Shown here in pieces: positions 1 through 64,000 of a DNA stretch of 64,000 bases. The notes under the pieces are model-generated. The model ran no database searches. It was not told where the DNA came from and saw only the letters and a list, made by a program, of their open reading frames with translations. This stretch comes from Brevibacillus brevis. Its GTDB lineage: Bacteria > Bacillota > Bacilli > Brevibacillales > Brevibacillaceae. Positions within the stretch are counted from its first letter, which is position 1; each line of letters starts with the position of its first letter. A program made the translations under genes and the position numbers. Where the stretch lies: positions 4,329,501 through 4,393,500 of the forward strand of contig NZ_CP134050.1 in the NCBI RefSeq assembly GCF_031583145.1, given 5' to 3'.

Positions 1-1698
1 CAGCGGGGGGATACCGCGAGTGCGGATGTCATCGCCACCTTCCTTCCACGGGTGGTCGTCGACTCTCTGATCGCCGCTCTCAAGAGGTGCGACCTGGAAA
101 TGAAGGCGCTGACGCTGGAGCCGATCGCCGCCATCAACGTACTGATTCCGGTCACGATGCGCCGTTTGAACATCGCCCTCGTCGATATCGGGGCCGGCAC
201 GTCGGACGTCGCCTTGACGGAAGAAGGGGCGATTACCGCTTACGGAATGGTCCCGGTGGCCGGAGACGAGATTACGGATGCACTCATGAACGCCTTCCTG
301 CTGGACTTCCCGATGGCGGAGGAAGTGAAGCGGGTGCTTTCCACCCAGGAGTCCGTCTCGTTTACCGACATTTTGGGCATGGAGCACACCATGACCGCGG
401 CAGAAGTGACAGCGGCAATCGATGCCGACATTCACCTGCTGGCGGAGAAAATCGCGTTTAAGATCCTGGAATTGAATGGAAAGGCACCGCAAGCCGTCAT
501 GCTGATCGGCGGAGGCAGTCTCACCCCCGGCCTGACCGCGAAAGTGGCGCAGGTGCTGAACATCCCAGCCGCGCGGGTGGCTGTCCGCGGCGGTGATGCG
601 ATCAAGCAATACGTCGGGGACCACCCGCAGCTTAGCGGACCCGAGTTCGTCACACCGGTCGGGATCGCGGTCGCTGCCCGCAGGCATCCGCTCCGCTACG
701 TCACGGTCACGGTCAATGACGCGCCTCTGCGGATCTTTGACCTGCGCAAAATGACGCTGGGCGATGCCTTGGTCGGCGCGGGCCTGGACATTCGCCGCCT
801 CTACGGGCGACCCGGACTGGCTATGACGGTCACGGTCAACGGCAGAATGAAGATGATCCCGGGCAAGCACGGCACTCCTCCCGTGATCGAGAAAAACGGG
901 GAAGCGGCCGGGTTGGACGCCCCGCTCGTGGACGGCGATCAAATCGTCATCGTGCCCGGGCAGGACGGAGAAGACGCGCGTATACAAGCCAAGGATTTGC
1001 TGGACCAGTTGGACACGCTGGAAATACACTGCAACGGCCGGCCTCTTTCTCTCGGTCCGGTCATCCTGGTCAACGGCAAGCCGCAATCGCTAGAGGCGGC
1101 GGTGCCGGACCGCAGCGAGGTAGAGATCCGCTTGCCGCGTACGGTGGGAGAAGTGCTGCAAATCGCCGGCGTGCTATCTGAATCCGGGCAGGACGAGACT
1201 CCATCCCAGCCCTACCAGTTCACGGTAAACGGCCATTCGTATTCAATCCCGTCCCGCTCCACCACGATCGAGCTAAACGGCAAGACTGCCTCGGCTTCCG
1301 ATTACATCCGTCAGGGCGACGAGCTGCTGTATCGGGTGGAAGATGTGCCGTTGCCGACGATTCGGGACGTGATCCCGCTGGAAGAGTGGGTGCAGGAGAC
1401 GATCACGGTCCATTTCAACGGGGAGCCTGTCGTCTTGCCGGTGGCCCAGGTGACGATCACAATGGACGGCAAGACTGCCCAGGCCGAGGACCTCATCTTG
1501 GACGGAGCGGTGATCACTGTCAAGTCGGCGCCTGCCGCCACACCTGTATTCAGCGATGTATTCCGCTACGTCGACGTCTCTTTGGAAAAACCGGATCGAG
1601 AAAGCATCACTGGCTTCGTGATGCTGGTAAATGGGGAGGTCGCCTCCTTTCAGACAGAGCTGAAAAGCGGAGACAAGCTGGAGCTGTATTGGGACTAA
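1..1698 (+). CDS. FtsA/PilM-like actin-fold ATPase, 5'-truncated by window edge
   Basis: The reading frame is open from base 1, so the N-terminus lies outside the window. The visible 565 residues begin within an actin-like ATPase fold. The phosphate-2 type motif DIGAGTSDVA and the later nucleotide motif LIGGGSLTPGL are those of FtsA/PilM/MreB proteins, which polymerise or act at the membrane in division and pilus systems. After about residue 235 comes a long extension of repeated short beta-type units, each with an xNG or xDG turn (for example TVNGR, HCNGR, LVNGK, HFNGE, LVNGE). This extension is not part of classical FtsA, and it suggests the larger FtsA-domain proteins of Bacillales rather than the septal ftsA gene. 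It ends at a strong terminator. The exact role is not known to me. Confidence 0.75.
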   Translation, partial: QRGDTASADVIATFLPRVVVDSLIAALKRCDLEMKALTLEPIAAINVLIPVTMRRLNIALVDIGAGTSDVALTEEGAITAYGMVPVAGDEITDALMNAFLLDFPMAEEVKRVLSTQESVSFTDILGMEHTMTAAEVTAAIDADIHLLAEKIAFKILELNGKAPQAVMLIGGGSLTPGLTAKVAQVLNIPAARVAVRGGDAIKQYVGDHPQLSGPEFVTPVGIAVAARRHPLRYVTVTVNDAPLRIFDLRKMTLGDALVGAGLDIRRLYGRPGLAMTVTVNGRMKMIPGKHGTPPVIEKNGEAAGLDAPLVDGDQIVIVPGQDGEDARIQAKDLLDQLDTLEIHCNGRPLSLGPVILVNGKPQSLEAAVPDRSEVEIRLPRTVGEVLQIAGVLSESGQDETPSQPYQFTVNGHSYSIPSRSTTIELNGKTASASDYIRQGDELLYRVEDVPLPTIRDVIPLEEWVQETITVHFNGEPVVLPVAQVTITMDGKTAQAEDLILDGAVITVKSAPAATPVFSDVFRYVDVSLEKPDRESITGFVMLVNGEVASFQTELKSGDKLELYWD

Positions 1699-1700
1699 TG

Positions 1701-1738
1701 AAAAAGAGCTGCCGACTCCCTGGGGTCGCAGCTCTTTT
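1701..1738. terminator. Bidirectional terminator between FtsA-like gene and ytxJ
   Basis: A stem pairs AAAAGAGCTGC with GCAGCTCTTTT. T-runs lie on both strands, so it can end both convergent genes. Confidence 0.85.
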
Positions 1739-1744
1739 GACTTA

Positions 1745-2071
1745 TTAGGCTTTCATGGCATCCGCAATGGCATCCTTGGTGATTTTCCAGTGGGAGGTGT
1801 GCCATTTGACTTGTCCTTCTTCCAGCAGGAAGATTTGCGGGGACTCATGCTTGATGGCGAACCGCTCTGCCACCGCATTGGATACCGGACGGTCTTCGAT
1901 TACGAAAATGACGGCCGAGGGCACTTCCTGCTCCTGCAAAAACGCTTGAAACTCCCCGTACGCCGCCGCGCTGATCGGGCAGGTGGTGCTGTGCTTGAAC
2001 AAGAGCCTTTTTCCGCCTTCCGCGACAAACTGATCGAGTTCTTCGGTGGAATGGAGCTGCTTTTGTGCCAT
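1745..2071 (-). CDS. ytxJ: Bacillithiol-system redox-active protein YtxJ
   Basis: This 108-residue thioredoxin-fold protein carries a monothiol active-site motif, HSTTCPISAAA, near residue 30. That motif is typical of YtxJ, which is proposed to de-bacillithiolate proteins in the cytoplasm of bacillithiol-producing Firmicutes. A cis-Pro type segment (ESPQIFL) follows near residue 75. I chose the ATG before AQKQLHS because a GGAGAG ribosome site sits 7 bases upstream. A longer in-frame start exists but has no such site and adds unconserved residues. The gene converges on the FtsA-like gene and shares its terminator. The family assignment is firm. Confidence 0.9.
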   Translation of the reverse strand: MAQKQLHSTEELDQFVAEGGKRLLFKHSTTCPISAAAYGEFQAFLQEQEVPSAVIFVIEDRPVSNAVAERFAIKHESPQIFLLEEGQVKWHTSHWKITKDAIADAMKA

Positions 2072-2160
2072 GTCGAATCTCTCCTTTTGTTTACTTCCAT
2101 GTGGTTCAGTATACAAAAACCGGCAGCGGGAAGTCTACGCCCGCGATGCACAATGCTCGC

Positions 2161-2302
2161 TTAGAAAACCTGGCTACGCCATGCCTTTTGGCGGAGCCGC
2201 GTACCCAAAGGGCACAAGTCTCGCTATCTCACTGTGTTCGAAGTCTCGCTATGTTGCCCTTATACTGGATAGGAATTTTGCTAAATTCCGATCTGTACAA
2301 AA
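2161..2302. repeat. Dispersed hairpin repeat, copy 1 (expanded)
   Basis: The copy starts TTAGAAAACC, contains a GGC(T)-GCC / GGCGGAGCC hairpin, and ends with GAATTT/AAATTCC arms followed by ATCTGTACAAAA. The order of blocks matches the copy near 35.1 kb. Here about 50 extra bases lie between the two hairpins. It sits between a gene end and that gene's terminator. Confidence 0.75.
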
Positions 2303-2325
2303 GAAAAGACGCCCTCTAAGGCGCC
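2303..2325 (-). terminator. Terminator of the zinc-ribbon gene
   Basis: On the minus strand a GGCGCC/GGCGTC stem is followed by TTTTCTTTT. Confidence 0.65.
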
Positions 2326-2336
2326 CCTCCCCCTTC

Positions 2337-2735
2337 TTACACCATGATTTTGGTCAGTCTCTCTCTGAGCTCCAGCATCCACTTTTCGTCACCCAGCGAT
2401 TGCGCCAGCAAAAACAGATCCAAGAGTTCGTTGACCTTCTCGCCCAATGCTTCCCGAACCGACGAATTCGTTCTCTCATTGGAAATCAGTACCAATATGT
2501 TGGATAACTCTGACATTTCTTCGAACTCGATGGCCTGGCGTTCGGGATGTTGCCCCAGTTCCTCCATCAATGCTTTCAAATCGCCTTTAATGACATCCAC
2601 TACTTGGGAATGAGCACAGCAGTCATCCACGCAGACGTGCACCGGTACGTTCAGGATCTTGACCCGGTTGCGGTACACGACGTTGCGCAGCACGATTTCC
2701 ATGTCTTTTCCGCAGCGGCTGCATTTCTTCTGCAT
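2337..2735 (-). CDS. Zinc-ribbon hypothetical protein (YgiT/MqsA N-terminal-like)
   Basis: The 132-residue protein opens with KKCSRCGKDM and has a second cluster, CVDDCCAHS, about 30 residues later. This is the two-knuckle zinc ribbon seen in YgiT/MqsA-type N-termini. Between the knuckles lies a short beta-rich segment (VVYRNRVKILNVPVHVC). The C-terminal half is helical and charged, without a recognisable helix-turn-helix, so an MqsA-type antitoxin role is not supported. No toxin gene is adjacent. An AGGTG ribosome site lies 5 bases before the ATG. The function is unknown; nucleic-acid or protein binding is plausible. Confidence 0.7.
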   Translation of the reverse strand: MQKKCSRCGKDMEIVLRNVVYRNRVKILNVPVHVCVDDCCAHSQVVDVIKGDLKALMEELGQHPERQAIEFEEMSELSNILVLISNERTNSSVREALGEKVNELLDLFLLAQSLGDEKWMLELRERLTKIMV

Positions 2736-2867
2736 CTTTTCACCTCAATTCCACATATGTATACCCCTCATATATTCGTGAAACCCCTCTTCAATCCTGC
2801 TAAACATTTGGTGGTACATGGTGGATGAGGTGGCAGATAAAGATAAGCTCGAAGCGTTTGAAAACCC

Positions 2868-2899
2868 AAAAAAGCGATGCCTGTAAAAGGGCACCGCTT
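2868..2899 (-). terminator. Terminator of the small zinc-ribbon gene
   Basis: A 10-bp stem (AAGCGGTGCC with GGCATCGCTT, one mismatch) is followed by a T-run on the minus strand. Its presence supports the small gene just upstream. Confidence 0.7.
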
Positions 2900-2936
2900 C
2901 TGCTGATGGAACATGCTTCTTGGATCCGGTGGCGGA

Positions 2937-3176
2937 TCAGGCGTAGATCGCGTTTACTTTTTCACAATGGGGGCAAACAGCAACCTTGCCCGTATGTCCG
3001 GCTTCGTCCTCTACCCGATACCCTGTGATTCGTTCGGAGAAGCAAAACAGGCACTCCGTATTGAAATCCATGTCGTACTGGGCCTTCCAGACGATGGATT
3101 TGAAGTCTTCTCCTACATTGATCGTAATGGGAACTAAGTCGTGCTGGAGGCTGGACAATGATCTTTGCATCCTCAT
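2937..3176 (-). CDS. Small zinc-ribbon hypothetical protein
   Basis: A 79-residue protein has two cysteine knuckles, ECLFCFSE and CPHCEK, about 32 residues apart. This is the spacing of a small zinc ribbon. I do not recognise a family. The reading frame is supported by a GAAAGGA ribosome site 5 bases before the chosen ATG and by a clean terminator just after the stop. A second ATG two codons later is an alternative start. It is the second zinc-ribbon gene in a row on this strand, but the two have separate terminators and little similarity. Confidence 0.6.
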   Translation of the reverse strand: MRMQRSLSSLQHDLVPITINVGEDFKSIVWKAQYDMDFNTECLFCFSERITGYRVEDEAGHTGKVAVCPHCEKVNAIYA

Positions 3177-3386
3177 GACATCCTTTCGATATAGCAAAGT
3201 CTTTTGGTATCCTCTAGCTTTTCCTGATTTTCAGAATAATAAACATAGCCACTGGAACAGAAAAAAGGACGGCGGAAGAATCTTCCCAAAAATAGGCGGA
3301 TGCCCGTATCGGCGCTGTGCGAAAACCCATATGTTATGGGTGTAAGCACAACGAGGCTTAACACACAAAAGGAGGATGTTTTCTCT

Positions 3387-3479
3387 ATGAGTAGCATTTT
3401 CAACGGCGAATTCGACGGGTTCACCATTGTATTGATTCTGTTCATCCTGCTCGTGATCGTCGGCTGCGGCTGCGATTGA
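3387..3479 (+). CDS. YjcZ-family sporulation peptide
   Basis: This 30-residue peptide has a short polar N-terminus followed by one hydrophobic helix (FTIVLILFILLVIVG) and ends in CGCD. The pattern matches the small YjcZ family of Bacillales, whose members are associated with sporulation and spore membranes. A strong GGAGGATG ribosome site lies 8 bases before the ATG, and a textbook terminator follows within 120 bases. The molecular function of the family is unknown. Confidence 0.8.
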   Translation: MSSIFNGEFDGFTIVLILFILLVIVGCGCD

Positions 3480-3565
3480 TTCGGTTCCAACAAACATAGG
3501 CACATTTCGGCTGACAGCTGCATATATATGAAAACCGAATCCTGCTCAAGCGCGTTTTCACGCAC

Positions 3566-3595
3566 GCTACCCGCCTCCTGCGGGTAGCTTTTTTG
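3566..3595 (+). terminator. Terminator after the YjcZ peptide
   Basis: The GCTACCCG / CGGGTAGC stem is followed by TTTTTT. Confidence 0.85.
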
Positions 3596-3654
3596 TAGGC
3601 AGGTTGTGGTACAATACATACTGAATGATATGGAAAGCGAGGGATACCCTTCCT

Positions 3655-4767
3655 ATGAAAGATCCACGTATCGAAAAACTGGCGGATGTGCTGGTCAACT
3701 ACTCCACACGGGTGCAGCCGGGTGAACACGTATTGATTTATGCGATCGGGCAAGTCACCGACCTGGTGAAAGCCGTCATCGCCAAGGTATATGCTGCAGG
3801 GGGCAACCCTTACGTTCAACTGATCGATCAAACCGTCCAGCGCGAGCTCTTGCTCCATGCCAATGAGACACAGCTGGAAGTCATGCGGGAAGCAGATGTT
3901 GCCTTCATGAAGAAAATGGATTGCTACATCGGCATTCGCGGGGCAGACAACATCAGCGAACTGGCTGATGTCCCGGGCGACAAAATGCAAATGTACTCCA
4001 AGCTCTTTCAGCGCCCTGTCCTGGACGTCCGCGTACCGGAAACCAGATGGGTCATCCTGCGCTACCCGAATGCGTCCATGGCCCAGCTCGCGAATATGAG
4101 CACAGACGCCTTCGAAGATTTTTACTTCAAGGTGTGCACACTCGACTACGGCAAAATGGACAAAGCGATGGACAGCCTGGTAGAGCTGATGGAAAAGACG
4201 GACAAGGTGCGCCTCACCGGTCCCGGAACCGACCTGACCTTCTCGATCAAAGGCATCCCGGCGATCAAATGCGCCGGAAACGCGAACATTCCCGACGGCG
4301 AAGTGTTTACTGCCCCTGTGCGCGACTCTGTCAACGGGACCATCTCCTACAACACTCCTTCGCCCTACCAGGGCTATACGTATGAAAATATCAAGCTGAC
4401 TTTCAAGGATGGCAAAATCATCGAGGCGACCGCGAACAATACCGAAAAAATCAACGAAGTGTTCGATACGGACGAAGGGGCCCGCTACGTCGGCGAGTTT
4501 GCCATTGGGGTCAACCCGTTCATCCAGAACCCGATGAAAGACATCCTGTTCGACGAGAAGATCGACGGAAGCTTCCACTTCACGCCCGGACAAGCCTACG
4601 AAGAAGCCTTCAACGGCAACAAGTCCTCCATCCACTGGGATCTGGTCATGATCCAGCGGCCGGAATGGGGCGGCGGCGAGATCTGGTTTGACGACCGTCT
4701 GATCCGCAAAGACGGGCGCTTCGTCATCCCTGAGCTCGAGTGCCTGAACCCCGAAAACCTGAAGTAA
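3655..4767 (+). CDS. M29-family aminopeptidase (AmpS/PepS type)
   Basis: The 370-residue product has the length and motifs of clan MQ, family M29 metalloaminopeptidases, cytoplasmic enzymes that remove N-terminal residues using two divalent metal ions. Metal-site motifs are in the C-terminal half: GEFAIG near residue 285, the GSFHFTPGQAYEEA segment with its His, SSIHWDLVM, and IWFDDRLIRKDGRF. I chose the ATG before KDPRIEK because it matches the usual family N-terminus; a GAGGG site lies about 11 bases upstream. It stands alone between terminators and is probably a housekeeping peptide-turnover enzyme. Confidence 0.9.
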   Translation: MKDPRIEKLADVLVNYSTRVQPGEHVLIYAIGQVTDLVKAVIAKVYAAGGNPYVQLIDQTVQRELLLHANETQLEVMREADVAFMKKMDCYIGIRGADNISELADVPGDKMQMYSKLFQRPVLDVRVPETRWVILRYPNASMAQLANMSTDAFEDFYFKVCTLDYGKMDKAMDSLVELMEKTDKVRLTGPGTDLTFSIKGIPAIKCAGNANIPDGEVFTAPVRDSVNGTISYNTPSPYQGYTYENIKLTFKDGKIIEATANNTEKINEVFDTDEGARYVGEFAIGVNPFIQNPMKDILFDEKIDGSFHFTPGQAYEEAFNGNKSSIHWDLVMIQRPEWGGGEIWFDDRLIRKDGRFVIPELECLNPENLK

Positions 4768-4826
4768 CCCCCTCTATCAGAGCCGGCACAAGGCCCGCCG
4801 CCGTGTAGAGAGGGATGAGTTCTGCC

Positions 4827-4872
4827 AAAAAAAGCGAAGGGCGCGCTCATCGAGAGGTCCCTTCGCTTTTTG
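4827..4872. terminator. Bidirectional terminator between aminopeptidase and PadR genes
   Basis: AAAAAGCGAAGGG pairs with CCCTTCGCTTTTT around a loop of about 17 bases. Confidence 0.85.
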
Positions 4873-4906
4873 GTATATCCTGCCTGATGGTAATCATTTT
4901 CTTTGC

Positions 4907-5446
4907 CTACACGGGAACGGAACACGCCGGCTGTTTGAGCAGGCTGGGCGACTTTTGCTCCAGAAACGCAATGGTCGACTCCAAGTGATGGATGGTATAT
5001 TCCCAGCAAAAACGCTGATATTCGTCAAACTCGGCTGACAGTTTGCTGAATGTAGCCCTGCTTTGCTCCAGCAGATGGCGCTGAATCTCTATACAGCTGT
5101 CGAGCAATTCCTGCTGCTCTTCCGGGCTTCGGCTTTTCCCGAAGAAGATTTTGACCAACATGTCAGAACGCAGCACAGGCGGTACGATCGGCGTCTGAAT
5201 TTCTTGGCGGAACGTCTCTTTTCCCGTATCCGTAATCCGGTACAAAATTTTGTTTGGTTTGCCGGATTGGATAATCTCCTGTTTCGTCACGTGCCCCTCT
5301 TCCTCCAGCTTTCTAAGAGCCGGATAGATCGCTCCGAAGCTCGCGTCGTAGAAGAAGCCGATGCTGTTGGTAAACGCCTGCTTTATGTCGTACCCGCTCA
5401 TCTCGCCATAGCTCAAGAAACCAAGTATGATCGTTTTGACATCCAT
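4907..5446 (-). CDS. PadR-family transcriptional regulator (long form)
   Basis: The 179-residue protein has a PadR winged helix at residues 1-80 (YGEMSGYDIKQAF, then ASFGAIYPALRKLEEEGHV, then the wing LYRITDTGKE). A C-terminal helical dimerisation domain (Vir_act_alpha_C type) follows to about residue 165. PadR proteins are usually repressors of neighbouring or self promoters that respond to phenolics, drugs or stress. The ATG has a GGAGG site 10 bases upstream. No obvious target gene is adjacent on the same strand, so autoregulation from the AT-rich upstream region is the simplest idea. The effector is unknown. Confidence 0.85.
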   Translation of the reverse strand: MDVKTIILGFLSYGEMSGYDIKQAFTNSIGFFYDASFGAIYPALRKLEEEGHVTKQEIIQSGKPNKILYRITDTGKETFRQEIQTPIVPPVLRSDMLVKIFFGKSRSPEEQQELLDSCIEIQRHLLEQSRATFSKLSAEFDEYQRFCWEYTIHHLESTIAFLEQKSPSLLKQPACSVPV

Positions 5447-5747
5447 CTCTTCGCATCCTCCAATTCCATTCGTTTCTTTTCTCTCTCTGTGTCGGCCCCT
5501 CTGATCGATTCCCGCTTTCCGTGCGGGGGATCAATGAATGCCTTTATGTTCAAAATATTCTTTAACTAAATGTATTATAATTGGATTCTAATAATTATAC
5601 CAATGGGATTTCTTTATTATATCAATCAAAAATAATGATATATCACATCTGTCATAGCAGACGCCTGTGGAAAATTGGGCTTCCCTTCACTGCGGACCTC
5701 CCATAAGATGATACATACCTATCTGCTGTACGTAGGGGGAGAAATCG
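5447..5747. other. AT-rich divergent intergenic region
   Basis: No gene is seen here. The stretch separates the PadR gene from the split protease gene and is far more AT-rich than its surroundings. It contains an inverted repeat, TATAATT at 5576-5582 and AATTATA at 5593-5599, in the likely PadR promoter zone. That repeat could be an operator but is not a classical PadR ATGT/ACAT dyad. Confidence 0.4.
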
Positions 5748-6236
5748 GTGAAAAGTAAAAAATGGTCCCATTATACGCGGGTAAAGTACCCCGTGAGCAG
5801 CAGCAGTTTGCATCCCTTCAACTTTTTCGTGCCTATCGTAGAACGTGTGCAAGAGGGAGTGGTCTCCATCGTCACCGAGGATGCTCCCCATTCCAAAAAC
5901 GTGGACTCCTTGATTCGCAGTCTGATCAACGAAGAAGAACAGCCAAATACCACGGAGCGAAGTTTTGGCTCCGGCTTCCTCTTTCACCCGAAGGGGTATA
6001 TCCTCACCAGCGAACACGTTATCGGCAAATCCAAAAACATTTACGTCAAGCTCTTCAACGGGCGCGTATTCGAAGCGCAGCGCATTCTGTCCGATCGGGT
6101 ACGCGACTACGCCGTCATCAAGATCGATGCCGATTGCCGCTTGTTTCCGCTGCCCTTGGGGAGCTCCGCCCATACCAAAGTAGGGGAATGGGTCATCAGC
6201 GTCGGTTCCCCGCCTGTCGCCAAAGAGGCAAAATGA
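5748..6236 (+). pseudogene. HtrA/trypsin-like serine protease, 5' part interrupted by a serine-recombinase element
   Basis: The GTG start has an AGGGGGAG site upstream. The first 155 codons encode the N-terminal half of an S1C (HtrA-like) protease without a clear signal peptide. Visible motifs are GSGFLFHPKGYILTSEHVIG with catalytic His90, and RVRDYAVIKI with Asp120. After WVISVGSP the frame enters the inserted element and stops 8 codons later (PVAKEAK). The missing half with the Ser motif lies 3.3 kb downstream in a compatible frame. As arranged, the product lacks the nucleophile and is inactive. Excision of the element would restore a 240-residue protease without a PDZ domain. Confidence 0.9.
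6203..6213 (+). repeat. attL core: 11-bp direct repeat at left junction of the element
   Basis: CGGTTCCCCGC is repeated exactly at 9548-9558. The left flank is protease coding sequence and the right flank is element DNA. Reading from the left flank through one copy into the right flank keeps the codons in phase (SVGSP then LGLENSVT). Confidence 0.85.
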
Positions 6237-6243
6237 ATTCGCG

Positions 6244-7368
6244 TTAGATGACGCTTCGTTCGCCCGAAAGGTCTTTCGAAGGATTTTGTTTTGCTTTTTC
6301 CTCGATCAGATGCAGGGCAAACTGAACGGGTCTTCGGATCGCCTCCTCGTAAAGAGCCAGTTCTCCCATCTGGCGGAAGACTTCCCTCCCCGGTTTTGGG
6401 TTCACTTCGATCAGCCAGACCTTTCCGTCCACATCCACTCCGATATCCAGGCCGAATTCCATCATGCGGCCAAACCGCTCCTCGAGCACACGCGCAACCT
6501 GATGGGCCATCTGATGGCATTCGCGCAAGATCGTCCCCGCCTGTTCCTCGCCAAACCGCTTGGCAACCAGTACATGGAACGGTACGGCCTTTCCCCCACC
6601 GTGCAAATTGGAGGTGGCGCTGCCGCTTTTCCCGACTCTCGCACCGCATCCCGTCACCCGCCATTCGCCTTTCCCGTCCTTTTGGATCAACAGCCGCACG
6701 TCCGTTACCCGGCGAGGGACAAGCCCCAGATCGAGCCCTTGCTGAACCAGAAAATTGCCACCCTGAATGCTTTCATCACGGACCCATCGCTTCACCCAGC
6801 TTCCCGCCTGCTCCGCTGTACGGAGGCTAGCCGTCCGCTGTCCGTAGCGCTTGTCGCGTCCCGAGATCTCGTATCCGTTTGCCCGCGCGACGACCTTTGC
6901 GATGCCTCTTCCGCCTGTCCCGTTGCCGGGCTTCACGTAAAGAATCGGGTACCGCTTCAGCATGGCTTTGAACCTTTCCGGCGAGTATACGCTAGTAGCG
7001 GGTATCCACTGCTGGACCCTTTCGTCGCTTGCGAGAAGCTGGGTCACTCTCCACTTTTTGCTGAACGGGCTGTTGGCAAAGTCAAACAGACCGCTATGGC
7101 GCAGCTTCATATAGGCGGGCACCCGCCTCCGGTAACGGTCGATGACGATCTGCGGCCATGGATGCCACCCGCTCTCCCATCCACCGTTTGCCTTGGGAAC
7201 GAATCCGCGGATTTTCCTCCCCCGCGCGAATACGTCCTGGTGGGAGAACAAGAACACATCGGCTCCCAGCTTTCGGCCAGCTGCGACCAGTCTGCGCAGG
7301 TAGCCCGGCTCCGCAAAGCGCATCCCCTCTCTCCACGTCAAGATCCCGATGACTTTTTTCGCTGGCAT
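6244..7368 (-). CDS. YheC/YheD-family ATP-grasp protein (spore coat-associated), cargo of the element
   Basis: The 374-residue protein has the YheC/YheD layout: an N-terminal domain (GILTWREGMRFAEPGYL) that leads into an ATP-grasp fold. Grasp motifs are ILYVKPGNGTGGRGIAKV near residue 145, TDVRLLIQKDG near 230, and EFGLDIGVDVDGKVWLIEVN near 325, which ends in the metal-binding E-x-N. B. subtilis YheC and YheD are spore-coat-associated; the ligase substrate is unknown. I chose the ATG before PAKKVIG because a GAGGGG site lies 7 bases upstream; longer starts add unrelated sequence. The stop is about 30 bases inside the left att core, so it is element cargo. A shorter homologue lies near 36.2 kb. 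Confidence 0.85.
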   Translation of the reverse strand: MPAKKVIGILTWREGMRFAEPGYLRRLVAAGRKLGADVFLFSHQDVFARGRKIRGFVPKANGGWESGWHPWPQIVIDRYRRRVPAYMKLRHSGLFDFANSPFSKKWRVTQLLASDERVQQWIPATSVYSPERFKAMLKRYPILYVKPGNGTGGRGIAKVVARANGYEISGRDKRYGQRTASLRTAEQAGSWVKRWVRDESIQGGNFLVQQGLDLGLVPRRVTDVRLLIQKDGKGEWRVTGCGARVGKSGSATSNLHGGGKAVPFHVLVAKRFGEEQAGTILRECHQMAHQVARVLEERFGRMMEFGLDIGVDVDGKVWLIEVNPKPGREVFRQMGELALYEEAIRRPVQFALHLIEEKAKQNPSKDLSGERSVI

Positions 7369-7525
7369 GCAAGTCCCCTCTTTCCTCGCTATTTTCTCCC
7401 ACATTGTATGTGCGCCCACGGACCGCCGTAACGGGAGTCCGGGAAACAGGCTCGTTTGCTCGTTTCTCCCGGGCATTGGCAGAGTAGGCTGTCCGTTTTT
7501 CGGTGAATATTAGTGGTGTGCCCAC

Positions 7526-7542
7526 AGTAAACTTCTGTTACT
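7526..7542. promoter_or_regulatory. Candidate operator upstream of hxlR-type gene
   Basis: An AGTAA / TTACT inverted repeat with a 7-base spacer lies about 25 bases upstream of a TACAAT -10-like box (7565-7570). It sits in the divergent region between the YheC/D and HxlR genes. The spacing suits an HxlR-type autoregulatory site, but the match is short. Confidence 0.35.
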
Positions 7543-7608
7543 TACTTTTTTCAAGTCCGTGTGCTACAATATGAGGTAATTCAAACATGCTGTAGAGGTG
7601 ACGCCGTC

Positions 7609-7929
7609 ATGAGTCAAGATTTTTGTGGCGAACACATGTGTCCGAAGTACGAAGGGGCGATGAACGTCCTGGGAAAACGCTGGACGGGCTTGATCCTCCA
7701 CGTGCTGATGCGCGGCACGGTACGCTTCAAGGACATCCGGGAAATGGTCCCGCATATGAGCGACAAGATGTTGTCGGAACGGCTGAAGGAACTCGAAGAG
7801 CTGGAAATCCTGGAGCGGAAAGTGTACCCGGAGATTCCCGTTCGGATCGAATACGAACTCACAGAAAAAGGAAAGGATCTGCGTCCTGTTGTCGAATCCA
7901 TACACGAATGGGGACAAAAATGGATGTAG
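7609..7929 (+). CDS. HxlR-family transcriptional regulator inside the element
   Basis: The 106-residue protein is a single HxlR winged helix: an N-terminal CGEHMCPKYEGAMNVLGKRW segment, the recognition region FKDIREMVPHMSDKMLSERL, and the wing RIEYELTEKGKDL. N-terminal cysteines at residues 6 and 11 are in the region where redox-sensing HxlR proteins such as YodB keep their switch Cys. A GAGGTG site lies 8 bases before the ATG. It is divergent from the YheC/D cargo gene and upstream of the recombinase gene. It could control either one, or act as the directionality factor that the element otherwise lacks. Those roles are inference. Confidence 0.85.
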   Translation: MSQDFCGEHMCPKYEGAMNVLGKRWTGLILHVLMRGTVRFKDIREMVPHMSDKMLSERLKELEELEILERKVYPEIPVRIEYELTEKGKDLRPVVESIHEWGQKWM

Positions 7930-7933
7930 TTCC

Positions 7934-7974
7934 CCCCGCCTCGTCCCAGACAGGATGAAGCGGGGCTTTTTTTG
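7934..7974 (+). terminator. Terminator of the hxlR-type gene
   Basis: A CCCCGC / GCGGGG stem is followed by CTTTTTTT. It should limit read-through into the recombinase gene. Confidence 0.75.
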
Positions 7975-7984
7975 TTCGGGTCAG

Positions 7985-8047
7985 GCATAAGCCCCCTTCT
8001 CGTGTTGTAGACTCTAGCATCCCAACGCGACAGGAGGGGGCTTATGC
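7985..8047 (+). promoter_or_regulatory. Hairpin sequestering the recombinase ribosome site and start codon
   Basis: GCATAAGCCCCCTTCT (7985-8000) pairs with AGGAGGGGGCTTATGC (8032-8047) over 16 bp with one G-U pair and a 31-base loop. The 3' arm contains the whole ribosome site and the ATG of the recombinase. Any transcript reading in from upstream would fold the start away. A transcript starting inside the loop would not. This is the fold-back logic known for some transposase genes. Confidence 0.75.
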
Positions 8048-9522
8048 GGACAGCTGTCTACATTCGGGTCAGTACGGATGATCAGGCTCGCGAAGGCTTT
8101 TCTATCCCTGCTCAGCGGGAAAAGCTGCTTGCGTACGTGCACTCCCAGGACTGGACTGTCTCTGACCTGTACGTGGATGAGGGGGCAAGCGCCAAGGATA
8201 CCAACCGGCCCGAGCTTGCGCGGCTTTTGGCTGACGTGCGCAGCGGCGGGATCGACGTGGTCCTCGTCTATCGGCTGGATCGGCTTACGCGGTCTGTACT
8301 CGATCTGTATCGGCTGCTTCAGGAATTCGAGGAGTACGGTGTCCGATTCAAGAGCTGTACCGAGGTATACGATACGACGACGGCGATGGGCCGCCTGTTC
8401 ATTACGCTGGTGGCTGCCTTGGCGCAGTGGGAGCGGGAAAACCTGGGTGAGCGCGTCAGGCTCGGGATGGAACAGATGGTCAAGGAACGGAAACGGCCTG
8501 GCGGACCGCCTCCATACGGCTATGAGCTGGCGGATGGCAAGCTGGCAGTCCATCCCGAAGAAGCCTCCGTCGTACGCATGATGTTTGAGAGCTACAACCG
8601 AGGCGAGTCGCCGCGCAGCATTGCGGAGCACGCCAATCGCGGGGGAGCGAGGGGGAAAAACGGGGCGCGCTGGAGCGCCGGAGCGGTTTTGCGCCTGTTG
8701 AAAAACCCTGTGTACTACGGAGCCCTGCGCTGGAATTTTACGGACTCCGGCCAGCGGCAAAACGCTCCTGACGAATGGCTGCTGGAAGAAGCGGCCCACC
8801 CCGCCATTGTCGGGGAAGACTTGTTTCGTCAGGTGCAGGATCGGATCGGGCAGCGCGGTTCCCGGCATCCCCGGGTCCTCTCTTCGTCTCTGCTGTTTTC
8901 CGGGCTGCTATATTGCTCTCGCTGCGGCTCGCCCATGCGCGGGAAGACGACGCGAATCGGCAAAAGAGACGGCGGCTGCGCTTCGCACACCTACTACACG
9001 TGCCGTGCGAAGCGCACCGGCACCGGCGCCTGCGATGCCGCTGCCATTCGCGAAGACCTGCTGGAGCTGGCCCTGCTCGGCCAACTGCTGCTGTATCCGC
9101 AGCCGATCCGGGAGGCAGCTGCTGCTGCATGGAACACGGCCCGGCTTTCAGCGGGCAGGGAGACTGGATCGGTGGAAGCCGAGCTTTCGGCCAAGCGAAG
9201 ACGATGGGAAAAAGCCTACGAAGAAGGGCTGATCACCTTGCCTGCCTTTCGGGCAAAGCTGGATGAGCTTGACGATTTGGCGAGAAAAGCTTCCCGTCCG
9301 CTTCTCCGGTCAGCTTCGAGCGACACGGCTTGCGGCCAAGCGGATTCAGGCTGCCCAACCGATTACCGTGCGCTTCTCGACTGGAGAGAGGTGTGGTCCT
9401 TCGCCACCCGCGAGGAAAAACGGCAACTGATCACGACGCTGGTTGAGCGGTTGGATGCCGAAGCCCTCACCACTTCCAGACGCAACCGCCAAGTGCGCCT
9501 GACCCATTTGCTCTTTCGCTGA
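8044..9522 (+). CDS. Large serine recombinase (SpoIVCA/phage-integrase type)
   Basis: The 492-residue protein has the standard order of a large serine recombinase. The N-terminal resolvase domain spans about residues 1-145, with nucleophile Ser10 in YIRVSTDDQ and the catalytic segments [10 protein letters not shown] and [19 protein letters not shown] recombinase domain follows ([10 protein letters not shown], then [16 protein letters not shown]). Next is a zinc ribbon ([13 protein letters not shown] with [14 protein letters not shown]) and a C-terminal helical region. The length is close to SpoIVCA, which excises skin from sigK. An AGGAGGGGG site lies 4 bases before the ATG. The stop is 26 bases from the right att core, as usual for an integrase next to its own attachment site. 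Confidence 0.93.
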
Positions 9523-9547
9523 CACTTTTTGGCCGTTCGGAAACAGG

Positions 9548-9558
9548 CGGTTCCCCGC
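9548..9558 (+). repeat. attR core: 11-bp direct repeat at right junction of the element
   Basis: This is an exact copy of CGGTTCCCCGC at 6203-6213. The left flank is element DNA just after the recombinase stop. The right flank is protease coding sequence (LGLENSVT). Confidence 0.85.
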
Positions 9559-9815
9559 TTGGTTTGGAAAATTCGGTCACAGCAGGGATCATCAGCGCAA
9601 AAAACCGCCGCTTGCAGGTCGCCAAGCGACTGTACGAGGAAATATTCCAGACGGACGCCGCCATCAATCCCGGGAACAGCGGCGGACCGCTCATCAACCT
9701 GAACGGAGAAGTCATTGGACTGAATGCGTTTATCATTCAGTCGAGCCAGTGTCTGGGCTTTGCCATCGGAATCGACGCTCTGAAAAACCAGTTGGACCAT
9801 TACGTATTCAAATGA
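9549..9815 (+). pseudogene. HtrA/trypsin-like serine protease, 3' part with the catalytic Ser
   Basis: The frame encodes [18 protein letters not shown] followed by [20 protein letters not shown], the nucleophile motif of S1C proteases, and [13 protein letters not shown] at the end. It has no start codon or ribosome site of its own at the junction. The first ATG inside this part would give only 83 residues without His or Asp. Joined to the upstream part across the 11-bp core, the nucleophile becomes Ser196 of a 240-residue protein. There are no stop codons or frameshifts in either half, so the gene has been kept intact apart from the insertion. Confidence 0.9.
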
Positions 9816-9835
9816 AAAAACAACAAACCTTCTCA

Positions 9836-9903
9836 GGACGTAAGGCAGGTCGGCTGCGCCACGCATCGGCGTAGCCTCTGTTACAGGCGTCCACTCGTTT
9901 TTT
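9836..9903 (+). terminator. Branched terminator after the protease gene
   Basis: An outer GGACG / CGTCC stem encloses a GGCTGCGCC / GGCGTAGCC hairpin, and a T-run follows. The inner hairpin resembles the arm of the dispersed repeat found just downstream. Confidence 0.6.
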
Positions 9904-9910
9904 CACAGGA

Positions 9911-9974
9911 GAAATCCTGCCTGCGCCATGCCTTTTGGCGGAGCCGCGGTTATCAATTCCTATCTGCACAAAAA
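9911..9974. repeat. Dispersed hairpin repeat, copy 2 (short)
   Basis: The sequence GCGCCATGCCTTTTGGCGGA followed by GCCGCGGTT is shared with the copies near 2.2 and 35.1 kb. So is the tail AATTCCTATCTGCACAAAAA. The middle block with TTATACTGGAT is missing here. Confidence 0.7.
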
Positions 9975-9996
9975 GACCCCGTCTAGCGGGACGGGG
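9975..9996 (-). terminator. Terminator overlapping the stop of the 48-codon gene
   Basis: A CCCCGTC / GACGGGG stem is followed by TCTTTTT on the minus strand. The stop codon TAG lies at the base of the hairpin. Confidence 0.7.
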
Positions 9997-10129
9997 CTTG
10001 CTTCTCAAAGGCGATCAGATACACATCTTGGCCTTCCGAGTTGATCTGCTCTTCCGCTTGCTTGAGCTGCTGCAGCTGGGCGGCCGTCAGCTGCGCAATC
10101 GGCAATTCGTTCAGGCGATTTTGTTCCAT
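9983..10129 (-). CDS. Small hypothetical protein, 48 residues
   Basis: The frame runs from ATG (start MEQNRLNELP) to TAG inside a terminator hairpin. The product is polar, helical and glutamine-rich (IAQLTAAQLQQLKQAEEQIN) and ends in EKQAPSR. No cysteine, transmembrane or DNA-binding motif is visible, and I do not recognise a family. A GGAGG ribosome site lies about 10 bases before the ATG, and the downstream terminator fits the gene exactly. These are the reasons to call it real. It lies downstream of, and on the same strand as, the Fur-boxed DUF2325 gene, so it might be cotranscribed. Confidence 0.6.
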   Translation of the reverse strand: MEQNRLNELPIAQLTAAQLQQLKQAEEQINSEGQDVYLIAFEKQAPSR

Positions 10130-10193
10130 AGCGCTTCATTCCTCCGTGGTTATCAGACTCCTCACTAGTCTGTCCTGCCCGGAAGGTATGTAT

Positions 10194-10481
10194 TTACGCC
10201 GTCTTGTGAAAAGCTTTGGCGATGGCCGAACACGAGCGTTTGCAGAACAAGATGGGCAGTTCCCGGTCTTTTGCCTGGCTCTTTACGGTTTTGGCCAAAT
10301 TGTGATTGACATAGTCCGTCAGCACGAGAATCATGTGAATCCCCGAAGGAATTTTCACGCCGGTCTGCGAGCTTTTGCGCCCCGTTACGTGATGGATTTC
10401 CTGGAATCCTCTCTCCTGCAAAAAATCGATGATATTTCCCAGGCGATCTCCGCCAATGACCAGAATCGATGACATAACCAT
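10194..10481 (-). CDS. DUF2325 domain protein under Fur-like boxes
   Basis: The 95-residue protein matches DUF2325: ILVIGGDRLGNI at the start, a central TGRKSSQ, then MILVLTDYVNHNLAKTVK, and the Cys pair LFCKRSC near residue 80. The fold is probably Rossmann-like. The molecular function is unknown, though the conserved cysteines suggest a redox or metal role. AGGAGG precedes two closely spaced ATGs; the second, before SSILVIG, is the alternative start. The minus-strand promoter (TTGTCA at 10586-10591, 17 bp, TAATAT at 10563-10568) is overlapped by a Fur-like dyad, so iron repression is likely. It is divergent from the iron-storage encapsulin operon. Confidence 0.85.
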   Translation of the reverse strand: MVMSSILVIGGDRLGNIIDFLQERGFQEIHHVTGRKSSQTGVKIPSGIHMILVLTDYVNHNLAKTVKSQAKDRELPILFCKRSCSAIAKAFHKTA

Positions 10482-10534
10482 AGTACCTCCTTCAATGTTT
10501 GGATGATGGATCTATGTTGTTTTTCATTCGTTAT

Positions 10535-10571
10535 TGATAATGAATATCACTCTTACTGATAAATATTATCA
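10535..10571 (-). promoter_or_regulatory. Two Fur-like boxes at the DUF2325 promoter
   Basis: TGATAATGAATATCA (10535-10549) and TGATAAATATTATCA (10557-10571) each differ by one base from the 7-1-7 Fur dyad TGATAAT-N-ATTATCA. The second covers the -10 box of the leftward promoter. They lie about 90 bases upstream of the rightward encapsulin -35 box, so a direct effect on that operon is less certain. Confidence 0.75.
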
Positions 10572-10660
10572 TTCCCATTTACCTTTGACAATACTCTCCA
10601 TGATATCTTTTTTAATCAGACACAAAACTAAGGACAATGAAAGGAAACTGTACATATTTC

Positions 10661-10690
10661 TTGCCCGGTGTATTTTTCCAACGGTATAAT
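10661..10690 (+). promoter_or_regulatory. Sigma-A type promoter of the encapsulin operon
   Basis: A TTGCCC -35 box and a perfect TATAAT -10 box are separated by 18 bases, about 36 bases before the GTG start of the cargo gene. Confidence 0.7.
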
Positions 10691-10726
10691 GAACAAATAT
10701 AGATCATTGCGAGGAGGTGGCGTAGG

Positions 10727-11326
10727 GTGCAAGACTTTTCCCAGCTGCACGCCATATTCGATCGAACAAGAGGGTATATCAACCGCTTCATGGGCATTAT
10801 TCAACCGATCATTGACGCTGCCCAGGACGAGCATACCCGACTGTACTATCACCACATTTTGGAAGAAGAAGAGCAGCGCTTGGGCCGTCTGGAAGAACTG
10901 ATTCCGCACCTGGCAGAACTGTCTGCCGAAAACAAGCCGGATCAGCTGAGCGACCGCGAGCTGTCCCAACTGCTTTCGGATATCAATCTGGAACGTTTTG
11001 GCCTGCACAATTTCCGCGAGCATCTGGAGCTGTCCCTGTATGAATTCCGGGACGAGGAGACCCGCCAGACGCTTGACGGCATGCGCGAGAAGACGCACGC
11101 CGACTACCTTCAGGTAAAAGAGATCATGAGCAGGCTGAGCGAACGCTTCTCCGACGTCTATCACGCCGATCTCACCGATCACGACGAAGGACATGACGTC
11201 CATCAGGTGGACCATCTGAAAGCGTCCGCGAACGCCCCGCAAGGCGTCGCTTCCGTGATCAAGCACGCTCCTGCCCCCGCTCCCGGGAAGAAAGGGCTGA
11301 CTGTCGGCAGCCTGAAAGGTTTGTAA
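10727..11326 (+). CDS. IMEF encapsulin cargo (ferritin-like iron-mineralising protein)
   Basis: The 199-residue protein has a four-helix ferritin-like body (residues 1-150) rich in Glu and His, including YYHHILEEEEQRL and FREHLELSLYEFRDEE. A disordered linker with HDEGHDVHQVDH follows, and the C-terminal peptide KKGLTVGSLKGL ends the protein. That tail is the docking signal that loads cargo into encapsulin shells. IMEF cargo oxidises and mineralises iron inside very large T=4 shells. The GTG start has GAGGAGGTGG just upstream. The shell gene follows 38 bases later. The assignment rests on the tail, the fold and the neighbour together. Confidence 0.92.
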   Translation: MQDFSQLHAIFDRTRGYINRFMGIIQPIIDAAQDEHTRLYYHHILEEEEQRLGRLEELIPHLAELSAENKPDQLSDRELSQLLSDINLERFGLHNFREHLELSLYEFRDEETRQTLDGMREKTHADYLQVKEIMSRLSERFSDVYHADLTDHDEGHDVHQVDHLKASANAPQGVASVIKHAPAPAPGKKGLTVGSLKGL

Positions 11327-11364
11327 AAGAAAGAACGATCCTGTATGACTTGGAGGGAACTGCT

Positions 11365-12213
11365 ATGGACAAGCTTCGCAAATATCCGGATTCGCCCTTG
11401 ACCCAGGAGGAATGGGCCCAACTGGACGCCACAATCGTCGAAATGGCCCGCCGCCAGCTGGTCGGCCGCCGCTTCATCGATATTTACGGACCGCTGGGTG
11501 AGGGCATTCAGACCATCACCAACGACGTGTACGAGGAATCCCGCTTCGGGGGTCTGAGCCTGCGCGGAGAATCGCTGGAAATGACCCAGCCGAGCCGCCG
11601 CGTCAGCATGACCATCCCGATCCTGTACAAAGACTTCATGCTCTACTGGCGCGATGTGGCACAGGCTCGCACCCTCGGCATGCCGCTCGACATGGGCGCT
11701 GCGGCCAATGCGGCTTCGGCCGGCGCTCTGATGGAAGACGATCTGATCTTCAACGGCGCAGCCGAATTCGATTTGCCCGGCCTGATGAACGTGAAAGGCC
11801 GCCTCACTCACCTCAAGAGCGACTGGATGGAGTCGGGCAACGCGTTTGCCGACATCGTGGAAGCCCGCAACAAGCTGCTGAAAATGGGCCACAGCGGTCC
11901 TTACGCCCTGGTTGTATCCCCTGAGCTGTACGCCCTGCTGCATCGCGTGCACAAAGGAACGAACGTGCTGGAGATCGAGCACGTGCGCAATCTCGTCACG
12001 GATGGCGTCTTCCAATCGCCGACCATCAAAGGGCGCTCCGGTGTCCTCGTGGCTACCGGCCGACACAATCTCGACCTGGCGATCGCCGAAGACTTCGACT
12101 CGGCTTTCCTCGGCGACGAGCAAATGAACAGCCTGTTCCGCGTGTACGAGTGCGTCGTCCTGCGCATCAAGCGCCCGAGCGCGATTTGCACACTGGAAGA
12201 AACCGAAGAATAA
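11365..12213 (+). CDS. Family 1 encapsulin shell protein (IMEF type)
   Basis: The 282-residue protein has the HK97-type encapsulin sequence: MDKLRKYPDSPLTQEEW at the start, RRFIDIYGPLGEG near 40, SGPYALVVSPELYALLHRVH in the A-domain, and EDFDSAFLGDE near the C-terminus. The length equals that of the Quasibacillus thermotolerans shell, which forms 240-subunit compartments. Cargo targeting peptides bind the inner face. I chose the ATG before DKLRKYP because GGAGGG lies 7 bases upstream; a start 5 codons earlier is less likely. Together with the cargo it forms a two-gene iron-storage operon. No encapsulin-linked ferredoxin gene is seen nearby. Confidence 0.94.
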   Translation: MDKLRKYPDSPLTQEEWAQLDATIVEMARRQLVGRRFIDIYGPLGEGIQTITNDVYEESRFGGLSLRGESLEMTQPSRRVSMTIPILYKDFMLYWRDVAQARTLGMPLDMGAAANAASAGALMEDDLIFNGAAEFDLPGLMNVKGRLTHLKSDWMESGNAFADIVEARNKLLKMGHSGPYALVVSPELYALLHRVHKGTNVLEIEHVRNLVTDGVFQSPTIKGRSGVLVATGRHNLDLAIAEDFDSAFLGDEQMNSLFRVYECVVLRIKRPSAICTLEETEE

Positions 12214-12218
12214 ACAAC

Positions 12219-12266
12219 AAAACGTCCCTTTTGCCCGCGAATCGCACGGCTGAGGGACGTTTGTTT
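12219..12266 (+). terminator. Terminator of the encapsulin operon
   Basis: AAACGTCCCT pairs with AGGGACGTTT and is followed by GTTTG. Confidence 0.75.
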
Positions 12267-12274
12267 GTGTCCGA

Positions 12275-12308
12275 GAAAAAAGACAGCCAATCCGATGGCT
12301 GTCTTTTT
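12275..12308 (-). terminator. Terminator of the aminotransferase gene
   Basis: AAAAAGACAGCCA pairs with TGGCTGTCTTTTT around a short loop. Confidence 0.85.
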
Positions 12309-12318
12309 GCAAATGGCT

Positions 12319-13530
12319 TTATTTTGTGGCGGCAACTTCGTTTTGGCTGTAGGCGGCCAATGCTTTGCTCAACCGGGAAATGGCCAGCTGTGTATCTTCG
12401 CGATTGAGCAGCGTGTAGTTCAACCGCATCGTGTTTACTTTCTGCTCCGCCGCATAGAACGGTTTGCCCGGTACGAAGGCCACCCCTTCTTTTACCGAAA
12501 GGGCCAGCAGTTTTTCCGAATCCACATGCTCCGGCAGATTTACCCAGAGGAACATGCCGCCGCGCGGTTTTTCCCATGTCACGCCTTCCCATTGCTGCTG
12601 GGTCATCAGCTCGTGCATCCACTCCATCCGTTCCTTGTAGGAAGTGCGGATCTTTTCGATGTGGCTTTGCAGATCAAAGCGGGACAACAGCTGATGCAGG
12701 GCGATCTGGTCGATGGTGCTGGACTGCAGGTCGACGGCTTGTTTCGCTTTGACCATCATCTGGATGACACGAGAGTCTCCGATTGCCCATCCTGTGCGGA
12801 GTCCAGGCGCCACAATCTTGGAAAACGTGCTCGTGTAGACGACACAGGAATCGGTCGGATGCTCATCGAGCGAGAAAATCGAACGGTATGGAGCCTCTCC
12901 GTCGAACTGGATCTCGCCGTACGGATCGTCCTCCAGGATCAGGATGTTGTTTTCCTTGCATTGACGAAGCAGGCCGAGGCGGCGTTCCACCGACCATACT
13001 TTTCCGGTCGGGTTTGCGAAGGTGGGGATCACGTACGCCATTTTCGGACGGTACTGCTTGATTTTCGCGGCCAGATCGTCAAGATCCATACCCTCAGCGT
13101 CTCCATCCACCGGAATGGCGCGAATCCCTCGAAACTGGAACAGTTGGACCGCAGCCAAGTACGTAGGATTTTCTACCAGCACGACGTCGCCTTCGTCCAG
13201 ATAGACTCGGCATAGCAAGTCGACGGCCTGCTGGGAGCCGGTGGTCAGCAGCATATTGTCCACGCCAACATTCATCAGTTTCTGTTTCATGCGGGAGGCA
13301 ACCCACTCGCGAAGAGGCAGGTACCCATCCGTCAAGCCGTATTGCAGCGATTTGGCACCCAGATCGAACGAACGATCAAAAGCTTCGCGCATTTCTGCGA
13401 TGGGGAATGAATCCTCGGCTGGCAATCCCCCTGCAAGCGAGAGCACCTGGTTGCCCTGCGTCAGCTTGAGGATTTCCCGGACTGCCGAAGAGGACAGTGC
13501 TTCTACTGATTTTGAAAAGGAATACTCCAT
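12319..13530 (-). CDS. PLP-dependent class I/II aminotransferase (LysN/2-aminoadipate type)
   Basis: The 403-residue protein is a fold-type I aminotransferase without the GntR-type N-terminal domain of MocR proteins. Motifs are LSLAGGLPAEDSFP near residue 30, TGSQQAVDLL near 96, NPTYLAA, IPTFANPTGKVW near 170, LEDDPYGEIQF near 200, and the PLP-lysine motif TSTFSKIVAPGLRTGW near 235. The pattern is that of the 2-aminoadipate/aromatic and multi-substrate aminotransferases of Bacillales, so the amino-acid substrate cannot be fixed from sequence. AGGAGAGAGG lies before the ATG. It is a single gene with its own terminator. Confidence 0.88.
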   Translation of the reverse strand: MEYSFSKSVEALSSSAVREILKLTQGNQVLSLAGGLPAEDSFPIAEMREAFDRSFDLGAKSLQYGLTDGYLPLREWVASRMKQKLMNVGVDNMLLTTGSQQAVDLLCRVYLDEGDVVLVENPTYLAAVQLFQFRGIRAIPVDGDAEGMDLDDLAAKIKQYRPKMAYVIPTFANPTGKVWSVERRLGLLRQCKENNILILEDDPYGEIQFDGEAPYRSIFSLDEHPTDSCVVYTSTFSKIVAPGLRTGWAIGDSRVIQMMVKAKQAVDLQSSTIDQIALHQLLSRFDLQSHIEKIRTSYKERMEWMHELMTQQQWEGVTWEKPRGGMFLWVNLPEHVDSEKLLALSVKEGVAFVPGKPFYAAEQKVNTMRLNYTLLNREDTQLAISRLSKALAAYSQNEVAATK

Positions 13531-13859
13531 GTTCCTCTCTCCTTGATTTTTGGTTTATTCTTGTTTTATCACTGACGAGGGGCAATGTCCAATGGTCGCT
13601 TGCTATGGGGGAATAGGTTTTGGCTATGTCGAGCGACTGTTCGATCGATTCGTCGCGAGCTGCCGGCACTATATCCGCCTACCGCAACGAAAAGCAGTTT
13701 CTCGAAAGCCCTGACAAGTGATCCATCCTCCGGCTTGGATCGGAACAAGCTGGTTGAAACATGCCGAAAGCAGTATTTCTAACAACTGGAAGCGAACAGC
13801 AAAAAACCTCCTTCCCGCAGGAAAGAGGTCTATGTATGTGTGCGCATGGTCTGTATTGT
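13531..13859. other. Intergenic stretch, aminotransferase promoter side
   Basis: I see no convincing gene. The right part of the aminotransferase upstream region holds a possible minus-strand promoter (TTGGAC, then GATAAA about 16 bases on). The far right holds the terminator of the next gene. A short rightward open frame exists but has no ribosome site or family signal. Confidence 0.4.
13800..13829 (-). terminator. Terminator of the Fur-boxed unknown gene
   Basis: On the minus strand ACCTCTTTCC pairs with GGAAGGAGGT and is followed by TTTTTTG. Confidence 0.75.
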
Positions 13860-14330
13860 TTACGCGATGCGAACGACACGTGTCTTCTCCGCTTGCGGCA
13901 GGAAAGACAAATCGACGTGCGCGTGTGCTTCTTCCAGGCCGATATCCTGGGCCAGCAGCAGGGCTTCCTCCTGAAACGTCGGCGTACAGCTGCCTTCGTT
14001 TAGCTCGCACAGACGCTTCAATCGCTTGAGCCGCTCCGCTTTTTTCTCCGCACGCATGCATTCGTTGCGCAGCATGGAGACATCCACATGGCGCGCATCC
14101 GCAATCATGCTGATATCGTCGACATGGACGATCAGGCGCTGCCCTTCTTCCGTCACAAACCCGATCGAGCAAAAATGCGCACCGGACATTTCCAAGCGAG
14201 TGAGTACGGCATTGGCATACACTTCACCTGTACGCAAACGAATCGAGCTGGCTTCGATGGCCCCGCCGATCTTTCGCTCGTTGGCGATCACCGTGTACAT
14301 ATCCGTGTAACCGTTAATCTGATAGCGCAT
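13860..14330 (-). CDS. Hypothetical protein under strong Fur-like control
   Basis: I do not recognise this 156-residue protein. The first 85 residues look beta-rich (MRYQINGYTDMYTVIANERK, then LVNAV-like stretches and IVHVDDISMIADARHV). The rest is helical and charged (RAEKKAERLKRLKRLCEL). It has no signal peptide or membrane segment. AGGAGGG lies 5 bases before the chosen ATG. The promoter (TTGACA at 14411-14416, 17 bp, TACGAT at 14388-14393) is overlapped by Fur-like dyads, so it should be made under iron limitation. It lies two genes from the encapsulin operon. A role in iron metabolism follows only from the regulation. Confidence 0.7.
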   Translation of the reverse strand: MRYQINGYTDMYTVIANERKIGGAIEASSIRLRTGEVYANAVLTRLEMSGAHFCSIGFVTEEGQRLIVHVDDISMIADARHVDVSMLRNECMRAEKKAERLKRLKRLCELNEGSCTPTFQEEALLLAQDIGLEEAHAHVDLSFLPQAEKTRVVRIA

Positions 14331-14361
14331 GATACCCTCCTGATCTGCCATAAGTTGACGA

Positions 14362-14434
14362 TGAGACTAATTATCATTAACAAACTCATCGTATAATGAA
14401 AATCATTATCTGTCAATAATGAGAATGATTTTTA
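14362..14434 (-). promoter_or_regulatory. Three Fur-like boxes at the promoter of the unknown gene
   Basis: TGAGACTAATTATCA (14362-14376), TGAAAATCATTATCT (14397-14411) and TGAGAATGATTTTTA (14420-14434) match TGATAAT-N-ATTATCA at most positions. The middle box lies between and over the -35 and -10 elements of the leftward promoter. Such clustering is typical of iron-repressed genes. Confidence 0.75.
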
Positions 14435-14530
14435 TTGAGAATAAGTTTAGGCTGCCCATTCCTTGTTACCTTATTCGTCCCGGCTGCATGGGGCTCTAGG
14501 CGATGGCCCCTTGCAGGGGAAATTTCGCTG

Positions 14531-14569
14531 AAAAAGGCCGTACCCGCTGTCTTACGGCAGGTACGGCCT
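14531..14569 (-). terminator. Terminator of the mtnE-like gene
   Basis: GGCCGTACC pairs with GGTACGGCC, with a T-run on the minus strand. Confidence 0.85.
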
Positions 14570-14584
14570 CTCTTTGCTTCTTTC

Positions 14585-15763
14585 TTATGCTTTCGTGAAT
14601 ATTCCGAGCTGTTCAATGCGGCGGACGGCTTCCGCCAGCCGTTGTTCATCCGACAGCAGGGCGGCTCGGACGTAGCCTTCACCGGTAGGGCCGAAACCAT
14701 TCCCCGGCGCGACCACGACGTGCGCTTTTTCCAGCAGCAGATCGGAAAACTCCACCGAGGTAAACCCGCTCGGCACGGGCAGCCAGGCGAAGAACGAGCC
14801 CTGTGATGGCTGCGCTTTCCAGCCGATGCGGTGCAGGTTGGAGAACAGCGCGTTGCGGCGTCCTTCATACACGGAGACGAGCTCGCGGACACACTTCTGA
14901 GAATCGGTCATCGCTTTCGCCGCAGCCATTTGCACGGCTCCGAACAGACTGACGAAGTAATGATCCTGAATCAGGTTGATCAGCCGCACCAGCTCGCGGT
15001 TCCCGACCATTGCGCCTACGCGCCAGCCAGCCATGTTGTACGTCTTCGACAATGTATAAAACTCGACTCCTACTTCTTTCGCCCCGGGTACCTGCATGAA
15101 GCTGACAGGCTTCTTGCCGTCGTAGCTGATCGCTCCGTAGGCGAAGTCGTGGCAGACGACGATCTCGTGCTTGCGGGCGAAGCGTACGGTATCCTCGTAA
15201 AATTCAAACGGCGCGTTGACGGCCGTAGGGTTGTTCGGGTAGTTGAGAAACATCAGCTTGGCGCGCTCCAGATCCGCTTGGTCGAGCCTGCCGTAATCAG
15301 GCAAAAATTGATTTTCCGCCCGAAGCGGCATCATGACCATCCGGCCGTCCACGACGGCTACACCGGACCAGTAGTCGGGATAGCCCGGATCCGGCACCAG
15401 TGCCACGTCTCCCTTGTTCATCAGGACCTGGCAAATTTCCACCAGTCCCGTTTTGCTGCCGAACAGGATCGCCACTTCTTCCTCCGGATCGAGATCCACG
15501 TCAAACTCTTGCTTGTACCAGTGAGCGACGGCCTGTTTCAGCTCCAGACGTCCGCTGAACGGCGGATATTTGTGATGCAGAGGCAGTGCGGCGGCTGCCT
15601 GCAATTCTTCTACAATGTGAGCCGGCGTCGGCAAATCGGGATTGCCTTGGCCGAGGTTGATGACATCGTGGCCTGCAGCGATAACTTTATTCACTTTCGC
15701 TACCAGCGTGGCAAAAAACTGTGTCGGGAGCCGATCAATCATGTCGGATGGTTGGATACGCAT
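14585..15763 (-). CDS. mtnE: PLP aminotransferase of methionine salvage (MtnE-like)
   Basis: The 392-residue fold-type I aminotransferase opens with LPTQFFATLVAKVNKVI and has INLGQGNPDLPTP near residue 38, NYPNNPTAVN near 177, CHDFAYGAISYDGKKP near 205 and the PLP-lysine motif YTLSKTYNMAGWRVG near 240. These are the motifs of B. subtilis MtnE (YkrV), which transaminates 4-methylthio-2-oxobutyrate to methionine as the last step of the methionine salvage pathway. An S-box riboswitch in its leader supports the assignment directly, since it links expression to S-adenosylmethionine. It is monocistronic, and no other mtn genes are in the window. Confidence 0.85.
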   Translation of the reverse strand: MRIQPSDMIDRLPTQFFATLVAKVNKVIAAGHDVINLGQGNPDLPTPAHIVEELQAAAALPLHHKYPPFSGRLELKQAVAHWYKQEFDVDLDPEEEVAILFGSKTGLVEICQVLMNKGDVALVPDPGYPDYWSGVAVVDGRMVMMPLRAENQFLPDYGRLDQADLERAKLMFLNYPNNPTAVNAPFEFYEDTVRFARKHEIVVCHDFAYGAISYDGKKPVSFMQVPGAKEVGVEFYTLSKTYNMAGWRVGAMVGNRELVRLINLIQDHYFVSLFGAVQMAAAKAMTDSQKCVRELVSVYEGRRNALFSNLHRIGWKAQPSQGSFFAWLPVPSGFTSVEFSDLLLEKAHVVVAPGNGFGPTGEGYVRAALLSDEQRLAEAVRRIEQLGIFTKA

Positions 15764-15814
15764 CTGTCTTCATTTTCCTTTCTATCGGGTAATGCGGGCT
15801 GCATGAAACAAGCA

Positions 15815-15973
15815 GCAAAAACCCCCTCTTCCTTACAGAAAAAGGGGGTAGATCAGCTTCGTCACGTCCTTATCTGTCAGGAATTCTCCTGCTGGAATTG
15901 GCACAGCATCTGCTTTGCGTGCAGATCCGCTGCCGGGCTTCATAGGGCCAGTCCCTCCACCTCTCTCAATAAG
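15815..15973 (-). ncRNA. SAM-I (S-box) riboswitch with terminator
   Basis: The leader read leftward holds the S-box hallmarks in order: CTTATTGAGAGAGGTGGAG, then GGACTGGCCC, TGAAGCCCGGCAGC, and a variable P3/P4 part. A terminator follows, with a GGGGGT-type stem (ACCCCC/GGGGGT around CTTCC-TTACAGAAA) and a T-run at 15816-15820. High SAM should favour termination and switch off the downstream mtnE-like gene. Confidence 0.93.
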
Positions 15974-16009
15974 TAAAGCACACGGAATATAATGTTTTGA
16001 ATCTTCTTC

Positions 16010-16039
16010 ATACTACATGGAGCGGTTTCCCCATGTCAA
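16010..16039 (-). promoter_or_regulatory. Promoter of the S-box leader
   Basis: A perfect TTGACA (16034-16039) and TAGTAT (16010-16015) are 18 bases apart on the minus strand. The riboswitch begins about 35 bases downstream. The -35 box overlaps the end of the EamA gene. Confidence 0.75.
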
Positions 16040-16938
16040 GTTGTTTGCGGAAATTGCTCCGTTTTCCGCCTCGCCTTCTTCCCTGTCAAAAACACGCCGC
16101 CGACGATGAGAACCATCCCCGCCAGCAAATTCCAGGTGATCTCCTCATTCAGGAAGACATACCCCCAGACAAACGCGGTGACCGGGATCAAATAGGTGAC
16201 CAGCGAAGCGATCTCAGGTCCGCCTTTTTGCACCAGGTAATAAAACAGGATGTATGCGACACCGGATCCGAGCACCCCGATGCCTGCCAATGCGGCGAGA
16301 ATGTCGGGGGATGCAAAGGACGAGAAGGAAGCCGATTCGCTGGCGAAAGCAATCACTCCGCTGCCAATCATACTGCTGAGCAAAGTGCCAAACGTGACCT
16401 GGAACATCGACAAGTCCCCGGGCAATCGCTTGGAGAGCTGTCCTCCGATCGCGTAACAGCACGTCGCCGCCATCATGCAAAGGAACCCGAGGGTATCGAC
16501 GGAGACAAAGGACACGGGATTCACATCGAGCAAAAGGATGATTCCGACGAAGGCGATGAACATCCCCATCCATTGCATCCGGCTCGAAGCCGCCTTGAAA
16601 AACAGGATCCCGATCAGCACGGTCCAAAGCGGCGTCGTGGCATTGAGCACCGAAGCCATCGTGCTCGTCACTCTCGTCTCGGAAAATCCGATGAGCGCCC
16701 AGGGGATCGCCGTGTTGATCAGCGCCATCCGGGCCATCGGGAACCAGGCGATTTGTCTAAAGCCAATCGGCTTTTTCAAAAGGGCCATTACCAGCACGAT
16801 CGTGATCAGACCGAGAGCCGAGCGCAAAAAGGCAATCGTCCACGGACCGAAGTCGTGAAGCAGGATCTTGAAAAAGAAAAACGATCCTCCCCAGATGAGG
16901 CTAAGCAGCGTCAATACGAGAAACAGTGACCGTGACAC
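16036..16938 (-). CDS. EamA-family (DMT) transporter
   Basis: The 300-residue membrane protein has two EamA repeats of five helices each. The first starts LTLLSLIWGGSFFFFKILL and the second begins near residue 150 with LGFLCMMAATCCYAIGGQL. The W-G-x-x-F/Y motif at the first helix and NATTPLWTVLIG at the end of the first repeat are typical. These proteins export amino acids or other metabolites across the cytoplasmic membrane; the substrate cannot be told. The start is a GTG with AAGGAAGGG upstream. The C-terminus is basic and cytoplasmic (KKARRK). Confidence 0.88.
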   Translation of the reverse strand: MSRSLFLVLTLLSLIWGGSFFFFKILLHDFGPWTIAFLRSALGLITIVLVMALLKKPIGFRQIAWFPMARMALINTAIPWALIGFSETRVTSTMASVLNATTPLWTVLIGILFFKAASSRMQWMGMFIAFVGIILLLDVNPVSFVSVDTLGFLCMMAATCCYAIGGQLSKRLPGDLSMFQVTFGTLLSSMIGSGVIAFASESASFSSFASPDILAALAGIGVLGSGVAYILFYYLVQKGGPEIASLVTYLIPVTAFVWGYVFLNEEITWNLLAGMVLIVGGVFLTGKKARRKTEQFPQTT

Positions 16939-17060
16939 ACAGATCCCTTCCTTCTTCTTTTTCAGCCTGTGTTGCTTGCATGCCTGTATTCTACCAGCCC
17001 TTCCCTTCCACCGCTATCGAAGTTTGCCTTCCGCGAATAGAACGGCAAAATTGCAAAACG

Positions 17061-17086
17061 AAAAAGACGCACGAGGCGTCTTTTTT
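17061..17086 (-). terminator. Terminator of the MFS gene
   Basis: AAAAAGACGC pairs with GCGTCTTTTT around ACGAG. Confidence 0.88.
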
Positions 17087-17092
17087 CGATCG

Positions 17093-18340
17093 TTATTTTT
17101 CAATGGGAGTCGCAATCACACTGCGTTCGCTTCGGCGCTGCAAGGAGCTTTGCAGGACGAAAAAGCCGACGGACAACAGGGAAAGACCTGCCATGATGTA
17201 AAGCAGCCCTTGGGCCTGAAACGTCTGGAAGATGAAAGCGCCGAGCAGTGGCCCAAGCATGCGTCCGGCAGATCCTGTGCCGGAAACCAGCCCTTGGATA
17301 AAGCCTTCCTGACCCTCCGGAGTAAACTGGGCCGCAACTGTCGGCACGGCTGGCCAGACGAGCATCTCACCGATGGTCATCACGAACATCGCAACCACGA
17401 ACCCGGCGTATGCCGTCGTCTGGGACAAGATCAGCATGGACAAGGCGAATACATAGGTTCCGAGAAGCATTTGGGTGCGCAGTGTCCGGGCGAAGTGCTT
17501 GATCACCCAGGAGATCAGCGGCTGACCAAACAGGATCAGGGCGCCATTCAAGGTCCAGAGAAGACTGTACTGACGCAAGGTGATTCCGAGCGACTGCATA
17601 TAGGTCGACAGAACCGTCGTCCATTGTACGTATACGATCCAACTGATCAACAGCCCTGCGCACAGCAGCACGAGGGCTCCCCAGACGACCTTCCTCGGCG
17701 AAGTCGGCACCGCCGGATTCGCAACAGGCGCTTCATTCTGTCTGGTCGACTGTGCAGCCGTCTGTCCGATCGCTTTTAAATGGCGGGGCAGCAGCACGAT
17801 AAACATAAGAAACACCACGACCTGAGCGAGTGCATTGCCGAAAAACGTCCAGGAAAACGAGATGCTGGCCAAAAGTCCTCCCAAGGCGGAACCTGCGGCC
17901 ACGCCCGCGTTTTGAGCGACGTACACGAGGTTGAGAGCTTTTCGCCCTCCGTCCGGCCACATGACGACCGCGAGCGCGTTCATGACCGGAGACAGTGTTC
18001 CATAAAACAGTCCGTTCAAAAGCAGCAGTACGGTGTATACCGTGAAATCGGTGGCAAAGCCGAGACAAGTAGAAATGAGAATGATTCCGATTGAAGAAAG
18101 TACGATGGTCTTCATCTTTCCCCAACGGTCAAAGAGCATGCCGCCTGCCAAACTGCCGATGAGAAACGCTCCCTGATTCAATAAAAGCAGGAGTCCGGCT
18201 ACCGTCAGAGGCTTGCCCAAGTAATCGTGAATGTAGATCGTGACGAGCGGCCAGATACAGGCCATCCCGGTCGAAAAGAGGATCGTGGCAACCGCCAGCA
18301 TGCGGATGCCGCTCGGATAGGATTTCCATGCCTGATTCAT
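17093..18340 (-). CDS. MFS transporter (12-helix, DHA1/YfkF-like multidrug type)
   Basis: The 415-residue protein has about 12 hydrophobic helices with the MFS loop motif GGMLFDRWGKMKT after helix 2 and a central basic loop (LPRHLKAIGQTAAQ). The profile fits a proton-driven drug or metabolite exporter in the cytoplasmic membrane. Its ATG lies 4 bases past the moaC stop, so the two are very likely co-transcribed. A transporter coupled to moaC raises the idea of a link to molybdenum-cofactor metabolism, but nothing in the sequence proves it. Confidence 0.85.
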   Translation of the reverse strand: MNQAWKSYPSGIRMLAVATILFSTGMACIWPLVTIYIHDYLGKPLTVAGLLLLLNQGAFLIGSLAGGMLFDRWGKMKTIVLSSIGIILISTCLGFATDFTVYTVLLLLNGLFYGTLSPVMNALAVVMWPDGGRKALNLVYVAQNAGVAAGSALGGLLASISFSWTFFGNALAQVVVFLMFIVLLPRHLKAIGQTAAQSTRQNEAPVANPAVPTSPRKVVWGALVLLCAGLLISWIVYVQWTTVLSTYMQSLGITLRQYSLLWTLNGALILFGQPLISWVIKHFARTLRTQMLLGTYVFALSMLILSQTTAYAGFVVAMFVMTIGEMLVWPAVPTVAAQFTPEGQEGFIQGLVSGTGSAGRMLGPLLGAFIFQTFQAQGLLYIMAGLSLLSVGFFVLQSSLQRRSERSVIATPIEK

Positions 18341-18343
18341 GAA

Positions 18344-18826
18344 TTAGTTCTCTCCCCGCCGATAATCCCCGCTTTTCCCGCCTGTCTTTAATAGAAGGCT
18401 TGTAGGTCCGATTACCATTCCCTTGTCCATCGCTTTGCACATATCGTAGATGGTCAGGGCCGCAGCGCTTGCAGCCGTCAGCGCTTCCATCTCCACACCG
18501 GTCTTCCCGGTCGTTTTCACGGTCGCTTCGATCTCGACCGTATCGTCGCCCTGAAACGAAAAGCGGATATCGATCCCGGTCAGCGGCAGCGGGTGGCACA
18601 TCGGGATGATCTCCCATGTCTTTTTGGCCGCCATCACCCCTGCGACCTGGGCAACCGCCAGCACGTCGCCTTTTTCGATGCGTCCTTCGCGAATCCGCGC
18701 CAGCGTTTCCGGCTTCATCGCAACCTTGCTTTGGGCTACCGCTTCTCGCTTGGTGATGTCCTTTTCCGACACGTCGACCATGCGGGCACGGTTTTGTTCA
18801 TTGAAGTGTGTCAACTGATCGCTCAT
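18344..18826 (-). CDS. moaC: Cyclic pyranopterin monophosphate synthase MoaC
   Basis: The 160-residue protein carries all MoaC signatures: [16 protein letters not shown] at residue 16, the MCHPLPLTG motif near 75, and [26 protein letters not shown] near 110. MoaC converts the MoaA product to cyclic pyranopterin monophosphate in molybdenum-cofactor synthesis. I chose the ATG before SDQLTHF because GGAGG lies 6 bases upstream. It is followed at once by an MFS gene on the same strand, and the MoaD-MoaE/MoeB operon starts on the other side. A terminator-like hairpin precedes its ribosome site. Confidence 0.94.
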
Positions 18827-19149
18827 GCTAAGCCTCCAAAAATAGGCGAAAATCCGGAGAATTCCCGTTTTTCGCCCCATTCGATCCTTGATCGTCTCTA
18901 CCCTCTACCTTACTCTGGCTTCCGGATAAAAGCAATCACAATGTAAAGGTTTCCATCTCCTGCTTGTACGCTCTCCGACTCCCTTGATACGTGCCGGCAT
19001 TTCGGCCTTGCCAGGTTTGAGTTTTGCCGGTCCGATGCATTTCGGGAATAACCTCATGCGCCCTGGAGCGTTGGCATCTTCTCGGTTGTATGGTATCTTC
19101 AAGCCATAGAGAAATGTTTATTTTCTACGGGAAATGAGGAATCGCCTTG
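18827..19149. other. Divergent intergenic region between moaC and moaDE
   Basis: No gene is seen. It holds the hairpin ahead of moaC and, on the plus strand, a promoter for the fusion gene (TTGGCA at 19071-19076, 17 bp, TATCTT at 19094-19099). The middle part, about 18,900-19,060, shows nothing I can name. Confidence 0.5.
18845..18876 (-). promoter_or_regulatory. Terminator-like hairpin in the moaC leader (possible attenuator)
   Basis: Read leftward, GGCGAAAA pairs with TTTTCGCC and is followed by TATTTTT directly before the GGAGG of moaC. The geometry is that of an intrinsic terminator placed inside the 5' leader, as in attenuated or riboswitch-controlled genes. I do not see a complete Moco riboswitch upstream. 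Confidence 0.5.
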
Positions 19150-19857
19150 ATGACACTCACGATCTTGTTGTTCGCCGGCCTGGCCGAGCGGGCCAATGAA
19201 CGGGAAATTCAATTGACGCTGCCAGAGCAGGCCAGCGTTCGCGATCTGCTGGATGCAGCGGGGCACCAGTACCCTGCTCTCGCCCCTTTGCTCGGCAGCT
19301 GCTTCGTATCCATCAATCACGAGTACGCGCCCCTCGACCGAATCGTAGTCCCCGGGGACGAAATCGCCTTGCTTCCGCCCGTCAGCGGAGGGGAAGATCC
19401 TCGTTTTTCCATTACCGAAGAGCCGCTCAGCGCGGACAGGCTCGTCCGACTGGTAAGCAATCCCCACGCCGGCGCCATTCTGACCTTTGTCGGAACCGTC
19501 CGCGAATTTACGCATGGGCAGCGTACCGTTTCCCTTTCCTATGAGGCGTACGCGCCGATGGCCGTCCAAAAAATGAAGCAAATCTCTGCCGAAATCGAAG
19601 AGCGCTGGCCCGGCGCCCAGGTCGCCATGCAGCACCGCGTCGGCCACCTTCAGATAGAAGAGATCGCCGTCGTCGTAGCTGTCGCGACGGCTCATCGGAA
19701 CGAGTCGTTCGAGGCCGGCCGCTACGCGATTGAGCGTCTCAAGCAAATCGTCCCCATCTGGAAGAAAGAGCTGTGGGAAGACGGAAGCGAGTGGAAAGGC
19801 CATCAGCAAGGGCCGTGGAATCCGCTCGCGACCTATGACGAAGGAGTGGAATCATAA
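19150..19857 (+). CDS. MoaD-MoaE fusion (molybdopterin synthase, both subunits)
   Basis: The 235-residue protein joins the two subunits of molybdopterin synthase. Residues 1-80 are MoaD-like (TILLFAGLAERAN, then IALLPPVSGG) and contain the Gly-Gly that normally forms the C-terminal thiocarboxylate. Residues 85-235 are MoaE-like (ILTFVGTVREFTHG, MQHRVGHL, ATAHRNESFEAGRYA, PIWKKELWEDGSEW). In M. tuberculosis MoaX, a similar fusion is cut after the Gly-Gly to free the MoaD terminus; the same step would be needed here. A TTG one codon earlier is an alternative start. moeB follows directly. Confidence 0.92.
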   Translation: MTLTILLFAGLAERANEREIQLTLPEQASVRDLLDAAGHQYPALAPLLGSCFVSINHEYAPLDRIVVPGDEIALLPPVSGGEDPRFSITEEPLSADRLVRLVSNPHAGAILTFVGTVREFTHGQRTVSLSYEAYAPMAVQKMKQISAEIEERWPGAQVAMQHRVGHLQIEEIAVVVAVATAHRNESFEAGRYAIERLKQIVPIWKKELWEDGSEWKGHQQGPWNPLATYDEGVES

Positions 19858-19858
19858 A

Positions 19859-20884
19859 GTGAATACACGCTATTCCCGCCAGATCCTGTTTGCTCCCATC
19901 GGGCCGAGCGGACAGGAAAAGCTTCGGCACAGCCGAGTCGCCATCGTCGGGATGGGAGCGCTCGGCACGGTTCTCTCCAACCATATGGTCCGGGCAGGAG
20001 TAGGCTTCGTCCGGCTGATCGACCGGGATTTCGTGGAGCCGAGCAACCTTCAGCGGCAAATGCTCTACGACGAATCCGACGCTTCCGAGCATCTACCGAA
20101 AGCGATCGCGGCACATGCCAAGCTGTCCAAGATCAATTCCGAAGTCGAGATCGAGCCGGTCGTCGCCGACTTGACCGCCTACAACGCCGAGGAGCTGCTC
20201 ACAGGAGTCGATCTCGTCCTCGATGCTACGGACAATTTTCAAGTCCGCTACCTGGTAAATGACGTCTGTGTCAAGCACGGCATCCCGTGGGTATACGGAG
20301 GGGCGGTGAGCGCCACCGGGACTTTCACCGCGATTCGCCCGGGGGAAACGCCGTGTCTGCGCTGCCTGTTTCCCGAAGCCCCAAATCCCGGCGAGATGCC
20401 GACGTGCGATACGGCTGGAGTCATCGGCCCCATCATTCACATCGTCGCATCGTATCAGGCTACAGAAGCGTTCAAGCTGCTCGTAGGCGCGACCGATGCG
20501 CTCAATCCGAATCTGGAGCACTTCGAGATCTGGCAAAACCGCCATCAGCAGATCAAGGTGTCCGGCGGCAAGCGTGCGGACTGCCCTTGCTGCGGACAGC
20601 GCGAATTTGCCTTTTTGCAGCCGGAAACACAGGATGGACAGGCCGTCTCGCTGTGTGGCCGGGATACCGTGCAGATTTCCCCTGCCGCTAAAGCGACTCT
20701 CGACCTGGACGCCCTCGCCGAGCGGCTTGCTCCCCTTGGGGAAATTGAACGCAACAAGTTTTTGCTGCGCTTCCGCGTCGATCCGCATACGCTGGTCGTC
20801 TTCCCGGATGGCCGGGTGCTTGTCCAGGGAACGGATGACATCACGCAGGCGCGCAGCCTTCATGCCAAATACATCGGAGCGTAG
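19859..20884 (+). CDS. moeB: MoeB/ThiF-family adenylyltransferase
   Basis: The 341-residue E1-like enzyme starts NTRYSRQILFAPIGPSGQEK and has the nucleotide motif VAIVGMGALGTVLSNHMVRAG near residue 30. Next come RQMLYDESD, the adenylation region VLDATDNFQVRYLVNDVC, and zinc ligands in CLRCLF and CPCCGQ. A C-terminal segment of about 80 residues after the second Cys pair is beyond the minimal MoeB core. MoeB adenylates the MoaD terminus before sulfur transfer, which fits the fusion gene that ends 1 base earlier. The GTG start follows AAGGAG by 12 bases and the gene ends at a strong terminator. Confidence 0.92.
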   Translation: MNTRYSRQILFAPIGPSGQEKLRHSRVAIVGMGALGTVLSNHMVRAGVGFVRLIDRDFVEPSNLQRQMLYDESDASEHLPKAIAAHAKLSKINSEVEIEPVVADLTAYNAEELLTGVDLVLDATDNFQVRYLVNDVCVKHGIPWVYGGAVSATGTFTAIRPGETPCLRCLFPEAPNPGEMPTCDTAGVIGPIIHIVASYQATEAFKLLVGATDALNPNLEHFEIWQNRHQQIKVSGGKRADCPCCGQREFAFLQPETQDGQAVSLCGRDTVQISPAAKATLDLDALAERLAPLGEIERNKFLLRFRVDPHTLVVFPDGRVLVQGTDDITQARSLHAKYIGA

Positions 20885-20905
20885 CCACGCCTTTGTCCCG
20901 ATTCC

Positions 20906-20952
20906 AAAAGGGCGATTCCGTCACTTCCTATCGACGGAATCGCCCTTTTTTT
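20906..20952. terminator. Bidirectional terminator after moeB
   Basis: AAGGGCGATTCCGTC pairs with GACGGAATCGCCCTT, with T-rich tails on both strands. Confidence 0.88.
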
Positions 20953-20962
20953 CCCATTTCTG

Positions 20963-22063
20963 CTACTGCTTGATCGGCTCTGCTCCCTCAGCCCCACCCA
21001 CCCGGTCAGGGGGCTGGGACGGCAACGTAACGGTAAACGTCGTCCCTTCGCCTGGCTGGCTTTGCACCGAGATGGTCCCGTGATGCAGATCGACGATTTT
21101 TTTGACGATCGAAAGTCCCAGGCCGCTGCCGCCACCCGTGCGCGTACGCGATTTGTCCGCTTTGAAAAACCGCTCGAACACGCGCTCCCGATCCTCGCTG
21201 GAAATGCCGATGCCCGTGTCGGACACCTGCACCACCACTTCTTTTCCTTGCCCGCGCAGTTGAATGCCGAGCGTACCGCCGCTTTCCGTGAACTTGATGC
21301 TGTTGCTGATCAGATTGATCCAGACCTGGCTCAGCATCTCTTCATCTGCGACGATTTCCACCTTCTCCAGTTCGACGTCCAGCTCCAGCTCTTTCTCTTG
21401 CCATTGCGGCTCGCAGGCTAACAAAATCCGCCGCAGCTGCTTATCGAGGCTGTACGTTTTCCACTCAATGGGATGGTGCTTGCCCTCCAGCGAGGTGAGC
21501 TTGAGCAGGTTTTCGCTGATCTTGGACAAACGCTCGCTCTCCATCTCGATGATCTCGAGGTAATGCATCCTTTCCTCGCTGGTCAGGCTGTCGTTTCGCA
21601 AGGCCCTCGCAAAGCCGCTGATAGACGTCAACGGAGACTGGATCTCATGGGAGACGTTGGAGATGAACTCCTGGCGCAGCTGCTCCATTTCCCCGAGCTG
21701 CACTGCCATGTGATTGATCCCTTGAACCAGCTCACCCCATTGACGATCCACCTTCAAATCGATGTTGACGCTGAAGTCTCCCTTGGAGATTCTGCGCAGC
21801 GCATCGAGGATCATGCGAAACAGGTCCATGTGCCGGCGGGGAAACAAGCGGGAAACCAAGAACATGGCTCCGACGAAAATGAAAAATCCGAGCAGGACAT
21901 TGGACAGGCCTGCGGCAAAATCGGATGCCTCCGGCCATACTCTCGGATAGACGAACGAGGTAATCCAATACGCGGCCGACCAGCAAAGAGAGAACAGGAC
22001 CAGAAAGGCCAGGGTCCCGAGCAGTCTCAGAACATAGCGATACTTCCAGAGCCGCTCTCTCAT
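20963..22063 (-). CDS. Sensor histidine kinase (OmpR-partner type)
   Basis: The 366-residue membrane kinase has two transmembrane helices (about residues 12-36 and 52-72) with only a short external loop, then a HAMP linker. The H-box FISNVSHEIQSPLTSISGFA follows near residue 145. N-box (WINLISNSIKF), DTGIGI and GLGLSIVKKIV motifs of the ATPase domain come after that. The tiny external loop suggests that it senses at or in the membrane. The ATG overlaps the regulator stop (ATGA), with GGAGGTG upstream, so translation is coupled. It is the last gene of an exporter operon, suggesting drug or envelope-stress sensing. Confidence 0.92.
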   Translation of the reverse strand: MRERLWKYRYVLRLLGTLAFLVLFSLCWSAAYWITSFVYPRVWPEASDFAAGLSNVLLGFFIFVGAMFLVSRLFPRRHMDLFRMILDALRRISKGDFSVNIDLKVDRQWGELVQGINHMAVQLGEMEQLRQEFISNVSHEIQSPLTSISGFARALRNDSLTSEERMHYLEIIEMESERLSKISENLLKLTSLEGKHHPIEWKTYSLDKQLRRILLACEPQWQEKELELDVELEKVEIVADEEMLSQVWINLISNSIKFTESGGTLGIQLRGQGKEVVVQVSDTGIGISSEDRERVFERFFKADKSRTRTGGGSGLGLSIVKKIVDLHHGTISVQSQPGEGTTFTVTLPSQPPDRVGGAEGAEPIKQ

Positions 22064-22734
22064 GGCGTCACCTCCAGCCGATAGCCGAGCCCGCGGATCG
22101 TCCGGATCGAAAATCCGAATTCCTCCGCGGGGAACCGCTCGCGCAGCCTGCCTATGTGCACGTCTACCGTCCGTTCGTTCCCTTCGAAGTCGTAACCCCA
22201 GATTCTCTCGATCAGCTGCTCCCGCGAGAGCGTCTTGCCGCAATAGCTGGCCAGTTTGAACAAGAGCTCGAATTCCTTCAGCGGGATGGTGAGGAGCTTG
22301 CCGTCCTTTGTGGCCTCAAACGTCTGCCGGTTCAACTGCAGCTGCCCGACCTGCACGACGTGGGAAGCGGCGATGCGGTACCGCTTGAGCAGCGCTTTGA
22401 CCCGTACGACCAGCTCGGCAGGCTCAAACGGCTTGACGAGGTAGTCGTCGGTACCCAGTTCGAAGCCTTTGATCTTTTGCGCCGTCTCTCCTTTGGCCGT
22501 CAACATCAACAACGGGATGTCATACAGGCTGCGCAGCTCGCGGCACAGCTCCCAGCCGTCCATGTTCGGCATCATGATGTCGAGGATGACCAGCTCTGCG
22601 GGCGTTTGCTCGAGCTTGGCGAGCGCCTCTTCCCCATCTGCGGCTTCTGTGACCTCGAAGCCTTCCCGCCGCAAAAAGATGCGGACCAATTCGCGAATGT
22701 GCGGATCGTCATCCACCACCATCAATCGAGTCAT
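22060..22734 (-). CDS. OmpR/PhoB-family response regulator
   Basis: The 224-residue regulator has a receiver with MVVDDDPHIRELV, phospho-acceptor Asp in ELVILDIMMPNMDGWELC, the switch LLMLTAKGE and KPFEPAEL. A winged-helix DNA-binding domain follows (FELLFKLASYCGKTLSREQL, RTVDVHIGRLRERF, TIRGLGYRLE). The domain order and the IWGYDFEGNERTVDVHI run resemble HssR-type regulators. The ATG lies just after the exporter stop, with GAGAGGG upstream. Its stop overlaps the kinase start. It probably controls the upstream exporter genes in the same transcript. Confidence 0.92.
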   Translation of the reverse strand: MTRLMVVDDDPHIRELVRIFLRREGFEVTEAADGEEALAKLEQTPAELVILDIMMPNMDGWELCRELRSLYDIPLLMLTAKGETAQKIKGFELGTDDYLVKPFEPAELVVRVKALLKRYRIAASHVVQVGQLQLNRQTFEATKDGKLLTIPLKEFELLFKLASYCGKTLSREQLIERIWGYDFEGNERTVDVHIGRLRERFPAEEFGFSIRTIRGLGYRLEVTP

Positions 22735-22739
22735 TCCGC

Positions 22740-24497
22740 TCACACCCTCTCTTTCACACGCAGCTGCTGCGTGGCAAATTCCCGGTACATCGCGTGGGAT
22801 TCGAACAGCTCGGCATGTACGCCCCTGCCGGTAATCTTCCCTTTTTCCATGAAGAGGATCTGATCTGCATCCACTACGGTAGACAGGCGGTGGGCAATCA
22901 CCAGCGTGGTGCGTCCCTTCATTAAATTGCCGAGCGCCTGCTGGACGATCCATTCGGATTTGCTGTCCAGGCTGGAGGTCGCCTCATCGAGCATGAGAAT
23001 TTGCGGATCCCGCAGAAGCGCCCGGGCGATGCCGATTCGCTGGCGCTGCCCCCCTGACAGCTTGACGCCACGCTCCCCGACCTCGGTGTCGTAGCCATCG
23101 GGAAATTCCTCGATGAACTGGTCGGCGTACGCCATGGCAGCCGCTTTCCTGAGCTCCTCGTCGCTGATCGGGCGGTCCAAGCCGTAGCAGATGTTTTCCC
23201 GAATGGTGCCGGCGATGAGCGGGCTCTCCTGCGACACATACCCGATCTTGCTGCGCCAGGAGGCAAGGGTAAAGTCCTGGATCGGTTCGTCGCCCAGACG
23301 GATGACGCCGCTATTCGGACTGTAGTACCGTTCGATCAGGGAGAACATCGTCGTCTTCCCGCTTCCGCTCGGACCGACGATGGCCGTGACCTTGCCCGGC
23401 TTGATCGTGAAGCTCACGTCGTCGAGGATCGTTTCGCCGCTGTCGTACGCGAAGCTGACATGCTCGACGTGGATCGGCCCGTCGGCTTTTTTCAGCTCCC
23501 GACCTGCTGTGTAGTTTTCTTCCTCTGCACCCAGCGTGTGAATGATTCGTTCGGTCGCTCCCATCGCTTTTTGCAGCTGTGTAAAAAACTGTGTGAACTG
23601 TCCGAGGGGCATCACGATCTGGACGAGATACAGGATGAAGGCCACCAGCTCCCCTGCCGTCAGCGCGCCGCTCGAGACGCGCATTCCCCCGTAGCCCATG
23701 ATGACGACCAGCAGCACCATGATGATGAAGGACATGAGCGGCCCAATCATCGCCTGCACTCTTCCTTCCTTGATTCCGTACCGGAACAGGTTTTCGATGC
23801 CCCGCTTTCCGTTCCGGTACTCCAACGGCTCGGCATTCGACGATTTGACCAGCCTGATTTCCGAAAGCACCTGGTTCATCACCGTGGTAAAGCTCGCCGT
23901 CTCATCCTGCAAGCTTTTGGAGATGCGGTACATTTGCCGTCCGAGCGGAAACAGGATCGAAAACGACAGCGGGACCGCGATCAACATCACCAGCGTCATC
24001 TGCCAGTCGAGGTAGAACAGCGTGACGATCGAACCGATGATCGCGATGATCCCTGTGAAGAAGTTCGACAGATGCTCTGAAATCAGCCCTTTGACGACAC
24101 CGGTGTCATTGGTCATGCGGCTGATCGTGTCGCCCGTCCGGTGATTGTCGTAGTAGGAGACCGGCAAGACGAGTAGCTTCTTCCACAGCCGGTCACGCAG
24201 CGAAGCCACGATGTCCTGGCCGACGTGGTTCAGCAAGTAAATCGACAGCCCGCCGGCGACGGCTTGCGCGATGAAAGCGATCGCCAGCAGCACGATCTGG
24301 CCTTTGCTGATCGAGGATAGGGAAAAGCTGTCGACGAGATCGCGGGTAAACAGCGGAATCACCAGGCTGACTAGAGTGGTCGCGATGCTCAGAAACAGCG
24401 CCACCCCGATTTTCAGTTTGGAAGGTTTCGTTTCCTTTATTAATTGAAAGAACGGTTGCCAGTTTCCCTGGGCTCGTTCCTGTTTGGCTGCATTCAT
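22740..24497 (-). CDS. ABC multidrug exporter, half-transporter (BmrA-like)
   Basis: The 585-residue protein fuses a six-helix type IV exporter domain (residues about 20-325) with a nucleotide-binding domain. The ATPase motifs are Walker [14 protein letters not shown]-loop [11 protein letters not shown], signature [20 protein letters not shown], Walker [13 protein letters not shown] and the H-loop IAHRLSTV. It should homodimerise and expel lipophilic drugs or lipids from the membrane. Length and motifs are close to B. subtilis BmrA. The ATG follows the MFS gene stop by 1 base, with a GAGGAGAG site inside the end of that gene. The two-component genes follow directly. Confidence 0.92.
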
Positions 24498-24498
24498 A

Positions 24499-25905
24499 TC
24501 AATTCTCTCCTCGATTCTTCATGGAATGCGAAATCGGTTCCTGTGCCGTTTGGAGCAATCGGGCTTTCCCTAGTAGGAACGCTCCCACCCATCCAAGGAC
24601 CAGCAGCAGGAGGCCGAGCGTAAAGACGTTCTGCACGCCTCTTTCCAGGCTGGGCTGTATGTGGATCAGCGCCCCCATGATACTGACACCGATGGTAGCG
24701 CCCATGGAGCGGACGAATCCGAAAAGCGAAGTCACAACCCCGCGCTGCCTTCGGTCAACGGCGCTCTGCATGGCGGTACCCAACACCGGCATCAGCGGCC
24801 CCATGCCCAATCCCGCTACGATTAAATACGCGGCAAGCGCCGCCATCGTCACATGGCTGTCGATCTGGCTCAATAGGCCGAAGCCCATCACCACGACGGC
24901 CAAACTCACCCAGACGATCTGCCGGTAAGAGAATCGGTTGAGCAACCGCCCCCCGACGATATTGCCGGCAATCAGGGAGAGCATAAACGGGATCAGCATG
25001 TTTCCCGCCGCGGAAGGGGACAATCCCTTGACGCCCTGCAGAAACAGCGGGACGTACGTGATCGCGCCGAACATGCCCGCACTCATCAAAAACGATACGA
25101 TGCTGGAGCTGGTGATGACGGGATTGCGAAACAAGGACAAGGGCAGGATCGGCTCCTTCACCTTCGTCTCGATCCACAAAAACAGTCCGAGCAACACCCC
25201 GCCCAGCCCGTAAAGTCCAAGCAGCATCCCGTCCGTCTCCCTGCCATTTCCGCTTAGGACGAGGGCGAGCAAGATCGCGATGATCGATCCGCTCAAAGCC
25301 ACTGCTCCCGGCCAGTCGATCGGATGCTTCGTTTCCTCCCGCTTTTCCGCGAGGCCTGCCGTCAAAAATCCGACCGCCGCCAAGCCAAACGGCAAATTGA
25401 CGTAAAAGACCCAGTGCCAGCTAACGTGCTCGGTGAGGTATCCTCCAAGGGCTGGCCCGAGAATGCTCGATACCCCGAAGACTGCCGCAAACAGCCCTTG
25501 AAATTTCCCTCTTCTCTCCGGTGGATACAGATCGCCGACGATCGTCATCGCGATCGGCATGAGCGCGCCTGCCCCCAGGCCCTGTATTCCGCGAAACACG
25601 ATCAGCTGTGCCATGTTTTCGGCCAGCCCGCACAGTGCGGAGCCCGCGAGAAAGAACGTCATGCCTGTAATGTACATCCGTTTTCTTCCGTACAAATCCG
25701 CGAGCTTTCCATAGATGGGCATGCTGGTCGTAGACGTCAGCATGTAAATGGAAAAGACCCAGCTGTAAAGCGATAATCCTCCCAGTTCCTCGACCACTGT
25801 CGGCATGGCTGTGGCTGTAATCGTCTGATCGAGGGATGACAGGAGAATCCCCAAAAGCAAACCGGTCAAAATCAGCCCGGGTTTCCCTTGCTTCCCGTTT
25901 TCCAT
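24499..25905 (-). CDS. MFS drug exporter, DHA2 (EmrB/QacA) family, 14 helices
   Basis: The 468-residue protein starts with helix 1, [20 protein letters not shown], carrying the DHA2 LDxTI motif. It goes on with [14 protein letters not shown] (motif A), [17 protein letters not shown] and [20 protein letters not shown] (motif C). The hydrophobic profile fits 14 helices. It exports cationic or lipophilic drugs by proton antiport. I chose the ATG before ENGKQGK because of an AGAGAGGAAGG site upstream. It is the first of four tightly packed genes (MFS, ABC, response regulator, kinase). Two unrelated exporters with one sensor system suggests a self-contained resistance module. Confidence 0.9.
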
Positions 25906-26095
25906 CCTTCCTCTCTCCTTTGTCAAGGTTGACGTGTTCCTTCTTTGCAAGAGAAAAGATACCGCATGAATGTAAACGGAATATAAACGGGATAATACGG
26001 GAGGTTAGGTACATTCCAGTTCGACCGCTCTTTTTCTCCGATGATTTTTGTATAGAAATGATGAATTTGGGGTAGATGGCGGGAAACAAATCGAG

Positions 26096-26101
26096 TATAA
26101 T
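26096..26101 (+). promoter_or_regulatory. -10 box of the aconitase promoter
   Basis: This is a perfect TATAAT with a weak -35 candidate (TAGATG) 17 bases upstream. The start point would be near 26,108. Confidence 0.55.
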
Positions 26102-26128
26102 AGGTTCGTAATGAAGAAACGAAACTGC

Positions 26129-26145
26129 GTTTCACCAGATGAAAC
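26129..26145. promoter_or_regulatory. 17-bp palindrome between aconitase promoter and start codon
   Basis: GTTTCACCAGATGAAAC is nearly symmetric and differs by one base from the palindrome before the IclR gene at 36030-36046. It lies just downstream of the likely transcription start, a place where a bound repressor would block elongation. Confidence 0.6.
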
Positions 26146-26174
26146 CCCATGAATCTTTAGGGAGGTCGTATACA

Positions 26175-28904
26175 TTGGCTAAACAAGATGCTTACAAAGT
26201 AAAATCCTCCTTGCAAGTAGGCGACAAGTCTTTTGCGTACTATCGCCTGCAAGGGTTGGAAGAACAAGGAATTGGAGAAGTTTCCAAGCTGCCGTTCTCC
26301 ATTAAAGTACTGCTTGAAGCAGCGGTTCGTCAATTTGATGGCCGCGCCATCACCAAAGAACACGTACAACAACTGGCCACCTGGACAAAAGGCCGCGACG
26401 CAAACAAAGAAGTACCGCTTGCGCCTGCACGCATCGTGCTGCAAGACTTCACCGGTGTACCTGCCGTTGTAGACTTGGCTGCTATGCGCATCGCTATGAA
26501 ACGCGCCGGTGGAGATCCAAAACGAATCAACCCGCTCGTTCCGGTTGACCTCGTTATCGACCACTCCGTCATGGTTGACGATTTCGGAAACCCTGCGGCA
26601 CTCGAAAACAACATGAAGCTGGAATTCGAACGCAACGCTGAGCGCTATCGTTTCCTGCGTTGGGCGCAAACTGCGTTTGACAACTTCCGTGCCGTACCTC
26701 CAGCAACCGGGATCGTTCACCAAGTAAACCTGGAGTATCTGGCTACTGTCATCGCTACCCGTGAAGTAGACGGCGAACTGGTCGCGTTCCCTGACTCTCT
26801 CGTAGGTACCGACTCCCACACCACCATGATCAACGGTCTTGGCGTACTGGGCTGGGGCGTTGGCGGTATCGAGGCAGAAGCAGGAATGCTCGGTCAACCG
26901 CTGTATTTCGTAACACCGGAAGTCGTTGGTTTCAAACTGACTGGTACGCTGAGTGCCGGCGCAACTGCAACCGACCTGGCTCTGACTGTTACGCAAATGC
27001 TGCGTAAAAAAGGCGTGGTAGGTAAATTCGTGGAATTCTACGGACCTGGCCTGTCCAACATCTCGCTGGCTGACCGCGCTACCGTAGCAAACATGGCACC
27101 TGAATACGGCGCTACGATGGGCTTCTTCCCAGTAGACGCTGAAACGCTGAACTACCTGCGTCAAACCGGTCGCGAAGAAGATCTGATCTCCCTGGTAGAA
27201 ACTTACACCAAAGCTCAAGGTCTCTTCCGTACTGACGATACGCCAGACCCGGTATTCTCCGAAACCTTGGAACTGGATCTGTCCACCGTCGTACCAAGCC
27301 TTGCTGGTCCAAAACGCCCGCAAGACCGCGTAGAACTGACTGCGATGAAGGAATCCTTCAACAACAGCCTGCGCACACCGATCGACAAAGGCGGCTTCGG
27401 TCTCTCCGAAGAGAAAATCGCAGCTTCCGCACCGGTTACTTATGCAAACGGTGAAACAGCTACACTCAAAACAGGTTCTGTCGTTATCGCAGCGATCACT
27501 TCCTGTACCAATACATCGAACCCAAGCGTAATGCTGGGCGCTGGTCTCCTGGCGAAAAAAGCAGTGGAAAAAGGCTTGAAAAAACCGCCATTCGTGAAGA
27601 GCTCCCTGGCTCCAGGATCCCGTGTCGTTACGCAATACCTGAAAGACGCTGGTCTGATCGACTCTTTGGACGCTATCGGCTTCAACGTCGTCGGTTACGG
27701 TTGCACCACTTGCATCGGTAACTCCGGTCCATTGCCAGAGGAAACCAGCAAAGCAATCGCGGACGAAGATCTGACTGTAGCAGCTGTACTGTCCGGTAAC
27801 CGCAACTTCGAAGGACGCATCCACGCACAGGTAAAAGCGAACTACCTCGCTTCTCCTCCGCTCGTTATTGCATACGCACTGGCGGGTACTGTGGATATCG
27901 ACCTGACTACCGAGCCGATCGGTACTGGCAAAGACGGTCAACCGGTATTCTTGAAAGACATCTGGCCAACTCCGCAAGAAATCGCAGCAGCGATGGACAA
28001 AGCGATGAACCCTGCTCTGTTCCGTGCCGAGTACGGCCAAGTGTTTACCCAAAACGAAGCTTGGAACCAAATCGACGTTCCAACTGGCGATCTGTACGAG
28101 TGGGATGAAAAATCCACGTACATCCAAGAACCGCCATTCTTCAAAAACCTGACTGGCGACATTGGTCACATCGAAGACGTCCTGGCAGCGAAAGCAATCG
28201 CTCTGTTCGGTGACTCCGTAACAACCGACCACATCTCCCCAGCAGGTAACATCTCGCCGACCAGCCCTGCAGGCAAATACCTGCAAGAAAACGGCGTAGA
28301 ACGCAAAGACTTCAACTCTTACGGCGCTCGTCGCGGTAGCCACGACGTCATGATGCGTGGTACGTTCGCAAACATCCGCATCCGCAACCAAGTGGCTCCA
28401 GGCACTGAGGGCGGCGTAACCAAGTACTTGCCAACTGGCGAAGTTATGTCCATCTACGATGCTTCCATGAAGTATCAAGCAGACGGCACTCCACTCGTCG
28501 TGCTGGCTGGTAAAGAGTACGGTACCGGTTCTTCCCGTGACTGGGCAGCCAAAGGTACGTTCCTCCTGGGCATCAAAGCGGTTATCGCCGAGAGCTTCGA
28601 GCGTATCCACCGTGCAAACCTGGTAGGTATGGGCGTTCTGCCTCTGCAATTCGCAGACGGAAACAGCTGGAAGTCTCTGGGCATCGATGGAACAGAATCC
28701 TTCAGCATCCAAGGTCTCTCGGACGATGTTCAACCTGGCCAACGCGTGAAAGTGACCGCTACCCGCGTAGACGGCAGCACCTTCGACTTCGATGTCATCG
28801 TGCGTCTGGACTCCATGGTAGACGTCGACTACTATCGCAACGGCGGTATCCTGCAAACGGTTCTGCGCCAGCTGCTGGATGAAGGCAAACCAGTTAACGC
28901 ATAA
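26175..28904 (+). CDS. acnA: Aconitate hydratase A (aconitase)
   Basis: The 909-residue protein has the AcnA/CitB signatures. They are [15 protein letters not shown] near residue 90, [24 protein letters not shown] near 205, the iron-sulfur ligand segments [11 protein letters not shown] (near 437) and [14 protein letters not shown] (near 505), and the swivel-domain motifs [13 protein letters not shown] and [13 protein letters not shown]. The enzyme interconverts citrate and isocitrate in the TCA cycle; in B. subtilis it also binds RNA when iron is short. The start is a TTG with GGAGGT 8 bases upstream and gives exactly the length of B. subtilis CitB. Codon use is strongly biased, as in highly expressed genes. 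Confidence 0.96.
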
Positions 28905-28941
28905 ATGATTCACTAAAATACGTTCGCTACAGCACCCACCC

Positions 28942-28984
28942 AAAAAAGAGGCAGCCATCGAGCAATCGATGAGCTGCCTCTTTG
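28942..28984. terminator. Bidirectional terminator after acnA
   Basis: AAAGAGGCAGC pairs with GCTGCCTCTTT, and an inner ATCGA/TCGAT pair is also present. Confidence 0.85.
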
Positions 28985-29021
28985 CGTTGCCGTTTTGGTT
29001 ATTTTCCATTCGGTCTGGCCG

Positions 29022-29963
29022 TCATTTCCCTGCCAGCTCTGCTGCCGCCTGTTTTCTCCTGCTCCACTGCTGCTCGATCAAACCGGATGCAAGCGTGACG
29101 CCGGCAAATACGAGCAAACCTCCCCACACTTGCGCCTGCGTGATGCTCTCGCCCATGATGACGCTGATCATCGCCGTGAACACCGGGATCAGATTCAAGG
29201 TGATGCCGGCCTTGCTGGCCCCGACAGCACGTACGGAGACATTCCAAAACACGAACGAGCAGATGGACGGAAACAGCACGATATAGAGAATGCCCGCGAT
29301 CGCCATTGGGCTGATTGCTGAGAAATCGACTCCTTCCGCGATGGCAAAGGGCAGCATCATCGCGGTTCCCAAAATCGTCGATGCCGCGGTGGCCGTTACG
29401 GGAGGCACCCCCTTCAACCGCTTGCCTGTGATGGAATACAGTGACCAAACCAGCACACAGCCCAGGACCAGCAGATCTCCCTGATTGTAATCCGTCTGAA
29501 ACACGTGCGCGATCTTTCCCCGGGTCAAGATCACCAGCACTCCCAAGAGTGACAGCGCGAATCCGGCTGCCTGTACGCGCGACACCCGTTCCCGCAGGAG
29601 CAATACGGAAAAGAGCACGATGACCCCCGGGTTGAGGGCCGTCACCAGGGCCGCGTTGGTGGCGGACGTATGCTGGAGCGACGTATACAGCAAAACGTTA
29701 AAGCCGATTACTCCGAGCAGGCCCATCAGCGAGAGCGGCAGCCATGCCCTCGCCGCCTGCTTCCAATCCGGCTTTTCCAAAAGCTGCGCGAGCGGAATCA
29801 AGATGACAAGCGCGAGAACCCATCGCGAGAACGTCAGCCAAAGAGGGCTCAGCTCCGAGACGACGTACTTGCCAAACACGTAATTGCCTGCCCAAAAAAG
29901 ATTGCAAAACACCAATAACCCCCATGCCCGGTACGTCCCCACACCATCCACTCCTCCATTCAT
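29022..29963 (-). CDS. EamA-family (DMT) transporter
   Basis: The 313-residue protein has ten predicted helices in two EamA repeats. The first begins LLVFCNLFWAGNYVFGKYVV and ends ALNPGVIVLFSVLLLRERVS. The second begins near residue 165 with LVLGCVLVWSLYSITGKRLK and ends with FTAMISVIMGESIT. It is a second, only distantly similar member of the family in this window. It probably exports a metabolite; the substrate is unknown. It converges on acnA and uses the shared terminator. The upstream gene is divergent. Confidence 0.88.
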   Translation of the reverse strand: MNGGVDGVGTYRAWGLLVFCNLFWAGNYVFGKYVVSELSPLWLTFSRWVLALVILIPLAQLLEKPDWKQAARAWLPLSLMGLLGVIGFNVLLYTSLQHTSATNAALVTALNPGVIVLFSVLLLRERVSRVQAAGFALSLLGVLVILTRGKIAHVFQTDYNQGDLLVLGCVLVWSLYSITGKRLKGVPPVTATAASTILGTAMMLPFAIAEGVDFSAISPMAIAGILYIVLFPSICSFVFWNVSVRAVGASKAGITLNLIPVFTAMISVIMGESITQAQVWGGLLVFAGVTLASGLIEQQWSRRKQAAAELAGK

Positions 29964-30092
29964 GTCTCTCTTTTTTCGTTGTATCTTTCAGTATCATGGC
30001 TCGCTCCCGTTTTTTCAATATTGGAGCTTTATTTTCGGCGCATGACTTCCCCTCGTCCTAGACACCCTTACCATATGAAGGGGGAATCTCGC

Positions 30093-30422
30093 ATGACTTC
30101 ATCCAACGAAAAAGACTTTGCGCGAATTTACGAAGAGTACAAGGCGAACGGCGAGCAGCAGGCCATTCTGGAAAACGGCGGCGAAGCACAGTCGATCCCG
30201 GGCAAGGAGCAGATCGTGGCTGTCCGCAAAAACGACGATGGCGATCTGATCGCATTCAAGACGGATACGGGCCGGGAGCTGGACTACATCACTGCCCTGA
30301 GCGAAGCGAAGGCCGGCAAGCTCGCCCACGTCGACGTCTTCCACAAATACGGCCGCGATATTTTGCGCAGCGAGCCAGACGGAATCAAGGAAAACAACCT
30401 GGACAACCTGCCGCCGTTCTGA
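30093..30422 (+). CDS. DUF3892 domain protein
   Basis: The 109-residue soluble protein has a DUF3892 core: EQIVAVRKNDDGDLIAFKTD, then GRELDYITALSEAKAGKL, HVDVFHKYGRDILRSEPDG and NNLDNLPPF at the end. DUF3892 proteins are small, widespread in Bacillales and have no assigned function. I chose the ATG before TSSNEKD because AAGGGGGA lies 6 bases upstream; longer starts give unconserved sequence. It is a single gene ending at a bidirectional terminator. Confidence 0.85.
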   Translation: MTSSNEKDFARIYEEYKANGEQQAILENGGEAQSIPGKEQIVAVRKNDDGDLIAFKTDTGRELDYITALSEAKAGKLAHVDVFHKYGRDILRSEPDGIKENNLDNLPPF

Positions 30423-30435
30423 ATTGCACCGTACA

Positions 30436-30473
30436 AAGAAGAGGTCCCCGTTCTTATTCGGTAGACCTCTTTT
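30436..30473. terminator. Bidirectional terminator between DUF3892 and methyltransferase genes
   Basis: AAGAGGTC pairs with GACCTCTT, with A- and T-runs on the outside. Confidence 0.82.
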
Positions 30474-31212
30474 GGCTTGCAGGCTTCTCTGCTGACAAAA
30501 TCAACATCATCGGCCTGCGCAGCTCCTCTTTCATCCGAACGTCTTGCTGCATCATTTCCTTCGGAGGCTTCGGCTCCCTCACGGCTTTGATGACGAAACC
30601 CGCCTCGATGACATCGTTCATGTACGTGGCGATGGTACGGTGGTATTTGATCACATTTTCATCCAGAAACGAGGTCACCCGCACACCTTCCGACTGATAA
30701 TCGTCGACAGGCCAGTGCAGGCGCTCCCCGTTTGGCCCGTAGCACCAGTCCTGCTCGGCTCTGGATGTGAAGATCGGGTGTTCGACGGAAAACAGGAAGG
30801 TTCCGCCTTGCTTCAAGCAGTCATACACCTTTTGGCACAGCGCCCCGAACGCTTCGACATAGTGGAGGGCAAGCGAGCTTAGGACCACGTCAAACTCCCC
30901 GTCCGCAAAGGCGATGTCCTCGATTGCCATCTGCACGTACGCAATGGCAGGGTCATTCGTCTGCTCCCGCGCTTTTTGCAGCATCTTTTCCGAAAGATCG
31001 ACTCCGACCACCGAGCTCGCCTGCTGCTCTCTGGCATACCGGCAATGCCACCCATACCCGCATCCCAAATCAAGCACGCGCTTGCTTCGCAAATCCGGCA
31101 GCAATGACCGGAGTTCCTGCCACTCTCCCGCGGCCTCCAGCCCTCTGATCGACCGCGGCATCTGCTGGTACGCCAAAAAGAAGGACTCGTCGTCGTACTT
31201 GTTTTGTTTCAT
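30454..31212 (-). CDS. Class I SAM-dependent methyltransferase
   Basis: The 252-residue protein has the Rossmann-type methyltransferase motifs: motif I VLDLGCGYGWHCRYA near residue 50, the acidic loop VVGVDLSEKMLQKA, AYVQMAIEDIAFADGEFDVVLSSLALHY near 105, and the GGTFLFSVEHPIF strand near 145. The last motif is seen in UbiE/Smt3-like small-molecule methylases. The substrate is unknown. Its ATG overlaps the stop of the MBL-hydrolase gene (ATGA), so the two are translated together. Confidence 0.88.
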   Translation of the reverse strand: MKQNKYDDESFFLAYQQMPRSIRGLEAAGEWQELRSLLPDLRSKRVLDLGCGYGWHCRYAREQQASSVVGVDLSEKMLQKAREQTNDPAIAYVQMAIEDIAFADGEFDVVLSSLALHYVEAFGALCQKVYDCLKQGGTFLFSVEHPIFTSRAEQDWCYGPNGERLHWPVDDYQSEGVRVTSFLDENVIKYHRTIATYMNDVIEAGFVIKAVREPKPPKEMMQQDVRMKEELRRPMMLILSAEKPASQKRSTE

Positions 31213-31964
31213 CGCGCTTCACCAGACCTTTCCTGGTAGGAATCGATCAGCCGACACAGCTCCTTCTGCACATCCCCGCGAAACCAGCCGCCGTGGTAGC
31301 AGACGATTTGCTCGATGTCATAGGCGAGCAAGCGTTGGACGGAGCGGACCGCCTCCTTTAGATCCAACGCAAAGTGGGGATTGGCAATGTCGAGCTGCCC
31401 GTTCTCGTAGACGACCGCATCTCCCGCGATAAGGGTCTTGCTGCCGGGAAGATACAGGGAGATATGGCCCGGCATATGTCCGGGAGTGTGTACGACCTCA
31501 ATCCCGCCGCACCAGGGAAGCTTTTCGCCATGGGAAACGATCTGGTCGACGACCGCCGGCTCGACAGATGCGAGCGACCGGATGAATTGCTCGGCCCCCG
31601 GTTTCAGCTCATCCGGCAGGTCTGCCAATGTCGATTCGGCCTGCTGGAGCCGCAATGACCTTTTGATCCCTTGTACGTACGGGACTTCCCGCTCATGAGC
31701 GATGACGGCGATATGCGGATACGCCTCCTTCAGCGCTGCCAATGAACCGATATGGTCGAGATCGTGGTGAGTCACGATCAGCTTGGTGATCGAGCCGAGC
31801 GAGAGACCGTATCGTCCGGCCGCCGCTTCAAGCTTTTCCATACTGTCAGGATATCCGCAGTCCACCAGAACCACATCGCGCTCATCCTGCAAGAGGACGG
31901 GAGCTATCGATTGTCTTTGCCCTCCGTTTTCGATCTCGATGGTAAGAAGATGCAAGTCGCTCAT
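31209..31964 (-). CDS. MBL-fold metallo-hydrolase
   Basis: The 251-residue protein has the metallo-beta-lactamase fold motifs: DVVLVDCGYP near residue 30, the metal site VTHHDLDHIGS near 65, HTPGHMPGHISLYLPGSKTLIAGDAV near 170, and a C-terminal His in IVCYHGGWF. These residues bind two zinc or iron ions in hydrolases such as glyoxalase-II-like and lactonase enzymes. I chose the ATG before SDLHLLT because AGGAGG lies 9 bases upstream. It is the first gene of a two-gene unit with the overlapping methyltransferase. The substrate is unknown. Confidence 0.88.
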   Translation of the reverse strand: MSDLHLLTIEIENGGQRQSIAPVLLQDERDVVLVDCGYPDSMEKLEAAAGRYGLSLGSITKLIVTHHDLDHIGSLAALKEAYPHIAVIAHEREVPYVQGIKRSLRLQQAESTLADLPDELKPGAEQFIRSLASVEPAVVDQIVSHGEKLPWCGGIEVVHTPGHMPGHISLYLPGSKTLIAGDAVVYENGQLDIANPHFALDLKEAVRSVQRLLAYDIEQIVCYHGGWFRGDVQKELCRLIDSYQERSGEAR

Positions 31965-32047
31965 AAATAAGTACCTCCTCATTCCTCGCCCTATCCATAA
32001 GGGTACGACAAGGAACGAGGGGAAGAAAGTTCGACCCTGTTACAGAC

Positions 32048-32326
32048 TCAAAGTTGTACGTTCCGGCTCTCCCGGATGATCCTGCGGATGCTGTGCTCGG
32101 TCAGATGATAGCGCAAGGCGAGAGCTTTGACAGCCGCTCCGGCGCGGTGCGCTTCCACGATCGCCTCGTTTCTCTTCCGCATCACCCGCCTGGAATCGGT
32201 GCACTCGCCCCAGCTCTTTTTGTTCTCTTCCCGAATCGGGATGTACAAGTAGCAGCCTTGGGTATACTCCTGAATGCTGCGAAGCAATTCCTTCGGCAAT
32301 AGTTTTTCCGCGTTTCCGTATTTCAT
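32048..32326 (-). CDS. CD3324-family helix-turn-helix protein
   Basis: The 92-residue protein fits the CD3324 family: MKYGNAEKLLPKELLRSIQE, then YIPIREENKKSWGE, SRRVMRKRNEAIVEAHRAGA and a C-terminal helix-turn-helix-like end, ALALRYHLTEHSIRRII. Members are small presumed DNA-binding proteins of Firmicutes without a known role. A GGGAG site lies about 8 bases before the ATG. Its leader contains an unusual set of overlapping inverted repeats. Confidence 0.8.
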   Translation of the reverse strand: MKYGNAEKLLPKELLRSIQEYTQGCYLYIPIREENKKSWGECTDSRRVMRKRNEAIVEAHRAGAAVKALALRYHLTEHSIRRIIRESRNVQL

Positions 32327-32367
32327 GGCACTTTGCTCCCATCTATATCATGTTTTTCGATATAGAG

Positions 32368-32440
32368 AAGCAAAGAGTTCCCGCTTGCGTCACTTGGCAG
32401 GCTCTAAACAAAGAACGTGTGGAACTCTTTGCTTAGAGCC
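32368..32440. repeat. Mutually exclusive inverted repeats in the CD3324 leader
   Basis: In the leftward transcript the segment from 32440 to 32421 (GGCTCTAAGCAAAGAGTTCC) can pair with 32414-32400 (TCTTTGTTTAGAGCC, 15 bp, one G-U). It can also pair with 32381-32368 (GGAACTCTTTGCTT, 14 bp). The nine bases AAGCAAAGA are shared, so both stems cannot form fully at once. Confidence 0.65.
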
Positions 32441-32626
32441 GCATGCGGCAACGCGTACCAGCCGTGTGACCATCCAACCATCACCTCCGTGCAGCGTTTC
32501 TGCTCACAGTGTACACCGACGTCCCACTTGGCTGCCAGGATTGTTTTTGCCTAAAAATCTTCCTAGGGAGGTTGCTCATGCTGAATCAGGATGTAAATCA
32601 GCGACGTTATCCTTTGTGCTTCCGTA

Positions 32627-32660
32627 AAAAAAAGCAGCCACTCAGGACTGCCGTTTTGTT
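32627..32660 (-). terminator. Probable terminator of the DUF4188 gene
   Basis: On the minus strand a GCAGTCC/TGGCTGC stem is followed by a run of T. Confidence 0.5.
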
Positions 32661-32676
32661 TGCCATCGTTTTCTTA

Positions 32677-33180
32677 TTATTGCGGAGGCGTGGGAACAGC
32701 AGGCTCGTTGTCTCCCCCCAAGCGCCTCCGTGCCGTCTCCCTCGTGCCTGTGGCCGGCACGTGCTCGCCGGCTCGAGCCAAGCCCCAGACGGGCATATTG
32801 CCGTACAGGCACTCGTATTTTCCCGCTTCCACCAGATACGTCTCGTGGAAAATTCCGACGGTGCCGTCCGTTCCGACCGCCTGATTAAACCTCCGCCACG
32901 CTGTCAGATGATTGTGACTGTTCCGCGCGTAGCTTTCCAGATGCTCGTAGGAACGCCAGTACTGGATCTGCGTCACTTGCCGAAAGCTGACATGTGAAGT
33001 CGCTCCCAAAAAGCCGAGCTCGGGATGCTGGTACAGCTCCCGCAGCATGCCCCCCATCGCATTTGCGACGGGTACCCATTTATGGAGTGCCAGCACCCGA
33101 TTTACCCTCATCCCGATAATAAAAACCACAAAGGGGCCATCCAGTTTCGCCGTAAATCTGCCCGGTATGACTTTTCCCAT
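32677..33180 (-). CDS. DUF4188 domain protein
   Basis: The 167-residue protein matches DUF4188: GKVIPGRFTAKLDGPFVVFI near the start, then GMRVNR, HKWVPVANAM, GATSHVSFRQVTQIQYWRSY near 70, and NSHNHLTAWRRFNQAV near 95. The domain is a dimeric alpha-beta barrel type related to heme-degrading or monooxygenase-like folds, but no activity is assigned. An AGGTGG site lies 5 bases before the ATG. It directly follows a TetR gene on the same strand and is probably its cotranscribed target. Confidence 0.88.
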   Translation of the reverse strand: MGKVIPGRFTAKLDGPFVVFIIGMRVNRVLALHKWVPVANAMGGMLRELYQHPELGFLGATSHVSFRQVTQIQYWRSYEHLESYARNSHNHLTAWRRFNQAVGTDGTVGIFHETYLVEAGKYECLYGNMPVWGLARAGEHVPATGTRETARRRLGGDNEPAVPTPPQ

Positions 33181-33189
33181 GGAATCCAC

Positions 33190-33816
33190 CTACCTGATCA
33201 ATAGTTTGAGGTGCATGTCGTAATACGCCATGTAATCGTTCGAACGAAAAAGATGCGCAGAGAGATACGCTCCGTAAAAAATGGAGAACAGCAGCACGAC
33301 CGCCTCCTGGTCGGTGATCCCGATGGCAAGCTGTCCATCCTCCTTGACTTCGGTCACGCAGCGCTGAAAAATATGGTAGAGCGTAACGTCTGCCAACCCC
33401 TCCGGACAGTCTCGTTCCGGGAACAGCAGCCAGAGCTCCGTTTCCGACAGCTTTGGTACCCATGGGTGCATCTTTTGCTCGGCCAGGAAGCTGATCAGGC
33501 TGAGCATGATGCCCGGATGCTTCTCCGCATCTGACGCCACTTTTCCGTACACGTGCCGTACGGCTTCCCATCCTCGCTTGCCCGCATCCAACAGCTCCAA
33601 ATGACACCGCGCCTGCCAGACGCTCATGAAGTACAGGAGCACATCCTCTTTCTGCGGAAAAAATTTAAAAAAAGTCACTTTCGACACGTCCGCATGCTGG
33701 CAAATTTCCTCTACCATCACCTGTCGAAACGAGCGCTCCCCGCTCAATTCCAGGCTCGCCTGCAGCAGAGCCAGCTTGGTTTTCGCTTTTTTCTTTTCTC
33801 TCAGCGACGGATTCAT
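33190..33816 (-). CDS. TetR/AcrR-family transcriptional regulator
   Basis: The 208-residue protein has an N-terminal TetR helix-turn-helix: KTKLALLQASLELSGERSFRQ, then VMVEEICQHADVSKVTFFKFFPQKEDVLLYF up to about residue 65. A helical ligand-binding domain follows. Such repressors usually control their own operon and release DNA when a small hydrophobic ligand binds. The DUF4188 gene starts 9 bases after its stop, so the pair forms one unit. No exporter is next to it. Confidence 0.88.
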   Translation of the reverse strand: MNPSLREKKKAKTKLALLQASLELSGERSFRQVMVEEICQHADVSKVTFFKFFPQKEDVLLYFMSVWQARCHLELLDAGKRGWEAVRHVYGKVASDAEKHPGIMLSLISFLAEQKMHPWVPKLSETELWLLFPERDCPEGLADVTLYHIFQRCVTEVKEDGQLAIGITDQEAVVLLFSIFYGAYLSAHLFRSNDYMAYYDMHLKLLIR

Positions 33817-33988
33817 GGTCAGGTCTCCTGCTTTGTTTTTGTTATATTTATCCTACTACATAAATTAACTTGAGTAAAGTTTTTTATTCAAGTTTACCCG
33901 TTTATTTCTTCACCGTTTTCTCCGTCCGGGTAGCCAATCGCTTTCAATCCCAATACCATAGTGAAGAGCCCGAAAAGGAGAGAAACGC

Positions 33989-35116
33989 GTGAGAGTGTGT
34001 TTTCATTGCAATCTCGTGGAATTCAAGCCGAAGGGGAATGTCCTGCAGTTTTTTATCTTGCTGCGCGCCCTGGACCGGATGCTGGCGCAGCTGCCGGCAA
34101 GCGAGCGGCAAGCGTACGATTTTGAGTGCGTCCTTCCGTTCCGTTTTCGCGATGGAACAGGAGGCTTCACCTTTCGGCATATCCGCTTTCGCCAGTCGGA
34201 GGAGCCCATTTCGGAGATCATCCGCCTGGATCGCAGGAAGCCCTATGACTTCATCTTCATTCGCGGGCGCAACGAGGCCGTAAAGCTTCTCCGAAAGAAG
34301 CGCTCCCTCGGCCCCAAGCTGCTTTTTTTGGCCATTCAGTACAATCTGCACGATCCGTACATCATGGGCAGGCTCAACTTCGTGTTCCGCCATGCCCGCG
34401 TCGTCTTCTTCCAGACAGAACCGAACGCCGAGCGCTACCGGACCTACCAGCTGCAAAAAGCATCGTACTCCCACGAGGAGCTGGAGCGCAAAATCCAGGT
34501 GCTCCCCCAGTTCGTGGAACCGATGCCAGAGCTTTCGGTCACTCGCTCGCCCTTTGATCCCCTCGATCTGATTCAGGCCGGCGTGATCCGGCCGCGCTAC
34601 GGGCTCCCGGTGGCCACCAAGGCAATTCGGCTGATCCGCAAAAGCTATCCGCATGCCAAACTGCGCGTGCTTTATCCTTCCATCGTCGGGAAGTACCGCA
34701 AACGCGCCGAAAAGCTGCTGCGCTCCCCGGGCGTCGCCGATCACGGGCAAAAATCCATGTGGAAAACGAAAGAAATGATCGTCAAGAGCGGAATCGGGGT
34801 CGCTCTCCTCTACGACACGACAGAGGACCGCAACCCTTCCCATTCGTATCTGTCCCGCATTCTGGAATACATGGGGCTGGGAGTCCCCGTGCTGACCACG
34901 CGAACGATCGGCAATCTCTGCTTGCTGGGCGAAAGCTACCCACTGTTCGTGGATGATGCGTACGATATCGTCCATCATTATGAAAAGCTGAGCAACCCTG
35001 CCTTTTACCAGGAGATGAGTCACTATGTCAAGCAGCGGGGAGAACGGTTTCTGGCCGATGAAGCGGTCAAATCGTTCTGGGCCATCCTGCACGACGAGTA
35101 CCGCCGAGGGAGATAA
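33989..35116 (+). CDS. Glycosyltransferase family 4-like protein
   Basis: The 375-residue protein starts RVCFHCNLVEFKPKGNVLQF, as in GT-B glycosyltransferases with a nucleotide-sugar site in the C-terminal domain. There, RILEYMGLGVPVLTTRTIGN near residue 300 is the conserved E-x7-E-like region of GT4 enzymes. GVALLYDTTEDRNPSHSYLS precedes it. The acceptor and sugar are unknown. A GTG start has AAGGAGA 7 bases upstream. It stands alone, away from the polysaccharide operon at the right end, and might act on a spore or wall glycan. Confidence 0.78.
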   Translation: MRVCFHCNLVEFKPKGNVLQFFILLRALDRMLAQLPASERQAYDFECVLPFRFRDGTGGFTFRHIRFRQSEEPISEIIRLDRRKPYDFIFIRGRNEAVKLLRKKRSLGPKLLFLAIQYNLHDPYIMGRLNFVFRHARVVFFQTEPNAERYRTYQLQKASYSHEELERKIQVLPQFVEPMPELSVTRSPFDPLDLIQAGVIRPRYGLPVATKAIRLIRKSYPHAKLRVLYPSIVGKYRKRAEKLLRSPGVADHGQKSMWKTKEMIVKSGIGVALLYDTTEDRNPSHSYLSRILEYMGLGVPVLTTRTIGNLCLLGESYPLFVDDAYDIVHHYEKLSNPAFYQEMSHYVKQRGERFLADEAVKSFWAILHDEYRRGR

Positions 35117-35118
35117 CA

Positions 35119-35210
35119 TTAGAAAACCCGGCTATGCCAAGCCCTTTTTGGCGGAGCCGCGGTTGCCCTTATACTGGATGGGAATTTGATAAATTCCTAT
35201 CTGTACAAAA
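35119..35210. repeat. Dispersed hairpin repeat, copy 3 (most complete)
   Basis: Order: ATTAGAAAACCCGGC, the hairpin GGCTATGCC/GGCGGAGCC, GTTGCCCTTATACTGGATG, the hairpin GGAATTT/AAATTCC, then TATCTGTACAAAAAA. The same blocks occur near 2.2 kb and in part near 9.9 kb. It lies between the glycosyltransferase stop and the IclR terminator. Confidence 0.78.
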
Positions 35211-35248
35211 AAGCCAGCACGCCGCGCTGCGGTCCCGTGTTGGCTTTT
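35207..35248 (-). terminator. Terminator of the IclR gene
   Basis: AAAAGCCAGCACG pairs with CGTGTTGGCTTTT (one G-U) and a T-run follows on the minus strand. Confidence 0.82.
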
Positions 35249-35251
35249 CGT

Positions 35252-35995
35252 TCATTTCATCATTTTCCCCATGCGGTACGCCGCCTCCATGATGAAGGGC
35301 GCGTACTCCTTCATTTTTTCAGGAGTCAGCCGGTTAGAAGGTCCGGAAGCAGCAATGGATGCCACGAGCTGGCCATTGCGGTTGAAAATGGGTGCAGCTA
35401 CTGCGGCTGTACCCAGCTCCCGCTCTTCGACGCTTGTCGCAAAGCCCTGCTTCTTGATCTGTTCCAACTGCTCGACATACGATTCCCGGCTCACAAAGTC
35501 AGGCCAATCCGGGTCTTCCAAGAGCTCTCGCGCTACCTCTTCGTCGGCGTACGCGACGAGCACTTTGCTGGAGGCCCCGACCGTCAGCGGCATGCGTGCT
35601 CCGATTGGCGCTACCCTGCGAATCGGCTGTTTGCTCTGAACGGCTTGAATGCGAATCCGCTCCTGGCCGTCTCGGACGTACAGACTGATCGTTTCCTCCA
35701 CCAGATCGCGCAGCCGCTCCATTTCCGGAAGCAGCATGGTCGCCGGATCGTCATTATGCGTGAGATTGGCAGACAGTTCCCAAATCCGAAAACCGAGACG
35801 ATACTTTTCCGTTTGCACGTCCCGAATGAGAAAGCCCTTGTTTTCCAATGTTGCCAGCAAACGATGCACGGTGCTTTTATGCAAGGAGAGTCGACTGGAA
35901 ATTTCACTCAGGCCCAAATCCGTGGAATCCGTAAAACAAAGCAGGATATCCAGGGCCCGTTCGACTGCCCGCACGTTTGCTTTTTGTTCTTCCAT
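35252..35995 (-). CDS. IclR-family transcriptional regulator
   Basis: The 247-residue protein has an N-terminal winged helix (ERALDILLCFTDSTDLGLSE, then ISSRLSLHKSTVHRLLATLE, NKGFLIRD) and the IclR effector domain from about residue 85. Effector motifs are IRRVAPIGARMPLTVGASSKVLVAY, ATSVEERELGTAAVAAPIF and SIAASGPSNRLT. Members respond to small organic acids. I chose the ATG before EEQKANV; an alternative 8 codons upstream lacks a ribosome site. A 17-bp palindrome lies just upstream, and an almost identical one precedes acnA, so control of aconitase and itself is likely. Confidence 0.88.
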   Translation of the reverse strand: MEEQKANVRAVERALDILLCFTDSTDLGLSEISSRLSLHKSTVHRLLATLENKGFLIRDVQTEKYRLGFRIWELSANLTHNDDPATMLLPEMERLRDLVEETISLYVRDGQERIRIQAVQSKQPIRRVAPIGARMPLTVGASSKVLVAYADEEVARELLEDPDWPDFVSRESYVEQLEQIKKQGFATSVEERELGTAAVAAPIFNRNGQLVASIAASGPSNRLTPEKMKEYAPFIMEAAYRMGKMMK

Positions 35996-36029
35996 CTTCC
36001 TTACACCTGCTTCCTTCATGGTTCCGTAC

Positions 36030-36046
36030 GTTTCATCTGATGAAAC
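36030..36046. promoter_or_regulatory. 17-bp palindrome upstream of the IclR gene (probable operator)
   Basis: GTTTCATCTGATGAAAC is a perfect 8-1-8 palindrome. It lies just downstream of a candidate promoter (TTTACT, 16 bp, TATACT at 36063-36068 on the minus strand). One base differs from the site before acnA. Confidence 0.7.
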
Positions 36047-36230
36047 TGTTATGCTACTTTTCAGTATACGAAAAAAATGCACATAGTAAAGAGCCCAAAT
36101 TGCAAACCCGCGTGAAACATCCCGATTTTGCGGGGGCGAGGACACTCCCACAAGCGATGAAGCAAAAGGGACATACATTAGAAGGGGAACAACCTTTTGT
36201 TTCAGTTCAGGATTGGGGGAATGACCTCAT

Positions 36231-36956
36231 ATGGCCATAAGCGAATCAAAATGGACCAAATACCGCGTCCTGCGGGCAAATCCGACTCTCGCAGGAGCTT
36301 TGCCGGACACACGGCTTTTTTCCAGACAGGCGCTGTTTGCCCTTCTCGATCAGTATCGAAAGGCAGTCGCCAAACCGGCAGCGGGCAGCGGCGGCGCCGG
36401 CGTCATCATGGTCTCCGGACTCCGAAACGGGAGGTACCGGGTACATCGCGGGGCCGGCCGCCGAATGGTCCGCGGCAAAAGCAACGCCTTTCGCCACGTC
36501 CGCAGCAAAGTCAGGGCTCCTTACCTCGTCCAGCGCGGCATTTCTCTTGCGCGGATCAACGGGAGACCCTTTGACGTGCGCGTCATGGTGCAGAGGCACA
36601 TGGGATCTCCCTGGGTGGTCACCGGCATGCTGGCAAAAGTGGCAGGCAGGGGCTACATCATCACCAATATCAAACGAAGCGGCGGACGAGTCCTGCCTTT
36701 GCGCACCGCCATCGAGCGCTCCACGATCTCCTGGATTTCCCCCGATGCCGTCATCGAAAGCCTGAGCAGTATCGCCCTCCTTGCCGCCGAAACACTAGCC
36801 ACTTACTATACTCACCAACAGGTGTTCGGGCTAGACATGGGCATCGATACGACCGGCAAAGTGTGGATCATCGAAGCCAACCTGCGGCCGGATACCTCCT
36901 TGTTTCTGAAGCTCGCCGATAGACAGATGTACCATACCATCCTGAGCTACCGTTGA
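36231..36956 (+). CDS. Short YheC/YheD-family ATP-grasp protein
   Basis: The 241-residue protein contains the ATP-grasp part of YheC/YheD: AKPAAGSGGAGVIMVS near residue 47, PFDVRVMVQRHMGSPWVV near 115, and VFGLDMGIDTTGKVWIIEAN near 203 with the metal-binding E-x-N. It lacks the about 100-residue N-terminal domain of the longer homologue found inside the mobile element near 6.2-7.4 kb. A GGGGGAA site lies about 9 bases before the ATG. Spore-coat association follows from the family only. It is a single gene that starts in the IclR upstream region. Confidence 0.8.
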   Translation: MAISESKWTKYRVLRANPTLAGALPDTRLFSRQALFALLDQYRKAVAKPAAGSGGAGVIMVSGLRNGRYRVHRGAGRRMVRGKSNAFRHVRSKVRAPYLVQRGISLARINGRPFDVRVMVQRHMGSPWVVTGMLAKVAGRGYIITNIKRSGGRVLPLRTAIERSTISWISPDAVIESLSSIALLAAETLATYYTHQQVFGLDMGIDTTGKVWIIEANLRPDTSLFLKLADRQMYHTILSYR

Positions 36957-36970
36957 TGGAGCCGGGGACG

Positions 36971-37003
36971 AAAAAAGGGAAGCTGCGCAGCGCGGCTCCC
37001 TTT
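36971..37003. terminator. Bidirectional terminator
   Basis: AAAGGGA pairs with TCCCTTT, extended by GC pairs, between the converging YheC/D and aldo/keto reductase genes. Confidence 0.65.
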
Positions 37004-37027
37004 GTTTCTCAGGAAGATAGGGTATGG

Positions 37028-37855
37028 TTAGAAGTTGAAGTTGTCCGGATCTGCTCCGAAACGCTTGTTTTCGTTCAGTGCGCTGATTTTTTCCACGTCT
37101 TCCGCACTCAGCGAGAAGTCAAAGACATCCGCATTTTGGCGAATCCGCTCTGGTGTGATCGACTTCGGAATCGTGACGACCCGATTTTCCAGATCCCAGC
37201 GAATGACGATCTGTGCGGGCGACTTGCCGTATTTTTGCCCCAGCTCCGCAAGCAGCGGATGATCGAGGTTTCCTTGCATCAGCGGACTCCATGCTTCCAT
37301 CTGGATGTTGCGCTCCTGGCAATAAGCGAGCAGCTCCTTCTGGGTCAAAAGCGGGTGGTATTCGACCTGGTCGACCACCGGAGTGATTTCGCTGTGCTGG
37401 CGGAGATCCTCCAGATGATGGATATGGAAATTGCTGACGCCGATCGCACGCACATATCCGTCGCGATACAGCTTCTCGAGAGCTCGCCAGGTCTCAAGGT
37501 ACTTGCCTTTCACCGGCCAGTGGATGAGATACAGGTCCAGCGTATCGATCCCCAGTTTTTTCATGCTCTCGTCAAAGGCTTTGAGAGTGGATTCGTAGCC
37601 TTGATCCGCATTCCATACTTTGGTCGTGATAAACAACTGGTCCCGATCGATACCGGATTGGCGGATTCCTTCCCCGACGCCCGCCTCGTTTCCGTAGACG
37701 GCAGCCGTATCCAGACTGCGGTACCCCGCCTCAATGGCAGAGCGGACGGCGAGCGTCACTTCGTCTCCGTCCTTCGCTTTCCAGACACCAAGACCAAGCC
37801 AAGGCATTTCAACCCCGTTGTTCAATACCGAACGATCCGTGATAGATGTAGCCAT
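37028..37855 (-). CDS. Aldo/keto reductase (YvgN/YtbE type)
   Basis: The 275-residue TIM-barrel NADPH enzyme has GYRSLDTAAVYGNEAGVGEG with the catalytic Asp and Tyr near residues 45-55, LFITTKVWN with the Lys near 75, LYLIHWPVKG with the His near 108, GVSNFHIHHL, PVVDQVEYHPLL, and the NADPH-binding IPKSITPERIRQNADVFDF near 245. It reduces aldehydes such as methylglyoxal to alcohols. I chose the ATG before ATSITDR because GGGAGGAG lies 5 bases upstream. It is a single gene. Confidence 0.93.
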   Translation of the reverse strand: MATSITDRSVLNNGVEMPWLGLGVWKAKDGDEVTLAVRSAIEAGYRSLDTAAVYGNEAGVGEGIRQSGIDRDQLFITTKVWNADQGYESTLKAFDESMKKLGIDTLDLYLIHWPVKGKYLETWRALEKLYRDGYVRAIGVSNFHIHHLEDLRQHSEITPVVDQVEYHPLLTQKELLAYCQERNIQMEAWSPLMQGNLDHPLLAELGQKYGKSPAQIVIRWDLENRVVTIPKSITPERIRQNADVFDFSLSAEDVEKISALNENKRFGADPDNFNF

Positions 37856-38027
37856 CCGATCTCCTCCCATTATCGAAAAATATGTATGTACAGAAACAAG
37901 TCTAGCACAAGCCTCCTTCCAAAAAAAGGGCGGGAAGCCGGCGAAACTCTTTTACATTTTTTTGTTAATTGGATTAGAAAAAGGAAATACTATCGGTATT
38001 CAAGTCCATACATAGCAGGTGATGCAA

Positions 38028-38861
38028 ATGCCAAATGTCTTCTGGTATGTCGGCTTAGCTGTGGTCAGCGTGTGTCTAATCGGTTATACCCTTTGGAAGA
38101 CCAGGGACGGCCGCTTGCTCGCTTTGCATTTTTGCTTGGCAGGCTTGATCGATCCGCTGGAATACTTCGTTCTCATTCTCTTTTCTTCCTATCAGTACTT
38201 CCCGACTGCCATCAGCGATGTATGGATTGACAACATCATCGGGGCTTTCGCTTCCAACGATCTGATCATCCCTGCCGTAGCAGTAGCAGCGGCGGCTTTT
38301 CGCCTTCGCTTGGCCTGGCTGCTCGTTCTCTCCGTCTTGTTTATGGGCGTGGAATGGCTATTTTTGCACCTCGATCTGTTCGGACTGTTTTGGTGGAAAA
38401 CCGTGTACACGGGAATCGGTATTTTCCTGTTCTTTCTGATCGGACAGTATCTGTGGAGAACCATCCAGCGCGGACACGCAAGCAAGCCCTTCCTCTTTTT
38501 TTACACGTTCTTTGTCTATTTGTTCGTCTACGGTACGAGCCATGTCATTCAAGGACACTTTCTGGACATCCATGATTTGAAGGTTGGCTGGTTTCCCGAT
38601 CCGATCCGCGATCAGTTGGCTTTTGGGGAACTGATCGAAGTCTTCGCTTCCCTGATCACCGCAGCAGCCTTTTTTATGGCCCCTGTGGCGAAGCTGGCTA
38701 TGCTTGCCTGCCTGGTTGGGTTCGATGTGCTTTTGCTCTTGCTGGATGTCATAACGGTAGACAGGCGCGGAGAATTTGCCTTCTTCGTCCTTCTGCAGCT
38801 CGTCTCCTTCTACGCCGTACACGGGATCGTCAAGTACGGTACTCGCAGCAATGCAAGTTAA
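38028..38861 (+). CDS. Polytopic membrane protein of unknown function
   Basis: The 277-residue protein has about eight hydrophobic helices, starting VFWYVGLAVVSVCLIGYTLW, with few charged loops (RTIQRGHASK, IHDLKVGWFPDPIRDQ). I recognise no catalytic or transport motif. An AGGTG site lies 7 bases before the chosen ATG; a GTG and an ATG a few codons upstream are alternatives. The next gene begins 21 bases later and encodes a CBO0543-type membrane protein. The two share a similar style and are probably cotranscribed. Confidence 0.7.
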   Translation: MPNVFWYVGLAVVSVCLIGYTLWKTRDGRLLALHFCLAGLIDPLEYFVLILFSSYQYFPTAISDVWIDNIIGAFASNDLIIPAVAVAAAAFRLRLAWLLVLSVLFMGVEWLFLHLDLFGLFWWKTVYTGIGIFLFFLIGQYLWRTIQRGHASKPFLFFYTFFVYLFVYGTSHVIQGHFLDIHDLKVGWFPDPIRDQLAFGELIEVFASLITAAAFFMAPVAKLAMLACLVGFDVLLLLLDVITVDRRGEFAFFVLLQLVSFYAVHGIVKYGTRSNAS

Positions 38862-38882
38862 ACATGCCTGTGGGAGTTGAAT

Positions 38883-39398
38883 ATGATGCATGTCACACTT
38901 ATCCTCTGGTCCGTTTTTGCCGTATGGCGTTGGGGGAACTGGAAGCATTGGAAGCAATACCACGCCACCATGCTCTTCATGGCATTGTCCAGTGCCATGT
39001 ACGACGTTCTTGTGAATGACGGCGACTTCTACCTCTGGCGATACATCGGCAATCGCTACGTCAGCGAGGAAATGGCCAGCCTTATGTACACCGTCATCGC
39101 CTTCCCCGCGAATGCCCTGCTCTTTCTGTCCAATTATCCGGAAGAAAAATGGAAACAGCTCCTGCACATCTTCAAGTATGCGGCGATTTACGTGGTGTTG
39201 GAAATAATCGGGCTCCACTACGGTCTCATCTCTCACGCCCACTCGTGGAACATGTGGTGGTCAGCCTTTTTCGACTTGACCTTGTTCTCCATCCTCCGCC
39301 TGCATCACACGCGTCCCCTGCTCGCCTATGCGGTATCTTTTGTGGTGGCGACGTACTTGATGATTCATTTCCACGTGTCGCTGTGGGACGGGGAATAA
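38883..39398 (+). CDS. CBO0543-family membrane protein
   Basis: The 171-residue protein has about five helices and the family features WRWGNWKHWKQYHATMLFMA near the N-terminus, YDVLVNDGDFYLW near 40, TVIAFPANALLFLSNYPEE near 70, and HAHSWNMWWSAFFDL near 120. CBO0543 proteins are common in spore-formers, and their role is unknown. GGGAG lies 6 bases before the ATG; a TTG two codons upstream is possible. It directly follows another membrane-protein gene. Confidence 0.8.
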   Translation: MMHVTLILWSVFAVWRWGNWKHWKQYHATMLFMALSSAMYDVLVNDGDFYLWRYIGNRYVSEEMASLMYTVIAFPANALLFLSNYPEEKWKQLLHIFKYAAIYVVLEIIGLHYGLISHAHSWNMWWSAFFDLTLFSILRLHHTRPLLAYAVSFVVATYLMIHFHVSLWDGE

Positions 39399-39427
39399 AA
39401 TAACCGACAGTCTTTTCGGACTGTCGG
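39399..39427. terminator. Bidirectional terminator
   Basis: CCGACAGTC pairs with GACTGTCGG, with a T-rich tail on the minus strand, between converging genes. Confidence 0.82.
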
Positions 39428-39444
39428 CCTGGATGCGATTCTAC

Positions 39445-40068
39445 TCAGTACAATCGATTGGTGTAGCTGTCTCGCAGCCCGGACGCCACTTCCTCTGCGG
39501 TCACGCCCGGCAGCTTCACGTGATCGGCCAGCATCTGAGCCATATTCGGAATGGACTCCTTGGCCGGCCATTTCTCGGGCTGCCACAGACCGGAGCGCAT
39601 GAAGGCTTTGGCGCAATGCACGTAACACTCCTCTACTTGCACACCGATGCCGATGACCGGAACTTTCCCGTTTACCGCCATTTTTTCGAGGATGTCCCCG
39701 TCGCGTATGACGCAGGCCCGTCCATTGATGCGAAGAGTCTCTTCCAGGGAAGGGATGATGAAAATCAGGCCAACGTAAGGGTTGGCAAGGATATTTCGCA
39801 GCGAGTCCATTCTCTTGTTGCCGGGGCGTTCAGGGATCACCAGATGACGGTCGTCCAGCACATGGACGAAACCGGGGGCATCTCCCCGCGGGGACGCGTC
39901 GCACTTCCCTTTCGCATCGGAAGTCGCCAGGACGAGAAACGGCGCCTTTGCGATAAAGTCACGACAATGCTGATCCAGCTTTTCGATGGATTTGTTCTGC
40001 ACCATCCGGCTTGGTTCCCCGAGCAGCTCCCTGAGATCCTCCTCTTCGTCGATCACTTCCCGAAACAT
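39445..40068 (-). CDS. Pyridoxamine 5'-phosphate oxidase-like flavoprotein
   Basis: The 207-residue protein has a split-barrel FMN-binding fold: FLVLATSDAKGKCDASPRGDAPGFVHVLDDRHLVIPERPGN near residues 45-85 with the FMN phosphate loop, and NRMDSLRNIL-like and VGLIFIIP strands, then TLRINGRACV near 115. The family includes MSMEG-type flavin or F420-dependent reductases without assigned substrates. I chose the ATG before FREVIDEEEDL, which matches the usual N-terminus and has AAGGAT upstream; longer starts are possible. It is a single gene. Confidence 0.82.
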   Translation of the reverse strand: MFREVIDEEEDLRELLGEPSRMVQNKSIEKLDQHCRDFIAKAPFLVLATSDAKGKCDASPRGDAPGFVHVLDDRHLVIPERPGNKRMDSLRNILANPYVGLIFIIPSLEETLRINGRACVIRDGDILEKMAVNGKVPVIGIGVQVEECYVHCAKAFMRSGLWQPEKWPAKESIPNMAQMLADHVKLPGVTAEEVASGLRDSYTNRLY

Positions 40069-40169
40069 TCCGAATCCTTGTTGCAAACCAAACACCTCAT
40101 TCCACAGAGATTTCGTACTTGCCTCCATCATAGCACAACGATACTGTCAGGGTGGACATAGCCTTTCCG

Positions 40170-41114
40170 TCAACCTCTTCCCGAAGCGCCCCGCTTGGTT
40201 TCTACGTACTGCCTGATATACTGGACCGATTGATCGCTAAGGCAGCGGTCTTCCTCCATGAGCGGGGTGAACCTGGACAGCCGTTGCAAATAAGGCTTCA
40301 CGATGCTGGTGCTTACGATCAAGGCGGGTTCCGCCTCGACGATCTCATCCAAGGAAGGCGGGTATTCCAGAGCGCCCACAATCAGCTCGACATGCAACAA
40401 GCCGGCCTGGATGATCGATTGCCGCAAGTTTTCCGCTCCTTCCCAGGTGGTCCCCGCAATCCCTACCTTGCTGCCGGGAGGCAATTTTTGCAGCACTTTC
40501 ATGCATTGCAAATTCGACTCGAGCAGGCAAGCGATCACTCTCGGTTCAGCGTCCCCGAACAGCCGATCGACAATGGGCTTCACTTCTTCGATATGGAGGA
40601 ATGTCGTCACGATCAGGTCGTATTTCCCGCTCTGTATGTTGCTGCCGAGCAGCTCCAGATCTTTGACCAGACACGGCTTGACGACATATCCGGTCGCTTT
40701 TTCCAGCTCCACGGCGTATTCCTGCGCCTGTGGGACGTTGCATTCTACAAACAGCAGCACCGGCTTGGTCTGCCCAGCCGCTTCGGCGAAGTCCCGCAAA
40801 TCGACCGACTGCTCCAGCCGCGTCTGATGCACATGCCGAACGGGCACTCCCGGCGCTTGCTCGCGTCCACTTGGAGGATGGGCCCGAGCAAACACACCTT
40901 TGCCCGGCTCCGTCGAAATGTACCCTTCCTGCTCCAGCAAGGAATACGCTTGTTCCACGGTATCGCGGCTCATCCGCAAAAATCCCGCCAGCTCATCCAC
41001 GCTCGGCAGGCGTTCGGACGGTTGATACAACCGGTGGTGAATCAGCGTCTTGATCTGCTCCTTTAGCTGGACATGGATGGGAATGGACAGAAATTCATTT
41101 CCAGACACTTTCAT
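40170..41114 (-). CDS. GntR-family regulator with substrate-binding-like sensor domain
   Basis: The 314-residue protein has an N-terminal GntR winged helix (IPIHVQLKEQIKTLIHHRLY, LPSVDELAGFLRMSRDTVEQ, AYSLLEQEGYISTEPGKGVFA). A C-terminal alpha-beta domain of about 200 residues follows (VLLFVECNVPQAQEY, DLIVTTFLHIEEV, GSKVGIAGTTWEGAEN). The second domain is neither FadR- nor aminotransferase-like; it looks like a periplasmic-binding-protein fold that could bind a small ligand. GAGAGGTG lies before the ATG. The target genes are unknown. Confidence 0.83.
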   Translation of the reverse strand: MKVSGNEFLSIPIHVQLKEQIKTLIHHRLYQPSERLPSVDELAGFLRMSRDTVEQAYSLLEQEGYISTEPGKGVFARAHPPSGREQAPGVPVRHVHQTRLEQSVDLRDFAEAAGQTKPVLLFVECNVPQAQEYAVELEKATGYVVKPCLVKDLELLGSNIQSGKYDLIVTTFLHIEEVKPIVDRLFGDAEPRVIACLLESNLQCMKVLQKLPPGSKVGIAGTTWEGAENLRQSIIQAGLLHVELIVGALEYPPSLDEIVEAEPALIVSTSIVKPYLQRLSRFTPLMEEDRCLSDQSVQYIRQYVETKRGASGRG

Positions 41115-41244
41115 CGGGGCACCTCTCATCTCAAAGGGTGTGGCAGATATTGTCATCGTACCTTGCTCCCCCTATGTTTATCAATAGTGAACTGGCAGAG
41201 CGGACACTTACAGGAACGCGTCGAGCAAAGGTCCAGACGAAACG

Positions 41245-41270
41245 AAAAAAACCGCCGGCATCGGCAGTTT
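41245..41270 (-). terminator. Terminator of the UreH-like gene
   Basis: AAACTGCCG pairs with CGGCGGTTT (one G-U) and is followed by TTTTT on the minus strand. Confidence 0.65.
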
Positions 41271-41315
41271 CTCCCTCCCTTTCCTATGTGCCGCATTGTA
41301 CCTGCGGGAGCAGCC

Positions 41316-42041
41316 TCAAGCGGCGTCCAGCCACATCCGGAACAGCCCTTCCGTGACGCCCAGGTTGTACATGTAATAGCAGCCAAACGCGACACTAATC
41401 GCACCTGTAATCCGGGTCAGCGCCATGTTCACGCCGGCGTTTCGCGCGCTGAGCACAAAGGGAATCCCTATTGCGGTCGTGCATAGCAGCATCCCGACGA
41501 CAGTCCCCGCACCAAAAATGAGTATGTAGAGAAGTCCCTCCCACTCCGAATGCACCGTGGACATGGTCAAGAGCACCATGGCAGCGCTCCCGGCCAGACC
41601 GTGAACCATGCCGATGACAGCCGACTTGGCAAAAGATGCTCTGCCGACGCCGTCGCTCTCCGAATCATCCGTCCACGCTGCCGCATGCGTATGACGGCGC
41701 AGCGAACCGGCGTGCACGTGGCTGCTTGATCGTACCTTCCGTTTGTGGAAGGAGAGAATGCTGGACATCCCGAGATAGACCAGCATGATCCCGACGACAA
41801 ATTCCAGCGACATCGCCCATGTCTCCGGAATGGCGCTCTTCATCAGAATCAGCGCCATCCCTACCAGGAGCAGGGTCAATGTGTGCCCGCTCCCCCAGAA
41901 TACCCCCGCCAGCGAAGCCTTTCCCAGCTTCTTGGTTTGACTCGCAATCGTGGAGACGGCGATGACGTGATCCGGCTCCATCGCGTGCTTGATCCCGACG
42001 AGAAACCCAATCGACAATACCGTCAGCAAACTCCCCTCCAT
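41316..42041 (-). CDS. UreH/NicO-type nickel or cobalt permease
   Basis: The 241-residue membrane protein has about six helices and the H-x4-D-H metal motif in GIKHAMEPDHVIAV within the first helix. GVFWGSGHTLTLLLVG near residue 47 and AVIGMVHGLAGSAAMVL near 145 carry the further conserved His residues. A His-rich loop (SSSHVHAGSLRRHTHAAA) lies between helices 3 and 4. These features belong to UreH-like nickel transporters related to NicO/RcnA. GGAGGGTGG lies before the ATG. No urease or hydrogenase genes are in the window, so the metal is not certain. Confidence 0.85.
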   Translation of the reverse strand: MEGSLLTVLSIGFLVGIKHAMEPDHVIAVSTIASQTKKLGKASLAGVFWGSGHTLTLLLVGMALILMKSAIPETWAMSLEFVVGIMLVYLGMSSILSFHKRKVRSSSHVHAGSLRRHTHAAAWTDDSESDGVGRASFAKSAVIGMVHGLAGSAAMVLLTMSTVHSEWEGLLYILIFGAGTVVGMLLCTTAIGIPFVLSARNAGVNMALTRITGAISVAFGCYYMYNLGVTEGLFRMWLDAA

Positions 42042-42154
42042 GTACCACCCTCCAAGCGTATTGGTTTCTATGATCGTCCCCGGTGAAATATGTCTGATTT
42101 TATCACGACTTGCCACCATTCGGAATAAAGGATTCGGCTTTGCTCCCGATGATG

Positions 42155-42787
42155 CTATCTACGGAAGCTCCCCCCTTGAATCGTCTTCTTGTACCACAGA
42201 TTGGCCTGAATGGCGAAGTACAGATACAACACCGTCATCACCGGCAAAACGAGCAACGTCAACCCTCTAAACAAGGCGAACGGCGTTTCGAAGAGAAAGG
42301 CTCTCCAGAAATCTGCCCCTTGCAATTCCCACAGCCCTGGCGTGTAGTACAGCGATTGCGGATCGAGCAATACTCCCGCATCGATCGCGCCGGTAGAAAT
42401 GAGAGCCGCCAGTATCGGCACGAAGGTCATTGCCAGGGTAGCCCACATGTCAGACAGACGCTTGTAACGTCCGGCCTTGGAATCGACATCCGAAAAGATT
42501 TCCTCGCTTCCCTGTCGATTCGCCTTTCTGAAATATTGATAGCCCGAGCTTTTCGTTCCAGCGATGTGTTCCCAGCCGCTGTCCTCAAACAAGGCGCGGT
42601 AATCCTCAAAATCCTCCCGATTTTTAAACGGGCGGTAATCGATTTTGATCGTTGCCTGATCAGGTTTCCCCGGTTCAAATTCATAGCCGAGCATCGTCTT
42701 CCTCGTCAAACGGCAGCCCTGTCTCGCCATGTCATTCAGCCATTTTTCCTCTGCGTCAAAGTTGGTAAAGAACTTGAATTTCCTCAT
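42155..42787 (-). CDS. DUF2812 membrane protein
   Basis: The 210-residue protein begins with the DUF2812 signature (KFKFFTNFDAEEKWLNDMAR, GYEFEPGKPDQATIKIDYRP, GWEHIAGTKSSGYQYFRKAN). It continues with two to three membrane helices (LAMTFVPILAALISTGAI and FALFRGLTLLVLPVMTVLYLYF). The gene follows the PadR gene by 15 bases. PadR-DUF2812 pairs are common in Firmicutes, and the DUF2812 protein is thought to work with the regulator, though its function is unknown. Confidence 0.88.
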   Translation of the reverse strand: MRKFKFFTNFDAEEKWLNDMARQGCRLTRKTMLGYEFEPGKPDQATIKIDYRPFKNREDFEDYRALFEDSGWEHIAGTKSSGYQYFRKANRQGSEEIFSDVDSKAGRYKRLSDMWATLAMTFVPILAALISTGAIDAGVLLDPQSLYYTPGLWELQGADFWRAFLFETPFALFRGLTLLVLPVMTVLYLYFAIQANLWYKKTIQGGSFRR

Positions 42788-42802
42788 ACGCAGCCCCTCC
42801 TT

Positions 42803-43114
42803 CTATCTCAATCGTTCCATCGTGACCTGAACCATGTGCTTCATGCGCTCGAGGTCAAGACGGAGAATCCGCAGCCCTTCGTCGGTAATGGCATACACCT
42901 TTCGTCGGCTGTCCTCGCTGGCCACGGGCTGTATGAACTTCAGCTTCACGAGATTCTCGATGGCGCCGTACAGGGTACCCGCCGCCATTCGCACTTGCCC
43001 GCCGCTGAGCTCCTCCACCTTCTGCATGATCAGATAGCCGTGCGCCGGTTCTGCCAGGGCCAACAAAATGTAATAAACGGTTTCGGTCAACGGCAAGTGT
43101 CTGTCTCTGTCCAA
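42803..43114 (-). CDS. PadR-family transcriptional regulator (short form)
   Basis: The 103-residue protein is a single PadR winged helix: TETVYYILLALAEPAHGYLI, then GGQVRMAAGTLYGAIENLVKLKFI and the wing KVYAITDEGLRILRLDLERM. It lacks the C-terminal domain of the longer PadR near 5 kb. A perfect palindrome just upstream is a likely operator for autoregulation of the PadR-DUF2812 pair. Confidence 0.9.
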   Translation of the reverse strand: MDRDRHLPLTETVYYILLALAEPAHGYLIMQKVEELSGGQVRMAAGTLYGAIENLVKLKFIQPVASEDSRRKVYAITDEGLRILRLDLERMKHMVQVTMERLR

Positions 43115-43151
43115 TGCTTACGCTCCTTCCGACAACTTTATATCGTTTGAC

Positions 43152-43170
43152 TATATAGTTACACTATATA
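43152..43170. promoter_or_regulatory. Perfect palindrome upstream of padR (probable operator)
   Basis: TATATAGT-TAC-ACTATATA has 8-bp arms. It lies 38 bases upstream of the PadR start codon, in the promoter zone. Confidence 0.65.
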
Positions 43171-43273
43171 CAGTAAGACTTACTAATGCAACAAAAAAAA
43201 CGCCATTGGCCGAAGCAATCGCGATCAGGAAGGAAAAAACGCTCCTCCCTCGGGCAAGACGAGGACTTCACCA

Positions 43274-43317
43274 AAAAGAAGCATCCCGCTGCCTCAGAGG
43301 TGCAGAAGCGGGATGCC
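43274..43317 (-). terminator. Terminator of the hut/yjiH operon
   Basis: GCATCCCGCT pairs with AGCGGGATGC, followed by TTCTTTTTGG on the minus strand. Confidence 0.82.
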
Positions 43318-43336
43318 TGGCCTCCCATACCAGCTT

Positions 43337-44677
43337 TCAGGGCAACAGGAGATAAGCAAGCGGCGTCACAAGCAAGAGCGTCAGAACGGTCCGCTCCAGC
43401 CAGATCACCAACAGCTTGGGAATGCTGATGGGGATGTCCGTGGACAAAATGCACGGAATGGTAGCGGAGAAAAACAATATCGACGAGACGGAAACGACGG
43501 CAATGATAAATTTGGTGACGAGCGGAGCTCCGGTCACGAGCAGCGCCGGCAAAAACATTTCGGCAATCTCGATGGCGGACGCCTTGGCCGCCAGAAGCGG
43601 CTCCGGGATCTGCAGCAGGAGCGTGACCGGATAGAACAGGTAGCCCAGCCAATCGAACAGCGGGGTGAATTTTGCCAGCATGAGCCCGAGCAGTCCCACC
43701 GACATGATGGAGGGAAGAATGCCCATGGTCATGATGAAGCCATCGCGCAGATTTTCCCATATATTGCGACCGATCGGCAGCGCCCCTCTGGCTGCAGCCA
43801 TAGCCTCTGCCCAGGCGTGGCGCCAAAACTGCTCCTTGATCACTTTCTCCGGATCGCCTTTTCCTTCATAGTACTCGTCGCTCATGCGGGAAAGCGGCCA
43901 GAGCCGGACGGTCACAGCCGTCACCAGAAACGTCACCACCAGCGACACCCAAAAATACAGGTTCCAGTAAGACATGATGTCCAGCGTCTTGGCGATGACG
44001 ATCATGAAGGTGGCTGAAACGGTGGAAAATCCGGTTGCGATAATCGCGGCTTCCTTGACGGTATACTTTCCTTCCTTGAATACGCGGTTGGTGATCAACA
44101 GACCGATCGAGTAACTTCCTACAAATGATGCCACCGCATCGACAGCCGAGCGGCCCGGCGTCTTCCAGACCGGACGCATGATGGGCTGGACCAGGACGCC
44201 GATGAACTCCAGCAATCCATAGCCCACGAGCATGGCGAGAAAAACGGACCCGACCGGGACCACCATGCCCACGGGAATCACCAGCTTCTCGAACAGGAAG
44301 GGCCCCATGTCCTTTTCCAGCAGCCAGGCGGGGCCGGCTTGAAAATAAATCATCAAGGCAACAGGGACTCCCAGCACCTTCAGCACGGAAAAAACGAGGT
44401 TGACCTTGTTCTTGTTCCACGTCTTCGCCACGAACGGATAGACGGCTCCCAAAACAATTACGGCGAGAGCGTAGAGCGGCGCCGCCCCGGGAGCGAGCTG
44501 GCGAAGCCACGTGACGATGTGGTCAAGCATGATGGAAGAGGAACCGTTTACGGTCACGGGAACGAAGAAAACGAAAATACCGATAAGGCTGAAAACGAAA
44601 AACTTCCAGGCATGAGCGGCGGAAGCAGTTTCCTTTTGGGAAGGCACCCCCAGCTGGTGGTTCGCATGAGTTTCCAA
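43337..44677 (-). CDS. YjiH-family membrane protein (candidate transporter of the hut cluster)
   Basis: The 446-residue protein has about ten helices with nucleoside-recognition (Gate)-type segments, for example SAVDAVASFVGSYSIGLLI near residue 180 and ETV-like ALLVTGAPLVTKFIIAVVSV near 385. This is the YjiH family. Members often lie beside histidine-degradation genes, and a role as importer of histidine or urocanate has been inferred from context. It follows hutG by about 60 bases and ends the operon. No HutM-type permease is present here, which is consistent with that idea. Transport has not been shown. Confidence 0.83.
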   Translation of the reverse strand: METHANHQLGVPSQKETASAAHAWKFFVFSLIGIFVFFVPVTVNGSSSIMLDHIVTWLRQLAPGAAPLYALAVIVLGAVYPFVAKTWNKNKVNLVFSVLKVLGVPVALMIYFQAGPAWLLEKDMGPFLFEKLVIPVGMVVPVGSVFLAMLVGYGLLEFIGVLVQPIMRPVWKTPGRSAVDAVASFVGSYSIGLLITNRVFKEGKYTVKEAAIIATGFSTVSATFMIVIAKTLDIMSYWNLYFWVSLVVTFLVTAVTVRLWPLSRMSDEYYEGKGDPEKVIKEQFWRHAWAEAMAAARGALPIGRNIWENLRDGFIMTMGILPSIMSVGLLGLMLAKFTPLFDWLGYLFYPVTLLLQIPEPLLAAKASAIEIAEMFLPALLVTGAPLVTKFIIAVVSVSSILFFSATIPCILSTDIPISIPKLLVIWLERTVLTLLLVTPLAYLLLP

Positions 44678-44739
44678 GCAAATTCCCCCTTTTACTCCTG
44701 GTGATCTTCACGCTCTCTCCACTTTCCCATCCGAGCCTG

Positions 44740-45738
44740 TCACTTCTCTCTCTGCTTGCATCCCGTCAAAAAGGACAGCAGCACATGAACTGCCGTTTTC
44801 ACGGTAGCTTCTCCCCGATCCTTGAACGGGTCGAGGCACACCAGATCCATCGCTTTGACCTTGCCGCACAAGCCGGCGGCATGCACCGCCTCGAACAGCT
44901 CGTCGCTGCTCATCCCGCCCGGTGTCGAGGCGGGCACGCCGGGACCGTAGCTGATGTCGAGCACATCCATGTCTACGGTTAGATAGATCGTGTCCACCCT
45001 CCGGCCGAGGGCATCGAGCGCCTGGCGGACAGTCTCGGCCACTCCCTTCCCCCTCGCCTCCCGAAGCGTCGTGTAGCGGACACCCGCTTCGTCGGCGTAC
45101 GCTTTGAGCGAACGCGCGTTGAAAAAGCCGTGCAGGCCGATGTTGTGCACGTCTTCTCCCTTGATCGTTCCGCTCTCGATCAGATTGCGGATCGGCGTGC
45201 CGTTCGACGGTCCATTGTCTGCCAAATCCCGCAGGTCGAAGTGCGTATCGAGCTGCAAAATGCCGACCCGCTCCTCGGGATGGGCGTCCTTGTAGCCTTT
45301 GACAAGCATCGCGGTAATCGAGTGATCGCCTCCCATCATGACGGGCAGCACTCCGGGATGATGGGTGCGCATCGCATGCATGGCCTCCCGAATATTGTGG
45401 TGGCAACGGGCGATGTCGGTGACATGCTGGCGGACATCCCCCAGATCGACCACGCGCAGCTCGGACAGATCCACGTCGTGATCGAGATTGTACGTGGTAA
45501 AGTACTTCCACGCTCTGCGCATCGCTTCGGGATTTTCGCTGGCTGCCGATGCGGAGATCGAGGAACGGGACAGCGGGACGCCTAACAGGGCGACGTCGAA
45601 GTCCGACCAATCAACAGCGTCACCACTCCCTGGCTCCAGCGTCTGGATCCACTCGCTTACTTTCGGTTCCGGGGGCGCGGCGCTTCGGTCCCAGGCAAAG
45701 CTGGGGGGCTTCAGGAGAGGATACGGATAGCTTTTCAT
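44740..45738 (-). CDS. hutG: Formimidoylglutamase (ureohydrolase family)
   Basis: The 332-residue ureohydrolase has the di-manganese motifs GGDHSITAMLVKG near residue 142, LQLDTHFDLRD near 172, and TVDMDVLDISYGPGVPAST near 255. HutG splits formimino-glutamate to glutamate and formamide, the last step of the short histidine pathway. The place after hutI fixes it as hutG rather than agmatinase or arginase. Its ATG overlaps the hutI stop by 4 bases, so translation is coupled. Confidence 0.93.
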   Translation of the reverse strand: MKSYPYPLLKPPSFAWDRSAAPPEPKVSEWIQTLEPGSGDAVDWSDFDVALLGVPLSRSSISASAASENPEAMRRAWKYFTTYNLDHDVDLSELRVVDLGDVRQHVTDIARCHHNIREAMHAMRTHHPGVLPVMMGGDHSITAMLVKGYKDAHPEERVGILQLDTHFDLRDLADNGPSNGTPIRNLIESGTIKGEDVHNIGLHGFFNARSLKAYADEAGVRYTTLREARGKGVAETVRQALDALGRRVDTIYLTVDMDVLDISYGPGVPASTPGGMSSDELFEAVHAAGLCGKVKAMDLVCLDPFKDRGEATVKTAVHVLLSFLTGCKQREK

Positions 45739-47009
45739 GCCAATCTCCCTTCCGAGACGACGATCGCACCATTTTTGATGACCGTATGCACGTGGTTCAC
45801 CCCGTAGCGGTATTGCAAGGTCATGAAGTCCGGCACGTCAAATATCGTAAGGTCCGCACGTTTGCCCGGCTCGATGCTGCCAATGTCGTGCGCCCGTATG
45901 ATCGCATGGGCCGCGTTGATGGTCGCCGCTGTCAGCACTTCCGCAGGAGTCATGCCCATTTTCAGGCAGCCGAGGTTCATGATAAGCGGCATGGACACGG
46001 TAGGGGACGAGCCCGGATTGCAATCCGTCGAGATCGCGACTGCCACGCCCGCATCAATCATTTTTCGCCCGTTGGCCGATTCCGCCATCAGGAAAAAGGC
46101 CGTTCCCGGCAGCAGCACCGCGATGACTCCCGCTTCCGCCATCCGCTTGATCCCTTCATCCGAAGCCCGAAGCAGGTGGTCGGCCGAGACCGCCCCGATC
46201 GCCGCCGCCAGCTCCGCGCCTTCGTACGGTTCGATTTCGTCCGCGTGGATCTTCGGCAGCAGGCCGTACTCCCTTCCCGCTTCCAGGATGCGTCGCGACT
46301 GCTCCGGGGTAAAAACGCCCCGCTCGCAAAAGACGTCGTTGAACTCCGCAAGCCTGCGGCGGGCCACCTCCGGAATCATCTCGCGGATCACCAGCTCGAC
46401 GAAAGCGTCCGGGTCCGCCTTGAACTCCTTGGGGACGGCGTGCGCGCCCATAAATGTGCTGACCAGATCGACCGGGTGCAGTTCATGCAGCTTTTTCGCT
46501 ACCTCCAGCTGCTTCAGCTCATCGGCGAGCGTCAGTCCGTAGCCGCTCTTGGCTTCCACGGTCGTCACTCCGTGCAAGAGAAACAGGTCGAGCCTCCTTT
46601 TGCTTTCTTCGTACAGCTGGTCATGGGTGGCGTTCCTCGTCGCTGCGGTCGTGGCGTGGATTCCCCCGCCGTTGTTCATGATCTCCATATAAGTAGCGCC
46701 ATTCAGACGCATGTTGAATTCATTTTGCCGAGTCCCGGCATGGACCAGATGGGTGTGCGGGTCGATCAGCCCCGGCGTGACAAGACGGCCGGTCGCGTCG
46801 ACGACTTCGGCCTCTGTCACCCGCTCTCCGTACACGGCCTCCAGCTCCGCATCCGTCCCCACTCGCTCGATCCGGCCGTTTTCCAGCCATACGCTGCCAT
46901 CCTCGATGATGGACAGCTCATTCATGCGCTTCCCGACTACAGGTGCGGCAGAGCCGCCAGCCAGCGTGGCGAGCTGGCTGGCATGGCGAATCCATACGGG
47001 TCTGGTCAT
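45735..47009 (-). CDS. hutI: Imidazolonepropionase
   Basis: The 424-residue amidohydrolase has the metal motif LIDPHTHLVHAGTRQNEF near residue 75, VTTVEAKSGYGL near 140, and IHADEIEPYEG near 240. DCNPGSSPTVSMPLIMNLGC near 320 carries the metal-binding Asp. It hydrolyses imidazolone-5-propionate to N-formimino-glutamate. I chose the ATG before TRPVWIR because AAGGAG lies 8 bases upstream; a GTG 3 codons earlier is possible. It lies between hutU and hutG with short or overlapping junctions. Confidence 0.94.
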   Translation of the reverse strand: MTRPVWIRHASQLATLAGGSAAPVVGKRMNELSIIEDGSVWLENGRIERVGTDAELEAVYGERVTEAEVVDATGRLVTPGLIDPHTHLVHAGTRQNEFNMRLNGATYMEIMNNGGGIHATTAATRNATHDQLYEESKRRLDLFLLHGVTTVEAKSGYGLTLADELKQLEVAKKLHELHPVDLVSTFMGAHAVPKEFKADPDAFVELVIREMIPEVARRRLAEFNDVFCERGVFTPEQSRRILEAGREYGLLPKIHADEIEPYEGAELAAAIGAVSADHLLRASDEGIKRMAEAGVIAVLLPGTAFFLMAESANGRKMIDAGVAVAISTDCNPGSSPTVSMPLIMNLGCLKMGMTPAEVLTAATINAAHAIIRAHDIGSIEPGKRADLTIFDVPDFMTLQYRYGVNHVHTVIKNGAIVVSEGRLA

Positions 47010-47014
47010 CGTGA

Positions 47015-48691
47015 TCACTCCTTCATCATCGGGATGTGTACGCCTTTTTCCTTCGCGGTCCGAATCGCCAAGTCATATCCTGCATCCGCGTGACGGACGA
47101 TGCCCATGCCCGGGTCGGTCGTCAGCACCCGCTCCAGTCGTTTCGCGGCTTCCGGCGTCCCATCGGCCACGATGACCATGCCCGCATGCAGCGAATACCC
47201 CATGCCGACACCGCCTCCATGGTGCACGGATACCCAGCTCGCTCCCCCGACAGCGTTGATCAGGGCGTTGAGGATGGGCCAGTCAGCCACCGCATCGCTT
47301 CCGTCCCGCATCGCTTCCGTCTCCCGGTTCGGGGAGGCGACGGAGCCGGAGTCGAGATGGTCGCGGCCGATGACGATTGGGGCGCTCAGCTCGCCGCTGG
47401 CCACCATGTCATTGATGATCTGGCCGAAGCGGGCGCGTTCCCCGTAGCCCAGCCAGCAAATGCGCGAAGGCAGTCCCTGGAATTGAATCCGCTCGCGGGC
47501 CATGCGAATCCAGTTGCACAGGTGGGTATTGTAGGAAAACTCGCGCAGGATGACTTCGTCCGTCTTGTAAATGTCTTCCGGGTCGCCCGACAGCGCCGCC
47601 CAGCGGAACGGCCCTTTTCCTTCGCAAAACTGCGGACGGATATACGCAGGTACAAAGCCCGGGAAGCGGAATGCGTCTTCCACGCCTTCGTTTTTTGCTA
47701 CCTGGCGGATGTTGTTCCCGTAGTCGAAGGTGACGGCGCCGCGCTCCTGCATCGCCAGCATCGCCCTGACATGCTCGGCGATGCTCGCCTTCGCCCGCGC
47801 TACGTAAGCGATCGGGTCGCGCGTCCGCAGCTCTGCCGCCTCCGCCAGACTCATGCCGATCGGGATGTAGCCGTTCAGCGGATCGTGCGAGGAGGTCTGG
47901 TCGGTCAATACGTCCGGGATAAAGCCGCGCGCCAGCATCGCGTTCAGCACTTCAGGCGCATTGCCCAAAAGGCCGATGGAGATTCCTTTTTTCTCCCGCT
48001 TGGCTTCCTCGGCCATCCGGATCGCTTCGTCCAGGCTCTCGGTCATGACGTCCAGGTACTTCGTGTCCAGACGGCGCTGGATGCGGGTCGGATCGATCTC
48101 GATGTTGATGCTGACGCCGCCGTTCAACGATACGGCGAGTGGCTGCGCCCCGCCCATTCCTCCGAGGCCGGCCGTGACCGTGATTGTGCCCGCGAGTGTC
48201 CCCTCAAAATGCTGGCGGGCACATTCCGCGAACGTCTCGTACGTTCCTTGCACGATGCCCTGGCTGCCGATGTAAATCCAGCTGCCCGCCGTCATTTGCC
48301 CGTACATCATCAGTCCTTTTTGATCCAGCTCATGGAAGTGCTCCCATGTCGCCCAGGCAGGCACGAGGTTGGAGTTTGCCAGCAAGACGCGCGGCGCATC
48401 CGGATGCGACTTGAACACCGCGACCGGCTTGCCGGACTGGACCAGAAGGGTCTCATCGCACTCCAGATTTTTCAATGTTTTGACAATAACATCGAAGCAT
48501 TCCCAGTTGCGGGCCGCTTTGCCGATCCCGCCGTACACCACCAAGTCTTCCGTCCGCTCTGCGACGTCGGGATTGAGATTGTTCAGCAGCATGCGCAAGG
48601 CTGCTTCCTGCACCCAGCCTTTCGTGTGCAATGTCGTGCCCGAATACTCCTGGAGCAATTGCTGAATCGACTGCGTATGGGTCATGTTCAT
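47015..48691 (-). CDS. hutU: Urocanate hydratase
   Basis: The 558-residue protein has the urocanase signature features: [18 protein letters not shown] near residue 38, [20 protein letters not shown] near 130 for NAD binding, [13 protein letters not shown] near 175, and [13 protein letters not shown] near 395 with the active Cys region. It adds water to urocanate to give imidazolone propionate, using tightly bound NAD. AGGTGG lies 5 bases before the ATG. It is the first gene of hutU-hutI-hutG-yjiH. The histidase gene hutH that normally precedes it is not in this block. Confidence 0.96.
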
Positions 48692-48752
48692 CTTGTCCAC
48701 CTGCTTTCTCGAGATTCACCGCTTGGCTCCAGTATAGTGAAGGAAAAAAACG

Positions 48753-48790
48753 CAAAAAAGGCACCTGTCTTTCGAAATGGTGCCAGTTTT
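48753..48790 (-). terminator. Terminator between the AraC regulator gene and hutU
   Basis: GGCACC pairs with GGTGCC, flanked by A- and T-runs. It separates the regulator transcript from the hut operon. Confidence 0.82.
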
Positions 48791-48852
48791 TTCGATCCGA
48801 AACTGTCCTCGGACAGCCTTCGATCGAATTTTTCACTCTTTTCTTTCGATTT

Positions 48853-50349
48853 CTATACTTTTTTTTGATTTCGCATAAAACGAGGGGTTGTCCCCGTCTT
48901 TTCCTTAAAGATTTTGCTAAAGTAATTGGCATTCCCAAACCCGGTCCGCATCGCCACTTCCTGGACCGGCAGCGATGTTTCCAAAAGCAGCCGCTGCGCC
49001 TCCTTCAGCCGCATGTTGACCAGGAGCTGGCGGAATGAGATGCCGTGCTTCTGGCTCAGGAGCGTACTGAAGTAGGCGGGACTGCGATCCACGTGACGGG
49101 CGACCTCCTCGAGCCGCAGGGTCGGATCGGTATAGCGTCCTTCCATGTAGCGGATAGCCAGCTCGATCACGTCCGCACGTCCCCCAACCTGATGGCTGCG
49201 CGCCGATTCGAGCAGCGTATAGATGAAAAGCAGCAGCTCCTGCACGATCCGGTACAGGATGGGCGAGTACAGGATCGTATCGAACGCCCGGTGATACTCT
49301 TCCTCCAGCTTCCCGCGGTCAAGTCCGTGCGCCTTCATATAGCGCCTCACTTGCGCCAGGATGCTGGTCAGCCTGATGCGCAGAAGCCCCGGCTCCGGAT
49401 ACGGCTCTTCCTTGAAGAAGAAATGGCGATACATCCACTCCTTGAGCGCTTCCTTGCTGCCGTCGTGAAGCATGTCGATCCAGGCGCGCTGCTCGCTGGG
49501 CGTCAAAAACGGGTCGATCATCGTCCAGGCGATACGGCCGCGCACGACCGACAGCTGCCTGTAGCCTTTGAAAAAGCGGATGTCGAGCGCTTGGCTCGCG
49601 TCCCTGTACTTTTCGCTCAGCCGCTGCTCAGGGTCGTCCGAATCGTACATGACGAGCGACAGCGGAGCATCCGAGGCCGCCTCCCAATCGCGCAGGAGCC
49701 GCCTGCCGACTTGCTCGAGGCGGGACAGCGGCTCGGGCTCGTCAGCTGGAAATAGGCCGACGATCGCATCCCCCAGCGGAAGCAGGACCGGCTTCTCCCG
49801 AAATGGATACTCCGTCAGGAAGCGCAGCAGCTCGGGATGCCGATTCGGCTCTTCCAGCTGCGCCAGCATAAGCGGGTACGGCCCTCCCGGCATCGAAAGT
49901 GGAAAGAACAGATCCAGGTACGATACTTCCGCCACCCGGCCCGCGTCGTCTCCCCCCTCCTGCCCGTGGGCAGCAGCGTCCCTTCTTTCCTGGCAATACC
50001 GTGCCAGTGTGCGCCGGATCGTCTCCGGCGTCTGCGGCTTCAGCCACAAATCGCGTGCATTCAGCTCAATTCCCTGCATTGCGCGCTCAAAAGTCGCTTC
50101 CGCGGTCATGACAGCTACCCGTGGGCGATAATGCTCGATCAAGAGCTTGAGCGGCTCCCACTGCCCTTTCCCGATCATGTCCAGCTCCAGGCACAGCACG
50201 TCCGGCGTATGGGTTTCTACGCAGCGGATGACCTCAGTCGCGGTAGAGGCCATATACACATGATCGTACGGAATGGCGCAGCTCGTGATGAGCCAGCCGA
50301 TCCCGATTCGCTCGTTCGTATCACGGTCCGCAATCAAGATGCTCGGCAC
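48853..50349 (-). CDS. YesN-type response regulator with AraC DNA-binding domain, degenerate receiver
   Basis: The 498-residue protein has an N-terminal receiver-like domain (SILIADRDTNERIGIGWLI, VAVMTAEATFE, LWLKPQTPETI). A central region of about 260 residues follows, then a C-terminal AraC double helix-turn-helix (LRLEEVARHVDRSPAYFSTL, VQEVAMRTGFGNANYFSKIF). In the receiver the phospho-acceptor site reads PDVLCLELDM, so Glu stands where Asp is expected, while the Thr and Lys-Pro sites are kept. It may work without phosphorylation. It lies just upstream of the hut block on the same strand and is the natural candidate regulator for it, in place of HutP. No histidine kinase gene is adjacent. 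Confidence 0.85.
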   Translation of the reverse strand: MPSILIADRDTNERIGIGWLITSCAIPYDHVYMASTATEVIRCVETHTPDVLCLELDMIGKGQWEPLKLLIEHYRPRVAVMTAEATFERAMQGIELNARDLWLKPQTPETIRRTLARYCQERRDAAAHGQEGGDDAGRVAEVSYLDLFFPLSMPGGPYPLMLAQLEEPNRHPELLRFLTEYPFREKPVLLPLGDAIVGLFPADEPEPLSRLEQVGRRLLRDWEAASDAPLSLVMYDSDDPEQRLSEKYRDASQALDIRFFKGYRQLSVVRGRIAWTMIDPFLTPSEQRAWIDMLHDGSKEALKEWMYRHFFFKEEPYPEPGLLRIRLTSILAQVRRYMKAHGLDRGKLEEEYHRAFDTILYSPILYRIVQELLLFIYTLLESARSHQVGGRADVIELAIRYMEGRYTDPTLRLEEVARHVDRSPAYFSTLLSQKHGISFRQLLVNMRLKEAQRLLLETSLPVQEVAMRTGFGNANYFSKIFKEKTGTTPRFMRNQKKV

Positions 50350-50371
50350 GGTACATACCTCCTATTTCGAA

Positions 50372-50401
50372 GCGGCTGAAGATTTCGACATCTTCAGCCG
50401 C
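50372..50401. terminator. Hairpin between lepB and the AraC gene
   Basis: GCGGCTGAAGAT pairs perfectly with ATCTTCAGCCGC around TTCGAC. It lacks a clear T-run, so it may be a processing or regulatory hairpin rather than a terminator. Confidence 0.5.
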
Positions 50402-50408
50402 CTAAGAA

Positions 50409-50432
50409 GGGTTGTCCTCGCTTGGACAACCC
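50409..50432 (-). terminator. Terminator of lepB
   Basis: GGGTTGTCC pairs with GGACAACCC; the minus-strand tail TTCTTAGG is only weakly T-rich. Confidence 0.6.
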
Positions 50433-50439
50433 CTCGCTT

Positions 50440-51000
50440 TTAGGAAAATGGATTCTCAATCATGGTTCCCATCACGTGGTCGAGCGGAATAAATCCGATC
50501 TCGCGGGAATCAGTGCTGTGATTGCGGTTGTCCCCCATCACGAAGATGTGATTCGGCGGGACAGTGAGCTTGCCGTCGGACACGTAGTCCATCGTTTCCT
50601 TGATGTACGGCTCGTCCAGGGCGACGCCGTTTCGGTACACCTTGTTATCCTTAAATTCCAAAACATCGCCCGGTTTGCCGATGACGCGCTTGACGTACAT
50701 GGAATGATCGTCAGCCGTTCCTGTGATCAGGCCGATCAGCGGGTGGCTCAGTATATCGTCCATCCATGTGCGGTTGCGGTCTACACGGCTGTCGATTACG
50801 ACGATGTCGCCGTAGTTCGGCATGTAGCTAAACGTATGGGACAGTTTGGAAACGTATATGCGTTCTTGGTCTTGCAAGGTCGGATCCATGGAATGCCCAT
50901 CCACCTTGTACGGCTGGAATACGAAGATTCCGAGAACCAAGGCGAAGATGACAGCAAATCCAATGGAACGGATCCATCCTACGATTTCTCTCATTTTCAT
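50440..51000 (-). CDS. lepB: Signal peptidase I
   Basis: The 186-residue protein has one N-terminal membrane anchor (IGFAVIFALVLGIFVF), box B with catalytic Ser in VDGHSMDPTL near residue 37, box D with catalytic Lys in SMYVKRVIGKPGD near 100, and box E VPPNHIFVMGDNRNHSTDSR near 145. It removes signal peptides from secreted proteins on the outer face of the membrane and resembles B. subtilis SipS/SipT. The ATG has GGAGG 8 bases upstream; longer starts add a non-conserved stretch. Confidence 0.94.
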   Translation of the reverse strand: MKMREIVGWIRSIGFAVIFALVLGIFVFQPYKVDGHSMDPTLQDQERIYVSKLSHTFSYMPNYGDIVVIDSRVDRNRTWMDDILSHPLIGLITGTADDHSMYVKRVIGKPGDVLEFKDNKVYRNGVALDEPYIKETMDYVSDGKLTVPPNHIFVMGDNRNHSTDSREIGFIPLDHVMGTMIENPFS

Positions 51001-51069
51001 CTGTTTTTCCTCCTCCCGTATGAAAAATCGCTGCACTAGAGATATGATACCACAAAACGAACGCCAATC

Positions 51070-51100
51070 CAAAAAGGCTGACTACGGGATCGCCAGCCTT
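51070..51100 (-). terminator. Terminator of the M20 peptidase gene
   Basis: AAGGCTG pairs with CAGCCTT and a TTTTTGG tail follows on the minus strand. Confidence 0.75.
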
Positions 51101-51191
51101 GCTGATAGGACGGGGCTGTCACTTTATTCCTGTCGCCGCCTTGCCTCCATGCTGCCGCGAATGGCAGACGGGCCGAATGCTCCGCATGCGT

Positions 51192-52349
51192 CTACCGGCA
51201 AAATTCGCGAATCGTATCCGCCAAAATGTTCGCCATGTCCACCAGACTCTCCGTCTCTACGTATTCGACTGCACCGTGCAGTCCTGCCCCGCACGGTCCG
51301 AACAAGACAGTAGGAATGCCCGCTCCCTGAAGCAGGGCGGCATCGGTCCAGCCGGAAAAGCCGGAGATGTCTGGCGCCCGCCCCAGCCTGCTGCGGCAAG
51401 CAGCTTCCAGCGCTGCGAAAATCGGCTCGTCCGTAGAGACTTCAAACGGTTCCCTCCAGAAAAACAGCTCTGCGCTGGCCTGAAAGCTGTCGTCCCCTGC
51501 CCGCAGCCGCTCCAGCATGCCCGCCACTTCCTGTTCCACCTCCTGCCGGGTCTCGCCCGGAATGGTTCTGCGCTCCCAGTCGAGCCGGCAATGATCTGGA
51601 TACGTAGACAGCTCCGTCCCGCCCTGGATAAGCGAGGCATGAACGGAAGGCGGGCCCAGAATCGGGTGCCGTTTCTGTGCGAGCTGCTGTGACAGACGCT
51701 CGATCTCCGACAGCACCCTGCCCGTGTGAACAATGGCATCGATCCCTTCAGCCGGGCGACTGCCGTGCGCGGCTTTGCCTTTCACTTCGCAGCTGATCCA
51801 AGCGAAGCCTTTGTGGACGATGCCGATGTCCAGGTCGGACGGCTCGCAGACGATGGCTGCGTCCGCCGAATATTCCTCGACCAGGGCTTCCGTCCCGATG
51901 CTCTTGTACTCCTCGTCGGCGACAAATGCGAGGATGACGTCCCCCGAGAGAGGCACCTGTGCTCGGGAGACCGCCTCCACCGCAGCGATCATCGCGCCGA
52001 GGCTGCCTTTCATATCCTGGCTGCCGCGGCCGTAAATTTTGCCATCCTCGTGCAGCGGATCAAACGGCTTGATCGCCATGCGCTTGGCGCTCACCGTGTC
52101 CATGTGGCCGTTCAGCAGCAAAGACCTTCCGCCACCCGATCCACGCAGGATGCCGATGACATTGACCGCCGTGTCGTTGATCGGCATCACCCTCACCTCC
52201 AGCCCCCCTGCCTGCATCCTTTCCTGAAGAAAACGGGCGATTTGCCTCTCCCCTGGACCGTCCGCATCCAGATAAGGATTCACCGAGTCTATCCGAATGA
52301 GATCTTGCACCAATGCGATCAGTCCGTTGCGATCGATTTCGATTTTCAT
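51192..52349 (-). CDS. M20-family metallopeptidase (ArgE/DapE type)
   Basis: The 385-residue protein has the M20 di-zinc motifs: LLLNGHMDTVSA near residue 78, YGRGSQDMKGSLGAMI near 108, the general-base pair in FVADEEYKSIG near 145, and VCEPSD near 168. A dimerisation domain follows (GKAAHGSRPAEGIDAIVH), and a C-terminal FGPCGAGLHGAVEYVE carries the last His. The family covers acetylornithine deacetylase, succinyl-diaminopimelate desuccinylase and related amidohydrolases; without an arg or dap context the substrate is open. AGGAGGGGG lies before the ATG. Confidence 0.9.
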   Translation of the reverse strand: MKIEIDRNGLIALVQDLIRIDSVNPYLDADGPGERQIARFLQERMQAGGLEVRVMPINDTAVNVIGILRGSGGGRSLLLNGHMDTVSAKRMAIKPFDPLHEDGKIYGRGSQDMKGSLGAMIAAVEAVSRAQVPLSGDVILAFVADEEYKSIGTEALVEEYSADAAIVCEPSDLDIGIVHKGFAWISCEVKGKAAHGSRPAEGIDAIVHTGRVLSEIERLSQQLAQKRHPILGPPSVHASLIQGGTELSTYPDHCRLDWERRTIPGETRQEVEQEVAGMLERLRAGDDSFQASAELFFWREPFEVSTDEPIFAALEAACRSRLGRAPDISGFSGWTDAALLQGAGIPTVLFGPCGAGLHGAVEYVETESLVDMANILADTIREFCR

Positions 52350-52540
52350 CTGGTCTTCCCCCTCCTATTGTCTGTACCGCTTCGATGCAGCTGGCCAGAA
52401 CGGCCGCCGCCATGGTCTTTCTACTTAGGTACCAATGAAAATAGGTACTACTTTTGCGCGCAAAGACTCGCTACGATAAAAGGTAGGCCGGGCAGACCAA
52501 GCTCTGCACGCTCGAAACTCTACTCACGGTGGCGAATCCT

Positions 52541-53206
52541 ATGAATCTCATTCTTTTGCTTTTCGGTCCTACACTCATGCTTTTTATCGGCTTGCAGGTG
52601 GCGGGCAGCGTTCCCGTTGCCTTTCTTCTCTTTTACAGCTGGCTCTTGTTCATCCCCCTTCAAGAATGCCTTCGCCAAAAAGCCGGTCGGAGGCAGGCCT
52701 TGCTTGCCGCAGTCGGGCTGGTCCCGAAACGAAGGAATCTCCTTTTCGGGCTCGGAAGCGGCGTTCTCTTTTTGCTTGCGATCGTGGCTGCCGGTTTCTT
52801 CTTTCACGCTTCTTTGTTTGAGAGAGACGAGCTGCTGCGCCTCCTGGAAAGATGGCAATTTTCCGGAAGCCATGCCGTGTGGCTCATCGGGATCCTGATG
52901 TTCGTCAACCCGCTGCTGGAGGAGCTCTACTGGAGAGGCTACCTCCACCAAAAGCTGGCCCGGAAGCGAAACCCGCACATCGTCGTCCTGGTGACTGCCT
53001 TTTTTTACAGCCTGTACCACCTGCTCTCGGTCATCCCCCTGTTCGCCTGGCCCTACAACGCAGCGATGGTCCTTCCGGTTTTTCTCGCAGGCGTCGTCTG
53101 GGGGTACATGCGGCACCGCGACGGTTCCCTGCTGGGCTCCATGCTCAGCCATATCCTCGCCGATATCGGGATTATGATGGTGTATTTATTATTTTTGGCT
53201 GAATAA
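52541..53206 (+). CDS. CPBP intramembrane glutamic protease
   Basis: The 221-residue membrane protein has about six helices and the CPBP/Abi motifs: the EExxxR site in NPLLEELYWRGYLHQKL near residue 125, the F-x3-H-type FFYSLYHLL near 158, and a C-terminal SMLSHILADIGI with the His. The family includes CAAX-prenyl-protease-like enzymes and bacteriocin-immunity or stress proteins that cut within membranes. GGTGG lies about 8 bases before the chosen ATG; a GTG 4 codons upstream is possible. It is a single gene. Confidence 0.85.
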   Translation: MNLILLLFGPTLMLFIGLQVAGSVPVAFLLFYSWLLFIPLQECLRQKAGRRQALLAAVGLVPKRRNLLFGLGSGVLFLLAIVAAGFFFHASLFERDELLRLLERWQFSGSHAVWLIGILMFVNPLLEELYWRGYLHQKLARKRNPHIVVLVTAFFYSLYHLLSVIPLFAWPYNAAMVLPVFLAGVVWGYMRHRDGSLLGSMLSHILADIGIMMVYLLFLAE

Positions 53207-53292
53207 ACTGCAAATCCTTTCTTTGTAAAAAAAACAAACGTTCGTTATAATGAATAGTAGAGTGTTGCTATTTTCGTACCAAGGGGGTGTCC

Positions 53293-54075
53293 ATGATAGC
53301 CCGTCATCGGCTTGCACTGTGGCTGCTTGTCGTTTGCCTGCTTCTCCTGCTCTCTGTCATCGTGAAAGACCGACTGAACCACTATCGAAATCAATGGGTC
53401 CTCGTATGGAGCGACGAGTTCGACGGACCCTCTCTGGACCTCTCGAAATGGAACGTCGTCGATTCCCCCGCTCCCCGAAACAACGAGCTGGAATACTACA
53501 CCCCCTCGGCGCTGTCCATCGTCGACGGATATTTGCGCATCCGCACCGACCAGCGCAGCTACAAGGGTATGGACTACACATCCGGTGCGGTCGATACGAG
53601 ATTCAAGTTTGACTTTTTGTATGGAAAAGTGGAAATACACGCTCGCCTGCCCAGGGGACAAGGGATCTGGCCCGCCCATTGGATGCCGCCGAGCGATCAC
53701 ATTTCCCCGTATGAGATCGATATCATGGAGATGCTGGGACACGAGCCCGACAAGATTTATTTGACACACCACTGGCTGGGAAGCGGCAAGAAGCAGTATA
53801 CGGGTACGTACCGGGGCCCGGACTATTCGCAGTCGTTTCATACGTTCTCGGTCGAGTGGGAGCCCGGCAAGATCACCTGGTACATCGATGGCATCGAGCG
53901 CTTTTCTTCTACCTCCCACGTCCAAAACACGCCGGCCTATTTGTATTTGAACACGGCAGTGGGCGGTGACTGGCCGGGTGCGCCCGACGAAACGACCGTG
54001 TTTCCCCAATTCCACGACATCGATTACGTCCGGGTCTACCAAAAGCAAAAAGACGTTGACTGGAAGTTCTGGTAG
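53293..54075 (+). CDS. Glycoside hydrolase family 16 (beta-glucanase type), membrane-anchored or secreted
   Basis: The 260-residue protein has a single N-terminal hydrophobic helix (LALWLLVVCLLLLLSVIV) that can serve as a signal or anchor. A GH16 jelly-roll domain follows: WSDEFDGPSLDLSKWNV, NNELEYYTP, and the catalytic motif EIDIMEMLGHEP near residue 135 in the E-I-D-x-x-E form. LTHHWLGSGKK and the C-terminal VGGDWPG come later. GH16 enzymes cut beta-1,3- or mixed-link glucans or related polysaccharides outside the cell. AAGGGGG lies 5 bases before the ATG. It lies near a surface-polysaccharide operon and could trim its product. Confidence 0.9.
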   Translation: MIARHRLALWLLVVCLLLLLSVIVKDRLNHYRNQWVLVWSDEFDGPSLDLSKWNVVDSPAPRNNELEYYTPSALSIVDGYLRIRTDQRSYKGMDYTSGAVDTRFKFDFLYGKVEIHARLPRGQGIWPAHWMPPSDHISPYEIDIMEMLGHEPDKIYLTHHWLGSGKKQYTGTYRGPDYSQSFHTFSVEWEPGKITWYIDGIERFSSTSHVQNTPAYLYLNTAVGGDWPGAPDETTVFPQFHDIDYVRVYQKQKDVDWKFW

Positions 54076-54190
54076 TCCTATAATGAACGAAGAGTAGTTC
54101 TCAATAACGAACATTCTTTCCAATCCCCTTCCCGCCTCGCCCACGTCTACATCGCAGTTGGTTTTCGAGAGAGAAATAGGAGTTGACTGT

Positions 54191-54976
54191 ATGAAGATCA
54201 TCATCAATGCGGATGATTTCGGCACGTCCCATTCGACGGACGAAGCGATCATCCAGACATTTTCTTCAGGCGCCCTGTCTTCCACCACCATCGTCGCCAA
54301 CGGAGCTACCTTCGAATCCGCCTGCGTGCGCGCCCATGATGAGAAGCTGCTGGACCGCATCGGGCTTCACATCAATCTGACGGACGGCTTGCCGCTGACA
54401 GATCGCATCCGCAAATGCCCACGCTTTTGCGATGCAGACGGATTGTTTCTTCCGAAGAAGCTCTCGTTCTCCCGCCTCTTCCTCCCGTTGAACCCGGACG
54501 AAAAAAATGCCCTCGCCACTGAAGTCAAGGCGCAAATCGACCGTTGCCGCGCGCACGGCCTGCCTCTTACGCACGCAGACTCCCACAATCACGTCCATAC
54601 GGAATTCGTGATCGGCACATTGATCATGGATGTCTTGAAAGAGGAAGGCATCCATTACCTGCGGCTCACACGCAACCTCGGAGAGAATATGTCGATCGCC
54701 AAAAAAGCATACAAGCATCTCTACAACAGCATTCTTTCGGCAAAGGGGCTGCGCGGAGTCCGCTACTTTTGCGAAATTACGGACATGATCACCGCCTGTA
54801 AGAAGGGAGAAAAGCGGCCGGTCTCTGCCGAAATCATGTGCCACCCGGTCCTCGGCGAAAACGGCAGCGTCATGGATTTGTACGGCGGCTCCATCATTCA
54901 GCAATTCAAAGAGCTGACCCTGCTCGTCCCCGAAATGCAGCTCACTACATACGGACTCACCGGACGTGCTGGATGA
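54191..54976 (+). CDS. ChbG/HpnK-family carbohydrate deacetylase (YdjC fold)
   Basis: The 261-residue protein has the YdjC-type metal motifs: MKIIINADDFGTSHSTDEAI at the start with the Asp pair, GLHINLTDGLPLT near 58 with the first His, and THADSHNHVHTEF near 118 with the second His cluster. Members remove acetyl groups from N-acetylated sugars such as chitooligosaccharides or from hopanoid-linked GlcNAc. An AGGAG site lies 7 bases before the ATG; a longer frame exists without such support. It lies between GH16 and the polysaccharide operon, so glycan modification is likely. Confidence 0.88.
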   Translation: MKIIINADDFGTSHSTDEAIIQTFSSGALSSTTIVANGATFESACVRAHDEKLLDRIGLHINLTDGLPLTDRIRKCPRFCDADGLFLPKKLSFSRLFLPLNPDEKNALATEVKAQIDRCRAHGLPLTHADSHNHVHTEFVIGTLIMDVLKEEGIHYLRLTRNLGENMSIAKKAYKHLYNSILSAKGLRGVRYFCEITDMITACKKGEKRPVSAEIMCHPVLGENGSVMDLYGGSIIQQFKELTLLVPEMQLTTYGLTGRAG

Positions 54977-54987
54977 GTGAAAGGTTT

Positions 54988-55016
54988 GGGGCGGGATGCC
55001 ATTCTCCCGCCCCTTC
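54988..55016. terminator. Bidirectional terminator at the end of the polysaccharide operon
   Basis: GGGGCGGGA pairs with TCCCGCCCC between the converging deacetylase and first asparagine-synthetase-like genes. Confidence 0.75.
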
Positions 55017-55020
55017 GCAT

Positions 55021-56703
55021 TTATACAGTCACTACCGCCTGATTGTTCTCCGTGCGATCTTCCCCCCGTACGTCTCCCGCCTCCCGTCCTTCCAGGTAGC
55101 CCAGAAACACTGCAAAGGTCACGATGTTTCCCAAATGGGCATCCAGTATATCGTTGACTTCCAGCCGCGGATCGAGAACTCCTTCCCGCTTTAACCGTTC
55201 GACGGCCTCTTCAGTCACGCCCAGGGTGCGCATTTTCCGGAACAATTCCGGGTGTTCCGGGCTCTCCTGCAGGTAGGTTTTGCTCAGCAGCTTGCGGCCG
55301 ACTACCTTGGTGACCCGCCTGCATCTGTTGCGGATGTACTTTCCGATATCCTTGAGCATCTCGAGCGTTTCCGCCGATGCCGAGATGCCTCCCTCTGCCG
55401 TGGGGATCCTGGCTACTTGCGGATTCAATCTCGTGATCAGCTCGCGATGATACCGGTTGAAAAAACGCACGCGGCGCTTCAAGTGGAAGCCGCAGCGGAC
55501 CAGATCGTACTCCAGAAAAGGCGAGTAGCAGCCGAACAGGTGGTTCGTCGAAGCGATAAACGTGCTGGCGACAGTCTTCATCCGAAAATGGTAGTAGATG
55601 CTGTCGTACGTCTTCGTATTCGTGTCCATCCGATAGCGCCCCAATTTGTCCACCACGCCGTTTTCGAAGGTGTCGTTGATCGCGCGGAACTCCCCCGCGA
55701 AATACGAGCTTTTGCACTTGATCTGAAGCATTCTCATCCGCAGAAACCGGCGGATATTGGCCTTTTTCCGGGCGTAGAACGGAAAGTCCTGCACCCACAT
55801 GTTTTCTTTGAGAAACTCTCCTCCGATGCCGGATATGACCAGCTCGATCCCTCTGTCCCTCCTGCTTTGGTGGTGCGGCAACGTCCGGTAATGCTTAAAC
55901 AGATCGTTCATTCCGTCGCACCAGACGAACAGCTCGGGAACCATCTGCTCCAGCCGCTCGACGCACGGCTCCGTCACGTACAGGCGATGATCCAGCACAC
56001 GGGCGATCTCTACGGGAATGTCCACATCCCGGATACCCGCCCTCCCGGAAATAGCCGCCTCGAAGGGAACCCCGTAATGATCGAGCAGCACACAGACGAG
56101 CCTGGAGTCCACTCCTCCCGTCAAATCGGCGCTAATTTTCAAATGCCGGATGGACTGGCAAAACCGCCGAAAAAAATCCATGACATCCACGTCGGGACAG
56201 GGTGTGTCGATACTTGCCAGCTGCTTGGATACGATAGATTTTTTATGAGAGCAAAAGACGATGATTTCATTGCTATCGATTTTGCAAATGCCATCCAGGA
56301 GCGTGCGGTTGTCGTAGATGTTGCCGAAATTGATGAATTCGACGATCGCTTCCTTGGACACGCGTTCCTTGCCAAAGCCGCTGTACCTCGCCAGGGCGAG
56401 AAACGAAGTGGATATGGCGGAATCCGTATGAAAGGCTTCAAAAGCTCCGCTGTTGTCGATAAACGAATAGAACACGCCTGCCTGCTTGTCGCAGACGGTC
56501 ATGAAGAAATGTCCTTTCAACAGCTTGATCGCCGTGATCAGCCCGGACGCTCTGACTTCCTCTGCAAATGTCATGACCGAATCCATTCCCGCCGCAATGC
56601 CCAGAACAAAAACAAACCCCCGCCAACTGATCAAATAGTCGCCGTCTTCCCACATTTGCTCCGTTTTCTGATAGTGGGTAATCCCCTCTTGTGTGATTAG
56701 CAT
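55021..56703 (-). CDS. Asparagine-synthetase-like protein, tandem paralogue 1
   Basis: The 560-residue protein has the two-domain layout of AsnB. The N-terminal part (residues 1-160) is an Ntn-like fold, but the chain starts MLITQEG, so the glutaminase Cys at position 2 is missing. The C-terminal part carries an ATP-pyrophosphatase loop in ADLTGGVDSRLVCVLL near 195, followed by LVISGIGGEFLKEN near 290 in place of the AsnB SG(D/E)GxDE site. It can be expected to adenylate a carboxylate and pass it to an amine or ammonia without glutamine. The substrate may be a sugar acid. It is the last gene of the operon and has two paralogues directly upstream. Confidence 0.82.
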   Translation of the reverse strand: MLITQEGITHYQKTEQMWEDGDYLISWRGFVFVLGIAAGMDSVMTFAEEVRASGLITAIKLLKGHFFMTVCDKQAGVFYSFIDNSGAFEAFHTDSAISTSFLALARYSGFGKERVSKEAIVEFINFGNIYDNRTLLDGICKIDSNEIIVFCSHKKSIVSKQLASIDTPCPDVDVMDFFRRFCQSIRHLKISADLTGGVDSRLVCVLLDHYGVPFEAAISGRAGIRDVDIPVEIARVLDHRLYVTEPCVERLEQMVPELFVWCDGMNDLFKHYRTLPHHQSRRDRGIELVISGIGGEFLKENMWVQDFPFYARKKANIRRFLRMRMLQIKCKSSYFAGEFRAINDTFENGVVDKLGRYRMDTNTKTYDSIYYHFRMKTVASTFIASTNHLFGCYSPFLEYDLVRCGFHLKRRVRFFNRYHRELITRLNPQVARIPTAEGGISASAETLEMLKDIGKYIRNRCRRVTKVVGRKLLSKTYLQESPEHPELFRKMRTLGVTEEAVERLKREGVLDPRLEVNDILDAHLGNIVTFAVFLGYLEGREAGDVRGEDRTENNQAVVTV

Positions 56704-56731
56704 GCTTGCTCACCCTGTTCTCCCTGAGAAT

Positions 56732-58426
56732 TCACGATGAATGGGAAAGATGCGATAGGCGTCCTTCTCTTTGCTTCTCGCGATCACCCTGGTGCTCATT
56801 TCCTATTTTCTGGTCGAAATAATGGAGCAGTGTCGCCAGTGTGATCATGCTGCCGATATGCTGATTGTGGATCTGCTCCAGCGTCAGGTGCGGATGAAGG
56901 ATGCCTGCCTCTTTCAGCAATTCCAGCGAGGCCTGGGCCTGGCGAAGCTGCCGGACTGCCGCAAACAAGCGCGGATGCTCGGGACTGTCCTGCGAAACGC
57001 TCTTCTTCAACACCTTCCTGCCCAGCAGGTTCATCAATCGCCTGCTGTAGTTGATCGCGTATTTTTGGACGTCCTTGGCCACCTCCAGCCGTTCGCTCGA
57101 AACGGAGATCCCTCCTTCCGCTGTCCGTATTTTGGATACCGCCGGATTCAGCTGCGTGATGACTTTGCGGTGAAATCCGTTGAACATGCGCTCCTTTCTG
57201 TTCAATTGATAACCATACCGCACGAGATCTTCGTCCAGCAGAGGAGCGTACGAAGGCAGCACGCGGTTGGCTGCCGTCATGAAATTGCCCGCGATCGCTT
57301 TCATGCGGTAATGGTAGTAAATATTGTCGTAGGTTTCGGTATTGGTCGCGAGCACGTAAGGAGAGAGTTCTTGCAGCATACGCGCGGAAAACGTTTGGCA
57401 AAGGGGGACAAACGGGATTGAAAAATAATGGGTGCTGCACGGAATGGGAAGGATCCGTGTATGGAACAGCCGGCTCAGGTTGGCCTTTTTTCGGGAGTAA
57501 AACGGGAAGTCTTGCAGCCAAAAGAAATCTTTGAACAGCTCTCCGCCGATGCCGGTGATGGCGACATCCATCCCTCTTTGGAGACGGTTTTGGTTATGGC
57601 GATGGGTACGATAATGGCGGAACAGATCGTGCAGTCCGTCGCTGAGCAAAAACAGCTCCTCCACGCGCTCTTCCAGATCGTCCACGTACGGGTGCGTCAC
57701 ATGCAGAGGGACTCCGAACAAGTCCGCCACTTCTCTCGGGATTTCCACATCCGAAATGCCCTCCATCCCCGAGATCGTCGTCTCGAATTCGACGCCGTAG
57801 TAATGAAGCAGCACGCCGAGCAGCCTGGAGTCGATTCCGCCCGACAAATCGATGCTGACTTTGTGATGCCGCAGAGAGCCGGCCAGCTGCTGAAAAAATG
57901 CGTAAAAATCGACCGGCTCCGCCGTCTCGTAGATGGAGGCGAGCTTCTTTCGGACCAGCTTGACATGCCGACCGTTCAATACGGCCAGTTCGCTGCTGTC
58001 GATCTTCCGGATCGAATCGAAAAAGGTTTTATTGCCGAAGAGATGGCCAAAATGCAGAAATTCCACAACCGCGTCAGGGTTTAAGGACGTCTCCGGACGT
58101 GACTTGAAGACGGCCAGTGCCAGAAAAGAGCTGGACAGGGCATCGTCGGCGAAGTAAGCGTCGAAGCAGCCGCTCGAATCGGTAAAACTGTAGTACGCAT
58201 GCGTGTGTTTGCTCTTCAGGACCATATGGTAGCTGCCTTTTAGCTGCAGTACATCCTCTGGCAAAGCCGACTCGGCTGCGAATGCGGCAAACCGCTGGAC
58301 GGATGGCAGTCCTGCAGCAATTCCCGGCATGTAGGCAAACCCTTTCCAGTAAAACACGGCCCAGTCGTTTTCCCATTTGCTGTACCCCGGGTCGACCGAT
58401 TTGATTCCCTCGTGTGTAATTAGCAA
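56732..58426 (-). CDS. Asparagine-synthetase-like protein, tandem paralogue 2
   Basis: The 564-residue protein aligns by eye with its two neighbours over the whole length. The start is MLITHEG, again without Cys2. The ATP loop reads SIDLSGGIDSRLLGVLL near residue 195. The later site reads VAITGIGGELFKDFFWLQDF. Shared motifs such as DNIYYHYRMKAIAGNFMTAANRVLPSYAP and RTAEGGISVSSERLEV point to gene duplication. The TTG start has GGGGGAG 5 bases upstream. The C-terminal 25 residues are polar and not shared. The gap to the next gene is 28 bases, so they form one transcript. Confidence 0.82.
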   Translation of the reverse strand: MLITHEGIKSVDPGYSKWENDWAVFYWKGFAYMPGIAAGLPSVQRFAAFAAESALPEDVLQLKGSYHMVLKSKHTHAYYSFTDSSGCFDAYFADDALSSSFLALAVFKSRPETSLNPDAVVEFLHFGHLFGNKTFFDSIRKIDSSELAVLNGRHVKLVRKKLASIYETAEPVDFYAFFQQLAGSLRHHKVSIDLSGGIDSRLLGVLLHYYGVEFETTISGMEGISDVEIPREVADLFGVPLHVTHPYVDDLEERVEELFLLSDGLHDLFRHYRTHRHNQNRLQRGMDVAITGIGGELFKDFFWLQDFPFYSRKKANLSRLFHTRILPIPCSTHYFSIPFVPLCQTFSARMLQELSPYVLATNTETYDNIYYHYRMKAIAGNFMTAANRVLPSYAPLLDEDLVRYGYQLNRKERMFNGFHRKVITQLNPAVSKIRTAEGGISVSSERLEVAKDVQKYAINYSRRLMNLLGRKVLKKSVSQDSPEHPRLFAAVRQLRQAQASLELLKEAGILHPHLTLEQIHNQHIGSMITLATLLHYFDQKIGNEHQGDREKQREGRLSHLSHSS

Positions 58427-58462
58427 GTATACTCCCCCATTAGCTGGAATGTGTCCGGTTTT

Positions 58463-60112
58463 TTACTCGTTTCCGAGGGAACATTGCCCTTTTGTCGAAT
58501 GAAGGAAATCCACAAAGAGAAACAGCGACAAGAAATGGCTGAGATGAGCGTCGTGGATCTCGTGCAGGCGGACGCGCCTGTGCAAGATGTTTTCTTCCTT
58601 TAAGAGCTCAATGGCATCCTTGGCAAACTGTGAATTTCGGATTCGTTCGTACAAATCGGGATGATCCGCCTTTTGCCTCGTATACGATGTCTGAAACAGC
58701 TTCCTTTCGATGACCTTCACAAGCCGGATGCTCTTGTCCCTGACGTATTTTTGAATGTCTTTGCCGACCTCCCATTTGTCTGCCGAGACGGATACGCCGC
58801 CTTCGGAAGTGCGAATCCGGGAGATGGCCGGGTTGACCTGGGAGATGGTCTTGCGGTGAAACGTGTTGAAAAACCGTTCCCGGCGCTTCAGCTGGAAGCC
58901 GAACTGCACGAATTCAGGCTCCATCATGGGCGCATAGCTGGGCAGGACGCGATTGGCCGCAGTAAGGAAGTTGCCGCCAATCGTCGGCAGCTCGTACTGG
59001 TAGTAGATATGGTCGTACGTTTTCGTGTTGAGGTCCATTTGATAGCGGGACAGCCTCTGGACGACGGCCTGCTTCACATTTTGATTGCGTCTGGCGTAAT
59101 CTTTGCTGAAGTAGTCGTCCTTGCACGGAATGGGGAACATCCGCAGCGTCACCAGCCTCTCCAGCCTCGCCATCCTGCTTGAATAGAACGGGAAATCCTG
59201 CAGCCACAGCTCGTCTTTGAGAAATTCTCCGCCGATGCCGGACAGCGCCAGCTCGATCCCCCGCTTCACCCGGTTCCGATTGTGCTGATAGGAGCGGTAA
59301 TGCTTGAAGGTGTCGTTCAGGCCGTCGCTCAGCCGAAACAGCTCGGGAATGCTGTCTTCCAAGCCGTCGATGCACGGGTAGGTGATGTGGAGCGGCTTGC
59401 CGAGAGCTGCCGCTACCTCCTTTGCGATTTCCACGTCCTCCATGCCATCCATGCCGGAGACGGTCGTCTCAAACGGGACGCCGAAATAGTCGAGCATGAC
59501 AGCGATGAGCCGCGAATCCACCCCTCCCGTCAAATCCACGCTGATCCGGCATTCGCGGGCAGAGTGCGCGAATTTCTCGAAGAACTGAAGATAGTCGAAA
59601 TCCCCATGGCCTGCATCGATCGGCGCCAAATTTTTGGAATGGATGCTTTTCCCGCCCGGTCCAAACCGGATGACCTGGTTGCGGTCAATCCGGAAAATCC
59701 CTTCGACAAGCGTCCGGTTCAGGAACACGTTTCCGAAATTGACGAACTCCATGACGGAATCGCGGTTCAGGCTGACGGGTGTCAGACCGTGGTAGGTGAC
59801 CAGGTCCAAAAACGAACTGGCTGCCGCCGTTTTCGAATGAAATGCGGTAAATCCCCCATTGTTGTCCGTAAAGCAGATGTATGTATGCGTCTGTTTTTCC
59901 TTCACCACCATGAAAAAATGACCTTTGAGCGAGGAAATGGCACGGTCCAGCCCTTCTGCAGCCATCAATCGGGAAAACTCCCGGACCGAAGCGGCTCCAG
60001 GCGCAAAGCCCAGCAGGTAGACGAACCCCCTCCATCGAAACAAATAATCCGGGTTTTCCCACGACTGCAGTTCACCGCCAGAACTCCTCAACCCTTTCGC
60101 TGTCAACAGCAA
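58463..60112 (-). CDS. Asparagine-synthetase-like protein, tandem paralogue 3
   Basis: The 549-residue protein starts MLLTAKG and so also lacks the glutaminase Cys. The ATP loop reads SVDLTGGVDSRLIAVML, and the second site reads LALSGIGGEFLKDELWLQDF. The triplet RTSEGGVSVSADKWEV near residue 455 is shared with the others. The TTG start has AAGGAGGAA upstream. It is the first of the three to be transcribed and follows a glycosyltransferase gene by 30 bases. Three such copies in one polysaccharide operon suggests that each amidates or aminoacylates a different residue; this is inference. Confidence 0.82.
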   Translation of the reverse strand: MLLTAKGLRSSGGELQSWENPDYLFRWRGFVYLLGFAPGAASVREFSRLMAAEGLDRAISSLKGHFFMVVKEKQTHTYICFTDNNGGFTAFHSKTAAASSFLDLVTYHGLTPVSLNRDSVMEFVNFGNVFLNRTLVEGIFRIDRNQVIRFGPGGKSIHSKNLAPIDAGHGDFDYLQFFEKFAHSARECRISVDLTGGVDSRLIAVMLDYFGVPFETTVSGMDGMEDVEIAKEVAAALGKPLHITYPCIDGLEDSIPELFRLSDGLNDTFKHYRSYQHNRNRVKRGIELALSGIGGEFLKDELWLQDFPFYSSRMARLERLVTLRMFPIPCKDDYFSKDYARRNQNVKQAVVQRLSRYQMDLNTKTYDHIYYQYELPTIGGNFLTAANRVLPSYAPMMEPEFVQFGFQLKRRERFFNTFHRKTISQVNPAISRIRTSEGGVSVSADKWEVGKDIQKYVRDKSIRLVKVIERKLFQTSYTRQKADHPDLYERIRNSQFAKDAIELLKEENILHRRVRLHEIHDAHLSHFLSLFLFVDFLHSTKGQCSLGNE

Positions 60113-60142
60113 TGCAAACTTCCTCCTTCTCGTCGCTTATTG

Positions 60143-61318
60143 TCAGAGGATCTCACTCACCCTCCTGTTGTCCGCCAAAATTTCTCTCGCCTTGCTCACG
60201 AACGAAATTTTCTTTTGTGCGTCCATGTTGAGCTGCATGATTTTTTGCACAAAGGTCTGAGGATGGTTGACGCAAAAGTCTTCGTCGAAAATTTCTTCCG
60301 AATACCCTACCGTGCTCTCCTTGGTCGCAAGCACCGGGATTCCTTTCATGATCCCTTCCAGTATCTTGATCTTGGCCCCTCCGCCCAGCGTGTTGGGGAC
60401 GATCAGAAAGTCGCAGCTGCGTATGTATTCATCCACCGACTTCACTGCACCCGTGATGGTGATCTTCTCCGAACGGTACGGCCAGAGCCTGGGACTCGGA
60501 TCACGGCCGACGATGTACAGCCGGTAGCGATCGTCCTGCTTGACGAGCTCTTGGAATACGTTTTCGATGAACCAGACGGCCCCGACCACATTGGGGTACC
60601 ATTCCATGCTTCCCAATAGCAGCAGCTGATAGGTCGGCTGCTCGACATGCTCTTGCAGCTTGATGGCCGGGTAGTTGTAGTAGGGCGGAATCACGTGGAT
60701 GCGGCTGGCGTCTTTCCCCATCCTCTCGATGAGCGCTTTGTCCTCCGGCGAAATCACCCAGATGTCGTCTACAGCGTGAATGGCTTGAACCTCCAGCTTC
60801 CGAATTCCGCGGTTGAGCAGGCGCAGCTTCCATTTGTCCTTCGCCCGCTGCTGAAACCGGATCTCTTCCCTGGCGTTGAGATGCTCGATGTTGTGCTGGA
60901 TGAGCACGAGCTTGGTCTGGCTGCGGTCGATGTGCTTCAGGATCGTCTCGTACAGGAAAAACATCCGCAGATGATCGAGAATGATAATATCGTAACGCTT
61001 CTGGGACAGGAGGGCTTCCGCTTCCCGGATCATGCTCCCCAGATACTTTTGGGTGCTGTCCCCGTAGATCAGCACTTTCTTGTAGTTCTCCCACTTCGTT
61101 GGAGCGTAGTCGACGAGCCTCATTTCCCCGAACAAGGACGCGTAGTAGCGGTATTCATCAGCCCCTACGTCCGTGTCCTCGTACCGGTACGATAAGACGT
61201 CGAAGGTAGCGCCTGTTCCGGCCAGTCGTTCCAATATCCCCAGCGAGTAGATCGCATCGCCGGAATTGACCGGGAAGAGCTTTCCCGAAATGTACAAGAC
61301 TTGTTTTCCCATCTTCAT
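60143..61318 (-). CDS. Glycosyltransferase (GT4-like, GT-B fold)
   Basis: The 391-residue protein starts KMGKQVLYISGKLFPVNSGDAIYSLGILERLAG, the N-terminal pattern of GT-B enzymes with a flexible acceptor domain. The donor domain has LLLLGSMEWYPNVVGAVWFI near residue 240, LYIVGRDPSPRLW near 270, and the conserved LGGGAKIKILEGIMKGIPVLAT near 320 with the E-x7-E-type element. It transfers a sugar from a nucleotide donor during repeat-unit assembly. Its ATG overlaps the stop of the GT2 gene (ATGA), with GAGG upstream. Confidence 0.88.
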   Translation of the reverse strand: MKMGKQVLYISGKLFPVNSGDAIYSLGILERLAGTGATFDVLSYRYEDTDVGADEYRYYASLFGEMRLVDYAPTKWENYKKVLIYGDSTQKYLGSMIREAEALLSQKRYDIIILDHLRMFFLYETILKHIDRSQTKLVLIQHNIEHLNAREEIRFQQRAKDKWKLRLLNRGIRKLEVQAIHAVDDIWVISPEDKALIERMGKDASRIHVIPPYYNYPAIKLQEHVEQPTYQLLLLGSMEWYPNVVGAVWFIENVFQELVKQDDRYRLYIVGRDPSPRLWPYRSEKITITGAVKSVDEYIRSCDFLIVPNTLGGGAKIKILEGIMKGIPVLATKESTVGYSEEIFDEDFCVNHPQTFVQKIMQLNMDAQKKISFVSKAREILADNRRVSEIL

Positions 61319-62055
61319 CGCATCCTCAACTGATCTCGAAATGGCAGGCACCGTGCCAGGAGCCTCTTTCCCACGTACATGCGCCACAGAGCAGGGTAGT
61401 GCCGCATGATCTCGCGCCGTTGGGAAAACAGCTCCTGCCTGTGAAGGTCGCTGATCCCGCCGCCTTCGTACTTGCAGACGGCCTGCTCCACTTTTTCGAA
61501 GACGTCCCCCCGCTGCAGCATCTCCAGCACCGCCTTGTAATCCGCTGCGATGTGGTAGCGGGTGTCATACTGTACACGGCGATGGAGCCTCGTCGCGAAC
61601 AGGATGGACTGATGACAGATCATCTTCGTGCTCATGTAAAAGTTGCCGAGGCGCGGCGGCTGTATCACCAGCTTGCCGCCCCTGTGAATATTGCCGTACA
61701 AATGAGTCTCGCCCCGGCGTCCAGGCAAGATCGCGTCCAGGACCACATCATTGAAAAAGACATCTCCGGCGTTCATGAAAATGATGTAGTCGCTGTCCGG
61801 CGCTGTCAGGGACAGACCTTTGTTCATCGCATCGTAAATGCCGCGATCCGGCTCGGAAACGACGCGGTCTATGACATGCCGATACGACTCGATCAGGTCC
61901 AGTGTCCCGTCCGATGATCCCCCGTCGACGACGATGTATTCCCTGTTCCGGTACGTCTGAGCCGCGACACTCTTGATGGTCGCCTCCAGCTGGCCGATCG
62001 CCTGATAGGTCACGGTCACCATGCTTACTTTTGGGTAATGCGGCGATGTTCCCAC
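61315..62055 (-). CDS. Glycosyltransferase family 2
   Basis: The 246-residue protein has the GT-A motifs: VSMVTVTYQAIGQLEATIKSV near residue 12, EYIVVDGGSSDGTLDLIESY near 40, GIYDAMNKGLSLT near 75 and the metal motif FMNAGDVFFN near 95 (a GD variant of D-x-D). The sequence type is that of small GT2 enzymes of capsule and exopolysaccharide operons. I chose a GTG start because GAGGAGGGG lies 6 bases upstream; an earlier GTG is possible. It overlaps the next gene by 4 bases. Confidence 0.9.
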   Translation of the reverse strand: MGTSPHYPKVSMVTVTYQAIGQLEATIKSVAAQTYRNREYIVVDGGSSDGTLDLIESYRHVIDRVVSEPDRGIYDAMNKGLSLTAPDSDYIIFMNAGDVFFNDVVLDAILPGRRGETHLYGNIHRGGKLVIQPPRLGNFYMSTKMICHQSILFATRLHRRVQYDTRYHIAADYKAVLEMLQRGDVFEKVEQAVCKYEGGGISDLHRQELFSQRREIMRHYPALWRMYVGKRLLARCLPFRDQLRMR

Positions 62056-62082
62056 ACGACTCCCCTCCTCTCGCACAGCTTT

Positions 62083-63321
62083 TTATTTCCCAGACAAGCC
62101 TTTGAGGTAACCGATAAAGAAGAAAAACAAGGTGACATACGTATACGATGCAATCAGCGTAGGCTCGACCATCATGGCCACCAGAAAGGAAACCGACAGC
62201 CCGATGACGCCGTACGACTGATCCGGATAGCTGCGAACAAATCGAAACAGGCATGGCAGGTGCCGGACCTGGATCAGGAGCAGCAGCAGCATGGGAATCC
62301 AGCCGACGTACCAGCCGACGTCCAGCCACAGGTTGTGGGCGTAGTCGTACGGGGCAAAGTCCGTTTTCGCTCCACCCATCGGGTACTCGATCAGTCCCAG
62401 CACTCCTTTGTACCACAGCTGATAACGCGGCGTGTCCAGCCCTTCGCTGATCAATCGTTCCATGAACGGATTGTCCAAGAGGCTTTTCGTCTCCGAAAAA
62501 TCCACGAAGAACAGGTTTAGCGGCAACAGGCAAATCAGGACGAGCAGGGTGATCAGCTTCTTATGGGTCAGCTTCATCTGTGTCAGGTACAGCAAGGTAG
62601 CGATGGAAATGGAAAGGACGCCCGCATAGATGGGACTGCGGTTCTGCAACATGAGGTTGAGAAAAACGCTGACGAGGGCGAGTGCGACGAAGCACCCTTT
62701 CAGAAGCAGGTTGATCCTGCTGTACACCATGGCGATCAGGCAGATGCTCAAGGAAAAGAAGATTCCGACGATCGGGCCATTGACGATCCCTCCGTTCCAA
62801 AAGGAAGGGACCGCCCTTTCTGCAATCAAGTAGTTGTTTCCTGCGACCTCGCCGAAGTGCTCCAGCGTAAATTTCGCTGTCGAGAGGAATCCGTAACTGA
62901 AAAGCCCCCCGGCGGTGACGGCGATCACGGCGCTGATCTTCGCAAAGTTCTGAGCGAGAAAATAGCCGATGATATAGGCGATCGTCATGTTGGCGATGAG
63001 AAACGCGAATTTGCTCTCCAGCCATTCATCATCGGTCGTGATCTCAAACAGGACGCTCATGGTGTAGTACAAAAATGCGAACAAAAAAACAAGCGAAGCA
63101 TCCAACAGGAAGGAGACGGTCACGGTCTTGCGCCTCAGGAAAAAGATGGCGGGAAAGCTGAGAATGAGGCAAATCAAAGACAGGTTGGGGACGCTTGTTC
63201 CATAGAGGAACACGCTGAGCAGCAGGATGCCGGAAGCCATCGCGTAGGTCGTTGCCCCTTGGCCCTCTGCCGCCAGCTGCCCGTTTTGGCTTCTGGATAT
63301 GATGATGAACGTGTCTCGCAA
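62083..63321 (-). CDS. O-antigen ligase/polymerase-like membrane protein (Wzy/WaaL type)
   Basis: The 412-residue protein has about ten to twelve helices with a large loop near residues 280-340 (ERLISEGLDTPRYQLWYKGV, YAHNLWLDVGWYVGWIPMLL). The H-N pair in APYDYAHNLWLD is typical of the O-antigen ligase and polymerase superfamily. It should join lipid-linked repeat units on the outer face of the membrane. A TTG start has GGGGGG 6 bases upstream. Its place between the GDP-fucose synthase gene and two glycosyltransferases fits a capsule or exopolysaccharide operon. Confidence 0.85.
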   Translation of the reverse strand: MRDTFIIISRSQNGQLAAEGQGATTYAMASGILLLSVFLYGTSVPNLSLICLILSFPAIFFLRRKTVTVSFLLDASLVFLFAFLYYTMSVLFEITTDDEWLESKFAFLIANMTIAYIIGYFLAQNFAKISAVIAVTAGGLFSYGFLSTAKFTLEHFGEVAGNNYLIAERAVPSFWNGGIVNGPIVGIFFSLSICLIAMVYSRINLLLKGCFVALALVSVFLNLMLQNRSPIYAGVLSISIATLLYLTQMKLTHKKLITLLVLICLLPLNLFFVDFSETKSLLDNPFMERLISEGLDTPRYQLWYKGVLGLIEYPMGGAKTDFAPYDYAHNLWLDVGWYVGWIPMLLLLLIQVRHLPCLFRFVRSYPDQSYGVIGLSVSFLVAMMVEPTLIASYTYVTLFFFFIGYLKGLSGK

Positions 63322-63348
63322 GCAAATCCCCCCGCAACCTCTCTTACT

Positions 63349-64000
63349 CTACGGCCTGACAGCCGATTGCTGCGCCAGATACCAGTCGTACGTTTTCCGG
63401 ATGCCTTCCGCAAGCGTCGTGGACGCTCGCCAGCCAAGCTGTTCCATCCTGCTGACATCGAGCCACTTCCGCGGTGTCCCGTCCGGCTTCGACGCATCGA
63501 AGACGATGCTTCCGCGGAAGCCGACGATGCCCTTGATCAACTCGGCCAGCTCGCTGATCGCCAAATCCGTACCGGTCCCGATGTTGACGATCGGTCCAAT
63601 GTCAGCGTGTCTGTAGGTCTTCATCAAAAACACGCAAGCGTCGGCCAAGTCGTCGACGTACAAAAACTCCCGTTTCGGCGTCCCTGTCCCCCATACCACA
63701 ACTTCAGCCGCATCCGCGACTTTCGCTTCGTGGAACTTTCGCAGCAGCGCGGGAAGCACGTGGGACGTCTGGGGATCGAAGTTGTCGTACGGGCCGTATA
63801 AATTGGTCGGCATCACCGCAAGAAAATCGGAACCGTACTGGCGGTGGTACGCTTCGCACATCTTGATCCCGGCAATCTTGGCGAGCGCGTACGGCTCATT
63901 GGTCGGCTCCAGCTCGCCTGTGAGCAAATACGCTTCCCGGATCGGCTGCGGAGACAACTTGGGGTAGATGCAAGAGCTGCCCAGAAACAGCAGCTTTTTC
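63349..64000 (-). CDS. fcl: GDP-L-fucose synthase, 5' end beyond the window
   Basis: The visible 217 residues form the C-terminal two-thirds of an extended short-chain dehydrogenase. [15 protein letters not shown] has the catalytic Ser and Cys, and [18 protein letters not shown] has the Tyr-x3-Lys pair. [26 protein letters not shown] has the catalytic His, and [18 protein letters not shown] follows. These residues match GDP-4-keto-6-deoxymannose epimerase/reductase, which makes GDP-L-fucose. The frame is open to the window edge. It is upstream of the polymerase gene in the same direction and implies fucose, or a related 6-deoxy sugar, in the polymer. Confidence 0.9.

Follow-up and report, generated by a model that had tools for sequence, protein, structure and literature searches.

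Both skin, in sigK, and SP-beta, in spsM, span tens of kilobases and are prophages or resemble them. Large size and frequent phage origin make it hard, in the known sporulation elements, to separate benefit to the host from persistence of the element. In Bacillus cereus ATCC 10987, gerE is interrupted by gin, which is reported to be 28.6 kb long with three recombinases and the defined factor GirX (PMC5595907); a sigK insertion of 22 kb has also been described. In Clostridium botulinum, yabG holds yin, a prophage reported from a single isolate, whose excision was demonstrated (PMC10747680). Among cyanobacterial heterocyst interruption elements, 10 of 87 interrupted genes hold several elements (PMC4874684).

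The window, a 64,000-nucleotide stretch of the Brevibacillus brevis genome, contains a 3,345-bp element between two halves of the gene for a 240-aa trypsin-like protease. Its predicted mode of action, in which a large serine recombinase restores the gene in frame, is that of skin and SP-beta, but the Brevibacillus element has no phage gene or visible directionality factor. The likeness to gin (PMC5595907) extends to a non-phage character, a serine recombinase, a short shared core with an inverted repeat and (here predicted) gene-rebuilding excision; the Brevibacillus element differs in its size of 2.1-3.7 kb, single recombinase, host gene and nearly genus-wide occurrence. As with yin (PMC10747680), a protease gene is split and the recombinase has the same three Pfam domains, but the element is genus-wide, lacks prophage genes and occupies a serine protease gene instead of yabG. 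The cyanobacterial elements (PMC4874684) lie within genes too, and are excised during differentiation; phylum and differentiation are different, and the NCBIfam XisF and Ccr models match the Brevibacillus recombinase only far below cut-off. No account of the locus was among the open-licence papers listed for Brevibacillus or for gene-intervening elements, one listing for the latter covering 25 of 58 papers. A preliminary description had called the element far smaller than skin or SP-beta and its host gene unfamiliar as a target; the element is also smaller than gin and the 22-kb sigK insertion, and the protease is a new host gene. Judged from its sequence, the element is a compact relative of the class that includes skin, SP-beta and gin.

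Organization of the split protease gene and the element

Crossing between the two copies of the core CGGTTCCCCGC, which are spaced by 3,345 bp (Table 1), yields an uninterrupted reading frame of 723 bp (240 codons and the terminal stop) in which the His90, Asp120 and Ser196 triad is regained. The preliminary description, that a serine-recombinase element splits a protease gene whose halves are free of stops and would be rejoined exactly in frame by excision, held on each point. The protein had also been called HtrA-like. It has the trypsin-like catalytic domain with His-Asp-Ser of HtrA/DegP proteases, and this part of the assignment stands; a Pfam search found no PDZ domain in either half (the protein has only 240 aa), and the comparison is therefore restricted to the S1C/HtrA protease domain alone.

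Table 1. Features of the split protease locus (positions in the window)
Feature	Position	Strand	Basis or remarks
46-bp block TGGGCNTCCC-N15-CCATAAGATGATANATACCTA upstream of protease	5676..5721	+	26/26 genomes, once each
Protease exon 1, GTG start, His90 and Asp120	5748..6208	+	Pfam Trypsin_2 positions 1-90 (model length 144); no stops in 26/26 rows; median dN/dS 0.052
attL core CGGTTCCCCGC; predicted crossover TC at 6207-6208	6203..6213	+	Core repeat and dyad analysis
attP dyad right arm, within attL	6209..6232	+	17/24 complementary to attR arm (mean for shuffled sequences, 6.1)
YheC/YheD-type ATP-grasp protein, 374 aa, cargo	6244..7368	-	Pfam PF14398, E 2e-77; length equals P0229
Block GTTACTTACTTTTTTCAAG before hxlR, largely conserved	7537..7555	+	Alignment of 25 genomes
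HxlR-family winged-helix regulator, 106 aa	7609..7929	+	Pfam PF01638, E 5.7e-33; CPK cysteine in 25/25
Terminator-like stem and T-run between hxlR and recombinase gene	7932..7975	+	By-eye reading of sequence and alignment
Promoter-like block GGCATA-N16-TGTANACTCTAGCA upstream of recombinase gene	7984..8019	+	24/26 genomes
Large serine recombinase, 492 aa	8044..9522	+	Pfam Resolvase, Recombinase and Zn-ribbon, above cut-off
attP dyad left arm, within attR	9528..9551	+	Complementarity to attL arm
attR core CGGTTCCCCGC; predicted crossover TC at 9552-9553	9548..9558	+	Core repeat and dyad analysis
Protease exon 2, Ser196 and stop codon	9552..9815	+	Pfam Trypsin_2 positions 87-144; no stops in 26/26 rows; median dN/dS 0.006

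The window element contains three recognised genes, for a YheC/D ATP-grasp protein on the minus strand, an HxlR regulator and the serine recombinase, separated by gaps of 29-240 bp. Neither phage structural or replication genes nor a dedicated directionality-factor gene is found among these three. Recombinase residues S10, R8, R77, R80, C291, C294, C320 and C330 do not vary among the 29 orthologues aligned; we take the first four to be catalytic and the cysteines to bind Zn. When the recombinase was compared singly with IMG/VR, in a scan sensitive to close relatives only, no relative was confirmed; a scan of genome contigs confirmed one. An Rfam search of positions 5400-10200 with E up to 1 found no group I or group II intron family at the boundaries. 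The single match returned by that search was unrelated and far below its own gathering score.

In all 26 genes interrupted at site A alone, 25 from Brevibacillus genomes and one from genome G038, a direct-repeat core combined with an inverted-repeat att site accompanies precise in-frame restoration, to proteins of 237-242 aa with the triad. At attP, the junction expected in the circular form, the dyad is centred on one TC dinucleotide in 26/26, the best of 17 offsets. Complementarity is 14-20 of 24 positions across the 26, relative to about 6 for shuffled sequences and 7-11 at attB (these 24-position arms supersede an earlier, cruder choice that gave 10-18/22). TC is also the only contiguous pair of bases common to all 26 attL/attR pairs and is therefore the predicted crossover point.

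Conservation and inheritance of the interruption

Of the 26 Brevibacillus genomes examined, 25 have the protease gene split at the identical site, each by an element whose recombinase is orthologous, which rules out an artefact or chance split. Genus elements measure about 2-3.7 kb and carry one recombinase each. The YheC/D gene is missing from two of them (G003 and G025), and hxlR is the only gene recognised besides that of the recombinase in the minimal elements, as in the 2,076-bp, two-gene element of G003. Recombinase distances correlate with those of M29, an intact neighbour (r=0.824; none of 9,999 permutations as high), and the trees of these two proteins look alike. By this correlation the element is long-lived and vertically inherited. 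The suggestion of a recent insertion in the preliminary description is rejected on these grounds, and its alternative, selection for regulated excision, is favoured by the constraint on both halves described below.

Median dN/dS for exon 1 is close to the 0.037 of M29, and that for exon 2 comes mostly from close relatives (median dS 0.33). Pairs were kept at dS 0.05-1.5, leaving 104 of 300 for exon 1 and 60 of 300 for exon 2, with highest single-pair values of 0.234 and 0.084, respectively. Such values indicate that both protease halves are under purifying selection. Stops within some hxlR, yheCD and M29 matches fall in the first 2-25 residues, at or before the gene starts. That the element is selfish, having inserted recently or spread horizontally into a gene that the host can spare, would be in keeping with the relationship of the recombinase to phage serine integrases (34-41% for 15 of 50 phage records, among the matches listed), but is already contradicted by the genus-wide orthology, the host-tracking distances and the dN/dS near that of the intact neighbour, and we give it virtually no credence.

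Could the cell instead do without rearrangement, making the halves as two polypeptides that come together as a split protease? Both are open and conserved in all genomes, and an in-frame TTG lies in the exon 2 start region of 23 of the 25 split genomes. However, this TTG is a conserved leucine codon, replaced by CTG in G003 and G025; the exon 1 frame enters the element with clade-specific tails whose first stop comes at 162-500 codons; and neither the conserved core-centred dyad nor the natural intact copies would be explained. We regard assembly from separate halves as very improbable.

An uninterrupted homologue, which had been named as a check, is present in G002, with an empty site and a protease that has 1 difference in 240 residues from the virtual products of G007, G022 and G023. 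The metagenome protein P0028 is an exact 150-aa, junction-spanning substring of the virtual G020 and G024 products. G002, P0001 and P0028 could be from strains that have lost the element instead of products of programmed excision. In Brevibacillus sp. H7, the whole protease is on a 197-kb contig, and the recombinase and YheC/D are both listed on contigs of 4,192 bp; in B. reuszeri, the protease is annotated as partial, ending at GSPL, and the recombinase and YheC/D are both listed on contigs of 3,265 bp. The equal lengths within each pair are indirect evidence of an excised element.

In three genomes, from two sister genera, a second element of a different kind follows 20-35 bp downstream and creates a mini-exon. 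Dyad symmetry at site B is modest, at best 10-12/22 in four genomes and 16/22 in G027, too little to predict a crossover point; no join was found in G027 under the search pattern used.

Predicted excision and its control

We consider it highly likely, from comparative sequence evidence, that the element, domesticated and passed on vertically, excises site-specifically as a "DNA intron", and that the protease is rejoined by its excision, most likely in sporulation. The protease gene would stay interrupted in the germline. The serine recombinase would bind the two dyad arms and cut at TC in attL and attR; the exons would be joined seamlessly to give a gene of 240 codons, and the element would leave as a 3.35-kb circle whose attP is symmetric. 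Since nearly all species retain the germline copy, excision would be limited to cells that leave no descendants, most likely the sporulation mother cell; the protease would then act late in sporulation. A directionality factor may be unnecessary, host-encoded or the HxlR protein.

Sporulation timing is plausible by analogy with the known elements. The 46-bp block upstream of the protease (genome-wide search, ≤3 mismatches) is probably a regulated promoter. The block upstream of the recombinase gene (≤2 mismatches) occurs in one copy per genome and is missing from G021 and the element-free G002; reversed control patterns gave 0 matches for either block. Each being single-copy genome-wide, no regulon emerged. 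No sigma factor could be assigned to either block from alignment, genome-wide patterns, literature or comparison with spoIVA upstream regions (26 regions, of which one, L116, looked misplaced). spoIVA is present in 26/26 genomes, and yabG was not detected in any of the 26 Brevibacillus. Replacement of YabG by the protease is at most speculative, the two occurring together in many genomes.

Excision might also be real and not linked to sporulation, a stress or redox signal acting through HxlR, or stochastic excision and reintegration, turning the protease on in growing cells (cf. active lysogeny). All 25 genus elements contain hxlR, always with the CPK cysteine; its product, presumably YodB-like, matches the redox regulators RrpA/RrpB below the NCBIfam cut-off, and GTTACTTACTTTTTTCAAG is a possible autoregulatory operator. 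The lack of a sigma-factor assignment for the recombinase promoter block is likewise compatible with such control. However, the site-A elements of G032 and G033 have no hxlR match, which makes hxlR inessential to excision there and weakens HxlR as an essential directionality factor. Recombinase distances follow the host, with no horizontal spread seen, and repeated excision in dividing cells should leave many empty sites, of which 1 was seen in 26 genomes. We therefore consider excision in growing cells unlikely.

In a fuller form of the proposal, the protease would undergo obligatory DNA splicing almost genus-wide, by a switch that is complete in itself with as few as two genes and without a classical directionality factor; in the three genomes of the sister genera, exon 1, a mini-exon of ~10 codons and exon 3 would be joined only once two unrelated recombinase elements had both been excised. 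We give this fuller proposal even chances. With the double-element genomes one could test whether DNA splicing is ordered, and the Brevibacillus element is small enough to be transplanted whole into Bacillus subtilis, where recombinase, directionality and timing would be testable. Taken together, its retention in 25 of 26 species and the strong constraint on the split gene suggest that the interruption itself may be useful.

The split protease in Brevibacillus

A 3,345-bp element interrupts a trypsin-like protease gene in the window, which covers G000:C1:4329501-4393500. The preliminary description held that excision would restore this serine protease, and joining the CGGTTCCCCGC copies indeed yields a frame of 240 codons containing H90, D120, and S196. 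Profile searches matched the two halves, exons 1 and 2, to Trypsin_2 positions 1–90 and 87–144 and found no PDZ domain in either. The element encodes a YheC/D ATP-grasp protein, an HxlR regulator, and a serine recombinase, with intergenic gaps of 29–240 bp. Just downstream of the split gene are genes for an IMEF encapsulin cargo and a family 1 encapsulin shell.

Coordinates of the split gene and associated features
Feature	Location	Remark
Exon 1	window 5748-6208	
Exon 2	window 9552-9815	
Encapsulin cargo and shell genes	window 10727-12213	
hxlR best match, G032	C38:406673-407023	65%
Site-B element with exon 3, G027	L060:17590-17805	

A recombinase orthologue accompanies a protease interrupted at an identical position in 25 of the 26 Brevibacillus genomes, the window's own included, and the recombinases of the other 24 carriers are 57–71% identical to the window copy. 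Gene order around the split is unchanged among the carriers, running M29 peptidase, PadR, exon 1, element, exon 2. All three element genes are present in 23 of 25 elements, which are 3,166–3,697 bp long; those of G003 and G025 (2,076 and 2,209 bp) contain hxlR and the recombinase gene only. The recombinase is shortened in its C-terminal region in G019 (locus L043, a 440-codon frame) and in B. reuszeri (P0155, 434 aa). Because the best hxlR matches lie elsewhere on the chromosome in members of the order without hxlR at the locus (e.g., G032), and only more distant matches remain in G002, the element may have acquired its hxlR by capture.

The search for an uninterrupted 240-residue homologue in related genomes, proposed earlier, was successful: the G002 protease is a continuous 240 aa, and the recombinase match there is only distant (E = 1.7e-19). 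Since G002 is nested within the G005-G023 cluster, where its placement next to G022 has negligible local support, its state is most simply explained by loss of the element. Its protease is one residue from the virtual products, the proteases predicted after in silico rejoining, of G007, G022, and G023.

Recombination sites and rejoined copies

Site symmetry was evaluated in the 25 split Brevibacillus genomes plus G038. The joined circle ends (attP) contain a dyad in 26/26, with 14–20 of 24 positions complementary versus ∼6 in shuffles, and centering on the predicted crossover dinucleotide TC was the best of 17 offsets in every case. TC is the sole contiguous core common to all 26 pairs of element ends (attL/attR). 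Symmetry scores at the rejoined chromosomal joint (attB) were 7–11. Covariation is seen between the dyad arms, although the whole element lies between them: complementary cells number 446 of 624, versus 410 after shuffling (sd 6.5, maximum 427 in 500 shuffles), and further pair types number 17 versus 12.2 (maximum 17), in shuffles that leave kinship among the sequences in place.

Database records include joined forms. P0028 (JGI source, longest contig 980 bp) is an exact 150-aa substring, spanning the junction, of the G020 and G024 virtual products, and P0001 is a related, uninterrupted protein of 240 aa (97% to those of G022 and G023). Brevibacillus sp. H7 has a whole protease (P0002) on a 197,375-bp contig; for its recombinase (P0169) and for YheC/D (P0250), the longest contig given is 4,192 bp in both cases. 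The B. reuszeri recombinase and YheC/D (P0244) are each listed with 3,265 bp, and its protease (P0021) is partial, ending in GSPL. The equal sizes suggest, but do not prove, a single contig carrying the free element in each strain.

Descent, selection, and a second insertion site

Recombinase and M29 distances are correlated (r = 0.824, 28 genomes; 0 of 9,999 permutations), and the two trees are alike by eye, apart from a few poorly supported discrepancies, among them the position of the G014-G016 group. Over pairs of the 25 split genomes with dS of 0.05–1.5, exon 1 had a median dN/dS of 0.052 (104/300 pairs; maximum 0.234). The median for exon 2 was 0.006 (60/300 pairs, median dS 0.33; maximum 0.084). 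Medians for the intact neighbors were 0.037 (M29) and 0.051 (padR), and for the element genes 0.130 (recombinase), 0.118 (yheCD), and 0.054 (hxlR). No stop codons were found in the exons in 26 of 26 rows.

Across 39 genomes of the order, the protease is intact in eight (G002, G026, G028, G029, G030, G034, G035, and G036). Site A, where the window-type element is inserted, is the only one occupied in 26; a second position, site B, alone is occupied in G027 and G031, and both in G032, G033, and G037. For these last three, an in-frame joining of exon 1, a mini-exon, and exon 3 is obtained at shared words of 5–6 and 8–9 bp, the site-B word starting 21–25 bp and stopping 29–34 bp past the site-A dinucleotide. 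Site-B recombinases are 50–57% identical among themselves and 23–28% identical to that of the window, and their cargo, as read from the sequence, differs (kdp-like genes in G032 and G033, tad-like in G027). In G027, exon 3 lies on the opposite strand beside the site-B recombinase gene, and the gene would therefore have to be rejoined by inversion, not excision; this arrangement could also be a draft-assembly error. The branch separating site-A carriers from the rest has a support of 0.708, so a single ancient insertion at site A is likely, though short of certain. Among 398 genomes sampled across the class, every listed match from beyond the family with an E value up to 1e-53 starts no later than residue 26 and ends no earlier than residue 231 within a single frame; among these, therefore, interruption is seen in this family only.

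The recombinase and the proposed timing of excision

Within the large serine recombinase, Ser10, Arg8, Arg77, Arg80, and four cysteines are invariant in 29/29 aligned orthologues. The most similar phage records are annotated as recombinase or integrase. The recombinase gene has a conserved upstream block of its own, and a terminator-like sequence separates it from hxlR. Published analogues of the Brevibacillus element are gin, skin, SP-beta, and yin, and likewise the cyanobacterial elements, among which some genes are known to be interrupted by more than one element.

The presence of spoIVA in 26/26 Brevibacillus genomes marks them as of spore-forming type; yabG (TIGR02855, a spore-coat protease family) was not detected in any of the 26. 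Excision in dividing cells would lose the element, yet there is one loss in 26 genomes; we therefore favor a model in which excision would be confined to a terminal cell, that is, the mother cell.
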